Below, piece after piece: positions 1-40,426 of a stretch of 40,426 bases of DNA. The stretch's first letter is position 1, and every line of letters begins with the position of its first letter. The notes under the pieces are model-generated. The model saw nothing but the letters and a program-made list of their open reading frames with translations, was not told where the DNA came from and made no database searches. The position numbers were made by a program, and so were the translations under genes. Origin of the DNA: Levilactobacillus huananensis (GTDB lineage Bacteria > Bacillota > Bacilli > Lactobacillales > Lactobacillaceae); NCBI RefSeq assembly GCF_003946145.1, contig NZ_RHOC01000015.1, forward strand, positions 1 through 40,426, in the 5' to 3' direction.

Positions 1-51
1 GAATACCGCGATGAAGCCGCTTAAGCAATACTAAAAATTATATTATTTCAA

Positions 52-66
52 CTGTCAACTTGACAG
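52..66. promoter_or_regulatory. 15-bp palindrome near window edge
   Basis: CTGTCAA and TTGACAG are perfect inverted 7-mers around one central base. It has the shape of a repressor half-site pair, but the gene it would serve lies outside the window or is not identifiable. The only nearby gene (174-530) points toward it from downstream, so its 5' end is far away. Function unknown. Confidence 0.25.
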
Positions 67-120
67 GGACTAGTGCATTCTGCAAAGTCGTTTTAATTTT
101 GACTATTATGGTGCCGAAAC

Positions 121-157
121 GTGGAACCTAAGGCAGTTTGCGAGCCTTATGTCCCAC
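121..157 (-). terminator. Possible hairpin terminator of the small secreted protein gene
   Basis: GTGG/CCAC and TAAGGC/GCCTTA pair around an internal loop, 17 bases past the stop codon at 174. There is no good U-run on the minus strand after the hairpin, so termination is only suggested by position. Confidence 0.3.
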
Positions 158-173
158 TCTCATCACATTTAGA

Positions 174-530
174 TTATTTAAGATTCAGAGCTTGGCCGTA
201 GACCCAATAACGCCGAGTGTGGTGCTTACTAATTGATCGGATTCGGTACCAATCATATTGTGTTCCTTGACTCGCCCGGCAGTCAATTTTCACTTTGGAA
301 CCAGCCTTGAGGTTTTCAAACTTCCAGTTGAAGACCTTAATGGTCTTATACTTACTGTGTGGTTGATGATTCGTCAGACTGAAGTGCTTGTAGTTCTTTT
401 TGATGGTGGCTAACCCGTGATAGTGATGATACGTAACTGCCCCGGTTAGGGAACTTGCTTGACTAGTGGTACTGATCCCCATAGTGCCGGTCAAGCCAAT
501 GATACCCAAGACGACTGCGACTTTTTTCAT
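174..530 (-). CDS. Small secreted protein of unknown function
   Basis: The 118-residue product starts with a Sec signal peptide (MKK, then a hydrophobic core to about residue 20, then TSQASS, suggesting cleavage near residue 26). The mature part of about 90 residues is basic and rich in His, Lys and Tyr, with the motif YDWYRIRSI and no Cys pair. Mature proteins of this kind (short, basic, exported, possibly wall-associated) are common in lactobacilli, but I do not recognise a named family. The start is supported by AAGGAGAGG at 540-548. It is transcribed alone; the neighbouring phosphatase gene on the same strand has its own terminator before this gene. Function is not inferred. Confidence 0.75.
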   Translation of the reverse strand: MKKVAVVLGIIGLTGTMGISTTSQASSLTGAVTYHHYHGLATIKKNYKHFSLTNHQPHSKYKTIKVFNWKFENLKAGSKVKIDCRASQGTQYDWYRIRSISKHHTRRYWVYGQALNLK

Positions 531-695
531 GAAACAAAACCTCTCCTTAAACCGTTGTTAATAGCACAATTTAACCATAACACAAATTTTAGAGGAACGT
601 TCAGTGAATGAAACTTTTTTTATCGAAACATAGTAATCGCTTAAATGGAGAGAACCTGAGGATGAAGTCATAGGATTCAGATCAGGTCAATTAAA

Positions 696-729
696 AGCCC
701 ACAATCCCTGATGATAGAGATTGTGGGCT
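696..729 (-). terminator. Rho-independent terminator of the phosphatase gene
   Basis: AGCCCACAATC (696-706) pairs perfectly with GATTGTGGGCT (719-729), with TTTT following on the minus strand. It lies 22 bases past the stop of the tyrosine phosphatase gene. Confidence 0.8.
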
Positions 730-751
730 GAAAATTAAGACTACCGCATGA

Positions 752-1678
752 TTATTTAGCTGGCGTGAGGTAGCTCGAACGCAGGTGCTTCAATTGCGTG
801 TTGGATAATCCCAGACCCTTGTGGAGGAAGTTATCCATGTTGCCGTACTTGGTGTTGATAGCCTTGTACATGGTGTTGAGGTAAGCCATCTTGACACCGT
901 TTTGAGCTTTGAAGTTGGCGATAACCGTTGGTGTTAGTTCCTTGCCTTGGGCCTTCCAACCAGCTTCTTGGCGCTTCAAGTTTTCTTTGTTGGTATTGAC
1001 CAGGTATGTATTGGACTTCAAGTAATCCTTGGCAATAGCCTTCTTGTTGAAGTTGAGGGCTGAGAGGACGAGGACGGTTCCCATACCGGCACGGTCCTTA
1101 CCCGCTGAACAGTGCCAGAGGACGGCCTTGTTCTTAGGATTCTTTAAGAGCTGGTGGAACAGGGACTTGTAAGCCTTACGTCCTTGTGCCGTGGTGATGG
1201 CGTCGTGATAGGACTTCTTCATCATCTTATCACCGGCATTTTTCTTGGAGAAGTCGGGGAAAGCCCCGAAGGATTTGAAGACATTAGCCTTGATGAGTTT
1301 CACGCCCTTCATCTTAACATCAGGGCTCTTTTGTTGTTCGATGACGGTCCGAAGGTCAACGTCGGTTGCCACGTGGTAAGTCTTGACGAGCTTCTTCTGA
1401 TCAGACTTTGATAATGTTGAAAGGCTGTTGGAACGAATGAGGCGGTGAGCCTTAATCTTTTGGCCTTTGCTGTTGATGTAGCCCCCAAGATCGCGGGCAT
1501 TGGAAGCGCCTTGAAGCTTAATATGGGTTGATTGTGACTTAGCAGCTTTCTTGACTCGCTTAGTGGTCTGAGTCGTCTTGGTTTTTGCGGCCGCCGTAAT
1601 CGACATTAAGGGTTGTTGCCAACCTAAGGTGGTGGTCAATAACAGGGCAGTTACTAGGGTACTCATTTGTTTTTTCAT
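752..1678 (-). CDS. Secreted tyrosine-protein phosphatase
   Basis: A 308-residue protein with an N-terminal signal peptide (residues 1 to about 31, ending near ITAAAK) followed by a Lys/Thr-rich linker. The catalytic domain carries NARDLGGY near residue 60, VDLRT near 107 and the P-loop HCSAGKDRAG, in which Cys190 and Arg196 fit the CX5R signature. This arrangement is that of the Y_phosphatase3 (PtpB/LipA-like) family, which dephosphorylates phosphotyrosine and sometimes phosphoinositides. The enzyme would act outside the cell or at the wall. The start is fixed by GAGGAGGAG just upstream of ATG 1678. It is monocistronic with its own terminator. The substrate is unknown. Confidence 0.85.
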   Translation of the reverse strand: MKKQMSTLVTALLLTTTLGWQQPLMSITAAAKTKTTQTTKRVKKAAKSQSTHIKLQGASNARDLGGYINSKGQKIKAHRLIRSNSLSTLSKSDQKKLVKTYHVATDVDLRTVIEQQKSPDVKMKGVKLIKANVFKSFGAFPDFSKKNAGDKMMKKSYHDAITTAQGRKAYKSLFHQLLKNPKNKAVLWHCSAGKDRAGMGTVLVLSALNFNKKAIAKDYLKSNTYLVNTNKENLKRQEAGWKAQGKELTPTVIANFKAQNGVKMAYLNTMYKAINTKYGNMDNFLHKGLGLSNTQLKHLRSSYLTPAK

Positions 1679-1870
1679 CTTACAAACTCCTCCTCTTTGC
1701 TTGGGTACAGGTTAAGGATACGCGGTAGATGTAAAGACTAGATGTTGATTGTGTAAAGTTCAGGTTGATAACCAATTCGAGTATTATAACGTTTATAAAA
1801 GGCCAAGTTTATTCAGGCAGACTTAACTACTCGTGAGCGTATAATTAATTTCAAACTGGAGGTGTTCGTC

Positions 1871-2479
1871 ATGAAACGAGCTTTAGTGATGCTGTATCCA
1901 GGATTTTGTAATTTTGAAATTTCGGCTTTAACTGAGATCTTGGCCTTTCAAGAGAGTGAATGGTCGCTGACGACGGTTGGGGCTGACCGACAATTATATG
2001 CAGGAGAGGACCATCTACAAGTCATGGCACAACAGGCATTCACCCAGGTGAATCCGCTGGAGGTTGACTTGTTGATTCTGCCGGGGATTGATAACTATCA
2101 TATTCCATTAGCGGATCCACGAAATATTGCCTTTTTGGCGCAACTAAATGTTGCCCCCGCACAGCGACCAATTATTGCTTCCATGTCCTCGTCACCGATT
2201 CTCTTAGCCAAAGCTGGATTGTTGGATAAGACCAAATTCACGGGTGGCATATTTGAAGAAACCTATGACCGCAATCCGTTTATTCCAAAGCACAATCTGG
2301 TTCGTGAGCCTGTCGTCACTGATAATGGAATCATCACGGCGAGTTTTCAATTCTTTCGGGAATTTGCAATCACAGCAGCCCGAGCCTGCGGCATAGAAGT
2401 CGGCGATCGCGCATTCGAACCTGCACGAACAGATCGTCCCTATACGGCGGCGGAATTGACGTTTCACCTGCCAAAGTAA
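1871..2479 (+). CDS. DJ-1/PfpI family protein lacking the nucleophilic cysteine
   Basis: A 202-residue class I glutamine amidotransferase-like (DJ-1/PfpI) protein. It begins ALVMLYPGFCNFEISAL, matching the family's first strand and conserved acidic residue (Glu17), and has LLILPGIDN in the middle. At the nucleophile elbow the usual A(I/V)C(x)G is IASMSSSP, so the catalytic Cys is Ser (about residue 106). The following LLAKAGLL is typical. I chose ATG 1871 because GGAGGT at 1858-1863 is 7 bases upstream; a GTG at 1862 would overlap that site. DJ-1 members include chaperones, glyoxalases and amidase-like proteins. Without the Cys, a glyoxalase III or protease activity is unlikely. The real function is unknown. 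Confidence 0.8.
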   Translation: MKRALVMLYPGFCNFEISALTEILAFQESEWSLTTVGADRQLYAGEDHLQVMAQQAFTQVNPLEVDLLILPGIDNYHIPLADPRNIAFLAQLNVAPAQRPIIASMSSSPILLAKAGLLDKTKFTGGIFEETYDRNPFIPKHNLVREPVVTDNGIITASFQFFREFAITAARACGIEVGDRAFEPARTDRPYTAAELTFHLPK

Positions 2480-2483
2480 AGTG

Positions 2484-2518
2484 AAAGCCCCGGCGCGTCG
2501 TTTCGTGTGCGGGGCTTT
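2484..2518. terminator. Bidirectional terminator
   Basis: AAAGCCCCG (2484-2492) pairs with CGGGGCTTT (2510-2518) between the convergent DJ-1-like and GST-like genes, with T on one side and A on the other. It probably serves both transcripts. Confidence 0.8.
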
Positions 2519-2531
2519 TATCGTACCTATC

Positions 2532-3170
2532 CTATTTGGATTCTAGCGAGTGTGGCCGTCCTTCCTGCTGTAAAACGCGTTGGACGGCTGGGCGTTCCCG
2601 CATGGTTGCGTCAAAGGCCTTCAGCCAAGGGAAGTTGTCGAAAGAATAGTGCAGGCGTTGCATCCAGTTGGTCATGACAAACAGGTAGGGGTCAGCAATG
2701 GAAAAATCCCAACCCAGTAAGTATGGGCCACGATCGGACAGCCGCTTTTCGACATAGTCCAGGCGAGGGTGTACCCGCGTCCAAACGCGTTCTTTGGTCT
2801 CTGGTGTGTTAGGAAGCCAGTTACCATAACGAGCTGGCGAGATGAAATTTTTATGGAGTTCAGTTGCAATGTAGTTCAACCAGACCCGCTGTTCCCAGTA
2901 GTCTGAGGTATTATACGGCGGGAGTGGGGATGGTTGGGCCAACGTGCCAATGACTTCTAAGATGACGGCACATTCCGTTAGTAAGGACTGATCATCGATC
3001 TGTAGCGCAGGGACATAGGACTTGGGGTTCAGTTGATTGTAATTGCCTTGTGACCATGTTTTTTCATCCAAGTCGACTTTCTCCAAGTGATAAGGTAATC
3101 CGAGCTCTTCTAACAAGATGTGGGGTGCCAATGAACTTGCCCCGGGGGCATAAAATAAGGTTAATTTCAT
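2532..3170 (-). CDS. Glutathione S-transferase fold protein
   Basis: A 212-residue protein with a thioredoxin-like N-terminal domain ([18 protein letters not shown], then NPKSYVPAL with the cis-Pro, and LTECAVILE as the usual glutathione gamma-glutamyl site) and an all-helical C-terminal domain containing [14 protein letters not shown], the conserved GST N-capping region. In beta-class bacterial GSTs the first motif reads ACSL with Cys10; here the position is Ser. The start ATG 3170 follows AAAGGAGT at 3181-3188; an in-frame GTG at 3182 overlaps that site. Lactobacilli often import rather than make glutathione, so the substrate is uncertain. It is monocistronic, and no regulation can be seen. 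Confidence 0.85.
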
Positions 3171-3545
3171 GACTGAACACACTCCTTTAGTGAACGTAAG
3201 CCAAGTATAGCGGAGGAATTCGAGATCTTCTAAACAAGTGACCTTGGTTAGGAAAATGACACGCCAAAATATGAACGCGGCAAAGCGACCTTAATGTGGA
3301 CCTATATAAGTCTAATAAGAGGGACTCATTGGATTGTTGCCGTTGTTTTTTGGATCAAACCGCTGGCTTTGATTCACCTGACAGTGATGGTTTCTTTTTT
3401 TCGTGAGGAGCACATTAGCGACGGCGGAGACAATCTGGTTCGCGATATAAGCACAGCGCAAAGGCCACGCTTCCGCATCTGACTGATGATTATGAAAGGT
3501 TAGTGGTGACAAGCCAAACTACTGCGAAAACGCGCACGCTTCTGG
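3171..3545. other. Gene-free stretch
   Basis: This stretch separates the GST-like gene from the candidate RNA. It contains only short overlapping reading frames with no ribosome binding site or recognisable product. It should hold the promoter of the minus-strand GST-like gene, but I could not pick one confidently. Confidence 0.5.
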
Positions 3546-3738
3546 TATACTGGGCTCAAGTTGGTTGCCAACAATCATGTCGAGACCGGGTGTCGTTCGT
3601 CAGGTCTGGAACCGCGGTATCGGTGACTTAGCAACTAATTTAAGGGATTGAGCGCCGAGTCAGACAGAGGATAAATTAAATCCGGCGTGTGCCTTCCATT
3701 CCGATTACATTGTTTTTGAGCGGGATGAAAGGCACACG
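3546..3738 (+). ncRNA. Candidate structured RNA upstream of phosphoketolase
   Basis: An extended -10 element TGGTATACT (3543-3551) predicts a start near 3558. From exactly that base a helix can form: 3558-3568 pairs continuously with 3631-3641 (11 pairs, two of them G-U). It encloses smaller hairpins AGACC/GGTCT (3583-3587/3603-3607) and ACCG/CGGT (3611-3614/3621-3624). Further on, 3686-3703 and 3721-3738 form an 18-bp stem with one mismatch and one G-U. There is no good U-run after 3738, so the 3' end is unknown and the transcript may run on toward the phosphoketolase gene. It does not match tmRNA, RNase P RNA, SRP RNA or the end-to-end pairing of 6S RNA as I know them. Confidence 0.4.
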
Positions 3739-3791
3739 GGAGGACGGTTAAAATCGTCTAAAATCCAACTTTTTCATAATTGGATCGTATC

Positions 3792-3822
3792 AATTTTCAA
3801 AAAGGTTGACTTTTTGAAAATT
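3792..3822. promoter_or_regulatory. Perfect 13-bp inverted repeat over the phosphoketolase promoter
   Basis: AATTTTCAAAAAG (3792-3804) and CTTTTTGAAAATT (3810-3822) are exact reverse complements around GTTGA. The repeat covers the -35 box at 3806-3811, the classic place for a repressor operator. No regulator gene lies next to it. It does not fit the catabolite-response (cre) consensus. Confidence 0.6.
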
Positions 3823-3833
3823 ATTGGTATCAT
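3806..3833 (+). promoter_or_regulatory. Phosphoketolase promoter
   Basis: -35 TTGACT (3806-3811), 16-base spacer, -10 TATCAT (3828-3833). Start of transcription is expected near 3840, giving a leader of about 73 bases. Confidence 0.7.
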
Positions 3834-3912
3834 TAAGGACATAAATTGACCTCTAATAACTCGGGTTAATTCTAGTAGAAGTTTGCGACCAAGACGAAGG
3901 AGTGTAAAATTC

Positions 3913-6372
3913 ATGACAGTAGATTACGATTCCAAGTCATACTTGGAAAAAGTTGACGCCTGGTGGCGTGCTACAACGTACCTCTCAGGTGGAATGATTT
4001 TTCTGAAGGACAATCCATTGTTCTCAGTAACCAATACACCGATCAAAAAAGAAGACGTTAAAGTTAAGCCTATCGGACACTGGGGGACTATTTCAGGACA
4101 AACCTTCCTGTATGCCCACGCCAACCGTTTAATCAACAAGTACGGCTTGAACATGTTCTATATTGGTGGTCCCGGTCATGGTGGCCAAGTTATGGTTACG
4201 AACTCATACTTGGATGGTACCTACACGGATGCTTACCCTGAAATTACGCAAGATCTCGAAGGTATGGCCCGTCTTTACAAGCGGTTCTCATTCCCTGGTG
4301 GAATTGGTTCCCACATGACGGCCCAAACGCCTGGTTCCCTTCACGAAGGTGGAGAACTTGGTTACTCATTGTCCCACGCAATTGGTGCCGTATTAGACAA
4401 CCCAGACCAAATCGGCTTCACTGTCGTTGGTGATGGGGAAGTTGAAACGGGTCCTGCAATGACTGCATGGAACTCCATCAAGTTCTTGAACCCTAAGAAT
4501 GATGGTGCTGTATTACCTATCTTGGACGTTAACGGATTCAAGATCTCTAACCCAACTATCTTCTCACGGATGAGCGACGATAAAGTTGCGAAGTTCTTTG
4601 AAGGTCTGGGCTGGTCACCTCGTTTCATCGAAAACGATGACATCCATGACTACATGACTTACCATGAAAAGGCAGCTGCGGTCTTTGACCAAGCAATTGC
4701 TGATATCAAGCAAATCCAAAAAGACGCCCGTGAAAACGGCAAGTACGAAGATGGTACTATCGCCCCATGGCCAGTTATCATCGCTCGCTTACCAAAGGGT
4801 TGGGGTGGTCCTACACACAACCCAGCTGGCGAACCTATTGAAAACTCATTCCGTGCCCACCAAGTGCCGCTTGGCTTGAGCCAGAATAACTTCGATGAAC
4901 TACCAGAATTTGAAGACTGGATGAACTCATACAAGCCAGCCGAATTATTCAATGCTGATGGAACATTGAAGGCAGAAGTCGCTGACTTCGCCCCTAAGGG
5001 TGACAAGCGGATGGCTGCTAACCCAATCGCCAATGGTGGTCGCGCTCGTGGCGAAAAGCCAGAAACGTTAGACTTACCTAACTGGAAAGACTACGCTAAC
5101 GACATCAACGAATCTAACCGTGGAACGAACTTGCCAGATGGCAACAAGAACATGGATATGAACGTTCTGTCAACCTTCTTCGCTGGCGTTGCCACGAAGA
5201 ACCCATCATCATTCCGTCTCTTCGGACCTGATGAAACGATGTCTAACCGTCTTTGGGAAATGTTCAAGATTACGAACCGTCAATGGATGAGTGAGGTCAA
5301 GGAACCAAATGACCAATACGAAGCTCCAGAAGGTCGTATCTTGGATGCGCAATTATCAGAACACCAAGCTGAAGGTTGGCTTGAAGGTTACACCTTAACT
5401 GGTCGTACCGGTGTGTTCACGTCATACGAATCCTTCTTACGAGTTGTTGATTCAATGACGACGCAACACTTCAAGTGGATTCGTCAAGCTGCTGCAGAAC
5501 CATGGCGGAATGACTACCCATCATTGAACTTAATCTCAACTTCAACTGTGTTCCAACAAGACCACAATGGTTACACTCACCAAGACCCAGGTATGTTGAC
5601 TCACTTGGCTGAAAAGAAGTCTGACTTTGTTCGTCAGTACCTCCCAGCCGATGGGAACACGCTCTTGGCTGTCTTTGACCGGGCATTCACTGACCGTCAA
5701 AAGGTTAACCACATCGTCGCTTCTAAGCAACCACGTCAACAATGGTTCTCAGTCGACGAAGCTGAAGAATTGGCTACTGAAGGTATCAAGGCAATCGACT
5801 GGGCTTCCACTGTTGCTGAAGGTGAAGATGCAGATATCGTCTTCGCTTCTGCCGGTGTTGAACCAACCATCGAAACCTTGGCTACTGTTGACTTGATCAA
5901 CGATGCCTTCCCAGCGGTTAAGATGCGTTATGTCAACGTTGTTGAATTACAACGTCTACAAAAGAAGAACGGCCCTCTGAACGCAGAACGTGCCTTGTCT
6001 GATGACAAGTTTGCTTCTCTGTTCGGTGAATCCGGCACCCCAGTTGTCTTTGGGTTCCATGGATACGAAGACTTAATCGAATCCGTATTCTACGAACGTC
6101 AACACTTAGGCTTACATGTTCACGGTTACCGTGAAGATGGGGATATCACGACTGCCTACGACATGCGTGTATACTCCGAATTAGACCGTTTCCACCAAGC
6201 TAAGGATGCTGTTAACACCTTGATTGCCAAGGGAGTTATCGACGAAGCTGCCGGTAAGGCCTTCGACAAGAAGATGGATGACATCTTAGCTAAGCATTTC
6301 AAGGTTACCCGTGACGAAGGTCGCGATATTGAAGAATTTACGAAGTGGCAATGGACGCCATTAAAGAAGTAA
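3913..6372 (+). CDS. xpkA: Xylulose-5-phosphate/fructose-6-phosphate phosphoketolase
   Basis: An 819-residue thiamine-diphosphate enzyme that uses phosphate to split xylulose 5-phosphate into acetyl phosphate and glyceraldehyde 3-phosphate. It is the central step of heterolactic pentose and hexose fermentation in the cytosol. The sequence shows the family's N-terminal [16 protein letters not shown] and SFPGGIGSH motifs, the ThDP/Mg motif [11 protein letters not shown] followed by a conserved Asn, and the C-terminal EFTKWQW ending. Length matches the family. ATG 3913 follows GAAGGAG (3896-3902); an upstream in-frame TTG has no site. Codon use is strongly biased, consistent with high expression. 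It is monocistronic, flanked by its own promoter with an inverted repeat and a strong terminator. I did not try to separate X5P-only from dual specificity. Confidence 0.97.
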
Positions 6373-6399
6373 TTCTCTTTAATTAAAAAGTAATCAAAG

Positions 6400-6433
6400 A
6401 GAGGCCCCACTCAGCAATGAGTGGGGCCTCTTT
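6400..6433 (+). terminator. Terminator of xpkA
   Basis: AGAGGCCCCACTCA (6400-6413) pairs perfectly with 6418-6431 around a GCAA tetraloop, followed by a short T run. It lies 27 bases past the stop. Confidence 0.9.
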
Positions 6434-6712
6434 GCGATCTCAGGGTGATCGTCTGGTGTCTAAGACTGCCGGAGTGATTTCGGCTCGTTACAAGGAAGGG
6501 GGGGCGATTAAGCGGATCACGTGCGGCTGTTATTAGACGATCGTTGGTTTTTGACCGTGTCGTCCGTGATAATATTGTTTTTGTATGGGTTGTGTAAATG
6601 ATAGGTAAACGTTGATATAACGGTATTTGTAAGCCGTTTTAGTAGGCGTCACTCACCTCATCTGTTAAGGTTGGACCAGCAACTTAAGGATAGATGTAGG
6701 AGGATGAAAAGC

Positions 6713-6874
6713 ATGCAACGGCACGCGTTAGTTGGGACATTATTTATTGGATTAGGGATTGTGACGATGATCGGTGGATTCTTTTTATCGGATACAGTCG
6801 CCTCGTTAACGGCGTTGGTCGGATTCTGTCTGGTGGTTTTTAGTCAGAATCTTGGTGGCGCCCACCCCAGATAA
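6713..6874 (+). CDS. Small two-helix membrane protein
   Basis: A 53-residue product with two hydrophobic segments (about residues 6-23 and 28-43) joined by a short SDTVAS turn, and a short polar tail. The start is ATG 6713, nine bases after AGGAGG (6698-6703); the ATG at 6704 abuts that site and the TTG at 6671 has none. It precedes the diguanylate cyclase gene by 210 bases with no clear terminator between, only a weak 7-bp hairpin at 6880-6896. No family recognised; it could be an accessory or toxin-like peptide, but nothing supports a function. Confidence 0.5.
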   Translation: MQRHALVGTLFIGLGIVTMIGGFFLSDTVASLTALVGFCLVVFSQNLGGAHPR

Positions 6875-7084
6875 GGGGAAACCGAATGATTCGGTTAGAA
6901 AGATTTATGGTTAACCTGCAAACCCAATATTACTATGAGAATATTTACAGCTAACAACACTTACCCCATTCTGACTATAGTTTTCTTCTTGTAAAGCGTC
7001 TATATTACTATATAGGTGTGCCTTATTGGCGGACGATCCGGCTGAGATGCTGGGATTATTCTTAAGAGAAGAAGGGTTTTAGCA

Positions 7085-8215
7085 ATGACATGGTCCCACT
7101 GGCAAGTTCCACCTTTCGTCACGGGCGTATTCTTTATTCTAGGCGTATTGACCCTCTATTGGGTGACGTACAACTGGCTAGTTTCCTGGGTCCATCAGCG
7201 ACGCTTCAAGGTTACCGATGACGTGGTGAATACCTGGTACGGCGTCATTTATATGTTAGTCTTTGTTTTTAGTATTCAAACACTTGTGACTGGCACGAGT
7301 ATGTCCTGGCAATTTATGAATTTTCAATTGATTGCTGTGATCTTCTGTGCGTATTTTCTAAATATTCATGTTTCCTATTACTTTTTTCTACCAATCGTGT
7401 TGATTTACATGCTCTTTAATGGGTCCATTTATTATTGGCAATCTTGGGCACATGCGCTCACACTCATGACTTTTTTCTGGGTGCTTAATGAGACACGGGT
7501 AAAGTGCCACAGCCATCGAGACTCACTATTGCTATACTTGTTGGTCACGATTCCCTTTGGGGGATTGTTGTGGTTCTGGATGAAGCTGAAGTTCAATTTT
7601 TCATGGGCCGTTTTTGGAGAAGAATGGCTCTACCTGGTTATTTTTGAGGTGTTGTTGTATCTCTATGTCACAATGTTAGCGCATGATAGCGAACTTAAAG
7701 TTCGTTTGGCGCGTTTTGCCAGTCATGATGCATTGACGCAAACCAAAAACTTTGCTGCTTACACGGATGCGATGGATGACTACTTTCATCGCAGTCGAGC
7801 AGATGACCAGCCACTTTCAATGATGATGTTTGACATTGACCACTTTAAGCAATTTAACGATACTTATGGGCATTCCGTAGGTGATTTGGTTCTACGAGAG
7901 GTTGCAACGACTGTTCAGACCGTGCTGGATGCTAATGACTTACCGGCAACCTTCTATCGAACGGGGGGCGAGGAGTTTAACGTTCTCTTTCCTGGTACAG
8001 AAGTTGCGGCGACAAAGCCAGTCGTCGACCAAATATTTGCGGCAATTAATCACCTTGAGATTCAAGCTGATGACCATAAGTTCAATGTGACTATTTCGGT
8101 CGGTGTCTCGGCGGTCGTCAGAGATGATCGGTCACCGCTCGATTTCTATAACCGTGTTGATCGTAATCTGTATCATTCGAAGCGCCATGGTCGGATGCAA
8201 ATTACGGTGGCTTAA
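7085..8215 (+). CDS. Membrane-bound GGDEF diguanylate cyclase
   Basis: A 376-residue protein. Residues 1-200 contain about six hydrophobic segments, a membrane sensor of unknown type. Residues 205-375 are a GGDEF domain: HDALTQTKN, then FDIDHFKQFND (249-259) with the metal-binding Asp, and the active-site loop GGEEF (294-298). These residues predict synthesis of cyclic di-GMP from two GTP at the inner face of the membrane. The inhibitory I-site RxxD expected nine to six residues before GG reads DLPA, so product feedback is probably absent. A weak AAGAAGGG site lies before ATG 7085. No EAL or HD-GYP phosphodiesterase and no PilZ gene is in the window. The signal sensed is unknown. Confidence 0.9.
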   Translation: MTWSHWQVPPFVTGVFFILGVLTLYWVTYNWLVSWVHQRRFKVTDDVVNTWYGVIYMLVFVFSIQTLVTGTSMSWQFMNFQLIAVIFCAYFLNIHVSYYFFLPIVLIYMLFNGSIYYWQSWAHALTLMTFFWVLNETRVKCHSHRDSLLLYLLVTIPFGGLLWFWMKLKFNFSWAVFGEEWLYLVIFEVLLYLYVTMLAHDSELKVRLARFASHDALTQTKNFAAYTDAMDDYFHRSRADDQPLSMMMFDIDHFKQFNDTYGHSVGDLVLREVATTVQTVLDANDLPATFYRTGGEEFNVLFPGTEVAATKPVVDQIFAAINHLEIQADDHKFNVTISVGVSAVVRDDRSPLDFYNRVDRNLYHSKRHGRMQITVA

Positions 8216-8250
8216 CACTGAATTCGTCACGATAATATTAGGCGAAATCA

Positions 8251-8294
8251 TAAAGGAGCGTCGATTCCAGGTCATTGGAATCGACGCTCCTTTA
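8251..8294. terminator. Terminator of the diguanylate cyclase gene
   Basis: A perfect 19-bp stem (8251-8269 with 8276-8294) around a 6-base loop, 35 bases past the stop. It is flanked by AAA and TTT, so it may work in both directions. Confidence 0.85.
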
Positions 8295-8455
8295 GGTTGC
8301 CGTGATCGGCAGTGTGCCTGATTGTCGGTGGGAACATGGGTCATTCATCATGGTTGCGCAATTGTGATTGGTGAGGTGGATTTTCGAGTTGCCATGCCTA
8401 CAGGGTTCGAGTAGCCCATTTATAACGACAATCGTATGCTGAATTTAGGATAACG

Positions 8456-8492
8456 AAACCAGGACCACTCTGCAAGAGAGTGGTCCTGGTTT
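8456..8492 (-). terminator. Terminator of the WxL operon
   Basis: A perfect 16-bp stem (8456-8471 with 8477-8492) right after the stop of the last WxL gene. A-tract on one side and T-tract on the other. Confidence 0.85.
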
Positions 8493-8501
8493 TAGGTGAA
8501 C

Positions 8502-9962
8502 TCAACTTGGCGCTTCCGTCAAGGTCCAGGTGATGGTACTTTCGTAGCTACCGGCACTAGCCAAGGGACTAGGACCGAGATCGAGTTGGGTGTTGCTAAC
8601 ATCCCAGTCTTGACCGTCATAGTCGCTGGACGTGTAAATTGATGTGGCCTCACCATTGGCTGGAATGGTCTTATCTAATCGGTTGCTGGGGTCATAGAGG
8701 TCGAGGCTAGTCGTCCCCAATTCACCCCCGTTATCACCGATAAAGCCAAATGGCTGTAAGGTTGCAGATAAAGTCCACGGACCGCCAGCATAACGACTGT
8801 CTAGAACTGATAGTTCACCATTACTGTTGCCATCGTGAGCCTGACCTTGGGCCAAGGCATCGAGGTTATCAAGCGTGAGGGCTTGACTCAGATCAGAGAG
8901 ATTGGCCTCGCCAAAGTTGAAATCGGGTACGGCCATCAAAGAAACCAAGCCACTTTTGGTCACAGTGAGTCGAGCAGAGTTTGTGGTGATGGATTTTGTA
9001 CTCCCATTTACCGTGTAATTTAACACGGCGTAGTAGGAAGTGCCATCATCGCCACTCTTGGTTGGCTTAGTGATCGTGTAACTGGTGTCGGTGGTATTTA
9101 GCGCAGTGCTTTGGCCATCCTGAACGCGATACCAATTGTTAACAGTGACGTCGGTGGGTAAATCCTTGAGACTAAATGTCGCGGCTTTACCTTCGATCGT
9201 GTCAACGTCTTGGAGGGCGCCAATGGCAATCTTTACGTCGTCACTGTGGCCATTAGCAGATCCAGTGATGGTTACAGTGCCGTGATCGTGAGCCGTCCCG
9301 TCAGTCTGAGAAGAAGCACTAGTTGCTGTCACATCACCATACTCGTCAACCGTGGCGAGGCTTGGATCACTACTGGTCCAGGTCACACGATCGGTTGCGT
9401 TTTTTGGTGTCAGAGCGGCATGAGCTACGGTCGTATCGCTGTTGTTCAGATAGGTCTTGTCAGCTGTGACCTTAATTGCCGTTGTTGGGACGCGACTAGG
9501 TTCGACATCGATGGTGGCGATACGAGACCATTCATTGTAGAACAGCCCGATCCCAGTGAAGTCGTATTCGACTTGGAAAAGCAGTTGGGTTGGTTGCGTG
9601 ACAGTTGGAGCAGTGAACGTATAGGTTGTGCTGTTGGAGCCAACAGTGCTATACGTATTGCCATTGTCTGTCGATTCCCACCAAACATATTTACGACTTC
9701 CGAAGGGGTTCGTGGCAGCCTCCAACAAGTTCCGTGTCCCCTTAGCAGCCAGTGTGACTTTGTAGCCAGAGACCTGGTTTGAGTCCATTGGTTGCTGAGT
9801 AAAGCCACCGGCTAAGTTGATGCCCATAATTGAAACAGGAGGTGATGTCGGTGTTTGTGGGGCGGAAGATGCCGCTCGGGCGGGAACCCAGAGACTCAAC
9901 GAACCGATGATAATCACCAGTCCCAGTAGCCCCATTTTTAATAATTGTTTCCAATTACGCAT
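8502..9962 (-). CDS. WxL-domain surface protein with a bacterial Ig-like (Big_2) domain
   Basis: A 486-residue secreted protein. Signal peptide 1 to about 30 (hydrophobic core, then PARAASS). After an N-terminal beta-rich region, about residues 155-250 look like a Big_2 domain (VTWTSSDPSLATVDEYG is characteristic). A further Ig-like segment follows. The C-terminal third is a WxL domain, with GGPWTLSATL and the terminal ITWTLTEAPS supplying the two WxL motifs. WxL domains bind peptidoglycan non-covalently in Gram-positive bacteria. It is the third gene of an operon, 19 bases after the WxL-interacting protein gene. The Ig part would present the adhesive or ligand-binding face. Ligand unknown. 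Confidence 0.88.
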   Translation of the reverse strand: MRNWKQLLKMGLLGLVIIIGSLSLWVPARAASSAPQTPTSPPVSIMGINLAGGFTQQPMDSNQVSGYKVTLAAKGTRNLLEAATNPFGSRKYVWWESTDNGNTYSTVGSNSTTYTFTAPTVTQPTQLLFQVEYDFTGIGLFYNEWSRIATIDVEPSRVPTTAIKVTADKTYLNNSDTTVAHAALTPKNATDRVTWTSSDPSLATVDEYGDVTATSASSQTDGTAHDHGTVTITGSANGHSDDVKIAIGALQDVDTIEGKAATFSLKDLPTDVTVNNWYRVQDGQSTALNTTDTSYTITKPTKSGDDGTSYYAVLNYTVNGSTKSITTNSARLTVTKSGLVSLMAVPDFNFGEANLSDLSQALTLDNLDALAQGQAHDGNSNGELSVLDSRYAGGPWTLSATLQPFGFIGDNGGELGTTSLDLYDPSNRLDKTIPANGEATSIYTSSDYDGQDWDVSNTQLDLGPSPLASAGSYESTITWTLTEAPS

Positions 9963-9981
9963 CGTCCAACACCTCCCGAAG

Positions 9982-11022
9982 TTAAGAACGAGAACGAGAA
10001 CGCCGTTTGCCTAACCAGTAGGCACCGAAGATTAACAACGCCAATAGGAGTGCCAGGAGAAGCCAGAACCACCAATCGATGCCACCTTCCGGCCGAATGA
10101 TAGTATTGTGGGCCTTAGCTTGGTTTTTCGTCAGTGAGAAGGAATGCGTGAAGTCCCAAACCCGTTTGCCACTAGTCAGGTGAAGATTGAGTGTGTACCG
10201 ACCAGCGGTTAGCGGCTTGTTTCCCAGGGGTACCCCATAATTGAACCAACTATTAGGTGCCATAGATCCCCTTTTTAGATCCTGACGAGCGACCTGCTGA
10301 CCCGTGTCAGCTTTCACGATTCGTGCGGTTCCTTGTAGGTCTCCGAAGAGGGCAGGGGTTAGGTTACGAATCTTAGCCTGAACAACAGGATTGGTATCGG
10401 AATTGGCAATTGCGACATCTCCCAGCTTTAGCATGGTGGTTAGACGCTGGTTAGGGTGACACCACAGAGCTACTGCGGTGACCACGGCATAACGGTTATG
10501 CAGGCGGAAGCTGGAGGCACCTCCATTTTGGGTTGCGGCGGGACTTGCTTGAGGATCCGTCACAAAGAGGCCACCCAAGACCTCACCTTGGAATCCGCCA
10601 GTGGGAATGGTGGTTTTAAAGGTCACGGTTTTCTCCTGATGAGAGGCGAGCGTGATAGTCACGGCACCTGAAGTCATCTTAGTAAAGGTCGTTTGCGCCG
10701 ATGGGTCAGTCCGATTGGATGGCACATAGACGGCGTTACCCGAGTCGGACGTTGTGGCGTTGACGGGAATAACCTGCAGCGTTTTCTGCGTGTTCCCGGG
10801 ATTGGTGACAGCCAGTTTCAGATTTTGCGTGGTTCCAGGCATCACCTTTAAATCAAAATATCCCGCTTTTGTGGTGAGTTGGTTCTTGGGCAAAAATGGT
10901 GTGGCAAAGAAATTCGTCGGGGGTGTCTGTGCGGCTTTACCCAGTACAACAGGTCCTCCGATGAGAATGCCAGCCAAGACACCTAGGATCAAGAGGCGCC
11001 AGTTTAACCATCTTAATTTCAT
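9982..11022 (-). CDS. WxL-interacting membrane protein (DUF916/DUF3324 family)
   Basis: A 346-residue protein with a signal peptide (about 1-28), an extracellular region of two beta-sandwich domains, a single C-terminal membrane helix (WWFWLLLALLLALLIFGAYW) and the basic cytoplasmic tail GKRRSRSRS. The first domain shows GYFDLKVMPG and VTNPG, the second GGLFVTDP and NRYAVVTAVAL, which fit the DUF916 plus DUF3324 pair now described as binding peptidoglycan and WxL partners. I chose ATG 11022, preceded by AAGGTGGGG; ATG 11040 lies upstream of that site and has none itself. It sits between two WxL genes, as is usual for these loci, and probably anchors or organises them at the membrane. Confidence 0.88.
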   Translation of the reverse strand: MKLRWLNWRLLILGVLAGILIGGPVVLGKAAQTPPTNFFATPFLPKNQLTTKAGYFDLKVMPGTTQNLKLAVTNPGNTQKTLQVIPVNATTSDSGNAVYVPSNRTDPSAQTTFTKMTSGAVTITLASHQEKTVTFKTTIPTGGFQGEVLGGLFVTDPQASPAATQNGGASSFRLHNRYAVVTAVALWCHPNQRLTTMLKLGDVAIANSDTNPVVQAKIRNLTPALFGDLQGTARIVKADTGQQVARQDLKRGSMAPNSWFNYGVPLGNKPLTAGRYTLNLHLTSGKRVWDFTHSFSLTKNQAKAHNTIIRPEGGIDWWFWLLLALLLALLIFGAYWLGKRRSRSRS

Positions 11023-11057
11023 AGTCAGCCCCACCTTCATTGACAGCTAGGCGAGTC

Positions 11058-11783
11058 TTATTGGGCTGGCGTAGTCGCTGCTGGTGCATTCTGCAATGCC
11101 CAGTACAGTGTTGCGTTGTAAGTCCCAGCGGAAACGTCTGGTTGTTTTGTAATCGTTAATTTGCTAGAAGCGGCAGTGGTAGCACTGTTACTTCCTTCAC
11201 CAGATTTAGCGGCAGCATTCCATAAAGTCTTAGGGCTGCTGATCCAACCGTTAGTCACGGTGGATTGTGGTAGCGTCAGACTTAATGGTGCGGCAGTGGC
11301 ACTGTTATCCAAGGCGCCTGCCGTTTCATCGAGAGTTAGTTGTGCTTCGGTGATGGTGTTTGCACCTGACGTGAAGGGACTCATGCCGACGGTTAATGAC
11401 CAGCCGTCATGATTGCCACGGTAGTCCGTAATGTTTAATGCGCCATTGTTATTACCATCGAAGCCAGTGCCTCCAGTTGGTGCTCCTGTCGAGATCGGAA
11501 TATTCGTGTTCGCGGAAGAAACATCCTTGACGCTGACACTTCCAAAGACGATATTAGGCACTTGATTCAAACTAAGAGGGCCTGGTGTGATCGTAAACTC
11601 GGCATTAGACATCGCCTGGGCACTCCCGGTGCTATCTGCCACATAACCACCAGACACGTTCGTCAAGTTACTGGAAGCAGTCCCAGGACCTGCAGCGAAC
11701 GCAACTAGAGGGGTGAGTGCGAGTGCTAACATGGTGATGACAATACCGCTGCTGACACCACTCACTAATTTCATGACACGCAT
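11058..11783 (-). CDS. Small WxL-domain cell-surface protein
   Basis: A 241-residue secreted protein, first gene of the WxL operon. The signal peptide ends near VAFAAG (about residue 31). Nearly the whole mature protein is a WxL domain: an N-terminal strand region with ITPGPLSL, a loop GFDGNNNGALNITDYRG that matches the DGNSNGELSVLD loop of the operon's third protein, then HDGWSLTV, and the second motif LYWALQNAP near the C terminus. GGAGGT lies just before ATG 11783. It would coat the wall and pair with the membrane protein encoded next. The shared loop suggests that the two WxL proteins arose by duplication. Confidence 0.88.
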   Translation of the reverse strand: MRVMKLVSGVSSGIVITMLALALTPLVAFAAGPGTASSNLTNVSGGYVADSTGSAQAMSNAEFTITPGPLSLNQVPNIVFGSVSVKDVSSANTNIPISTGAPTGGTGFDGNNNGALNITDYRGNHDGWSLTVGMSPFTSGANTITEAQLTLDETAGALDNSATAAPLSLTLPQSTVTNGWISSPKTLWNAAAKSGEGSNSATTAASSKLTITKQPDVSAGTYNATLYWALQNAPAATTPAQ

Positions 11784-12065
11784 GGTATTTTACCTCCAAT
11801 CTATACGAAAAATAACAGTAGTGACAACTTATTTAGGTCTGGATTCGGACCCATTCTCTTGGCGGCAACCTTATACTAGCAGGGGATGTGCCAGACCCGT
11901 ATGAAAAGGATATCATTTAGAAATTACGTATACTAACCGGTAAAAATGGGGTCATTTAAGTGGTGCATTGGTGTGGGAGCGGACAATTTATGTTGGTCAC
12001 TGTGATTAACGACGACTCAAGGAACGTGGGATAAAAGTCAGTTGGTCAATGGACATTTAGCCGAT
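11784..12065. promoter_or_regulatory. Upstream region of the WxL operon
   Basis: No gene is visible. On the minus strand an extended -10 element TGCTAGTAT lies at about 11873-11880, roughly 90 bases before the first WxL gene; no good -35 accompanies it. Nothing else stands out up to the terminator at 12072. Confidence 0.35.
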
Positions 12066-12108
12066 AAAAAAGGCGTCGTCGTTCAGTGAATTGCTGAATG
12101 ATGACGCC
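12066..12108 (-). terminator. Terminator downstream of the small unknown gene
   Basis: 12072-12086 pairs with 12094-12108 over 15 positions with two G-T pairs, followed on the minus strand by TTTTTT. It ends the transcript of the gene at 12194-12448. Confidence 0.85.
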
Positions 12109-12193
12109 CCAGAAGGCAAGTTAAAGTTTGTCTAATAACTGCTGATTAATGATTTTTGAGTTGTTCTTTTTCCGAATTATAACCGCGAATAAG

Positions 12194-12448
12194 TTATTCA
12201 CTGACCTCAAAAGCTTTGTCAGCGAATAACTTATTCAAAACAGCAATTGCTAACTCTGGATATGCCGCAAATGTTCCATTCTTTTTATAATCGCTTTGTG
12301 CTTTTTGGACACCCATTTCAAAATCGGTTAGATTAGATTGGTAATTATTCTCGGTTTTCCAAGAGGTATAGGCAGCTTTGGCATCATCATAGTTTCCCGC
12401 TTCGTAATTCTTTTTCACGTAATTATGGAGATCTTTCATCATACTCAT
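12194..12448 (-). CDS. Small cytosolic helical protein, unknown
   Basis: An 84-residue, mostly helical and acidic protein with no signal peptide or membrane segment. It has two stretches rich in Lys, Asp and Tyr (KNYEAGNYDDAKAAY, and QKAQSDYKKNG) that could form an antiparallel helical pair, resembling a single degenerate TPR-like hairpin. I chose the ATG at 12448, preceded by a GTGGGGCGG stretch; earlier in-frame starts (GTG 12508 and ATG 12490) would add an unconvincing N terminus. It is monocistronic with a terminator. I do not recognise the family. Confidence 0.55.
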   Translation of the reverse strand: MSMMKDLHNYVKKNYEAGNYDDAKAAYTSWKTENNYQSNLTDFEMGVQKAQSDYKKNGTFAAYPELAIAVLNKLFADKAFEVSE

Positions 12449-12609
12449 TGTATCCGCCCCACTTGTTGAGTTTCTAACAGCTACCAGCATGAATTTAGGT
12501 CTTCTCACCTAAAATATCAATCGTAAGGCATTTTCAGGTGTTGTGGGCAAAATGGCTTAAATAACGGTTATCGGAAAGCAAATCAGTCGGGTGCAAAGCT
12601 CTCGAGCAC

Positions 12610-12666
12610 TTTCTTAAAGGAGACGATTGCTTTAAGAAAAAAGGCACTTCACGTAAGAAGTGCCTT
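12610..12666 (-). terminator. Tandem hairpins, terminator of the Rrf2 gene
   Basis: AAGGCACTTC (12641-12650) pairs with GAAGTGCCTT (12657-12666) and is followed on the minus strand by TTTTCTT. A second inverted repeat, TTTCTTAAAG/CTTTAAGAAA (12610-12619/12630-12639), lies immediately beyond. Confidence 0.7.
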
Positions 12667-12749
12667 CAAGCATGTGACCTCAGTCAGCAATCTGATTTGA
12701 CAAAGAGCCAAAAGATCTGTTCGTTTTTCTCAGATTCGAGTGATATCTT

Positions 12750-13178
12750 CTATTCTGCTAGGCGTTGCATGAGTGTGACATCGTTTAAGATGTCTTGAAG
12801 AGAAATCTTAGCCATCTTTGCTTCAGCAGCTGCTTGGATTTCTTGGTAGTAGTGGGTGAGAACTGGTGGAACGGCCTTGCCCACGGGACAATTCTTTGAT
12901 GTATGCGCATCGACATTTAGGAGCGGCGCTTGGTTGGGAAGCGTGGCATAAATATCACGAAGTGTAATGGCCGCCGGTTCACGGGCCAAAGCCAGCTGGG
13001 TGGGACCGTGTGTGGGTGCTAACAAGCCGTGGTGTTTCAGATTAGCCATGATTTTTCGAATTAGGCTTGGGGATGTTTCGAGACTGCTGGCAATTTCTTG
13101 GCTGGTCATCTTTTTCCCTTCAAAATAGGCGATATAGACCAAGACGTGGATGGTATCGCTAAATTGGGTATTAGCCAT
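12750..13178 (-). CDS. Rrf2-family transcriptional regulator
   Basis: A 142-residue regulator. The N terminus (FSDTIHVLVYIAYFEGKKMTS) and the winged helix-turn-helix (SQEIASSLETSPSLIRKIMANL) are typical of Rrf2 proteins, followed by the usual hydrophobic dimerisation helix. Only one Cys is present in the effector region (KNCPVG), so it is not an IscR/NsrR-type [2Fe-2S] protein with three Cys; it is nearer the YwnA-like group. ATG 13178 follows AAAGGAGGT. The gene diverges from an oxidoreductase gene, and a long inverted repeat lies over the latter's promoter, so local repression is likely. The signal may be electrophilic or redox, by analogy. Confidence 0.88.
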   Translation of the reverse strand: MANTQFSDTIHVLVYIAYFEGKKMTSQEIASSLETSPSLIRKIMANLKHHGLLAPTHGPTQLALAREPAAITLRDIYATLPNQAPLLNVDAHTSKNCPVGKAVPPVLTHYYQEIQAAAEAKMAKISLQDILNDVTLMQRLAE

Positions 13179-13413
13179 GGGCGACCTCCTTTTATTGATG
13201 TGACGATGTCGTAAATAATACGCAGGCACGTTGGATGCCATCGGATTATCTATTTCTGTATTATATTTTATAACAGTTTACGAAAAAAGTCAGTTAAAAA
13301 GACTATCTATTTTCAATTAATAATTATCATACAGTTTCACCCAGAGTAGGGACTAGGCCGTTGGATTAGGTCGAGTAACACATACAGGTCGCTTTTATGC
13401 TTTAAAGTTCTGA

Positions 13414-13446
13414 TTGTTTGAATGTAAAGAATTGACTTTCAAACAA
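13414..13446. promoter_or_regulatory. Candidate Rrf2 operator
   Basis: TTGTTTGAA (13414-13422) and TTCAAACAA (13438-13446) are perfect inverted 9-mers. The symmetry extends inward to 13 of 16 positions per half. It covers the -35 of the oxidoreductase promoter, next to the divergent Rrf2 gene. Confidence 0.65.
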
Positions 13447-13460
13447 AAGTACTATATTCT
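13432..13460 (+). promoter_or_regulatory. Promoter of the oxidoreductase gene
   Basis: TTGACT (13432-13437), 17-base spacer, TATTCT (13455-13460). Confidence 0.7.
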
Positions 13461-13516
13461 CTAAAGTGTACTTAAAAATAATACAAAAAGATAAAACAAA
13501 TCAGGGGGTATGTGTT

Positions 13517-14092
13517 ATGGCAGCAATTACGATTTTTGGTAAGGGTAACATGGGTTCAGCAATCGGTGATGTTTTCACACAGGGTGGTAATCAGGTTACC
13601 TTTATTGATTCCAAGGATCCCGTCGAAAATTTGGGAGAGATTGTGGTCTTAGCGGTTCCCTACAATGCCGCATTAAGCATCGCCAAGGCGAACCAAGAGG
13701 CACTAGCTGGTAAGGTCGTTGTCGATATTTCTAACCCCCTGAACTTTGAGACCTGGGATAGCTTAGAAGTTCCTGCTGACAGTTCAGCTGCCGCACAATT
13801 GGCTGGCTTGTTACCAGATTCTAAGGTTATTAAGGCTTTCAATACGACCTTTGCAGGTACCTTAATGAGTCGTAAGGTTAGTGATAAGCAACAAACGACC
13901 GTGATGGCTGCAGGGGATGACGACGCTGCCAAACAACAATTGGCTGACGCCTTAACTGATAGTGGCGTGGCGTTTGTGAACGCTGGCTCACTAAAGCGGG
14001 CACGGGAACTTGAAAGCTTTGGTTTCTTGCAAATGACCTTAGCGGCTAGTGAACAAATCGGGTGGACCGGCGGCTTTGCTGTTTTGAAATAA
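13517..14092 (+). CDS. NAD(P)-binding oxidoreductase, F420-dependent NADP reductase-like
   Basis: A 191-residue Rossmann protein. The N terminus ITIFGKGNMGSAIG is a dinucleotide-binding glycine motif. VVLAVPYNA, VVDISNPLNF and IKAFNTTFAG follow as in the NADP oxidoreductase coenzyme F420-dependent family, and the C terminus has RARELESFGFLQM, also conserved there. Lactobacilli do not make F420, so the true partner is probably a flavin, a quinone or another small oxidant. ATG 13517 is preceded by CAGGGGG; the earlier in-frame start has no site. Expression is probably controlled by the divergent Rrf2 regulator through the repeat at 13414-13446. Confidence 0.85.
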   Translation: MAAITIFGKGNMGSAIGDVFTQGGNQVTFIDSKDPVENLGEIVVLAVPYNAALSIAKANQEALAGKVVVDISNPLNFETWDSLEVPADSSAAAQLAGLLPDSKVIKAFNTTFAGTLMSRKVSDKQQTTVMAAGDDDAAKQQLADALTDSGVAFVNAGSLKRARELESFGFLQMTLAASEQIGWTGGFAVLK

Positions 14093-14144
14093 GCCTGGAT
14101 CTGACTAGGGCAACACGACCGAGAATTGAATAGACATTAGGAAG

Positions 14145-14177
14145 AGTATGAGGCGAGTAGTGCCCCATACTTTTTTT
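14145..14177 (+). terminator. Terminator of the oxidoreductase gene
   Basis: AGTATG/CATACT and GGC/GCC pair around a 7-base loop with one internal mismatch, followed by seven T. Confidence 0.85.
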
Positions 14178-14235
14178 GTGAAAAACAAGTGGCTTAATCA
14201 AACTGAAGTGGTCTTAAAGAGTATGCTAGCGGGAC

Positions 14236-14258
14236 TTACTAATTGGCCAGATTAGTAA
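14236..14258. promoter_or_regulatory. Inverted repeat upstream of the EEPGT adhesin
   Basis: TTACTAAT and ATTAGTAA are perfect 8-bp arms around 7 bases. A possible -10 TATAAG follows at 14268-14273, so the repeat lies where the -35 would be. Candidate operator. Confidence 0.4.
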
Positions 14259-14333
14259 CGGCAATCGTATAAGGGTGCTAAATTTGGGGTGTTCGTCAGG
14301 TTCATTAAGAAGCTTGAATGGGAGGCAGCAATA

Positions 14334-15455
14334 ATGGGAAAGGATTTGAAGCGATTTATTCTGTTGACAACTTCCGGGCTAGGCTTGTTTATTTTCTATG
14401 GGGGAACAACGGCCCATGCTAAAGAGATTAGGGCTAGTGGACTGTCAGCAGCCGATGCCAGTATCGTTCATTATCCGGACAAAACGGTGATGTCGCATAC
14501 TGATGAACTTCCACGAGATGAGAGCTATAGGGTGGAGTATAAGTGGGCTGTCAGCGACGACATTCGTATTAATAGTGGTGATTATACGTTCTTCTATTTA
14601 CCAGCTAATGTTCGAGTCACTCGGACGCGATCATTTCCACTGACCTCAAATATTGGTGTTGGAACGGTCGGTGATGCCTTTGTTACCAAGGGATCGCTCG
14701 ATGGACGTATCGTTTTTAATAATTACTTTTCATCTCAAGGACGTGGAAAGAAAGGGTATGTTAATGTTGTTGTAAATGGGACGGTGGATGATCCAGAAGA
14801 AACGGAACCACCTGTTACGGAACCTGGGCCTGAAGAACCAGGAACCGAGGAACCTTATCCAGAGGAACCAGGAACTGAGGAACCGGGGACTGAAGAACCA
14901 GGAACTGAGGAACCGGGTACTGAAGAACCGGGTACTGAGGAACCGGGTACTGAGGAACCAGGAACCGAGGAACCGGGGACTGAAGAACCAGGAACTGAGG
15001 AACCAGGAACCGAGGAGCCACATCCAGAGGTTCCATCCCCTGAAGTACCAGGCGTCGAGGAGCCACATCCAGAGGTTCCATCTCCTGAAGTACCAGGTGT
15101 TGAAGAACCACACCCAGAAGTCCCTTCTCCTGAAGAACCAGGGAATGAAGAGCCTGGGCACCCTGAGGTTCCCGGGAATGAGACGCCAGAAACGCCACAG
15201 CACCCTAGTGTCACGACACCTAGCCACCCAAGTTCTAACGCACCCGTTCACAATGGTGGGCAGTCGGCGACCCCAGTCACTAGTTTGTCAGGCAGTGCCA
15301 GTGCGCCACGTCCAAGTTTAATCACGAAGTCTGCCACCGTTCTGCCACAGACGGGCGAACGGCACACGGCAACGGAATTTCGACTAGTTGGCTTAGTCTT
15401 ACTTATCGGCACTGTGTTGTTAGGGGCTATTGGTTTGCGAGATCGGAAATCCTAA
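14334..15455 (+). CDS. LPQTG-anchored adhesin with EEPGT repeats
   Basis: A 373-residue wall protein. The signal peptide ends near TTAHAKE (about residue 27). Residues 30-145 form a beta-rich domain with YRVEYKWAV, INSGDYTFFYLP and a closing Gly-rich strand, reminiscent of the N-terminal Ig-fold of MSCRAMM/Cna-type adhesins; I infer this only from pattern. A Pro/Glu stalk follows: ten tandem EEPGT units (14862-15011), then three 15-residue HPEVPSPEVPGV-type units. The C terminus has LPQTG (about 337-341), a hydrophobic helix and RDRKS, the sortase A signal. ATG 14334 follows GGGAGG; the in-frame start at 14289 lacks a site. Ligand unknown. It is monocistronic and ends at a very strong hairpin. 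Confidence 0.88.
   Translation: MGKDLKRFILLTTSGLGLFIFYGGTTAHAKEIRASGLSAADASIVHYPDKTVMSHTDELPRDESYRVEYKWAVSDDIRINSGDYTFFYLPANVRVTRTRSFPLTSNIGVGTVGDAFVTKGSLDGRIVFNNYFSSQGRGKKGYVNVVVNGTVDDPEETEPPVTEPGPEEPGTEEPYPEEPGTEEPGTEEPGTEEPGTEEPGTEEPGTEEPGTEEPGTEEPGTEEPGTEEPHPEVPSPEVPGVEEPHPEVPSPEVPGVEEPHPEVPSPEEPGNEEPGHPEVPGNETPETPQHPSVTTPSHPSSNAPVHNGGQSATPVTSLSGSASAPRPSLITKSATVLPQTGERHTATEFRLVGLVLLIGTVLLGAIGLRDRKS
14862..15146 (+). repeat. Tandem coding repeats, 10 x 15 bp then 3 x 45 bp
   Basis: Ten 15-bp units encoding EEPGT run from 14862 to 15011, differing mainly at third positions. Three 45-bp units encoding EEPHPEVPSPEVPGV (the last one diverged) run from 15012 to 15146. Such repeats can change number by slippage and vary stalk length. 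Confidence 0.9.
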
Positions 15456-15484
15456 ATTAAATGTGATGTTTAACCGCTAGAGCT

Positions 15485-15548
15485 TGATCATACAAAGAAA
15501 CCGAATCACTCTCATTTCAGAGACTGATTCGGTTTCTTTGTATGATCA
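15485..15548. terminator. Bidirectional terminator with a 24-bp perfect stem
   Basis: 15485-15508 pairs exactly with 15525-15548, between the convergent adhesin and alcohol dehydrogenase genes. The loop contains a further CTCT/AGAG pairing. Confidence 0.85.
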
Positions 15549-15566
15549 GATTAAACTTGGTCTCAC

Positions 15567-16607
15567 TTAGTCAACTTTAATAAGGGCCTTGATGGCCTGA
15601 CGGTTGGTCATCGCTTGATAACCATCGTCGATGTCATCGAGGGTGAAGGCTTGTGTGAAGACCTTGCCGGGATGAATGTCACCATCCAAAACGGCCTTTA
15701 GCAGCACTTGTTTATCGTAGGTGGTGACGGAAGCGGGGCCACCGGCGATGATCGTGTTGCTGTAGAAGGAGTTGGTCATATCCATCTTAGGTTCATGAGG
15801 CAGACCAACTCGGCCAACGATGGCACCGGGACGAGCCACCTTCATAGCGGTGTCATTTGACAATTCTGTTCCGACACATTCAAGAACGGCATCAGCACCA
15901 GCATTGTTGGTTAAAGCCATGACCTTGGCAACAGCGTCGTCTCCACGGTCGGCTACAATATCAGTCGCACCAAACTCGGTAGCCAGTTTTTGACGATCCT
16001 CGTGCCGGCTCATCGCAATGATGCGCTTGGCACCACGCATTTGAGCGGCAATAACGCCACACAGACCGACAGCCCCATCACCCACAACGACGACCGTATC
16101 GCCGGTCTTAACGTTGGCAACGCGAGCGGCATGGTAACCGGTTGCCATGACATCGGCTAAGGCTAATAGTGAATCCAACATATCCTCGGAGTAATCGGCT
16201 GGTTGCCCAGGAATCTTAATAAGTGCCCATTCACCATGTTGGTAACGAATATATTCGGCTTGAACACCGGCACTAAAGTTGTCGGTGTGATTCTGACAAC
16301 CACCATCGAAGCCAGCTCGACAAGCAGCACAATGGCCACAACCGTGTGTAAATGGGGCGATAACAAAGTCGCCAGGTACCACTGTCGTGATAGCTGAGCC
16401 TACTTCTTCAACGATCCCAATGGCTTCGTGGCCCGTGTTTTCGGAGTGCTTATCTTTAGCTTCTAGCCCACGATATGCCCAAAGGTCAGAGCCGCAGACA
16501 CAGGTTCGGACAACATGAATGATAACATCGTCATCGGCTTCAAGCGTTGGCTTGTCGACGTTTTCGATGGCAACCTTACCTGGTTCCATAAAAACAGTAG
16601 ATTTCAT
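15567..16607 (-). CDS. Zinc-dependent alcohol dehydrogenase (MDR family)
   Basis: A 346-residue medium-chain dehydrogenase. The catalytic zinc ligands are Cys in VCGSD and the GHE motif (NTGHEAIGIV); the four structural-zinc cysteines lie in HGCGHCAACRAGFDGGC. The nucleotide-binding motif is VVVGDGAVGLCGV, and the following ISRHEDR-like stretch (MSRHEDRQK) with a basic residue suggests NADP(H) as a possibility. Length is normal. ATG 16607 follows AAGGAGG. It probably oxidises or reduces a small alcohol or aldehyde in the cytosol; the exact substrate is not readable. It is monocistronic. Confidence 0.92.
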   Translation of the reverse strand: MKSTVFMEPGKVAIENVDKPTLEADDDVIIHVVRTCVCGSDLWAYRGLEAKDKHSENTGHEAIGIVEEVGSAITTVVPGDFVIAPFTHGCGHCAACRAGFDGGCQNHTDNFSAGVQAEYIRYQHGEWALIKIPGQPADYSEDMLDSLLALADVMATGYHAARVANVKTGDTVVVVGDGAVGLCGVIAAQMRGAKRIIAMSRHEDRQKLATEFGATDIVADRGDDAVAKVMALTNNAGADAVLECVGTELSNDTAMKVARPGAIVGRVGLPHEPKMDMTNSFYSNTIIAGGPASVTTYDKQVLLKAVLDGDIHPGKVFTQAFTLDDIDDGYQAMTNRQAIKALIKVD

Positions 16608-16642
16608 AGTTCAGTTTCCTCCTTAAAGTGTTTCCACCCTAA

Positions 16643-16671
16643 ATATTAAGGTTTTCCGTACATCAAGTAAA
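16643..16671 (-). promoter_or_regulatory. Promoter of the alcohol dehydrogenase gene
   Basis: On the minus strand -35 TTTACT (16666-16671), 17-base spacer, -10 TAATAT (16643-16648). TAGGGTG occurs on both sides of it, a possible regulator half-site. Confidence 0.55.
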
Positions 16672-16820
16672 GTATGTTCACCCTACATCATGTTCCTTTC
16701 TCGACTGGGTATGGCTTAATGGTTATCGTGTCGACAGGGGACGCCTCAAAAAGCGCGCTCATGGTCGGGAGTCTTTGTTATAATAAAGATCGTTATAAAA
16801 CGACATTAGTGGGGGACAGG

Positions 16821-17999
16821 ATGAAAAAGCAAGCGTTTCAATTAAAATTACCACCTGATGTGAGCGAACAGCTCAAGTTGGATCAAGATACGCCGGTAAA
16901 ATTGGTGGTGAAGCGTGATCGCCTCGTGGTCCAATTTTCTGAACCCCGGCTTCAAATTTTTCAGGGCCGTGTATTGGTGTGGCCACTAGCATTAGCGCTG
17001 CTCTCGGCGATTGGGTACTTTATTTATTGTATGAGTCAGGGCCTACACGCGGTCCAGTTAGTAGGAGAAAACTCGCTGGCAACTGGAATCATCGTGATTG
17101 GCACGGTGGTGGGAACCCTGTTATTTGCGGGGTTCTTCATCCGAGACCGCAATAATCCGCGCAATCATTTCACGCAAAATATCTATTGGCGAAACTTCCC
17201 GGTGATCGTGTTGTCCTTTGCTTTAATCGTGGTGCTTCTGCTGAGCGGCAGCATGTGGCTATTGGGAACGCTCTTTAAGGGGGCCATTTTCGATATCTTC
17301 ACGGCCAGTGTGATCTTCATGGTCTTCAGTGTTGTCGTGAACCTCGTCATGGTGTACTTCGCCTTGATGGTGGATGCGGGGGTTTTGACTACGGTTTTGA
17401 CTTTGGTGATTATTAGTGGTGTGGTCATTGCGATGGCCGTAAACAATCAGAGATACTGGTGGCAACATAACCTGAGTTTCTTAGGAACGAGCAATGCTTC
17501 CAGCGGGTGGCAATTTAATGCGACGCTGATCTTTGCGGCGTTATTGATGATCGCTCTCATCGATTATCTCTTCGTGAGTCTCCATGAATTTTTTCCGAAA
17601 TCACGTCAGTTATGGATTCTGCGGATTCTGTTAACCTTGACAGCGGTGGATCTGGGACTCGTTGGGGTCTTTCCCAACAATGTGTCTTCTCATGCCCTAC
17701 ATGATCAAGTGGCGACCTTTCTCGTCTACCTCATCATGGCCCTAATCGTTGGGGTGCGCTGGCTTCTGCCACAGGTGACCCAAGAATTTTTGTATCTTTC
17801 CTATGGTGTCGGGGCGGCTCTGTTCGTCGCGGAAATTCTCTTTCGATGGGTTGGTTACTTCTCCCTGACGGCGTTCGAGATGATGGCATTTGTTCTGGCC
17901 TTTGGTTGGCTGCTGATGCTATTGGATCGGATTGAGAATTTAATCAATACTGGAACAGCCGCTAAGATTGTTCAAACAAAAGAAATTGAGGCTCACTAA
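16821..17999 (+). CDS. Polytopic membrane protein with AbrB-like N terminus, DUF998-like
   Basis: A 392-residue protein. Residues 1-42 are cytosolic and resemble a SpoVT/AbrB-type swapped-hairpin domain (FQLKLPPDVSEQLKL, then VKLVVKRDRLVVQF). About ten hydrophobic helices follow. The segment NLSFLGTSNASSGWQFN between helices is typical of DUF998 membrane proteins, and the later HALHDQ also fits. ATG 16821 follows GGGGGACAGG; an in-frame extension starting at 16674 has no site and reads through the neighbouring promoter. Substrate and role are unknown. A DNA-binding-like domain on a membrane protein could mean a membrane-tethered regulator, but that is speculation. Confidence 0.75.
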   Translation: MKKQAFQLKLPPDVSEQLKLDQDTPVKLVVKRDRLVVQFSEPRLQIFQGRVLVWPLALALLSAIGYFIYCMSQGLHAVQLVGENSLATGIIVIGTVVGTLLFAGFFIRDRNNPRNHFTQNIYWRNFPVIVLSFALIVVLLLSGSMWLLGTLFKGAIFDIFTASVIFMVFSVVVNLVMVYFALMVDAGVLTTVLTLVIISGVVIAMAVNNQRYWWQHNLSFLGTSNASSGWQFNATLIFAALLMIALIDYLFVSLHEFFPKSRQLWILRILLTLTAVDLGLVGVFPNNVSSHALHDQVATFLVYLIMALIVGVRWLLPQVTQEFLYLSYGVGAALFVAEILFRWVGYFSLTAFEMMAFVLAFGWLLMLLDRIENLINTGTAAKIVQTKEIEAH

Positions 18000-18005
18000 C
18001 CTTGG

Positions 18006-18035
18006 GGTCTGGGACAAGTTGTCTCAGACCTTTTT
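18006..18035 (+). terminator. Terminator of the DUF998-like gene
   Basis: GGTCTGGGACA (18006-18016) pairs with TGTCTCAGACC (18020-18030) with one G-T pair, then TTTTT. Confidence 0.85.
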
Positions 18036-18072
18036 ATGTGCCCATTTGCCGCTTATCCCAGTCGTGTTGTCA

Positions 18073-18882
18073 TTACTTGAGGTGATAACGATCGCCATAC
18101 ATTTCCCATGACAGGGGACGCTTGAGTTGGAAATTCTTGTCGCGGATGAAGTGACGCTGAGCGGTCAGTCGTGAGAGGTCGTGGTGGGCAGCCTCCTGAC
18201 GCATGATGGGCGTGCGGGCCTTGAGAAATGCCTGGAGGTAGTGGGTTTCATTACCGCCCTGACGCGGCGTTTTAGCCAGTCGTTGGGCCTGGCGACGAAT
18301 GCCACCGAAGCTACTCTTACCGCTACCGGGACCGTGAACCACCATAGCATCGTAATAGATGTATTGTCCCAGTGGACTCAGATTGTCTTGCTTGGCCGCG
18401 TATAATACGGGATTCAGATATTCGGTATCTAGAATGTGATTTTCAGCTTGAATGAGCTGAGGGGTTTTGGCGGCTCGATGCCAAGCTTTGACAAAAGGCC
18501 GGCCAAGTCCACGATGAGTAGATGACCCCATGGCGTCCTTGAGGGCGGGTAAATAGGACTTGAGTTCATTATGATTAGGCTTCAAGTGGACGTAGCGTTG
18601 AATGACTTGGCGGAGATCGCCGTTGGCCGTCGTGAAACCAATGATACCGGCGGTGTAGCCGCGCCCGTCTCCGATGTCTTCAATGTAGCCGTATTGGTGG
18701 TGATAATTCGTGGTGGAATTTTCGGCACTTGCCACCAAGGAGAATGTGGTATCACGGCGTTGACCGGTTTTGATGGTATGCTCAGACTGATAGCCTGTGG
18801 TAGCGGCCGAAGACTGACAACCGGTTAGGGTGAGCGCCAATAGACTGATTAATGTGATTATTTTGAATGGCTGGTGTTTCAT
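18073..18882 (-). CDS. GH46 chitosanase, lipoprotein
   Basis: A 269-residue endo-acting chitosanase of glycoside hydrolase family 46, predicted to cut beta-1,4-linked glucosamine polymers. The N terminus is a lipoprotein signal with lipobox LTGC (Cys22), so it would be tethered to the outer face of the membrane. The catalytic region has SAENS and YGYIEDIGDGRGYTAGIIGF; Glu54 and Asp72 are 18 residues apart, the same spacing as the catalytic pair Glu22/Asp40 of the Streptomyces N174 enzyme. Length fits the family. ATG 18882 is preceded by AGAAAGAAG; an upstream in-frame GTG (18906) lies before it. In a lactobacillus it may feed on fungal or arthropod chitosan, or act on de-N-acetylated wall glycan. 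Confidence 0.9.
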   Translation of the reverse strand: MKHQPFKIITLISLLALTLTGCQSSAATTGYQSEHTIKTGQRRDTTFSLVASAENSTTNYHHQYGYIEDIGDGRGYTAGIIGFTTANGDLRQVIQRYVHLKPNHNELKSYLPALKDAMGSSTHRGLGRPFVKAWHRAAKTPQLIQAENHILDTEYLNPVLYAAKQDNLSPLGQYIYYDAMVVHGPGSGKSSFGGIRRQAQRLAKTPRQGGNETHYLQAFLKARTPIMRQEAAHHDLSRLTAQRHFIRDKNFQLKRPLSWEMYGDRYHLK

Positions 18883-18996
18883 GTGAACAGACTTCTTTCT
18901 CGGCACTGATATATTGTGTAGGACCTATACCCTAGTCTAACAAGATATCCTGAGGTCTAAAATGATTAGTTGGCGGTCTTAATTGTTGTTTAATTG

Positions 18997-19597
18997 TTAA
19001 TCTGTCGCATAATTTATTTTTAGACGATGGTCAATCGTTGGCAAGATAGGTCAATTCGGTTTTATCCACTGATGATTGTAGTACGCAACATGACTGGTAA
19101 TGGCCAATACTAATTCTTTGTAGCTGTGGAACTAATGATTATGAGCTGTTCCTACTTTGATAATGTGAAGGATACTTTCATTGTCTAGACATGTAGCATT
19201 AGCATTTCGGTCCAATATTTGAAAAACTTGGCCCGGCTTTAAAATGTCGATATATCGATAATTCTGATATTGAAAATTTTGATCTGGGTTAACGGGCATT
19301 CGGTATAATAATGCAGTCCAGTTAAGAATAAGTCTCTTTAGTGGTTTAGTAACGAAATTTGTTAACGTCTATAGCAAATTTTTGAATTGGTTTGATATTT
19401 TTGGTGAATCATAACGTAATAATTATTACTCGATAGTCTTGTGGTTTTCAATATCATAGCTGATTTAACGTTGAATTTCAGCCTCAGTTTAGTCATTGGT
19501 AAATGGTCGTATCTTTGATGCCATACTTTCCAACGAACTGAAGGTGTGACACATCTTGAAGAAATTTTCTTAATGCTTGTTGCTTAATCTTAGCCAT
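18997..19597 (-). pseudogene. Decayed IS3-family (IS150 group) transposase remnant
   Basis: No intact reading frame is present, but minus-strand translation recovers pieces in the right order. From ATG 19597: a short OrfA-like start, MAKIKQQALRKFLQDVS, then a helix-turn-helix piece (YGIKDTTIYQ) ending in a stop. Next come OrfB pieces: DVNKFRY (the TDVT-F catalytic Asp region), NPDQNFQYQNYRYIDILK (the HSDQGFQY region), then CLDNESILHIIKVGTAHNH, and after an in-frame stop FHSYKELVLAITSHVAYYN. Stops and deletions break the frame. The order and motifs match IS3 DDE transposases. Terminal inverted repeats were not found. It marks the edge of the AT-rich ECF block. Confidence 0.8.
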
Positions 19598-19600
19598 TAG

Positions 19601-19646
19601 TATAAAAGAACCCTCTGAATTAGATCTTTACTAATTCAGAGGGTTC
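19601..19646 (-). terminator. Terminator of the ECF operon
   Basis: A perfect 16-bp stem (19608-19623 with 19631-19646) around a 7-base loop, with TTTTATA following on the minus strand. It ends the operon just before the IS remnant. It also sits directly before the dead OrfA start, where it may once have shielded the element from read-through. Confidence 0.85.
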
Positions 19647-19750
19647 ACCCCAACTAGGGAAAATGGTTTAAAGTGAAAGCATTTTAACAGAACATGCTAG
19701 GATATTTGAATAGTTTTGGGGACCAGGCAAATAAAAAATCATTAGGACGA

Positions 19751-20569
19751 TTATGAAAATAATTCTGACTTAATGGCTACAGTAGCCTCTTTTAGCGTTA
19801 TGGGTTTTGACATAATACCAAGGTGTTTACAGATACCACATATGGATGGTTGTTCAATGTGAGCCTCGTTAATTAATTTTTCATCCCAAAAAACTGCTTT
19901 TGCAGTATCACGAGACAGAATTCTTTGATGAGTCATAACCAAGATGTCGTTGAAGTTATTTGATACAAAGTCCATATCATGAGAGATAACGATGACAGTT
20001 TTGCCCATTTTCTTTTGTGTACGTATGATTTTACTAAGGAGTTGATTTCCGAAAGTGTCTTGTCCAGCTGTTGGTTCGTCGAAAATGATAACGTCTGGGT
20101 TTAACGCTAGAACAGTTGCAATTGCAACAAATTTTCGAGTGGCTGGTGGCAAATCAAATGGATTCATGTCACGGTACCGATCTAGACCAGTCATGATAAG
20201 TGCGTGGTTGAGTTGTAATTTAATTTGAGCTTTTGGAAACTTTCGCAGTTTCAAACCAAAAAGAACTTCTTTTGCCACAGTGGCATGGAATATTTGTTCA
20301 TCGGGATCTTGAAATACATAGCCAACATATTTTGAGATTTCAGCCGTTGGAATACTCTGTGAGTCTAAACTATGAATATGAGCACTACCAGAGGTTGGGT
20401 GCAACAGGCCATTCATTAGTTTAGCTAGTGTTGATTTTCCCGAACCGTTCTGCCCAACAATGGCTAATTGATCACCTTGATTGAGGGTTAAATGAATTTG
20501 TTTAAGTGTAGGTTCGTCATTTTTGGGGTACTGGAAAGTAACGTTCTGGAGTTCAATCTGTGTTGTCAT
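19751..20569 (-). CDS. ECF transporter ATPase (EcfA2-like) with degenerate signature
   Basis: A 272-residue ABC ATPase, last gene of the operon. Walker A is GQNGSGKST (39-47), the Q-loop is FQDPDEQIF, and Walker B plus catalytic Glu is VIIFDEPTAGQD (Glu165). The H-loop is VISHD. Where LSGGQ or LSGGE is expected there is LPPATRKFVAIA (140-151). It would pair with the upstream ATPase to power a membrane ECF complex. Because each ATP site uses the signature of the other subunit, one of the two sites is probably impaired. The gene overlaps the previous one by 17 bases, implying translational coupling. Confidence 0.9.
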   Translation of the reverse strand: MTTQIELQNVTFQYPKNDEPTLKQIHLTLNQGDQLAIVGQNGSGKSTLAKLMNGLLHPTSGSAHIHSLDSQSIPTAEISKYVGYVFQDPDEQIFHATVAKEVLFGLKLRKFPKAQIKLQLNHALIMTGLDRYRDMNPFDLPPATRKFVAIATVLALNPDVIIFDEPTAGQDTFGNQLLSKIIRTQKKMGKTVIVISHDMDFVSNNFNDILVMTHQRILSRDTAKAVFWDEKLINEAHIEQPSICGICKHLGIMSKPITLKEATVAIKSELFS

Positions 20570-21419
20570 TTTTATTTTCCTCTTTGATTAATTTAACTGC
20601 TTCACCCTCAGTGACTGGAAAGTTGGCGTTTGTTGGTAGGCTAAGTTTCAATGAGCGTATTAATTGTGTTGCAGGAGGGACTTTGACACCAAAAGCACTA
20701 ATGTGTGGATTAGTTAAGACCTGGTGAGGGGTTCCTTTTTCTAGGAGATGTCCTTTGGCAAATAACAAAACTTCGTCAGCATATTTTGCAATAAGATCTG
20801 TTCTATGATCAACAAGTAGAATGGTTTTGTTTTTACTTTTCAAGTTGCAAATTATCTTGTATATTTTCTCGGCTGCCATAGGATCGAGCTGGCTAGTTGG
20901 TTCATCAATAATTAAAATATCTGGGTCGAGAACTAATACTGACGCAAAAGCAACTCGCTGGACTTGTCCCCCGGATAGTTTAAAGGGGTTACGGAGAGCT
21001 AAATCGCAAATATCACAATCATCCATAGCTCTGTTAACACGATTTTCGATCTCAAGAGGTGGCATACCAAAATTTTCAAGACCGAATGCTACCTCTTCAA
21101 AGACAGTTTCTTTAACACCACTGAGTTGAGAATAAGGATTTTGAAAGACAAATCCCATTAAGTGTGCTAACTGTGATTGTAGCTGACTAACGGGTATGCC
21201 ATTGATTTTAACTGTGCCTGTCAAAGTTCCCTTGTAAAATTTGGGAATAAATCCGCGAATGATAGAACAGAAAGTAGACTTTCCGGATCCGTTAGCTCCA
21301 ACGATACCGTAAAATTTTCCTTTTTCTAGTTGTACACTAATATTTGTTAAGGCTTGAGTATTATCAATTGCAATTGGATAGGAGTATGAAATGTTCTGGC
21401 AGTCAATAGCAATAGTCAA
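20553..21419 (-). CDS. ECF transporter ATPase (EcfA1-like)
   Basis: A 288-residue ABC ATPase with a complete set of motifs: Walker A GANGSGKST (41-49), Q-loop FQNPYSQLSG, signature LSGGQ (148-152) followed by VQRVAFA, Walker B LIIDEPTSQLDP (Glu173) and the H-loop LLVDHR. The Q-loop form and the paired organisation fit energy-coupling factor transporters, where two ATPases drive the T component. It overlaps the ecfT gene by four bases (ATGA). The extended C-terminal tail (about 240-288) is polar. It is distinct from the housekeeping EcfA pair, which normally sits in the ribosomal-protein region, so it probably serves this operon's S component alone. Confidence 0.92.
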   Translation of the reverse strand: MTIAIDCQNISYSYPIAIDNTQALTNISVQLEKGKFYGIVGANGSGKSTFCSIIRGFIPKFYKGTLTGTVKINGIPVSQLQSQLAHLMGFVFQNPYSQLSGVKETVFEEVAFGLENFGMPPLEIENRVNRAMDDCDICDLALRNPFKLSGGQVQRVAFASVLVLDPDILIIDEPTSQLDPMAAEKIYKIICNLKSKNKTILLVDHRTDLIAKYADEVLLFAKGHLLEKGTPHQVLTNPHISAFGVKVPPATQLIRSLKLSLPTNANFPVTEGEAVKLIKEENKNDNTD

Positions 21420-22225
21420 ATTAGTGCCCTCCCAATTAATATGAATCCTAATAAGATAATGACAAATGCAAGGCTAATGGATTCATATCCATTAGGTCTT
21501 ATGGTGACTAAAGTGGTTCGTGGTCCTTTGAGTGAAAAGCCACGAGCTTCAAGTGCTAATGAGCGTTCTTCAGCCTCCATAATAGCCCCAACGATTAAAG
21601 GAATGATTGCAGAGGAAAACGAAAGAAATTTAATACTGATCTTCCCTGTAGAATTGATTCCACGAGCACTTTGAACTTGGAAAATCTCCTTGCTTCGCTT
21701 GGTTAATGTAGAAACCATTCTCATCGTTGAAGAAAGGACGAATATGGCCCGGTAGTTCAGCCCTACGCTTTCCAATGACACAGTCATCTCATCAATAGTT
21801 GTTGTGTTCAAGAACCAGATAAACTCACTTGCAATATTTAGGATGAGTAGTCCTAGGAAAAAGCCATTTTGAACACCGGTACTATAGAGGTGTAGAAAGT
21901 AAAAGTGAAAAAGTAAGAATCCACCTTGAAGTGATAGGCTTTGAACTATTAGAATAAATAAGCTTAAAGAGAGTATGGCCTTGATTTGAGCGTAACATTT
22001 TTTGAAAATCCCACTGCCTCCAATTAAGAGCAGGATTAACAAAAAATTTGGAATAAGTAAAAGTGGAAGGTTAAGTGATGTTAATTTAAAAGTTTCTAGA
22101 ACTAATGTAATGGCAATAAGAAAAAAGCAAATAATAAATTTCGCAATAGGGTGGAGTCCTGCGATCTTATTTCTGTTTTGAGTTTGAATACTAGCAAGGT
22201 AATTAAGTTGCATCAGAATCATCAT
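21416..22225 (-). CDS. ECF transporter T component
   Basis: A 269-residue membrane protein with about six hydrophobic segments. The cytoplasmic coupling helices carry the two Ala-Arg-Gly motifs of EcfT, QSARGIN and LEARGF, which dock on the two ATPases. LHPIAKF near the N terminus is also typical. The ATG at 22225 overlaps the stop of the S-component gene (ATGA); an in-frame ATG at 22213 is better spaced from AAAGGA and may be the true start. As a dedicated EcfT it would form a complex with the products of the flanking genes. Confidence 0.9.
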   Translation of the reverse strand: MMILMQLNYLASIQTQNRNKIAGLHPIAKFIICFFLIAITLVLETFKLTSLNLPLLLIPNFLLILLLIGGSGIFKKCYAQIKAILSLSLFILIVQSLSLQGGFLLFHFYFLHLYSTGVQNGFFLGLLILNIASEFIWFLNTTTIDEMTVSLESVGLNYRAIFVLSSTMRMVSTLTKRSKEIFQVQSARGINSTGKISIKFLSFSSAIIPLIVGAIMEAEERSLALEARGFSLKGPRTTLVTIRPNGYESISLAFVIILLGFILIGRALI

Positions 22226-22836
22226 CCTTTAAGTCTAGTAGTTCCCCATTTAATATAGTTCTCACCAAAATCAAAACGAATGAGGAGTCGAGCTGGCATC
22301 ACTCGTATAACTAACCAGCAGATAACAAAAGAAATAACACGATCGAGAAGAGTGAAAATACCTTCTGTTCCAAAAACCGCCGTCCAAATATTTGTGCCGG
22401 AAGCCATTGCAACAGCGGTTATGATTGAGGTCCCACCGCCAGTGACACCACCGTAAACAAGTACAACGATGGGAACGGAGGTTAATATGGCGACTAAGGC
22501 TAAAATAAGCATTGATAGTAGCCATTTCCACCAGTTTGAAAAGAAATTAGCTTTTGCCAGTAATCCGGCAACAACACCGGTAAATATATTAACGATGATA
22601 AAAGGGAGATTGGTTGGGTTAGAAAGACTCATAAATATATTTGTGAGTGCGCCTGTTAGCACAGCCACCCAAGGTCCACAAAGTAGTGCAGAGAATAAGG
22701 TACCGATTGCATCCAAATAAAAGGGAAGCTTGAGCACAGTGGCCATTTGTCCACCTACAAAATTTACCGCAACGCCCAAGGGGATAATTAGTAGTGAAAG
22801 AATAGAGAGTTGGGTAGTATACTTTTTTAAAATCAT
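22222..22836 (-). CDS. ECF transporter substrate-binding S component
   Basis: A 204-residue, six-helix membrane protein. The segment LPFYLDAIGTLFSALLCGPW is highly characteristic of a class of ECF S components, and GALTNIFMSL fits the Ala-rich packing helix that contacts EcfT. S components bind the vitamin or nucleoside-like substrate. The substrate is not readable from sequence, but a nucleoside hydrolase and an MFS transporter are encoded just upstream, so a nucleoside or nucleobase-like compound is my inference. ATG 22836 follows GTGAGG; ATG 22854 has no site. The gap of about 195 bases before it may contain a second promoter. Confidence 0.85.
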   Translation of the reverse strand: MILKKYTTQLSILSLLIIPLGVAVNFVGGQMATVLKLPFYLDAIGTLFSALLCGPWVAVLTGALTNIFMSLSNPTNLPFIIVNIFTGVVAGLLAKANFFSNWWKWLLSMLILALVAILTSVPIVVLVYGGVTGGGTSIITAVAMASGTNIWTAVFGTEGIFTLLDRVISFVICWLVIRVMPARLLIRFDFGENYIKWGTTRLKG

Positions 22837-22890
22837 GATCAGCCTCACTTTCATTTAAGTGGTATAGCTTTGTTTCAACATAATCATCAT

Positions 22891-22928
22891 ATCATGAAAT
22901 GACTAACGTGAAACATGTCAAGTGTCAT
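22891..22928 (-). promoter_or_regulatory. Possible internal promoter and regulator site before the S component gene
   Basis: On the minus strand a perfect -35 TTGACA (22916-22921) is followed after 19 bases by CATGAT, a weak -10. The overlapping ATGACACTTGACA (22916-22928) matches 10 of 13 positions of ATGACAACTGTCA at 25272-25284 upstream of the Crp/Fnr gene. A long spacer and a shared motif suggest activator-dependent transcription. Confidence 0.4.
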
Positions 22929-23031
22929 CAAATCGATTTTTGACTTGTGTACAAATCGAAATTGGTATATATACTTGCCGATTAATTCAAAAAGACGATA
23001 CAATAAGTACCGTCCAAACAGACACCTGCCG

Positions 23032-23967
23032 TTAAGCTAGCGTTTTAAAAATATAGTTCTTATATAGTTGCGGATCGAGTTTACTACAGATATAAGCGTT
23101 TGGTTCTTTTCCTAAAACATTGTTAACGTCAACTAACATGGCACCATAACTTGGGCCCTTATTAGTATCAACTTCACAATAGTACTTATCACAATCAACA
23201 ATGCAATCAGGATAAAGTGCTGCCGCGATGGCTGAAGGATCAGCCATATCTAAGTATTCTCCACCGAACCGTTTTACGTTCATTTCTAACAAATCCTTGT
23301 TAACGTCAATAGTGAATTTGCCAAGAGTGCTTTCGGATTTGATCTTTTTAATATCTTCAGGTGTCAGCATTGACTTTCCGAGGCTAGCATCCCAACCAAC
23401 ATAAATGAGGTTATCTAGGCCGGCTTCAGTGACAATTTTTGCTGATTCTGGATCTTGCCAAATATTGAATTCCGCAACTGGACTGGCATTTCCTCTTCCT
23501 AAGCCAGCAGTACCCATGACTACAATTCGGCCAGCTTTTTTTACAGCGTCTAAGTTTAGTCTGATTGCAAGCGCGATATTGGTTAGTGGTCCGATAGCGA
23601 TGATATCAATTTCACCATCTTGACTGGCTTCTAATAGCTCCACCATCTTAATAACACTGTTTTCATTTTCAGCTGTTAGCCTGGTAGGAACAATACCAAT
23701 ATCACCCATACCATCATTTCCATGGGTTTCATGAGCATAAACCATGTTTCGGAGAAGCATATGGTCTGCTCCGACGTAAACGGGAGGTTCATAGCTACCA
23801 GCGTGTTCGATAGTGGAAAGAGTATTTTGAGTTGCTTGTGTAACGTGAACGTTTCCTGATACTGTTGAGAACATGATAATTTCATACTTAGGATCATTTA
23901 GAGCCATTGCAATGGCCATTGCGTCATCAGAACCACAATCTGTATCGATAATTAGCTTTTTTTTCAT
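23032..23967 (-). CDS. Nucleoside hydrolase (IUNH family)
   Basis: A 311-residue N-ribohydrolase-like protein. The N-terminal calcium-binding motif is DTDCGSDDA (Asp10, Asp14, Asp15), where most family members have DTDPGIDDA. HGNDGMGD, GPLTN and AEFNIWQDP follow as in the family. Near the C terminus the usual HD pair before PxA reads MADPSAIA (Ala242-Asp243): the metal-binding Asp is kept but the preceding His is lost. It should split a nucleoside to base and ribose in the cytosol, but specificity may be unusual. ATG 23967 follows TAGGAG, 10 bases after the transporter stop. Its place between an MFS and an ECF transporter suggests it processes what they import. Confidence 0.9.
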   Translation of the reverse strand: MKKKLIIDTDCGSDDAMAIAMALNDPKYEIIMFSTVSGNVHVTQATQNTLSTIEHAGSYEPPVYVGADHMLLRNMVYAHETHGNDGMGDIGIVPTRLTAENENSVIKMVELLEASQDGEIDIIAIGPLTNIALAIRLNLDAVKKAGRIVVMGTAGLGRGNASPVAEFNIWQDPESAKIVTEAGLDNLIYVGWDASLGKSMLTPEDIKKIKSESTLGKFTIDVNKDLLEMNVKRFGGEYLDMADPSAIAAALYPDCIVDCDKYYCEVDTNKGPSYGAMLVDVNNVLGKEPNAYICSKLDPQLYKNYIFKTLA

Positions 23968-23977
23968 TATTATTCTC

Positions 23978-25174
23978 CTACACTTCAATTTGTTCAGACG
24001 GAATTTTTGTTTCGGTTGTATCCAGTTTTAGAACAAGCGCTGCGACAACACAGATAGCCAGCATTGCTAGTGAGAAGGTAAAGGCGGATTTTAATCCGAA
24101 ACTAGCAACTACAGCACCGGTAATCATTGGTGTTAAGAAATCACCTGCACCGCTAGCTGTTGCTACTAGTGAGCTTGCAATACTCATATGTTTGTACCCG
24201 ATTCGTGTTGAGATAGCAACAATGACGCTGAATAATACACCTAAGAACAATCCGGCAATAAACAGGCAGATGAAGTAGGCTTGTGCTGTGTTAATAGCTA
24301 AAGCAATTGCGATAGCTACGAATGCTCCTGCACAATTCATCATGAGAACAGTTTGACTCTTGATAAAGCGTAGAACGACCATGAAGACAAATCCACCAAT
24401 CACGCATCCGATGTTGTAAACCGTAAACATGAAAGCGGCATTTGAAGGAGAAACACCAATGCTTTGGGCAAAAGAAGCAATGTAGAGTCCTAATGCACTT
24501 GAGAGAGCGCTGAAGGCAAAAACCACAATGAAGATAGAGATGTAAGAAACAATTGCATTTTTTGTGTATAAAGGTTTAACGGGTTCGGCATCCTCAGGAT
24601 TTCCATCAGTGGATTTCTTTTGAATCTTAGCAAATGGAATGAGAATTAGCATAAGCACTGCAAACGCTGCCAAAACATAGTAAGATAAATAAAATGGTAA
24701 TTTTCCTTTTAAGAAAACACCAATCAGAAATGGTGCAACGAATGTCCCAACACCGAAGAGACCTTGACCACCGCTGAGGGATCCATCATAGGAATTTTTA
24801 GAGAATGCGTAACTTAGTAAGACAGGGGTTGTGGCATCTTGAGAGCCCATGCCAACACCACCAATAAAGGTAAATACAAGTCCGGCATAGAAACTCTGGA
24901 AGGTTGGAACACCCGCTAAGAAAATGCCGGTAAGTAATACACCCACAAAAAGAACTTTTAAAGAACCTAATTTTTCTACCAGTTTTCCAGTAATTAGAAC
25001 TGTTAGAATTCGACCTAGCGCGTAAGCAGATCCAAGAATAACAACCTTGCTGATTGGCATGTGATACATGTCAACTAATTGGGGCATACTACTACCAACC
25101 ATGACACAGGCAGCACCAGTTAGAAAGTACATGGCAAAGGCCAGGAAACCTACTAAAAACTTATTCGATTTCAT
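23978..25174 (-). CDS. MFS transporter
   Basis: A 398-residue major facilitator protein with 12 predicted membrane helices and a polar central loop (about 185-205, IQKKSTDGNPEDAEPVK). The region between helices 2 and 3, GKLVEKLGSLKVLFVG, fits the MFS G-x-L-x-D-R-x-G loop in a degenerate form. GGVGMGSQDATTPVL is a conserved helix 4 segment of sugar or nucleoside permease-like MFS members. First gene of the operon. ATG 25174 follows GGAGATG. Substrate not determined; from the neighbours it could import a nucleoside or export the freed base. Confidence 0.88.
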   Translation of the reverse strand: MKSNKFLVGFLAFAMYFLTGAACVMVGSSMPQLVDMYHMPISKVVILGSAYALGRILTVLITGKLVEKLGSLKVLFVGVLLTGIFLAGVPTFQSFYAGLVFTFIGGVGMGSQDATTPVLLSYAFSKNSYDGSLSGGQGLFGVGTFVAPFLIGVFLKGKLPFYLSYYVLAAFAVLMLILIPFAKIQKKSTDGNPEDAEPVKPLYTKNAIVSYISIFIVVFAFSALSSALGLYIASFAQSIGVSPSNAAFMFTVYNIGCVIGGFVFMVVLRFIKSQTVLMMNCAGAFVAIAIALAINTAQAYFICLFIAGLFLGVLFSVIVAISTRIGYKHMSIASSLVATASGAGDFLTPMITGAVVASFGLKSAFTFSLAMLAICVVAALVLKLDTTETKIPSEQIEV

Positions 25175-25216
25175 TTTCTACATCTCCTATTTTGATTTTG
25201 TTAACTAAGGGGAAAG

Positions 25217-25284
25217 ATAATTCAACGTTAATTAACTGACTTCAAATTATCATGACATGTGTTCATGGTAAATGACAACTGTCA
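25217..25284. promoter_or_regulatory. Divergent promoter region with paired palindromes
   Basis: Toward the MFS gene (minus strand) TTGAAG (25240-25245) and AATTAT (25217-25222) are separated by 17 bases. Just upstream lie CATGA-N7-TCATG (25251-25267) and the palindrome TGACA-AC-TGTCA (25273-25284). Both fit the dyad symmetry of Crp/Fnr-family sites, and the regulator gene starts at 25311. Confidence 0.5.
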
Positions 25285-25310
25285 CTCTTTGAAGTTTAGG
25301 AGGCTGCTTT

Positions 25311-25988
25311 ATGAAGACAAATTATGAAGAAGAACTATTACTGATTTTGAATGATAAAGGGTCATCTTTACGTAGCGAGAACATAACTGGTAAGTTACAA
25401 CACTATGCATCCAATGACATTATTGTTAACCAACAAGATGACATTACTGATTTTTGTATTTTAATTAATGGCAGTGCATCGGTTTGGAATAAGATTGCAT
25501 GGGATGAGGGACAAATTGTGGGTCATGTATATCCTCTGGAAATTTTAGGATTAATTGAATATTTAAATGACATCAAATTTTATACAGCTGATGTGATGGC
25601 TGAATCTGAATGCCTAGTCTACAAAATTCCAACTAGGAATTTTATGAAGTCAATTTTGAAGAATGGCAGTCTCGGTTTGATGACTTTAAAAAAATTTGCG
25701 ATTAGTGTTTCTTTAAACATGACAAATGCTGAGAAAAAGACACTTTTTAAAGGAGTAGATATCTTAGGGCACTACTTATATGTACAGGCACAAGGGAAGA
25801 TACCGTATGTTTGTCCGTTTACACGACAGGAGCTAGCTGATAAATTGAAGATAAACCTTCGAACTTTATATCGTTATATTGTGGTTTTGGGGAAGCAGGA
25901 TCACTTAGAAGTTCGACGTGGAAAAATTACAATTACAGGAAAGCAGTTTATTCAATTACAAAAAAGATATCAAAAGATCATTTTTTGA
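25311..25988 (+). CDS. Crp/Fnr-family transcriptional regulator
   Basis: A 225-residue regulator. Residues 20-125 form a cyclic-nucleotide-binding-like beta barrel (FCILINGSASVWNK, VYPLEILGLIEYLN), without the Arg/Ser phosphate-binding cassette needed for cAMP and without an Fnr Cys cluster. Residues 150-215 are a winged helix-turn-helix: TRQELADKLKINLRTLYRYI is the recognition element. ATG 25311 follows AGGAGG. It is divergent from the MFS/nucleoside hydrolase/ECF operon and most likely controls it, perhaps in response to the imported compound. The gene is AT-rich like the operon, unlike the gene that follows. Confidence 0.88.
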   Translation: MKTNYEEELLLILNDKGSSLRSENITGKLQHYASNDIIVNQQDDITDFCILINGSASVWNKIAWDEGQIVGHVYPLEILGLIEYLNDIKFYTADVMAESECLVYKIPTRNFMKSILKNGSLGLMTLKKFAISVSLNMTNAEKKTLFKGVDILGHYLYVQAQGKIPYVCPFTRQELADKLKINLRTLYRYIVVLGKQDHLEVRRGKITITGKQFIQLQKRYQKIIF

Positions 25989-26046
25989 AGCATACATCAC
26001 TTGTTGGTGAAGGTTTTACTATATGTGTGATGAGACATCAATTCGG

Positions 26047-26052
26047 TATAAT
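26047..26052 (+). promoter_or_regulatory. -10 element of the XRE/Rgg-like regulator gene
   Basis: A consensus TATAAT lies 29 bases before the chosen ATG. No good -35 is visible at 16-18 bases upstream. It also shows that transcription starts downstream of the Crp/Fnr gene end. Confidence 0.45.
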
Positions 26053-26080
26053 GAAGCAACCAGCAAGGGAGGCTATTACG

Positions 26081-26896
26081 ATGAGTTTAGGCACGACAAT
26101 CAAACAGGTTCGCCTGCAGCGGCATCTGACGCAGCGTGAGGTTGCTCAGGACATCTGTGCGCAGTCTATGCTGTCGGCAATCGAAAACGACCGCTATACG
26201 CCCAATGCGACGCTTTTAATGCGGTTATGTGAACGACTGGCAATCAGTCTAAATGAGATCAGTCTGGCCAAGAACTTCGACGTGGGGCCGCAGGTGGCGT
26301 TTAACCAGCGAGTTGAGGAGCTCTGTAACCAGCATCAATATGCAGAACTTCAGGCCTTTTTGAAGCAAGACGATGTGATAGCCGCGATTGACTCCGACGA
26401 GCAGACACAGGCCTATTACTATTATTTAGGCGTGACAGAAATTCAGCTAGGACCAGATCTCGTTGCTGCGGAACAGGACTTTCACTTGAGCCTAGCGAGT
26501 GCGGTGAGCAGTCGCGCGACGACCCTGACTCGGATTGCCCAGATGTCGCTGGCCTTGGTTCGGGGACGTCAGCAACGGCAAGTAGATGGTCAGAAACTTG
26601 TGACCACGGCGCTGACAGATTTAGCCAATAGTCCTTATGAAGAAAATCTAAACATTTTGTTTTACCTAGCGGCGCTCTTTGATTTTGAAGCGCAACGGGA
26701 TAACGAGGCCATGCAACGACTCATAGTGGGGATTCAATTTGCAACTGACCATAACTCCCATTATCTATTAGCAAATGATTACCACCTGTTGGCTGTGATC
26801 GCTGAACGCAGTGAACGCTTGGTAGACGAGAACTATCATCAATCCGAGAAATTACTCACTAAACTCTTTCACGAAAAAATATACGACCGTTTCTAA
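26081..26896 (+). CDS. XRE-family (Rgg/PlcR-like) transcriptional regulator
   Basis: A 271-residue protein. Residues 1-60 are an XRE helix-turn-helix (GTTIKQVRLQRHLTQREVA, then MLSAIENDRYTPN). The rest is helical with TPR-like spacing (QAYYYYLGVTEIQLG, NILFYLAALFDFEAQ), as in Rgg, PlcR and PrgX regulators that sense short peptides. ATG 26081 follows AAGGGAGG. An in-frame extension to 25985 would overlap the Crp gene and lacks a site. No obvious small peptide pheromone gene is beside it, so peptide sensing is an inference from family. The next gene, an SRPBCC protein, may be a target or simply a neighbour. Confidence 0.85.
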   Translation: MSLGTTIKQVRLQRHLTQREVAQDICAQSMLSAIENDRYTPNATLLMRLCERLAISLNEISLAKNFDVGPQVAFNQRVEELCNQHQYAELQAFLKQDDVIAAIDSDEQTQAYYYYLGVTEIQLGPDLVAAEQDFHLSLASAVSSRATTLTRIAQMSLALVRGRQQRQVDGQKLVTTALTDLANSPYEENLNILFYLAALFDFEAQRDNEAMQRLIVGIQFATDHNSHYLLANDYHLLAVIAERSERLVDENYHQSEKLLTKLFHEKIYDRF

Positions 26897-26969
26897 ATAT
26901 CAGAATTCTGATTTTAAGCCTTTGAAGGAACCCATTAGAATGGGGTCATCATCTAGAGGAGGTTTTATC

Positions 26970-27377
26970 ATGACAGACACAGCAGTTTTTACCAATGATG
27001 TTCTAGCACAGGCGACGGTCGCAGATAGCCAAAAAGTTTTGGCCGATCCGCAGGCACTCTTAAAGTGGGTCCCAGACATTACAACAGTGACGGCAGGGGT
27101 GAATGCCTTCGAGCTGACCCGGCAAGGTGCGGCCCTGAATCAGCATGAACGGATCACCGTGACGGTGGAGGATGACCAGGTGACTTATGAGAGTACTCAG
27201 GGACGTCTGGCTTACCGTTTGGTCTTTACCCTGACGGCACAAGAAAATGGAACGCTGATTCGCGAGGCGCTGTATGTGCCGAACGACACGGGATTGCCAA
27301 TCAAATTGATGGCGCCAATTGCGAAGCGGGCCTTTCAACAGAATCTGACTCGGTTAGCCCAGCTCCTCGCAAACTAG
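26970..27377 (+). CDS. SRPBCC-fold protein
   Basis: A 135-residue cytosolic protein with the START/SRPBCC pattern: an N-terminal strand (AVFTNDVLAQATVADSQKVL), a helix leading into ADPQALLKWVPDI, a run of strands (HERITVTVEDDQVTYES, AYRLVFTL) and a long C-terminal helix (KRAFQQNLTRLAQLL). These folds bind small hydrophobic ligands; polyketide cyclase/dehydrase and Aha1-like members are examples. ATG 26970 follows GAGGAGG, while an earlier in-frame start (26922) has no site. It lies 73 bases after the XRE/Rgg-like gene on the same strand. No ligand can be predicted. Confidence 0.75.
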   Translation: MTDTAVFTNDVLAQATVADSQKVLADPQALLKWVPDITTVTAGVNAFELTRQGAALNQHERITVTVEDDQVTYESTQGRLAYRLVFTLTAQENGTLIREALYVPNDTGLPIKLMAPIAKRAFQQNLTRLAQLLAN

Positions 27378-27382
27378 ATCCA

Positions 27383-27424
27383 AAAAACAGATCCACCGAT
27401 AAGTTCTCCGGTGGACCTGTTTTT
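27383..27424. terminator. Bidirectional terminator
   Basis: 27383-27398 pairs with 27409-27424 over 16 positions with one mismatch, between convergent genes. A5 and T5 tracts at the ends serve both strands. Confidence 0.85.
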
Positions 27425-27426
27425 AG

Positions 27427-27954
27427 TTACTTTGTATGATTAACAACTGCCAAGTTGTGAGGCATGTGTCGAACCTTTTTCTCGGCGTGGTCGTGGTTGA
27501 GCTGTTTAACAATCTTAGGAAGAGTCGTCGTGGCCGTCTGATCTTTTCGAAAGGAGTGGACAATGAAGCTGTCATAGATGACCTGTTGGCCCTTGAGGGT
27601 AAACCAGTTGGGCGCGAGGTTCTTCTGAGCACTGGTAATGTGTTGATCCGGCCAGACCAGGTATTTGCGACGGTTCTGATGGGGATAGATTTCGACCTGC
27701 CACCCGGCTCGCATATCGGCTACTTCTTGCCAGCGAGGAAGTTTGGTGTGATGGATGGCAAAGTAGATGATTGCGGCATAGGTCAGCGATTCGTTATGTC
27801 GCAGTTCCGAGACGGTCAGGGGACTTATTTTCGGTTTAGTGATCGTTGTTGGCTGGGGGGTGTGGGAGGTAGCGGTTGATTTAGCACCACAGGCTGGCAA
27901 CGTAAGGCCGGCTAGGATGATCATTACACTTGTGACCCAGATTTTCTTAGACAT
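27427..27954 (-). CDS. Lipoprotein of unknown function
   Basis: A 175-residue lipoprotein. The signal MSKKIWVTSVMIILAGLTLP ends in lipobox LPAC with Cys22. A Thr/Pro-rich linker follows, then a domain of about 120 residues with LTYAAIIYFAIHHTKLPRW, GWQVEIYPH, NWFTLKGQQVIYDSFIVHSF and a C-terminal His-rich stretch. This pattern recurs in lactobacillus lipoproteins as far as I remember, but I cannot name the family with confidence. ATG 27954 follows AAAGGATCA. An upstream in-frame extension (28017) lacks a site. It would be exposed on the outer membrane face. Function unknown. Confidence 0.75.
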   Translation of the reverse strand: MSKKIWVTSVMIILAGLTLPACGAKSTATSHTPQPTTITKPKISPLTVSELRHNESLTYAAIIYFAIHHTKLPRWQEVADMRAGWQVEIYPHQNRRKYLVWPDQHITSAQKNLAPNWFTLKGQQVIYDSFIVHSFRKDQTATTTLPKIVKQLNHDHAEKKVRHMPHNLAVVNHTK

Positions 27955-28019
27955 GGGGTGATCCTTTCTCAAAATGATTATGGCTTCCAGTTTAGTTGTT
28001 AAGGGGCTAAAGCGCAAAA

Positions 28020-28049
28020 TAAAAAACCGACTAGCCCCAGCTAGTCGGT
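28020..28049 (-). terminator. Terminator of the Apf-like gene
   Basis: ACCGACTAGC (28026-28035) pairs perfectly with GCTAGTCGGT (28040-28049), followed on the minus strand by TTTTTT. Confidence 0.85.
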
Positions 28050-28134
28050 CAGTTACTCAGTCAATTCTATGTCCAAACAAGAACCCTGATGATTTGTGCT
28101 ATGTAGCGACAAGGTACGAACAGCCGATGCTATT

Positions 28135-28536
28135 CTAGTACCAGTGATGACTCTGCCAGAAACGCTTAGCCTTAGTCCAAGTCCCATACCGACCACTGAC
28201 GTAGTTATTAGCAACACGTTCTTGATTAGCTGGTGAATAGTCACCATGCAAGTACGCTTTTAGTAATTGGTAACGACCGTAACAGCGACCATTACGAGCA
28301 GTGTAGCTATATCCGGATTCACGCTTGGCGATCCAGTTCTTAGCAGCTTTTTGCTTTTTCGAAAGATTCTTATTGATTTCGGCAATTTTCTTTGCCTGGC
28401 TCTTGGAAACTTTGCTCGATGCCTGAGCCGTAGTCGTCGTTTCAGGCATGAGGTTGGCCGTCACATCGGTAAGTGTTCCGAAGGAGAAGCCAAACAGTAA
28501 TAATAATGTTGCGATTTTAATTTTAAATTTTGACAT
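28135..28536 (-). CDS. Aggregation-promoting factor-like secreted protein
   Basis: A 133-residue secreted protein. The signal peptide ends near AQASSK (about residue 40). A Lys-rich helical linker follows, then a C-terminal domain AKNWIAKRESGYSYTARNG, CYGRYQLL, SPANQERVANNYVSGRYG and the ending WQSHHWY. This is the C-terminal module of lactobacillus Apf proteins, related to lysozyme-like transglycosylases, with the Glu in KRESG in the catalytic position. Unlike larger Apf relatives it has no LysM domain, so it is a minimal version. GAGGAAG lies before ATG 28536. Expected at the cell wall, acting in shape, aggregation or peptidoglycan turnover. Confidence 0.88.
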   Translation of the reverse strand: MSKFKIKIATLLLLFGFSFGTLTDVTANLMPETTTTAQASSKVSKSQAKKIAEINKNLSKKQKAAKNWIAKRESGYSYTARNGRCYGRYQLLKAYLHGDYSPANQERVANNYVSGRYGTWTKAKRFWQSHHWY

Positions 28537-28731
28537 TTCGATAACTTCCTCATCCCTTAATTGCTAATTGCAGTATACCGGAGAAATGTTGCAAACATGT
28601 TAACAGCCGGTTACCAGGCAATTAAAAGAACTTCACAACATCTGGGAAGTTAGGGTTGACCCTGATTGGTGTTGGGTCTTTAATTCCTTGAGAATCCTAT
28701 GATACCGGGCTTAAGAAGTTCTTAAGAAATC

Positions 28732-28765
28732 AAAAAACGGCCGTTCAAATATTACAGACGGCCGT
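28732..28765 (-). terminator. Terminator of uppP
   Basis: ACGGCCGT occurs at 28737-28744 and 28758-28765 and pairs with itself across a 13-base loop; TTTTTT follows on the minus strand. A separate 17-bp palindrome, CTTAAGAA-G-TTCTTAAG, lies at 28710-28726. Confidence 0.8.
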
Positions 28766-28806
28766 CACATAACTTGTAACAAACTAGCAATATTGGGGTC
28801 AGATAA

Positions 28807-29634
28807 TTAGTTGAGTAACCCAAAATAGGCAATTACCAAGGTTCCGAGGGCGATTCGATACCACCCGAAGACCTTGAAATCGTTGTTACGAATGTAGCCG
28901 AGAAGGAACTTAATAGCCAGATAGGCCACGAAAAAGGATACCACGGTACCAGTTGTGAGTACCGCTAGCTGCATGCCGGTGAAGGTGTTGCCGTGGATGA
29001 GGTATTTCAAGACCTTCAGGCTAGAAGCCCCCAGCATGGTAGGGATGGCCAGGAAAAAAGAAAATTCGGTGGCGACGTAACGCGAGGTTCCTAGTAAGAT
29101 GGCTCCCAAGATGGTGGCGCCGGAGCGTGAGGTTCCGGGGACCATGGCGAGGACTTGGCACAGACCAATCAGGACGGCCATCGTCATTGGCAGTTGATTG
29201 AGATCGGTGTAGCGGGGATGCTTTGTTTTATTGTAGGCTTCAATCACGATGAATAGGATACCGTAGACAATTAGGGTTCCCGCAATGACTTGCCAGCTTG
29301 TGAGGTGTGCATCCATCCAGTCGTTTAACGGCAAGCCGACGATGATAGCTGGTAGAACAGCAATAATGACCTTGATCCAGAGTATCCAAGTCTGATGACG
29401 TTCTAGATTGGTTTTTCGCGGCGCCCAGGGATTGAGCTTGTTGAAGTAGATGACGACGACCGCTAAGATGGCGCCCAGCTGGATAACCACCATGAACATA
29501 TTGATAAAAGCCGTGGGTTCATTGAGCTTCACGAAGGCGTCGGCTAAGTAAAGGTGACCAGTGGAGCTGATCGGCAGGAATTCCGTAATACCCTCAATGA
29601 TGCCCAAGATGACCGCTTTAATGATTTCTAACAC
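28807..29634 (-). CDS. uppP: Undecaprenyl-diphosphate phosphatase
   Basis: A 275-residue membrane enzyme that removes a phosphate from undecaprenyl diphosphate to recycle the lipid carrier for peptidoglycan and other wall polymers; it also confers some bacitracin tolerance. The two conserved motifs are present: [14 protein letters not shown] near the N terminus and [10 protein letters not shown] in the middle, with about eight membrane helices. Length is normal for BacA/UppP. The start is GTG at 29634, preceded by AAGAAGGA. It is monocistronic, ending at a strong hairpin. Confidence 0.96.
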
Positions 29635-29915
29635 ACAAGGTCCTTCTTTCTAGAACAAGTAAGTCTGCCACAAGGTGACAGTGTTTAGGGTTCATCGTAT
29701 CGGACTGGTGTAAAGGTGGGATTGCAGTTGTGTAAAATGTTGGTAAATAACTGAAGGCATGTTGACCGTTCAATAATGATTGAAGTTTGAAAGAAAAAAG
29801 ATCGGCTTATATAGTAGAAACACTAGTTGCAACTAGTCGCATTTCAGGCGATAGTATATTTTGCAACAAGGACGACTGTAACTGATCTCTACTCCCATAT
29901 TTAGCACAAAATAAA
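29635..29915. promoter_or_regulatory. Upstream region of uppP with an orphan palindrome
   Basis: There is no gene. A perfect 16-bp palindrome, ACTAGTTGCAACTAGT, lies at 29822-29837, about 190 bases before the uppP start. It resembles MarR-type sites in shape only. A TATATA-like stretch is next to it at about 29800-29806. No convincing promoter pair was found. Confidence 0.35.
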
Positions 29916-29957
29916 AGCCATGATCCGCTAAGTAAAAGCGAGTCATGGCTATTTTTT
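29916..29957 (-). terminator. Terminator of asnA
   Basis: AGCCATGA (29916-29923) pairs with TCATGGCT (29943-29950). On the minus strand TTTTATTTTG follows the hairpin. Confidence 0.75.
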
Positions 29958-30964
29958 TACAGTAAATGAATGTTAGCAGCTTCGCATTTGTCGATCATTT
30001 CTTGTGGCCAGAGGGAAGCTTGAACTTCACCCACGTGGGCCTTACCTAGTAACAACATGCACAGCCGGGATTGACCAATCCCACCACCGATGGTGAATGG
30101 CACTTCCTCGTTTAAGACCATTTGGTGATAGGGCAAGGTTAGACGGTCCTCAGCGTCAGCTAACTTAAGTTGCTTACGCAGTGAATCGGCATCGACCCGA
30201 ATGCCCATACTGGAGATTTCCATAGCCTGGTTCAAAGGTTCGTACCAGAAGAGAATATCACCGTTTAACTCCCAATCATCGTAGTCAGGGGCACGACCAT
30301 CATGACGTTTGCCACTCTTCAGTTCCCCACCGATCTTCATTAAGAAGACACAACCAAGTTCTTTAGTAATGGCGTTTTCTCGTTCCTTAGGCGTGAACTT
30401 AGGGTAACGGTCTTCTAATTCTTGGGTCGTGATGAAGTGAATGTCATCAGGTAAGTGGTGAACCGCTTGAGGGAACTTGTACCAGACTTCGTGTTCCATG
30501 TGCTTAATCACTTTGAAGATGGTTCGGACGGTTTGCTTCAACGTGTCGATCGTCCGTTCTTCTTTGGTGATGACCTTTTCCCAATCCCATTGGTCAACGT
30601 AAGCAGAGTGGTAGTTGTCCAGGTCTTCGTCCTTACGAATCGCATTCATGTTGGTGTAAAGGCCTTCGTGTAGATCAAAGCCGTAACGTTTCAAGGCCAC
30701 CCGTTTCCATTTAGCTAATGAGTGGACGATTTCAATCTGCGCGTCACCCATGTCAGCCATGGTAAAGGAGACGGGTTTCTCAACGCCATTCAAGTTATCA
30801 TTTAACCCAGTGGCTTTGTCGACAAACATGGGTGCGGACAGCCGTGACAGATTTAATTGGTCACCGAATTCGTCTTGGAAGGTTTCACGAATGTAGCGGA
30901 TAGCCTTTTGTGTTTCTTTAACCGATAACTTTGGTTCGTATGATTCTGGAATAATTAAATGCAT
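29957..30964 (-). CDS. asnA: Aspartate-ammonia ligase (asparagine synthetase A)
   Basis: A 335-residue enzyme that makes asparagine from aspartate, ammonia and ATP. It has the class II aminoacyl-tRNA-synthetase-like fold. Recognisable segments are the N-terminal [15 protein letters not shown], then [53 protein letters not shown] and the C-terminal [21 protein letters not shown] (quoted in part from motif 3). ATG 30964 follows AAAGGAG. Longer in-frame starts run back through the T-box and are not real. Regulation is by an Asn-specific T-box leader directly upstream, so expression rises when tRNA-Asn is uncharged. It is monocistronic. Confidence 0.96.
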
Positions 30965-30999
30965 GGTCCATTTCTCCTTTACGTGTTGGATTAAGACAA

Positions 31000-31285
31000 A
31001 AGAAAAAGCCTTCCGCCCCCTCAGAAAATCAAGGGACGAAAGGCTACTTTCGCGGTACCACCCAAGTTGTCTATCTAAAATAGACCAGCTCAATTGGAGT
31101 ACAATCATACTCCACCGATGGTAACGTATCGGTCACGGCTTAACTTACTGCAACTCAGGTTGGTTCGGTCAGCAACTAAGAAAGTGTTATTCGGATAGGT
31201 CAACACTGATTGGGTTTTCACTAAGTCCCAACTCACTGGCAGGTTGACGAATCGTACTTGTCTTTCCTCCGTTTTTTATCTTGTG
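31000..31285 (-). promoter_or_regulatory. T-box riboswitch (Asn) of asnA
   Basis: On the minus strand the T-box sequence TGGGTGGTACCGCG lies at 31051-31064. The terminator (31007-31019 pairing with 31033-31045, two G-U pairs, then a U-rich tail) follows. An AAC triplet at 31186-31188 in GAATAACAC fits the specifier loop and codes for Asn, matching the downstream gene. Uncharged tRNA-Asn would favour the antiterminator and switch asnA on. Confidence 0.93.
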
Positions 31286-31291
31286 AAACCT

Positions 31292-31319
31292 ATACTAGCA
31301 TCTTTTTTTGATTTGTAAA
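31292..31319 (-). promoter_or_regulatory. Promoter of the asnA T-box transcript
   Basis: -35 TTTACA (31314-31319), 16-base spacer, extended -10 TGCTAGTAT with the hexamer TAGTAT at 31292-31297. Confidence 0.7.
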
Positions 31320-31460
31320 CAAGAAAATTAAAAAGTAATGAGTAATTTTCTTATGAAATCGTGACCAAAGCCTTGTTGTTCTAAGAGCTTTCACAGTTCT
31401 AAAAAAAGTGGTTGAAAGCATGCGAAAATCTTGCGAGGGATTTTGTTAGGACTGGTAGGG

Positions 31461-31478
31461 CAATTATCATGATAATTG
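31461..31478. promoter_or_regulatory. Perfect 18-bp palindrome, orphan
   Basis: CAATTATCATGATAATTG is perfectly self-complementary. It lies between the asnA promoter and the terminator of the large adhesin gene. It has the look of a Fur/PerR/Zur-type box, but no regulated gene starts here. Confidence 0.4.
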
Positions 31479-31497
31479 TCAAAGAAGACAAGCTCAG

Positions 31498-31533
31498 AAA
31501 AAGCGCGTCACACCCAAATGACTGCAACGCGTT
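31498..31533 (-). terminator. Terminator of the large adhesin gene
   Basis: AGCGCGT (31502-31508) pairs with ACGCGTT (31527-31533) with one G-U pair; TTTTT follows on the minus strand. It lies only 15 bases past the stop at 31549 of the out-of-frame anchor, which suggests that the ancestral gene ended there. Confidence 0.7.
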
Positions 31534-31548
31534 AGAAATCAGATTCAG

Positions 31549-31656
31549 TTAATCTTGTTTCCGTCGAACCACTAGGGTTTGGCTTAAGGCCAAGAGCACG
31601 AGCCCCAATTCGGCCAACCACGGTGTGTTCTGTTCACTGGTTTGTGGCAGCGGTAG
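31549..31656 (-). pseudogene. Out-of-frame sortase anchor of the large adhesin
   Basis: In a different frame from the main ORF, these 108 bases encode LPLPQTSEQN, then WLAELGLVLLALSQTLVV and RRKQD before a stop. LPQTS, a hydrophobic helix and a basic tail are exactly a sortase signal. The main ORF instead stops at 31634. The alternative frame meets a TGA at 31684-31686, so the frame change must lie between about 31657 and 31683. One extra base, or two missing, in the gene as read would explain it. Confidence 0.8.
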
Positions 31657-34132
31657 CTGACTTACTATTATGCTGTGAAACGGTCATCGTATGACCGACG
31701 GCTTGAGACCCCTTTGCAGAGGCGGTTCCCCAGACAGTTTGGTGTTGACCAGCGGCAGATTTTTTAGGCACAACTAAGGAGACACGTAGGCCGGGTATGT
31801 GGACGACACCCTTGACTATCGGTTTGGTTGGTTTAGTTGGAGTCGTTGGTTTAGTCGGCTTATCTGGCATTGTTGTGCCAGTACCCGTTGTGCCGGGATC
31901 GGTTGTTGGATTGCTGGTGTCAGTGTCTCCTGTCGTGGTATTGCCCCCGTTATCGGGATTTACCGGTGCGGTGACCGTCAGGGTAACCGCGTCAGGGGTG
32001 ATAACATTACCGTTGGCATCCGTGTAGGTATAAGTCAGGGTATAGGTCCCAGGTGTGGTGGTGTCAAGGGATGTGGGATCAAGCGTCTGGCCGTCACTGT
32101 CTGTGATGGTAACGGCAAGCTTGGACCCATCGGCTGCGGTGCCCATAGATGGCGTGGTGATGGGCGTCCCATCGACAGCTGTTTGACCAGTGATAGCATC
32201 GCTGGGCGTCCACTTGGTTCCCGTCGTGATAGCTTGGTTCGTGACCGTCAAGGTGCTGGCGGCCGGCTTGACGGTGATGATAGATGTGGCGACGGTACTA
32301 ATTGTATTCGACCCCGAGTGATAGGCGCCCTTGTTGCCTTGTGCATCGTTATACTGACATTTCACAGTGTAGGTTCCAGGCTGTCGTAGGTCGGATTGTG
32401 CGACGGTTTTACCATTTCCATCGGTGATGGTCATGATGATTGACCCTAAAGTGGGTGTTGTACCAGCAATAGCTTGATCCACCGTAAGTGGTGTCCCATC
32501 TGGAGCCAGGCCATTTAGTGTATCAGCTGGCTCCCAGCCGTTTTTATCACCAGCGTAATAGGTTCGATTGGTGGCGTTTAACTGAGTTTGAATATAATTT
32601 GTGTAGAAGTAATAGGTTTGACCAGCAACCGGGGTCGTATCACTAGCAGAGCTTAAATCAAGCTTGGTTGGTTCTAACAGAGCATTGGTTGGTCGTGCTT
32701 GTGCGACTGGATTAGCAAGGGAGGTCCCCATGTATTGTGGATACCAGTAACGGTCTGTGTACATTTTATCCAGAGTCGTCTTTAAGGCCTTAGCAGGATT
32801 AAATTGTTCACCGGCAGCGCCAGTATATAGCGCACCACTGTATAAATGTGTTTTAGGGTTAGTGCTTAAGTAAACCTGGAAACGACTTTGGACTTTAATT
32901 GAGACGTAATCCAACCTGCCGTAGTTATCAGCCTCCGCGGCACCGTTATTCATGCGAATACCGACTAAATTATTATCTGGCCAGTCAGCTGCGTTCGATC
33001 CAAAAAGATTAACCGCGTTGAATGACATATAACCACCAATGGTATTTGAATAAGTCTGGTCACCGATTCCCATGTAGAGAACGTCCGTAGTTGTTGTATC
33101 TAACGGGGCACCACTGGGATTATTCACCGTCAAAGAGGTGTACTTATCGGCATCTTTTGATGAGGCCGTGGCAACCAGGGTTTCCATGTGAATCTGATTG
33201 GAGAAACCACGGATCCCACTTTTTTTAGTAAACTGAGCGCCATCGTTTGGTTTGAAATAGAAAACTTGACGGCCATCGGCAGTATTGGTTAATTGATAGA
33301 CAGTCAGTTTGGAGACATTGATGTATGGAATGCCGGTTGAAGGATCAACACTGGCCTGAAGGGCCTGGACATAAGAGTCGGCACCAGCTTGAACATTCTT
33401 CAGCGTTGTAGAGATCGAAATAGGAAGGACAACATAAAAGCCATAGACATTTTCAGGGAAATCAGTGTCGGGGAAATTTTCGGTGTCATAGGGCACGACC
33501 CCAACGAGAGCCTTTGAATCGTAAGGCACATATTTGTTGCCACCAAGGCTAACGTAAAAATTGCCTAAATGAGGTTGTGTGGTGACGAGGGCCCCAGTGA
33601 CCGGGGTCCCATTGATATCTGTACCAGTTTTTACAAGGGGGGCATCCTCGGTGACAGGAGCCGACATTTTAAGCAGTCGATTGTTGGGAAGATAAAGCAT
33701 TTGTTCAGCAGTGGATAATGCTGGAGCGGCGGCAGAATGTGCTGGTTCAGCGGCGGACGATACCGGAGCGGCGGCAGAATGTGCTGGTTCAGCAGTAGAC
33801 GATGCCGGAGCAGCGGCAGAATGGACTGGTTCAGCGGCGGACGATGCCGGAGCAGCGGCAGAATGAACTGGTTCAGCGGCAGACGACGTCGGAGCGGCGG
33901 ATGATGTTACTAGCTTTACAGATTTCTGGGCAACTGTCCCTGATTCAGCTAGTTTAGCAGCAGTGTCACTATCTTCACTTGTAGCGGCGCTAGCAGTGGT
34001 TGTGACACTTAATCCCGCAACGAGAGCACCGGATGCGATGGCACCCACCAGCCATAATTTTCCTGCTTTATAAAGTTTGAAATGAAGCTTAGTAGTTTGT
34101 GAATGACTCTCAACTTTGTGGATGTTCATCAT
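31634..34132 (-). CDS. Large KxYKxGKxW adhesin, frameshifted before its LPQTS anchor
   Basis: An 832-residue surface protein. The N terminus has the KxYKxGKxW signal (FKLYKAGKLWLVG) and ends near TTTASAA (about residue 50). Four 14-residue repeats of the type SSAAEPVHSAAAPA follow (83-138). Residues 160-470 form a large beta-rich domain of the L-type-lectin-like look (YMSFNAVNLFGSNAADWPDNNLVGIRMNNG), probably ligand binding. Two Ig-like domains follow (WEPADTLNG, WTPSDAITG), then a Pro/Thr stalk. The C terminus read here, ATAATNQ, lacks an anchor; the anchor exists in another frame just downstream. As read, the protein would be secreted and not covalently anchored. GAGGAG lies before ATG 34132. 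Confidence 0.85.
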   Translation of the reverse strand: MMNIHKVESHSQTTKLHFKLYKAGKLWLVGAIASGALVAGLSVTTTASAATSEDSDTAAKLAESGTVAQKSVKLVTSSAAPTSSAAEPVHSAAAPASSAAEPVHSAAAPASSTAEPAHSAAAPVSSAAEPAHSAAAPALSTAEQMLYLPNNRLLKMSAPVTEDAPLVKTGTDINGTPVTGALVTTQPHLGNFYVSLGGNKYVPYDSKALVGVVPYDTENFPDTDFPENVYGFYVVLPISISTTLKNVQAGADSYVQALQASVDPSTGIPYINVSKLTVYQLTNTADGRQVFYFKPNDGAQFTKKSGIRGFSNQIHMETLVATASSKDADKYTSLTVNNPSGAPLDTTTTDVLYMGIGDQTYSNTIGGYMSFNAVNLFGSNAADWPDNNLVGIRMNNGAAEADNYGRLDYVSIKVQSRFQVYLSTNPKTHLYSGALYTGAAGEQFNPAKALKTTLDKMYTDRYWYPQYMGTSLANPVAQARPTNALLEPTKLDLSSASDTTPVAGQTYYFYTNYIQTQLNATNRTYYAGDKNGWEPADTLNGLAPDGTPLTVDQAIAGTTPTLGSIIMTITDGNGKTVAQSDLRQPGTYTVKCQYNDAQGNKGAYHSGSNTISTVATSIITVKPAASTLTVTNQAITTGTKWTPSDAITGQTAVDGTPITTPSMGTAADGSKLAVTITDSDGQTLDPTSLDTTTPGTYTLTYTYTDANGNVITPDAVTLTVTAPVNPDNGGNTTTGDTDTSNPTTDPGTTGTGTTMPDKPTKPTTPTKPTKPIVKGVVHIPGLRVSLVVPKKSAAGQHQTVWGTASAKGSQAVGHTMTVSQHNSKSATAATNQ
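33719..33886 (-). repeat. Four 42-bp coding repeats in the adhesin
   Basis: Four copies of a 14-residue Ala/Ser/Pro unit (SSAAEPVHSAAAPA and variants) just after the signal peptide, forming a flexible, probably glycosylatable stalk. The bases are nearly identical between copies, so the number may vary. Confidence 0.85.
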
Positions 34133-34468
34133 GAGTTCTCCTCACTCATCTAGCCGTGCAGCTGACGGCGAATAAAACCCGAGAAGAACGCTGCGGTCGA
34201 ATGATTTCTTATAGACTTAATGTTACCACAAAACTATTTATTTACACATTGATTAAACTATAGAAGTAATCCCGTGGTTTACAGGCGTGGCGTTTGCCAA
34301 ACTGTCAGATAATTGGCGACAATTTGGCCAGATAGTAAGGCCTTAATACGGTGAGAAAATAGGCTTGAACGGGCTAAAAACATCTTGCCTATATGGTGTT
34401 ATTTGCTGACTAAAAATTTGTAAATTAGCCCATGTCACAGGTTCTTACAGCTGTTACCAGTAAATAAA
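34133..34468. other. Gene-free upstream region of the large adhesin
   Basis: No gene. On the minus strand a TATAAG lies about 75 bases before the adhesin start, without a clear -35. A 5-bp hairpin GCCGT/ACGGC lies in the presumed leader. Nothing else stands out. Confidence 0.4.
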
Positions 34469-34495
34469 AAGACGAGCCCCATTTTGCTCGCCCAA
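34469..34495 (-). terminator. Terminator of the NTF2-like gene
   Basis: CGAGC and GCTCG pair around a short loop, with TTTTTATT following on the minus strand. Confidence 0.6.
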
Positions 34496-34504
34496 ACGCT
34501 TGGT

Positions 34505-34837
34505 CTAATCTGGTAAAATTTTAACTTCTTGTAGGTGGTCTTGGTTAACCGTGAACTGGAACGGACTTGTGCCGTTAAACCCATTCCCTGTGACGATTAG
34601 GTCGACGATCCAGGTCTGAGGATCAGTCTGACGAAAGTCGGCAAGTTCGAAGTGCGATTGTTTACCGATATTGTCGGTTCGGTTCCAAGAAGCAATTCCG
34701 TCTGTGCCATGGTATTCGGTGCCCCAGTCATTTAAGACGGCATCGGCGGTAAATAGGGCGACAAACCCGGCAGAATCGCTGGTATTCGTCGTGTTGATGA
34801 AGGCCGTAATTGCAGTAGGTAGCGTTAAATCATTCAT
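34505..34837 (-). CDS. SnoaL/NTF2-like fold protein
   Basis: A 110-residue protein with the cone-shaped NTF2-like pattern: an N-terminal helix (LPTAITAFINTTNTSDSAGF), FTADAVLNDWGTEYHG with the conserved Asp/Trp, GIASWNRTDN, and three C-terminal strands (WIVDLIVTGNGFNG, SPFQFTV). SnoaL-like domains bind small hydrophobic ligands or act as isomerases. AAGGAG lies before ATG 34837. It is monocistronic with its own terminator. No ligand or partner can be named. Confidence 0.82.
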   Translation of the reverse strand: MNDLTLPTAITAFINTTNTSDSAGFVALFTADAVLNDWGTEYHGTDGIASWNRTDNIGKQSHFELADFRQTDPQTWIVDLIVTGNGFNGTSPFQFTVNQDHLQEVKILPD

Positions 34838-35139
34838 CAGTAAGACTCCTTAGTGGGTCAAGATAGTCCTATCAAGCCATCCTCCCCTTGAAAAGTCAAT
34901 GAATTGAAGCGTTAACTATGGGAGGCTTGAATTGGTCGTCTGTGGTGACCAGGAATTTCGCCGAACTAAGCGGGCCTAACGTCTCATCACGAGTGAGGTT
35001 GAAAGCTTTAATGGCCTCGGTGCGACCTAAGACGATTATCCCAAAAGTTTCAGTGACCAACCAGTCTATTTTTCCTTTGGCGCAAGGCGGTCGCAAGCGT
35101 ATACTGAAAGGTAATCATTTTTATTTCACAGGAGGACAC
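34838..35139. other. Intergenic region before map
   Basis: About 300 bases between the divergent NTF2-like and map genes. A reading frame continues upstream of map here in frame, but it has no ribosome binding site and no family resemblance. I see no convincing promoter pair. Confidence 0.45.
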
Positions 35140-35928
35140 ATGATTACTTTAAAATCAGACCGCGAAATCGCGGGAATGCAAGCAGCGGGCGATATTTTAG
35201 CTGGCTTGTTTCACGAATTAGAAGACTATATTAAACCTGGCATGAGTACCTGGGACATCGACCACTTTTCCTACAATTACATCGTGGGTCACGGCGCAAC
35301 GCCCGGTGAACTGAACTTCGAGGGGTACAAGTACTCGACGTGTATCAGTGTCAACGATGTTATCTGTCACGGTTGTCCTAGCAGAGACATCATCGTTAAG
35401 AATGGGGATCTCATCAAGCTTGACACCGTGATTGATTACAAGGGGTACCTGAGCGATGCATGCCATGCGACCGTGGTGGGTAAGGCCTCACCCGAGGTTC
35501 AGAAGTTGATGGACGTGACGCGCAAAGCCCTCTATCTGGGAATTGACCAGGCAGTCGTGGGTAACCGGATCGGTGATATTGGGTTTGCCATTCAAGACTA
35601 TGCGGAAAACCAGTTGGGTTACGGTGTCGTTCGTGATTACATCGGTCATGGTATCGGACCGACGATGCACGAGAAGCCAGATGTGCCACATTATGGTAAG
35701 GCCGGTCACGGCAAACGCCTCAAGGCAGGGATGACCATTACCATTGAGCCGATGATTAACGTAGGTTCCTACGAGTGCTCCGGTCCGGATGAGGATGGTT
35801 GGACCATTCATACGGTCGATGGCAGTCTGAGTTGTCAGTACGAGCACACCCTAGTTGTGACCGAAGATGGGCCAAAGATTCTGACGTCATTTGACCATGA
35901 ACGCGACGCTAAATATTTGTTACCATAG
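35140..35928 (+). CDS. map: Methionine aminopeptidase, type I
   Basis: A 262-residue enzyme that removes the initiator Met from nascent proteins. The metal ligands are all visible: Asp in KLDTVIDYKG, Asp in GYLSDACHA, His in GPTMHEKPDVPHYG, Glu in TIEPMIN and Glu in LVVTEDG or the preceding YEH. The His of GHGIG is the substrate-binding residue. AGGAGG lies just before ATG 35140; longer in-frame starts have no site. The protein has the usual MetAP length without an N-terminal extension. The next gene follows after 28 bases and is probably co-transcribed. Confidence 0.95.
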   Translation: MITLKSDREIAGMQAAGDILAGLFHELEDYIKPGMSTWDIDHFSYNYIVGHGATPGELNFEGYKYSTCISVNDVICHGCPSRDIIVKNGDLIKLDTVIDYKGYLSDACHATVVGKASPEVQKLMDVTRKALYLGIDQAVVGNRIGDIGFAIQDYAENQLGYGVVRDYIGHGIGPTMHEKPDVPHYGKAGHGKRLKAGMTITIEPMINVGSYECSGPDEDGWTIHTVDGSLSCQYEHTLVVTEDGPKILTSFDHERDAKYLLP

Positions 35929-35956
35929 GTCAGTCAAGAAAGTTGGGTTAGGAAAG

Positions 35957-36826
35957 ATGAAACAACAGAAGACTTTAACGGAATTGCTGGCGGATGCCCC
36001 CCGGGTATTCCTAGTTCCTCACAATGTACGTCAGGAAGTCCCCGTGCACGTGGCCGAGACCGACCTGACTATTGGGGTGGATGCTGTCGGCGGTGACAAT
36101 GAAGATCCCTATGTCTGGACGCCGAACTTTCTCTACACGTTCTGTCATGCCCATGGCAATCGCTATCAAGGTTCCCTGTTGGAGGATGTTCCAGTAGGGT
36201 CAGTGATCATCTTCCTGGCCTTACCGGCACCAGTGAAAGGGCGACCGTCATGGAAGACCGCCACGCACGTGCAGATTGATACGATCATGACGGTTCAGGC
36301 ACAGGTGAAATGGCAATTGGATAATCCGCCGCTAACGTTAGCTGACCTTCAGCGACAATTTCAGGAAACGCCGGCCTACTTAGGTGATGGGCAGGCGATT
36401 GAAAATCACTTGCCCTATATTGACACCCCAACACGGCGTTTGCTGAGCAAGAATCCCGGGCATGATTGGCCAGTGCATAATGACTGGCAGAGCTACGTGA
36501 CGTTGGTGGGTGATCCCCAAAATTCCTTCCTACCACTGGGTGCGAACAAGCACATCGTGGACATTCAAGGTGATCTCGCCAAGGCCTTGATTAACTATAT
36601 CCAGATTAACAAGCGTAATCGGGCCGCCGTTCTGGATTTGCCAGAATTAGTGGCGCTCCGACCAGCTAAGGGGGCGCGGGTCTACTTCAGGCGGACCGAA
36701 CGGATCTTGGCGGATGGGTCGACCAATCCACTGTGGGCTGAGATGATTGATCCACTTGTTCGAACCATTGACGACCAGCTGGTTTATCGGGTTACCGGTA
36801 GTGAAATTAGCGATCAACGACCTTAA
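35957..36826 (+). CDS. Conserved-looking protein of unknown function
   Basis: A 289-residue cytosolic protein with no signal peptide or membrane helix. Segments that stand out are VFLVPHNVRQEVPVHVAETD, DNEDPYVWTPNFLYTFCHAHG, VIIFLALPAPVKGRPSWKT and LSKNPGHDWPVHNDW. The mix of acidic and aromatic patches suggests a soluble enzyme or nucleic-acid binding protein, but no motif decides. ATG 35957 follows TTAGGAAAG. It begins 28 bases after map, with a shared terminator at its end, so it is likely co-expressed with map. I do not recognise a family. Confidence 0.75.
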   Translation: MKQQKTLTELLADAPRVFLVPHNVRQEVPVHVAETDLTIGVDAVGGDNEDPYVWTPNFLYTFCHAHGNRYQGSLLEDVPVGSVIIFLALPAPVKGRPSWKTATHVQIDTIMTVQAQVKWQLDNPPLTLADLQRQFQETPAYLGDGQAIENHLPYIDTPTRRLLSKNPGHDWPVHNDWQSYVTLVGDPQNSFLPLGANKHIVDIQGDLAKALINYIQINKRNRAAVLDLPELVALRPAKGARVYFRRTERILADGSTNPLWAEMIDPLVRTIDDQLVYRVTGSEISDQRP

Positions 36827-36840
36827 TTTTGAACTGTATG

Positions 36841-36869
36841 GGACGATGCCGACAGGCGTCGTCCTTTTT
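36841..36869 (+). terminator. Terminator of the map operon
   Basis: GGACGATGCC (36841-36850) pairs with GGCGTCGTCC (36855-36864) with one G-U pair, then TTTTT. Confidence 0.88.
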
Positions 36870-37119
36870 GTATATTATCGACAGAATTAGACCTCACTTA
36901 TACCCGGTTAAAAGGTAAAAGGCGTGTCACAAAACAGAAAGTAAAGTGTCATAACGAGCTGACAGTTGGTTTTGAAACAGACTTAGCCATCATCACAAAT
37001 GTGGATAAATCAGGCCGGAATTAGCTTTTTGAAAGCGGTGGAATGATCCCCTAACAGAAGGATTCTTTGCTGGTAAAACGTTCAACTGAAAATTAGTCAA
37101 CGTAATTGACGATTAGCTC
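36870..37119. other. Gene-free stretch
   Basis: Between the map operon terminator and the promoter of the LRR adhesin. I see no gene, hairpin with a T run, or palindrome worth naming. Confidence 0.4.
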
Positions 37120-37147
37120 TTGAAAAGCTTTCCAGTTCGACTATAAT
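37120..37147 (+). promoter_or_regulatory. Promoter of the LRR adhesin
   Basis: -35 TTGAAA (37120-37125), 16-base spacer, consensus -10 TATAAT (37142-37147). Expected start near 37154, leaving a leader of about 130 bases. Confidence 0.7.
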
Positions 37148-37152
37148 AGGTT

Positions 37153-37188
37153 TGTGAGCAAAACTACTCACATTTGGAAATGTGTGAG
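37153..37188 (+). promoter_or_regulatory. Leader with two mutually exclusive hairpins
   Basis: TGTGAG (37153-37158), CTCACA (37167-37172) and TGTGAG (37183-37188) follow one another at the expected 5' end of the adhesin transcript. The middle block can pair with either neighbour, giving two alternative hairpins. No U-run follows, so it is not an ordinary attenuator. Confidence 0.35.
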
Positions 37189-37286
37189 GAAACAACTAAG
37201 GGATTTATTTTATATTTAGGCGGATTTGAAAACGAATACATAAAAGAATGACTAGGGCAGGTTTACTTCACAAGGAGGAAGCACTC

Positions 37287-39473
37287 ATGAGAACACCAAT
37301 GATGGGACAAGCTAAGGAACACTACAAGAGTTATAAGGCTGGCAAACGCTGGGTTTACGCTAGCATTACGGTTATTGCGTTGGGCCTTGGATTAACTGGG
37401 ATGACGACAGCTCAAGCTGACACCGCACCGGTTTCTGATCCCACGACACCAACCGCTGTAAAGGATGATCCTGAAGTACAACCGGCGGGTAACGGCGATA
37501 AGCAACAGTCCGATTTGAAGACTGATGATGAGTCAGGAAAATTAGATGGTGTGGATAAGAATCAGCAGCCTGAAAAGCCTGAATCCGATGCCCCTGTTTC
37601 TGATGCCCCTGCTTCCAAGCCAAATGGGGAAAAAACTATCGACCCTGTGCAGCCAGAAGAACAGAAGAATGATGTCGAGACGTCAGACATGGTTAAACCA
37701 AGTGAACAACTCAAGAATACCGTCCAGCGGGCTCCTCAGATGATGAGTCGTGCGGCCTTGGTTAAGGAAGCACCATCAATTGTCAACCAAAATGCCGATG
37801 AATGGATGCCTGATAAGGCCACTCAAAAGTGGGTTATCGCAGCAGTTAAACAGTATGAATCCAATGTTAAACACAATGCCTCTGCAGAGGTCAATGCTGA
37901 TACCCTCTATAGGTATGTTGCAGATGAGATTGCTTTTGATTATCGAGGAGACAGTGCCGGTACGGCCACGAATGGGAAGATTCAAGATCTCACTGGATTA
38001 CAGTACTTTACCAATATGAAGGTTTTCCATTGGGCTAATAGTTTGCCTACCAATGGTTTGATCGATATGCGTTTTGCCCCTAATTTGATTGACTACCAGC
38101 TCCATGGGGTAAGCAACGGAACGGACCCTAACATGGATTTGGCTACCTTCTTAAAGACCTATTTAAGTCAAAATACGAACTTGCAAATGTTAAGCCTTGA
38201 TCAGGCAAACCTGACGGGAACATTGAATGGTATCGAAGCTTACCAAAATCTGAACGGGTTAGATCTGATAGGTAACCAGCTGACAGGAGACTTGTCACCA
38301 GCGACTAAGTTGTCGAAATTAACGAGTCTGAGTGTTTCTAATAACCAATTAACTGGGGAATTACCTGCCCCAAGTACCTGGAGTGAACTGACTCATCTTG
38401 ATGTTCAGGACAACCAGTTGCGGGGGATTCTACCAGACTTCAGTGGGTATACTGGCAAGTTCTGGGGAGCGAATAATCACTTTGCTAGTGGTTTATGGAC
38501 ACCAACGGTTTATTATGAAACGGTTAATGGTAAGACCTACAAATTGACCCCAAAGGTCCAGAACTTCGATCCGTTGACGGATGTTGTGGCTGGGATTCAA
38601 GGCTCCGATGGCAAGATTGACCAGACTGATGCGATTATTTCACTGCCATTTTCTTCAGGTGCGATGGTTGTTTCTGGGACCCCTACTGCAGACATGAAGG
38701 GGTCAGCGGTTGATGCTTGGGCTCGGACACAGGCTGATGCTTCTTCACTGTTCAAGTTTAGTGCGGATGCAGACAATCCGCTTGGGTTCACTATGACAGC
38801 TGTGGGCGATGTCCCAGATGGCGCCTACACGATCTTCTTGGAAAATGCCAACTACAACACAAGCAATAACTGTTATTTCGGATACCTGACCTTCAATATC
38901 GTCAATGGTGAGGATTCAGTCGATCCGGTCACGCCAGTTGACCCAACCCCAGGTGTGACGACTGGGACGGTTACGGTGGTTAATGTCGATGAAAATGGTC
39001 ATGTTATCAGTCAGCACGTTGAAACTGGGACGGTCGGGGACAGCTACACGGTTACCGCACCAGAATTGGATGGCTACCAATTAACGAGTCCAAGTTCCGT
39101 CACGGGAACCTATACCACAGCAGGTTCAACGGTTACCTTTACCTATAGCTCATTGGCTCAAGGTGGTGACGGCGCGACGATTGAAGAACCTGCCGCCAAG
39201 CCCGAAACGGGGCATGGTGTGACGGTCAACGGTGGTGACGGCGATAAGGGTGTTAACACTGTTGCTGCCAAGGAAAATCAAGCCGCAAAGGTTCAAGCTG
39301 GTCAGGCCACGATGTTAGCTAGCCACGAGAACACGGCAGCTGCACAACAGACGACTAAGACCACTTTGCCACAAACCAATGAAGCTTCTTCTGCTAGTTG
39401 GATTGCCGCAGGGATGGCAGTCTTAGTTGCCACCTTAGGGTTAGCTGGATTCCGGAACAAGCGTCACAACTAA
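37287..39473 (+). CDS. LPQTN-anchored adhesin with leucine-rich repeats and a MucBP domain
   Basis: A 728-residue wall protein. The signal peptide contains the KxYKxGKxW motif (YKSYKAGKRW) and ends near TTAQADT. An acidic, Pro/Asp/Lys-rich stretch (about 50-150) follows. Residues 220-400 hold leucine-rich repeats with LxxLxLxxNxLTG spacing (LNGLDLIGNQLTGDL, LTSLSVSNNQLTGEL, LTHLDVQDNQLRGIL). Near residue 560 a MucBP-type domain begins (GTVTVVNVDENGHVISQHV, GTYTTAGSTVTFTYS). The anchor is LPQTN (about 694-698), a hydrophobic helix and FRNKRHN. ATG 37287 follows AAGGAGG. It probably binds host mucus or another glycoprotein. Confidence 0.92.
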   Translation: MRTPMMGQAKEHYKSYKAGKRWVYASITVIALGLGLTGMTTAQADTAPVSDPTTPTAVKDDPEVQPAGNGDKQQSDLKTDDESGKLDGVDKNQQPEKPESDAPVSDAPASKPNGEKTIDPVQPEEQKNDVETSDMVKPSEQLKNTVQRAPQMMSRAALVKEAPSIVNQNADEWMPDKATQKWVIAAVKQYESNVKHNASAEVNADTLYRYVADEIAFDYRGDSAGTATNGKIQDLTGLQYFTNMKVFHWANSLPTNGLIDMRFAPNLIDYQLHGVSNGTDPNMDLATFLKTYLSQNTNLQMLSLDQANLTGTLNGIEAYQNLNGLDLIGNQLTGDLSPATKLSKLTSLSVSNNQLTGELPAPSTWSELTHLDVQDNQLRGILPDFSGYTGKFWGANNHFASGLWTPTVYYETVNGKTYKLTPKVQNFDPLTDVVAGIQGSDGKIDQTDAIISLPFSSGAMVVSGTPTADMKGSAVDAWARTQADASSLFKFSADADNPLGFTMTAVGDVPDGAYTIFLENANYNTSNNCYFGYLTFNIVNGEDSVDPVTPVDPTPGVTTGTVTVVNVDENGHVISQHVETGTVGDSYTVTAPELDGYQLTSPSSVTGTYTTAGSTVTFTYSSLAQGGDGATIEEPAAKPETGHGVTVNGGDGDKGVNTVAAKENQAAKVQAGQATMLASHENTAAAQQTTKTTLPQTNEASSASWIAAGMAVLVATLGLAGFRNKRHN

Positions 39474-39488
39474 ACAAGACATATGATC

Positions 39489-39528
39489 AAAAAGCACGTC
39501 TGCCAATTTCTTGGGGGCGTGCTTTTTT
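39489..39528 (+). terminator. Terminator of the LRR adhesin
   Basis: AAAAAGCACG (39489-39498) pairs with CGTGCTTTTT (39518-39527), with a T run, just after the stop. A-tract on the other side suggests it may also serve the convergent gene. Confidence 0.85.
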
Positions 39529-39620
39529 GTTGTGATTAACTGGGTTGTTTATAGAAAGTGATATTTTGATAAGAAAAGCCACCACATCTTCAGTTATGAA
39601 GGCGTGGCGGCAGGAGTGAC

Positions 39621-40397
39621 CTAGAAGTTGAGAATCGCGGTTTCGTAACCATCGGGCAATAGCGAAATGACGCGGGCACCACGAGGAAGTGTCCCGTAGC
39701 TGTTGTAGCCGGTAGGGTTACCGTAGTTCAGACCAATACCGCGGTAGTTGGCCGTGAAGTTGTTGTCGTGGTCGTGACCAGCAAAGAGGGCCTTGACGTT
39801 TTGTGACCGCAACAAGGTGTAGAACAAACCGGAGTTGGTGACAGGCGAGCAGACAGCCTCGCCTTGTTCGCCGGTAAGAATGGCTTGCCCAGCTTGTGTG
39901 TATTCCGGTAAGGGAATATGCAGGAAACCCAGGTCTGTTTGCGCCTGGGTCCGGGCATAAGGCAAGCGCGTGAACCACTCGATTTGTTCCGGTTCAATGG
40001 CCGCGTATGGTTCATCGGCAGGCCAGTGGGAGTAGGCACCACTATCCCAGACATACAGGACGTGGGCAAGCTCGCCATCGCGTTGTACTTCTAGTGTATA
40101 GCTCTCACGATCAGCAACGATAGTTGCGTGGTGTTTGTCGGCAGGGTGCACTAGGCCAGCTTCTAGCTGACGTAAGCCGGCCCGGTTGAGATCACCCTCT
40201 GCGTCATGGTTGCCATACGTGATGGCCACTGGAACAGGATAGCGGTTCAAGACATCATACAAGGCACCCAGCGTTTCCGCTGGCTTTGAGGCGAGCTTGC
40301 CCCAAAGGAGATCCCCGGTAATCATGATGAGGTCAAAGTCATTGGTTTGGGTCAAGTCCAAAATGTTGGTGTAAATTAAATTCCGCGAATTTATCAT
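39621..40397 (-). CDS. Metallophosphoesterase lacking its N-terminal metal motif
   Basis: A 258-residue calcineurin-like phosphoesterase. Motifs II to V are visible: ITGDLLWG (Asp of GD), ITYGNHDAEGD (GNHD), LGFLHIPLPEY (His) and FAGHDHDNNF (GHDH). The first motif, DxH (usually DLHFG or the like), should lie about 15-25 residues before LIYTNILDL but is missing, because an in-frame TAA lies at 40407-40409. A six-codon frame M-L-K-L-V-K ends in a TGA overlapping the ATG at 40397. The protein as read lacks two metal ligands and is probably inactive, unless it is a broken gene whose 5' end lies in another frame or beyond the window. Confidence 0.75.
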   Translation of the reverse strand: MINSRNLIYTNILDLTQTNDFDLIMITGDLLWGKLASKPAETLGALYDVLNRYPVPVAITYGNHDAEGDLNRAGLRQLEAGLVHPADKHHATIVADRESYTLEVQRDGELAHVLYVWDSGAYSHWPADEPYAAIEPEQIEWFTRLPYARTQAQTDLGFLHIPLPEYTQAGQAILTGEQGEAVCSPVTNSGLFYTLLRSQNVKALFAGHDHDNNFTANYRGIGLNYGNPTGYNSYGTLPRGARVISLLPDGYETAILNF

Positions 40398-40426
40398 TTC
40401 ACAAGCTTAAGCATACCGGCTTCTTC

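Follow-up and report, generated by a model that had tools for sequence, protein, structure and literature searches.

A horizontally acquired locus in Levilactobacillus huananensis with a dedicated ECF transporter and a nucleoside hydrolase, probably for nucleoside uptake

A seven-gene block with a dedicated ECF transporter

The window, the whole stretch of 40,426 nucleotides analysed here, contains a horizontally acquired block of seven intact genes that probably forms a self-regulated operon for nucleoside uptake and intracellular splitting. Six adjoining genes on the minus strand lie opposite a single Crp-like gene on the plus strand, and all seven frames are open:

19751–20569, minus strand: A2, EcfA2-like ATPase with intact Walker A and B motifs and a non-canonical signature
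20553–21419, minus strand: A1, EcfA1-like ATPase; LSGGQ kept
21416–22225, minus strand: T, EcfT-like transmembrane component (PF02361)
22222–22854, minus strand: S, ECF S component (PF12822)
23032–23967, minus strand, ATG start: NH, nucleoside hydrolase (PF01156)
23978–25174, minus strand: MFS transporter (PF07690)
25311–25988, plus strand: Crp/Fnr-type regulator (PF00027)

With an alternative TTG start, NH would extend to 23988. Overlaps connect S with T, T with A1 and A1 with A2, 10 bp separate MFS from NH, and the 177 bp before S are the only large gap within the gene run. The open frames, domain matches and spacing confirm the preliminary description of six packed minus-strand genes, including a complete ECF transporter, that face a Crp/Fnr regulator and whose starts and stops overlap or nearly touch except before S. 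That description placed the block at 18997–25988; the gene block stands, but comparison with sister genomes moves the limits of the foreign segment to 19061–26037. With S, T and two PF00005 ATPases in one run, the locus holds a dedicated module of the group I type of ECF transporter, and its gene content predicts that the four proteins form one complex importing the ligand of S. In A2, DLPPATRKF stands at the place of the LSGGQ of A1. Membership of the broad MFS family gives no indication of transport direction.

The block is of foreign origin

The block was missing at this site in all three of the closest congeners read (L107–L109). In blastn comparisons with these sisters, window positions 18067/18077–19066 joined straight to 26032/26038–29748/29754. 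The sisters' site holds a single copy of the repeat that flanks the block in the window, reading TCAGTTCGGT in two genomes and TCAGTTCAGT in one. The features of the insertion are:

19061–26037, no strand: inserted segment of 6,977 bp, from blastn against the three sisters and the junction letters
19051–19060, plus strand: left copy of the 10-bp direct repeat TCAATTCGGT, from the junction letters
26038–26047, plus strand: right copy of TCAATTCGGT, from the junction letters
19067–19607, no strand: apparently non-coding debris of short broken frames, IS3 origin unconfirmed

The seven genes have a GC content of 0.33–0.41 and a GC3 of 0.30–0.36. For comparison, 75 further ORFs of 120 aa or more, taken from the window and from five additional regions of the genome, gave 0.50 (sd 0.033) for GC and 0.55 (sd 0.065) for GC3, placing the seven genes at z of −2.7 to −5.2 and −2.9 to −3.9, respectively. 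These per-gene values agree with the earlier remark that the block is AT-richer than its flanks. Among 301 genomes from the host's family, one contained the clade of the window hydrolase (E-value up to 1e-80), and the 14 other congeners in the draw had none. Absence from the three congeners, the flanking repeat, rarity in the family and composition together make horizontal acquisition, previously only suggested, well supported. The sisters could also have lost the block through recombination of the two repeats, which would give an identical joint; insertion is favoured over such loss by the taxonomic spread and the composition.

The dead IS3 element proposed at the border was not borne out. 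Only short broken frames lie left of A2, and four pieces scanned there gave no Pfam match above cut-off, the one hit being a sub-threshold DUF5045. Such broken frames and the AT-richness might indicate inert passenger DNA in decay, but we hold this to be very improbable, as the seven genes are open and the metal- and nucleotide-binding motifs and an operator-like site are kept. Plasmid carriage was also considered and dropped, since the matches were of low identity only: 47 plasmid records for S, every one below 60% identity, and two for NH (E-value up to 1e-60), at 37.5–38.5% identity.

Related loci link the transporter to nucleoside enzymes

Relatives of the block occur mainly in clostridia. 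Across 26 loci of the clade, the ECF components T, A1 and A2 were found in 26, 25 and 24, respectively. Among the enzymes, a uridine-phosphorylase-like protein was present in 20 loci, NH in 19 and a TudS-related putative desulfidase in 18, accompanied by MFS (19), Crp (17), isomerase-like (12), TenA-like (5) and DeoB (3) proteins. The TudS-related gene is lacking from eight loci and the hydrolase from seven in the stretch read, some of these stretches ending at contig ends. Eight more distant loci contained no enzyme, MFS or Crp family at the thresholds used. Lachnospiraceae loci, among the nearest known systems, share the S, T, A1, A2, MFS, hydrolase and Crp families with the window, those of Diplocloster (L059 and L061) being among the fullest. 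The search for the same gene order in other genomes, as proposed earlier, yielded Robinsoniella peoriensis (L071), whose order is identical and which groups with the window in the S tree. Most relatives differ from the window in having additional uridine-phosphorylase-like and TudS-related genes, and some also have isomerase-like, TenA-like or DeoB genes.

The linkage of the transporter to phosphorylase-like, hydrolase and TudS-related genes suggests that it carries a nucleoside, which in the ancestral system may have been sulfur-modified and derived from RNA. We consider some nucleoside a likely substrate. An RNA-derived modified pyrimidine nucleoside is a plausible, if tentative, candidate for the wider locus family and a rather unlikely one for the desulfidase-less branch of the window. 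The earlier suggestion of a nucleoside-like substrate split on entry is supported by gene context in 26 loci, while its biochemical side stays a prediction. Little is known about what happens to modified nucleosides set free from RNA, and the linked genes narrow the substrate to one that nucleoside hydrolase, uridine-phosphorylase-like and TudS-related enzymes could share. If this is true, ECF transporters gain a nucleoside-carrying branch besides queuosine, one version of which moved from a clostridium-like source into a lactobacillus.

The TudS-related partner scored 19.7 bits against the Pfam 2-thiouracil desulfurase cut-off of 34.7, and its sequence matches to solved structures were at chance level only. 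Compared at the TudS/RudS desulfidase residues given in the part of PMC10611767 available to us, it keeps the first Cys and Cys-Pro-Glu in 22 of 22 proteins and the third Cys in all 21 that were readable. No TudS-related gene was found genome-wide in the window host or in Robinsoniella; the TudS-related search gave matches in five of the 301 family genomes. A search for a uridine-phosphorylase-like protein in the host genome, run without a positive control, likewise found none. Since both hosts lack a TudS-related gene, sulfur may be irrelevant in the window/Robinsoniella branch.

A more specific reading, which we consider unlikely, is that the locus family provides ATP-driven scavenging of sulfur- or otherwise hypermodified tRNA wobble uridines (mnm5s2U type), with the window and Robinsoniella as a stripped branch. 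ECF import would then be followed by TudS-related desulfidation, TenA-like side-chain removal and cleavage by phosphorylase or hydrolase; in the stripped branch, the His-less hydrolase would free ribose and the MFS protein would expel the modified base. We infer the TenA-like step and the choice of wobble uridines from the chemistry of TenA.

S is related to the CD3073 family

By sequence, S resembles the uncharacterised CD3073 family (NF045596); at 119.1 bits it falls below the curated 180-bit cut-off for membership. A vitamin S component, which had been named as the outcome that would argue against a nucleoside, was dropped as an identity because no named vitamin S family matched in Pfam or NCBIfam at E-values up to 0.001. 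No solved structure was related to S by sequence at E-values up to 1, and we found no published substrate for CD3073-like S components in the literature. The CD3073 system combines its S component with CD3072, a TudS-related putative desulfidase (NF045597), and a TudS-like gene adjoins S in all four family genomes above the CD3073 cut-off; the window differs in having an S below that cut-off and a host without a TudS-related gene. The four fetched loci of CD3073 proper (L012–L015) had no hydrolase within 3.5 kb, which speaks against the proposed function; in its favour, a hydrolase adjoins the CD3073-like S in 19 of the 25 loci fetched from the host's family (L017–L041). Two S residues, Thr49 to Ala and Ala84 to Pro, differ between the TudS-linked loci (18/18) and the window, P0002, L070 and L071. 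These differences were rejected as a sign of the TudS link, being confounded by common descent.

Salvage of queuosine by QueK-QrtT-QueL of Clostridioides difficile shares the logic of the window, a PF12822 S component with a nucleoside hydrolase (available parts of PMC11477304 and PMC11130926). Even so, it is strongly disfavoured and strikes us as extremely improbable. The host genome, rated 99.96% complete, gave no match to the tRNA-guanine transglycosylase TIGR00430, which was matched in 14 of 14 control genomes. Moreover, no preQ1 riboswitch was found at 18500–26500 among matches up to E 0.5, and the C. difficile locus is CD1682/84 rather than CD3073 in the portions of the literature available.

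The hydrolase lacks the classical histidine

NH scores 258.8 bits against PF01156 (cut-off 34.2), and its N-terminal DxDxxxDD metal motif reads DTDCGSDD. Its HDP motif reads MADP, with Ala at the position of the classical His, which is base-activating. The same Ala occurs in all 17 aligned clade relatives, an alignment that left out the hydrolases of L054 and L055, and sets these proteins apart from group I nucleoside hydrolases, where His precedes the last metal-binding Asp (PMC8910321, available part). The absence of this His might also be a sign of low activity. The generalisation that S-linked hydrolases lack His proved wrong, as it is kept in locus L019 and in the host's second ECF-plus-hydrolase operon. 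This operon, of another type, lies on contig C30 of the same genome, so private ECF sets next to hydrolases are not unique to this locus within the host. Loci in the host's family that pair a hydrolase with S, such as L024 and L026, resemble the window in that a CD3073-like S adjoins a hydrolase without the classical His, but they have no adjoining T gene in the 3.5 kb read and carry Asn where the window has Ala. These pairs presumably share a housekeeping motor.

Could the operon instead serve to recover ribose and bases from ordinary purine or pyrimidine nucleosides, with the connection of its relatives to modified nucleosides being secondary? We regard this as conceivable but doubtful. NH matches the NCBIfam models RihC (194 bits), RihB, UriH and RihA, in each case well under the cut-off, and its top hit in the PDB is 3t8i, a purine nucleosidase that we take to be a Sulfolobus solfataricus enzyme. 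The lack of a desulfidase in both the window and Robinsoniella hosts also fits ordinary substrates. Both S. solfataricus nucleoside hydrolases are likewise without a His homologue (PMC8910321, available part). Conversely, five further hydrolases, each retaining His, are present in the host, and one more that comes with its own ATP-driven importer points to a scarce, special substrate, while the TudS-related gene is linked in 18 of the 26 relatives' loci.

Import of a cofactor riboside or a 2'-O-methyl nucleoside, rather than a base-modified one, appears improbable. Hydrolases of the same superfamily cleave nicotinamide riboside (PMC8910321) and 2'-O-methyl nucleosides, one of the latter enzymes coming from Lactobacillus buchneri (PMC6278475; available parts of both), and a TenA-like gene is present in 5 of 26 loci. 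Yet the uridine-phosphorylase-like (20/26) and TudS-related (18/26) partners point to pyrimidine bases, and the scanned neighbours, covering part of the clusters, included no deoxyribose-phosphate aldolase, the partner described in that part of PMC6278475.

A conserved palindrome between regulator and operon

Candidate control elements in the block are:

25273–25284, plus strand: perfect operator-like palindrome TGACAACTGTCA, with no other perfect copy in the window
22909–22927, plus strand: two overlapping one-mismatch copies of the palindrome, upstream of S
25249–25278, minus strand: promoter-like site for MFS-NH, a match to the consensus only (30 sites of this kind, against 22 expected)
22993–23015, minus strand: terminator-like hairpin between NH and S, a pattern match of a kind found 11 times in 7.3 kb, against 4.6 expected
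19608–19646, minus strand: strong terminator-like hairpin with a 16-bp stem, downstream of A2

The first hexamer of the promoter-like site overlaps the palindrome. Riboswitch control was dropped, as positions 18500–26500 contained no riboswitch, the sole hits there being plastid 3'UTR models that matched the terminator hairpin below threshold.

In the nucleoside-uptake operon that we propose, S would bind the nucleoside outside the cell, the dedicated T-A1-A2 motor would power its import with ATP, and the hydrolase would split it into ribose and base. The MFS protein would most likely export a base useless to the cell or, alternatively, act as a second importer. The Crp-like protein would bind TGACA-N2-TGTCA between its own gene and MFS, as well as the weaker copies before S, and so control, in one sense or the other, MFS-NH and S-T-A1-A2 as two transcription units.

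The palindrome is likely an operator, judging from its distribution, and its conservation offers a handle for finding the inducer. It adjoins the regulator in 12 of the 17 related loci with Crp; four of the 17 lack a perfect operator and one has a one-mismatch copy. The 379,908 bases of the 26 loci hold 14 perfect palindromes (12 beside Crp, one upstream of S and one elsewhere), against about 0.36 expected by uniform chance and none in shuffles. The Robinsoniella locus and both Diplocloster loci each have a perfect copy beside Crp.

Gene content and insertion of the block

The block at window 19061-26037 holds six minus-strand genes and a facing Crp-like gene, placed as in the preliminary description and all with open frames. 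Their domains comprise two ABC ATPases (A1 and A2), a CbiQ-type T component, a PF12822 S component, a PF01156 nucleoside hydrolase, MFS_1 and a cNMP-binding regulator. The tight packing described earlier was also found: S/T, T/A1 and A1/A2 overlap, and the single large gap, of 177 bp, lies ahead of S. A1 retains SGGQ, as do the related loci. In A2 (window 19751-20569), as in the A2 of all 32 related loci, the LSGGQ signature is absent and xLPxxxRKF or xIPxxxRKF stands in its place; Walker A is kept throughout and Walker B in all except one locus (L058).

The block had been described as AT-rich and possibly acquired. Its seven genes have a GC content of 0.33-0.41 and a GC3 of 0.30-0.36; for 75 further ORFs, drawn from the window and from five more stretches of the genome, the values are 0.50 and 0.55. 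Using as query the protein encoded just right of the block (26081-26896), we found some match in all 35 genus genomes searched (own genome included), many of them weak, and matches of 82-90% identity in three sisters (G279, G159 and G135). Comparing 16 kb of each with the window revealed that in all three, window 18067/18077-19066 joins directly onto 26032/26038-29748/29754, and the block is absent. The junction letters TCAATTCGGT occur at both ends of the 6,977 bp segment in the window, while the sister joint has a single repeat copy, with one mismatch in two sisters and two in the third. Loss from the sisters by recombination between the repeats would leave the same joint. Against loss, a hydrolase match at E up to 1e-80 occurs in a single genome, the host's own, among 301 from its family. 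A housekeeping protein nearby (UppP) is most similar, of the named entries, to Levilactobacillus (about 81%), which places the host in or close to that genus, in the family Lactobacillaceae.

The sisters carry approximately 3 kb extra between window 16687 and about 16771, and another 0.7-3 kb between about 17985 and 18067/18077. The left flank therefore varies independently of the insert, and the insertion region is not an otherwise quiet stretch. The IS3 relic proposed at the border was not confirmed by a Pfam scan of pieces left of A2.

A second complete S-T-A1-A2 operon with a hydrolase is found elsewhere in the host (contig C30, 3279-14680). It also holds MFS, TrpF-like, PfkB, HAD and iron-ADH genes and faces a LacI-PfkB fusion regulator (HAD, MFS and LacI-PfkB named by eye).

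Related loci and their partner genes

A single scan of a named genome collection yielded 34 related loci, which a score threshold for S divided into a close group of 26 and a distant group of eight. Of the close loci, 23 are from Firmicutes, mostly clostridia, and three from Leptolinea, Pleomorphochaeta and Treponema. Gene families were counted with profiles built from these loci themselves, and some absences reflect truncation by contig ends. The close loci contain T (26), A1 (25) and A2 (24), together with uridine-phosphorylase-like (20), hydrolase (19) and TudS-related genes (putative desulfidases; 18, one truncated by a contig end), as well as MFS (19), Crp (17), isomerase-like (12), TenA-like (5) and DeoB (3) genes. 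In the distant loci, S, T, A1 and A2 alone exceed the threshold; the hydrolase of L075 is sub-threshold.

Model matches of partner genes (one representative scanned per family)
TudS-related: NF045597, 162.8 bits (cut-off 130); PF04463, 19.7 (cut-off 34.7)
Uridine-phosphorylase-like: TIGR01718, 240 bits (cut-off 280)
TenA-like: thiaminase II, 121 bits (cut-off 130)
DeoB: phosphopentomutase, 567 bits (cut-off 341)
Isomerase-like: PF24856 (AraA central), 25.1 (cut-off 24); otherwise sub-threshold isomerases

A search for the same gene order in other genomes found it in Robinsoniella peoriensis, where Crp faces MFS-hydrolase-S-T-A1-A2. In the S tree the window, Robinsoniella, a Paucilactobacillus protein and locus L070 cluster together (100/93), on long branches. 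The Paucilactobacillus S component (sp. N302-9), the single further named lactobacillus entry in the list of 120 S relatives, is 79% identical to that of the window. As the hydrolase tree places the window with proteins P0122 and P0123, apart from Robinsoniella, a single donor is not proven.

Several loci have further features. Immediately downstream of the first locus, L068 and L069 have another S-T-A1 set of a different kind, beginning at about 16511. In L063, L065 and L066, the S-T-A1-A2 locus includes a glycyl radical enzyme, assigned to the YjjI family by a scan in L065, and an activase-like partner (by eye). L074, L077 and L079 (Oceanobacillus, Gracilibacillus) have distant S-T-A1-A2 sets in which S is CD3073-like. 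Their conserved neighbouring genes, which may form a pathway around this S, are one weakly resembling ureidoglycolate lyase, one that matches the LacI-PfkB fusion, and IF-2B-like and BtpA-like ones.

The CD3073 model of ECF S components (NF045596) has matches in 124 of the 301 family genomes, many weak, and exceeds its cut-off in four. In all four a TudS-like gene adjoins S, and no hydrolase lies near S (3.5 kb each). They are four of the five family genomes matching the TudS-related model (NF045597), and three exceed its cut-off. Among 25 other best-scoring loci (L017-L041; window set aside), a hydrolase adjoins S in 19, with none within 3.5 kb in six. S components of the CD3073-like kind are therefore repeatedly tied to nucleoside- or base-acting enzymes. 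No paper on CD3073 was found among openly licensed PMC papers.

Among the TudS-related proteins, the first Cys and the Cys-Pro-Glu are conserved in 22 of 22, and the third Cys in all 21 that are readable there; these residues correspond to cluster ligands and the Glu of TudS as described in PMC10611767. In three of four such proteins from the host's family, Asn replaces one of two catalytic Ser. The gene had no match in the host genome (five of 301 family genomes matched) or in Robinsoniella (two of four genomes matched).

Hydrolase active site and possible substrate

The metal motif of the window hydrolase is intact, and the other loop His (THGNDG) is retained. The residue ahead of the last metal-binding Asp is Ala, here and in all 17 clade relatives aligned. 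The host's five other hydrolases and that of L019 have His at this position; the distant L075 has Cys. Asn occupies it in 18 of 18 loci of the host's family in which hydrolase and S are paired with no adjoining T gene (L018, L023-L036 and L038-L040). This position, held by His, Trp or Cys, is described as serving leaving-group activation, and two Sulfolobus solfataricus hydrolases have no homologue of the His (PMC8910321). Lack of the His in the window hydrolase is unusual, though with precedent. Its best PDB match is the purine nucleosidase 3t8i, which we take to be one of the two His-less Sulfolobus enzymes.

Nucleoside import followed by cleavage is the reading that accounts for every part of the block. 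The leading candidate for the ancestral substrate is an RNA-derived modified pyrimidine nucleoside, given the partner genes of TudS-related, phosphorylase-like and TenA-like type. An ordinary nucleoside stays a serious rival for the window branch, since these partners do not adjoin it.

For the pairing of ECF transporter and nucleoside hydrolase, nothing closer than queuosine salvage was found among openly licensed PMC papers; the other matches were an unrelated paper on a plant extract and one on a Lactobacillus plantarum proteome (PMC5654829), in which each term occurs once. Queuosine salvage was ruled out by the absence of tRNA-guanine transglycosylase. Because this enzyme has no match in the host's genome (rated 99.96% complete), host tRNA probably lacks queuosine.

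Putative regulation

The palindrome TGACA-N2-TGTCA, a putative operator of the Crp-like regulator, was first spotted in the MFS-Crp gap of the window; relatives were examined afterwards. Window features are:

25273: perfect operator-like palindrome, the only perfect copy in the window
22909-22927: two overlapping one-mismatch copies, before S
22993-23015: terminator-like hairpin (pattern match)

At the corresponding place, 11 of 17 Crp-bearing loci have a copy (ten perfect, one with one mismatch). The 26 loci (379,908 bases) contain 14 perfect copies, of which 12 lie beside Crp, in 12 of the 17 loci; the others are upstream of S (L070) and elsewhere (L053). No perfect copy lies beside Crp in L054, L055, L060 or L063. 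With up to one mismatch, the window has six copies versus 1.9 expected, and six are reached in 3 of 100 shuffles. The host genome has four perfect copies versus about two expected at equal base use, and none of the reversed control. By eye, one of the other three separates a GntR-like from a GNAT-like gene, one falls within a large surface-protein-like ORF and one is intergenic; all three may be chance. The 177-bp gap agrees with the hairpin and with the putative operator copies ahead of S, a pattern that suggests two co-controlled transcription units.
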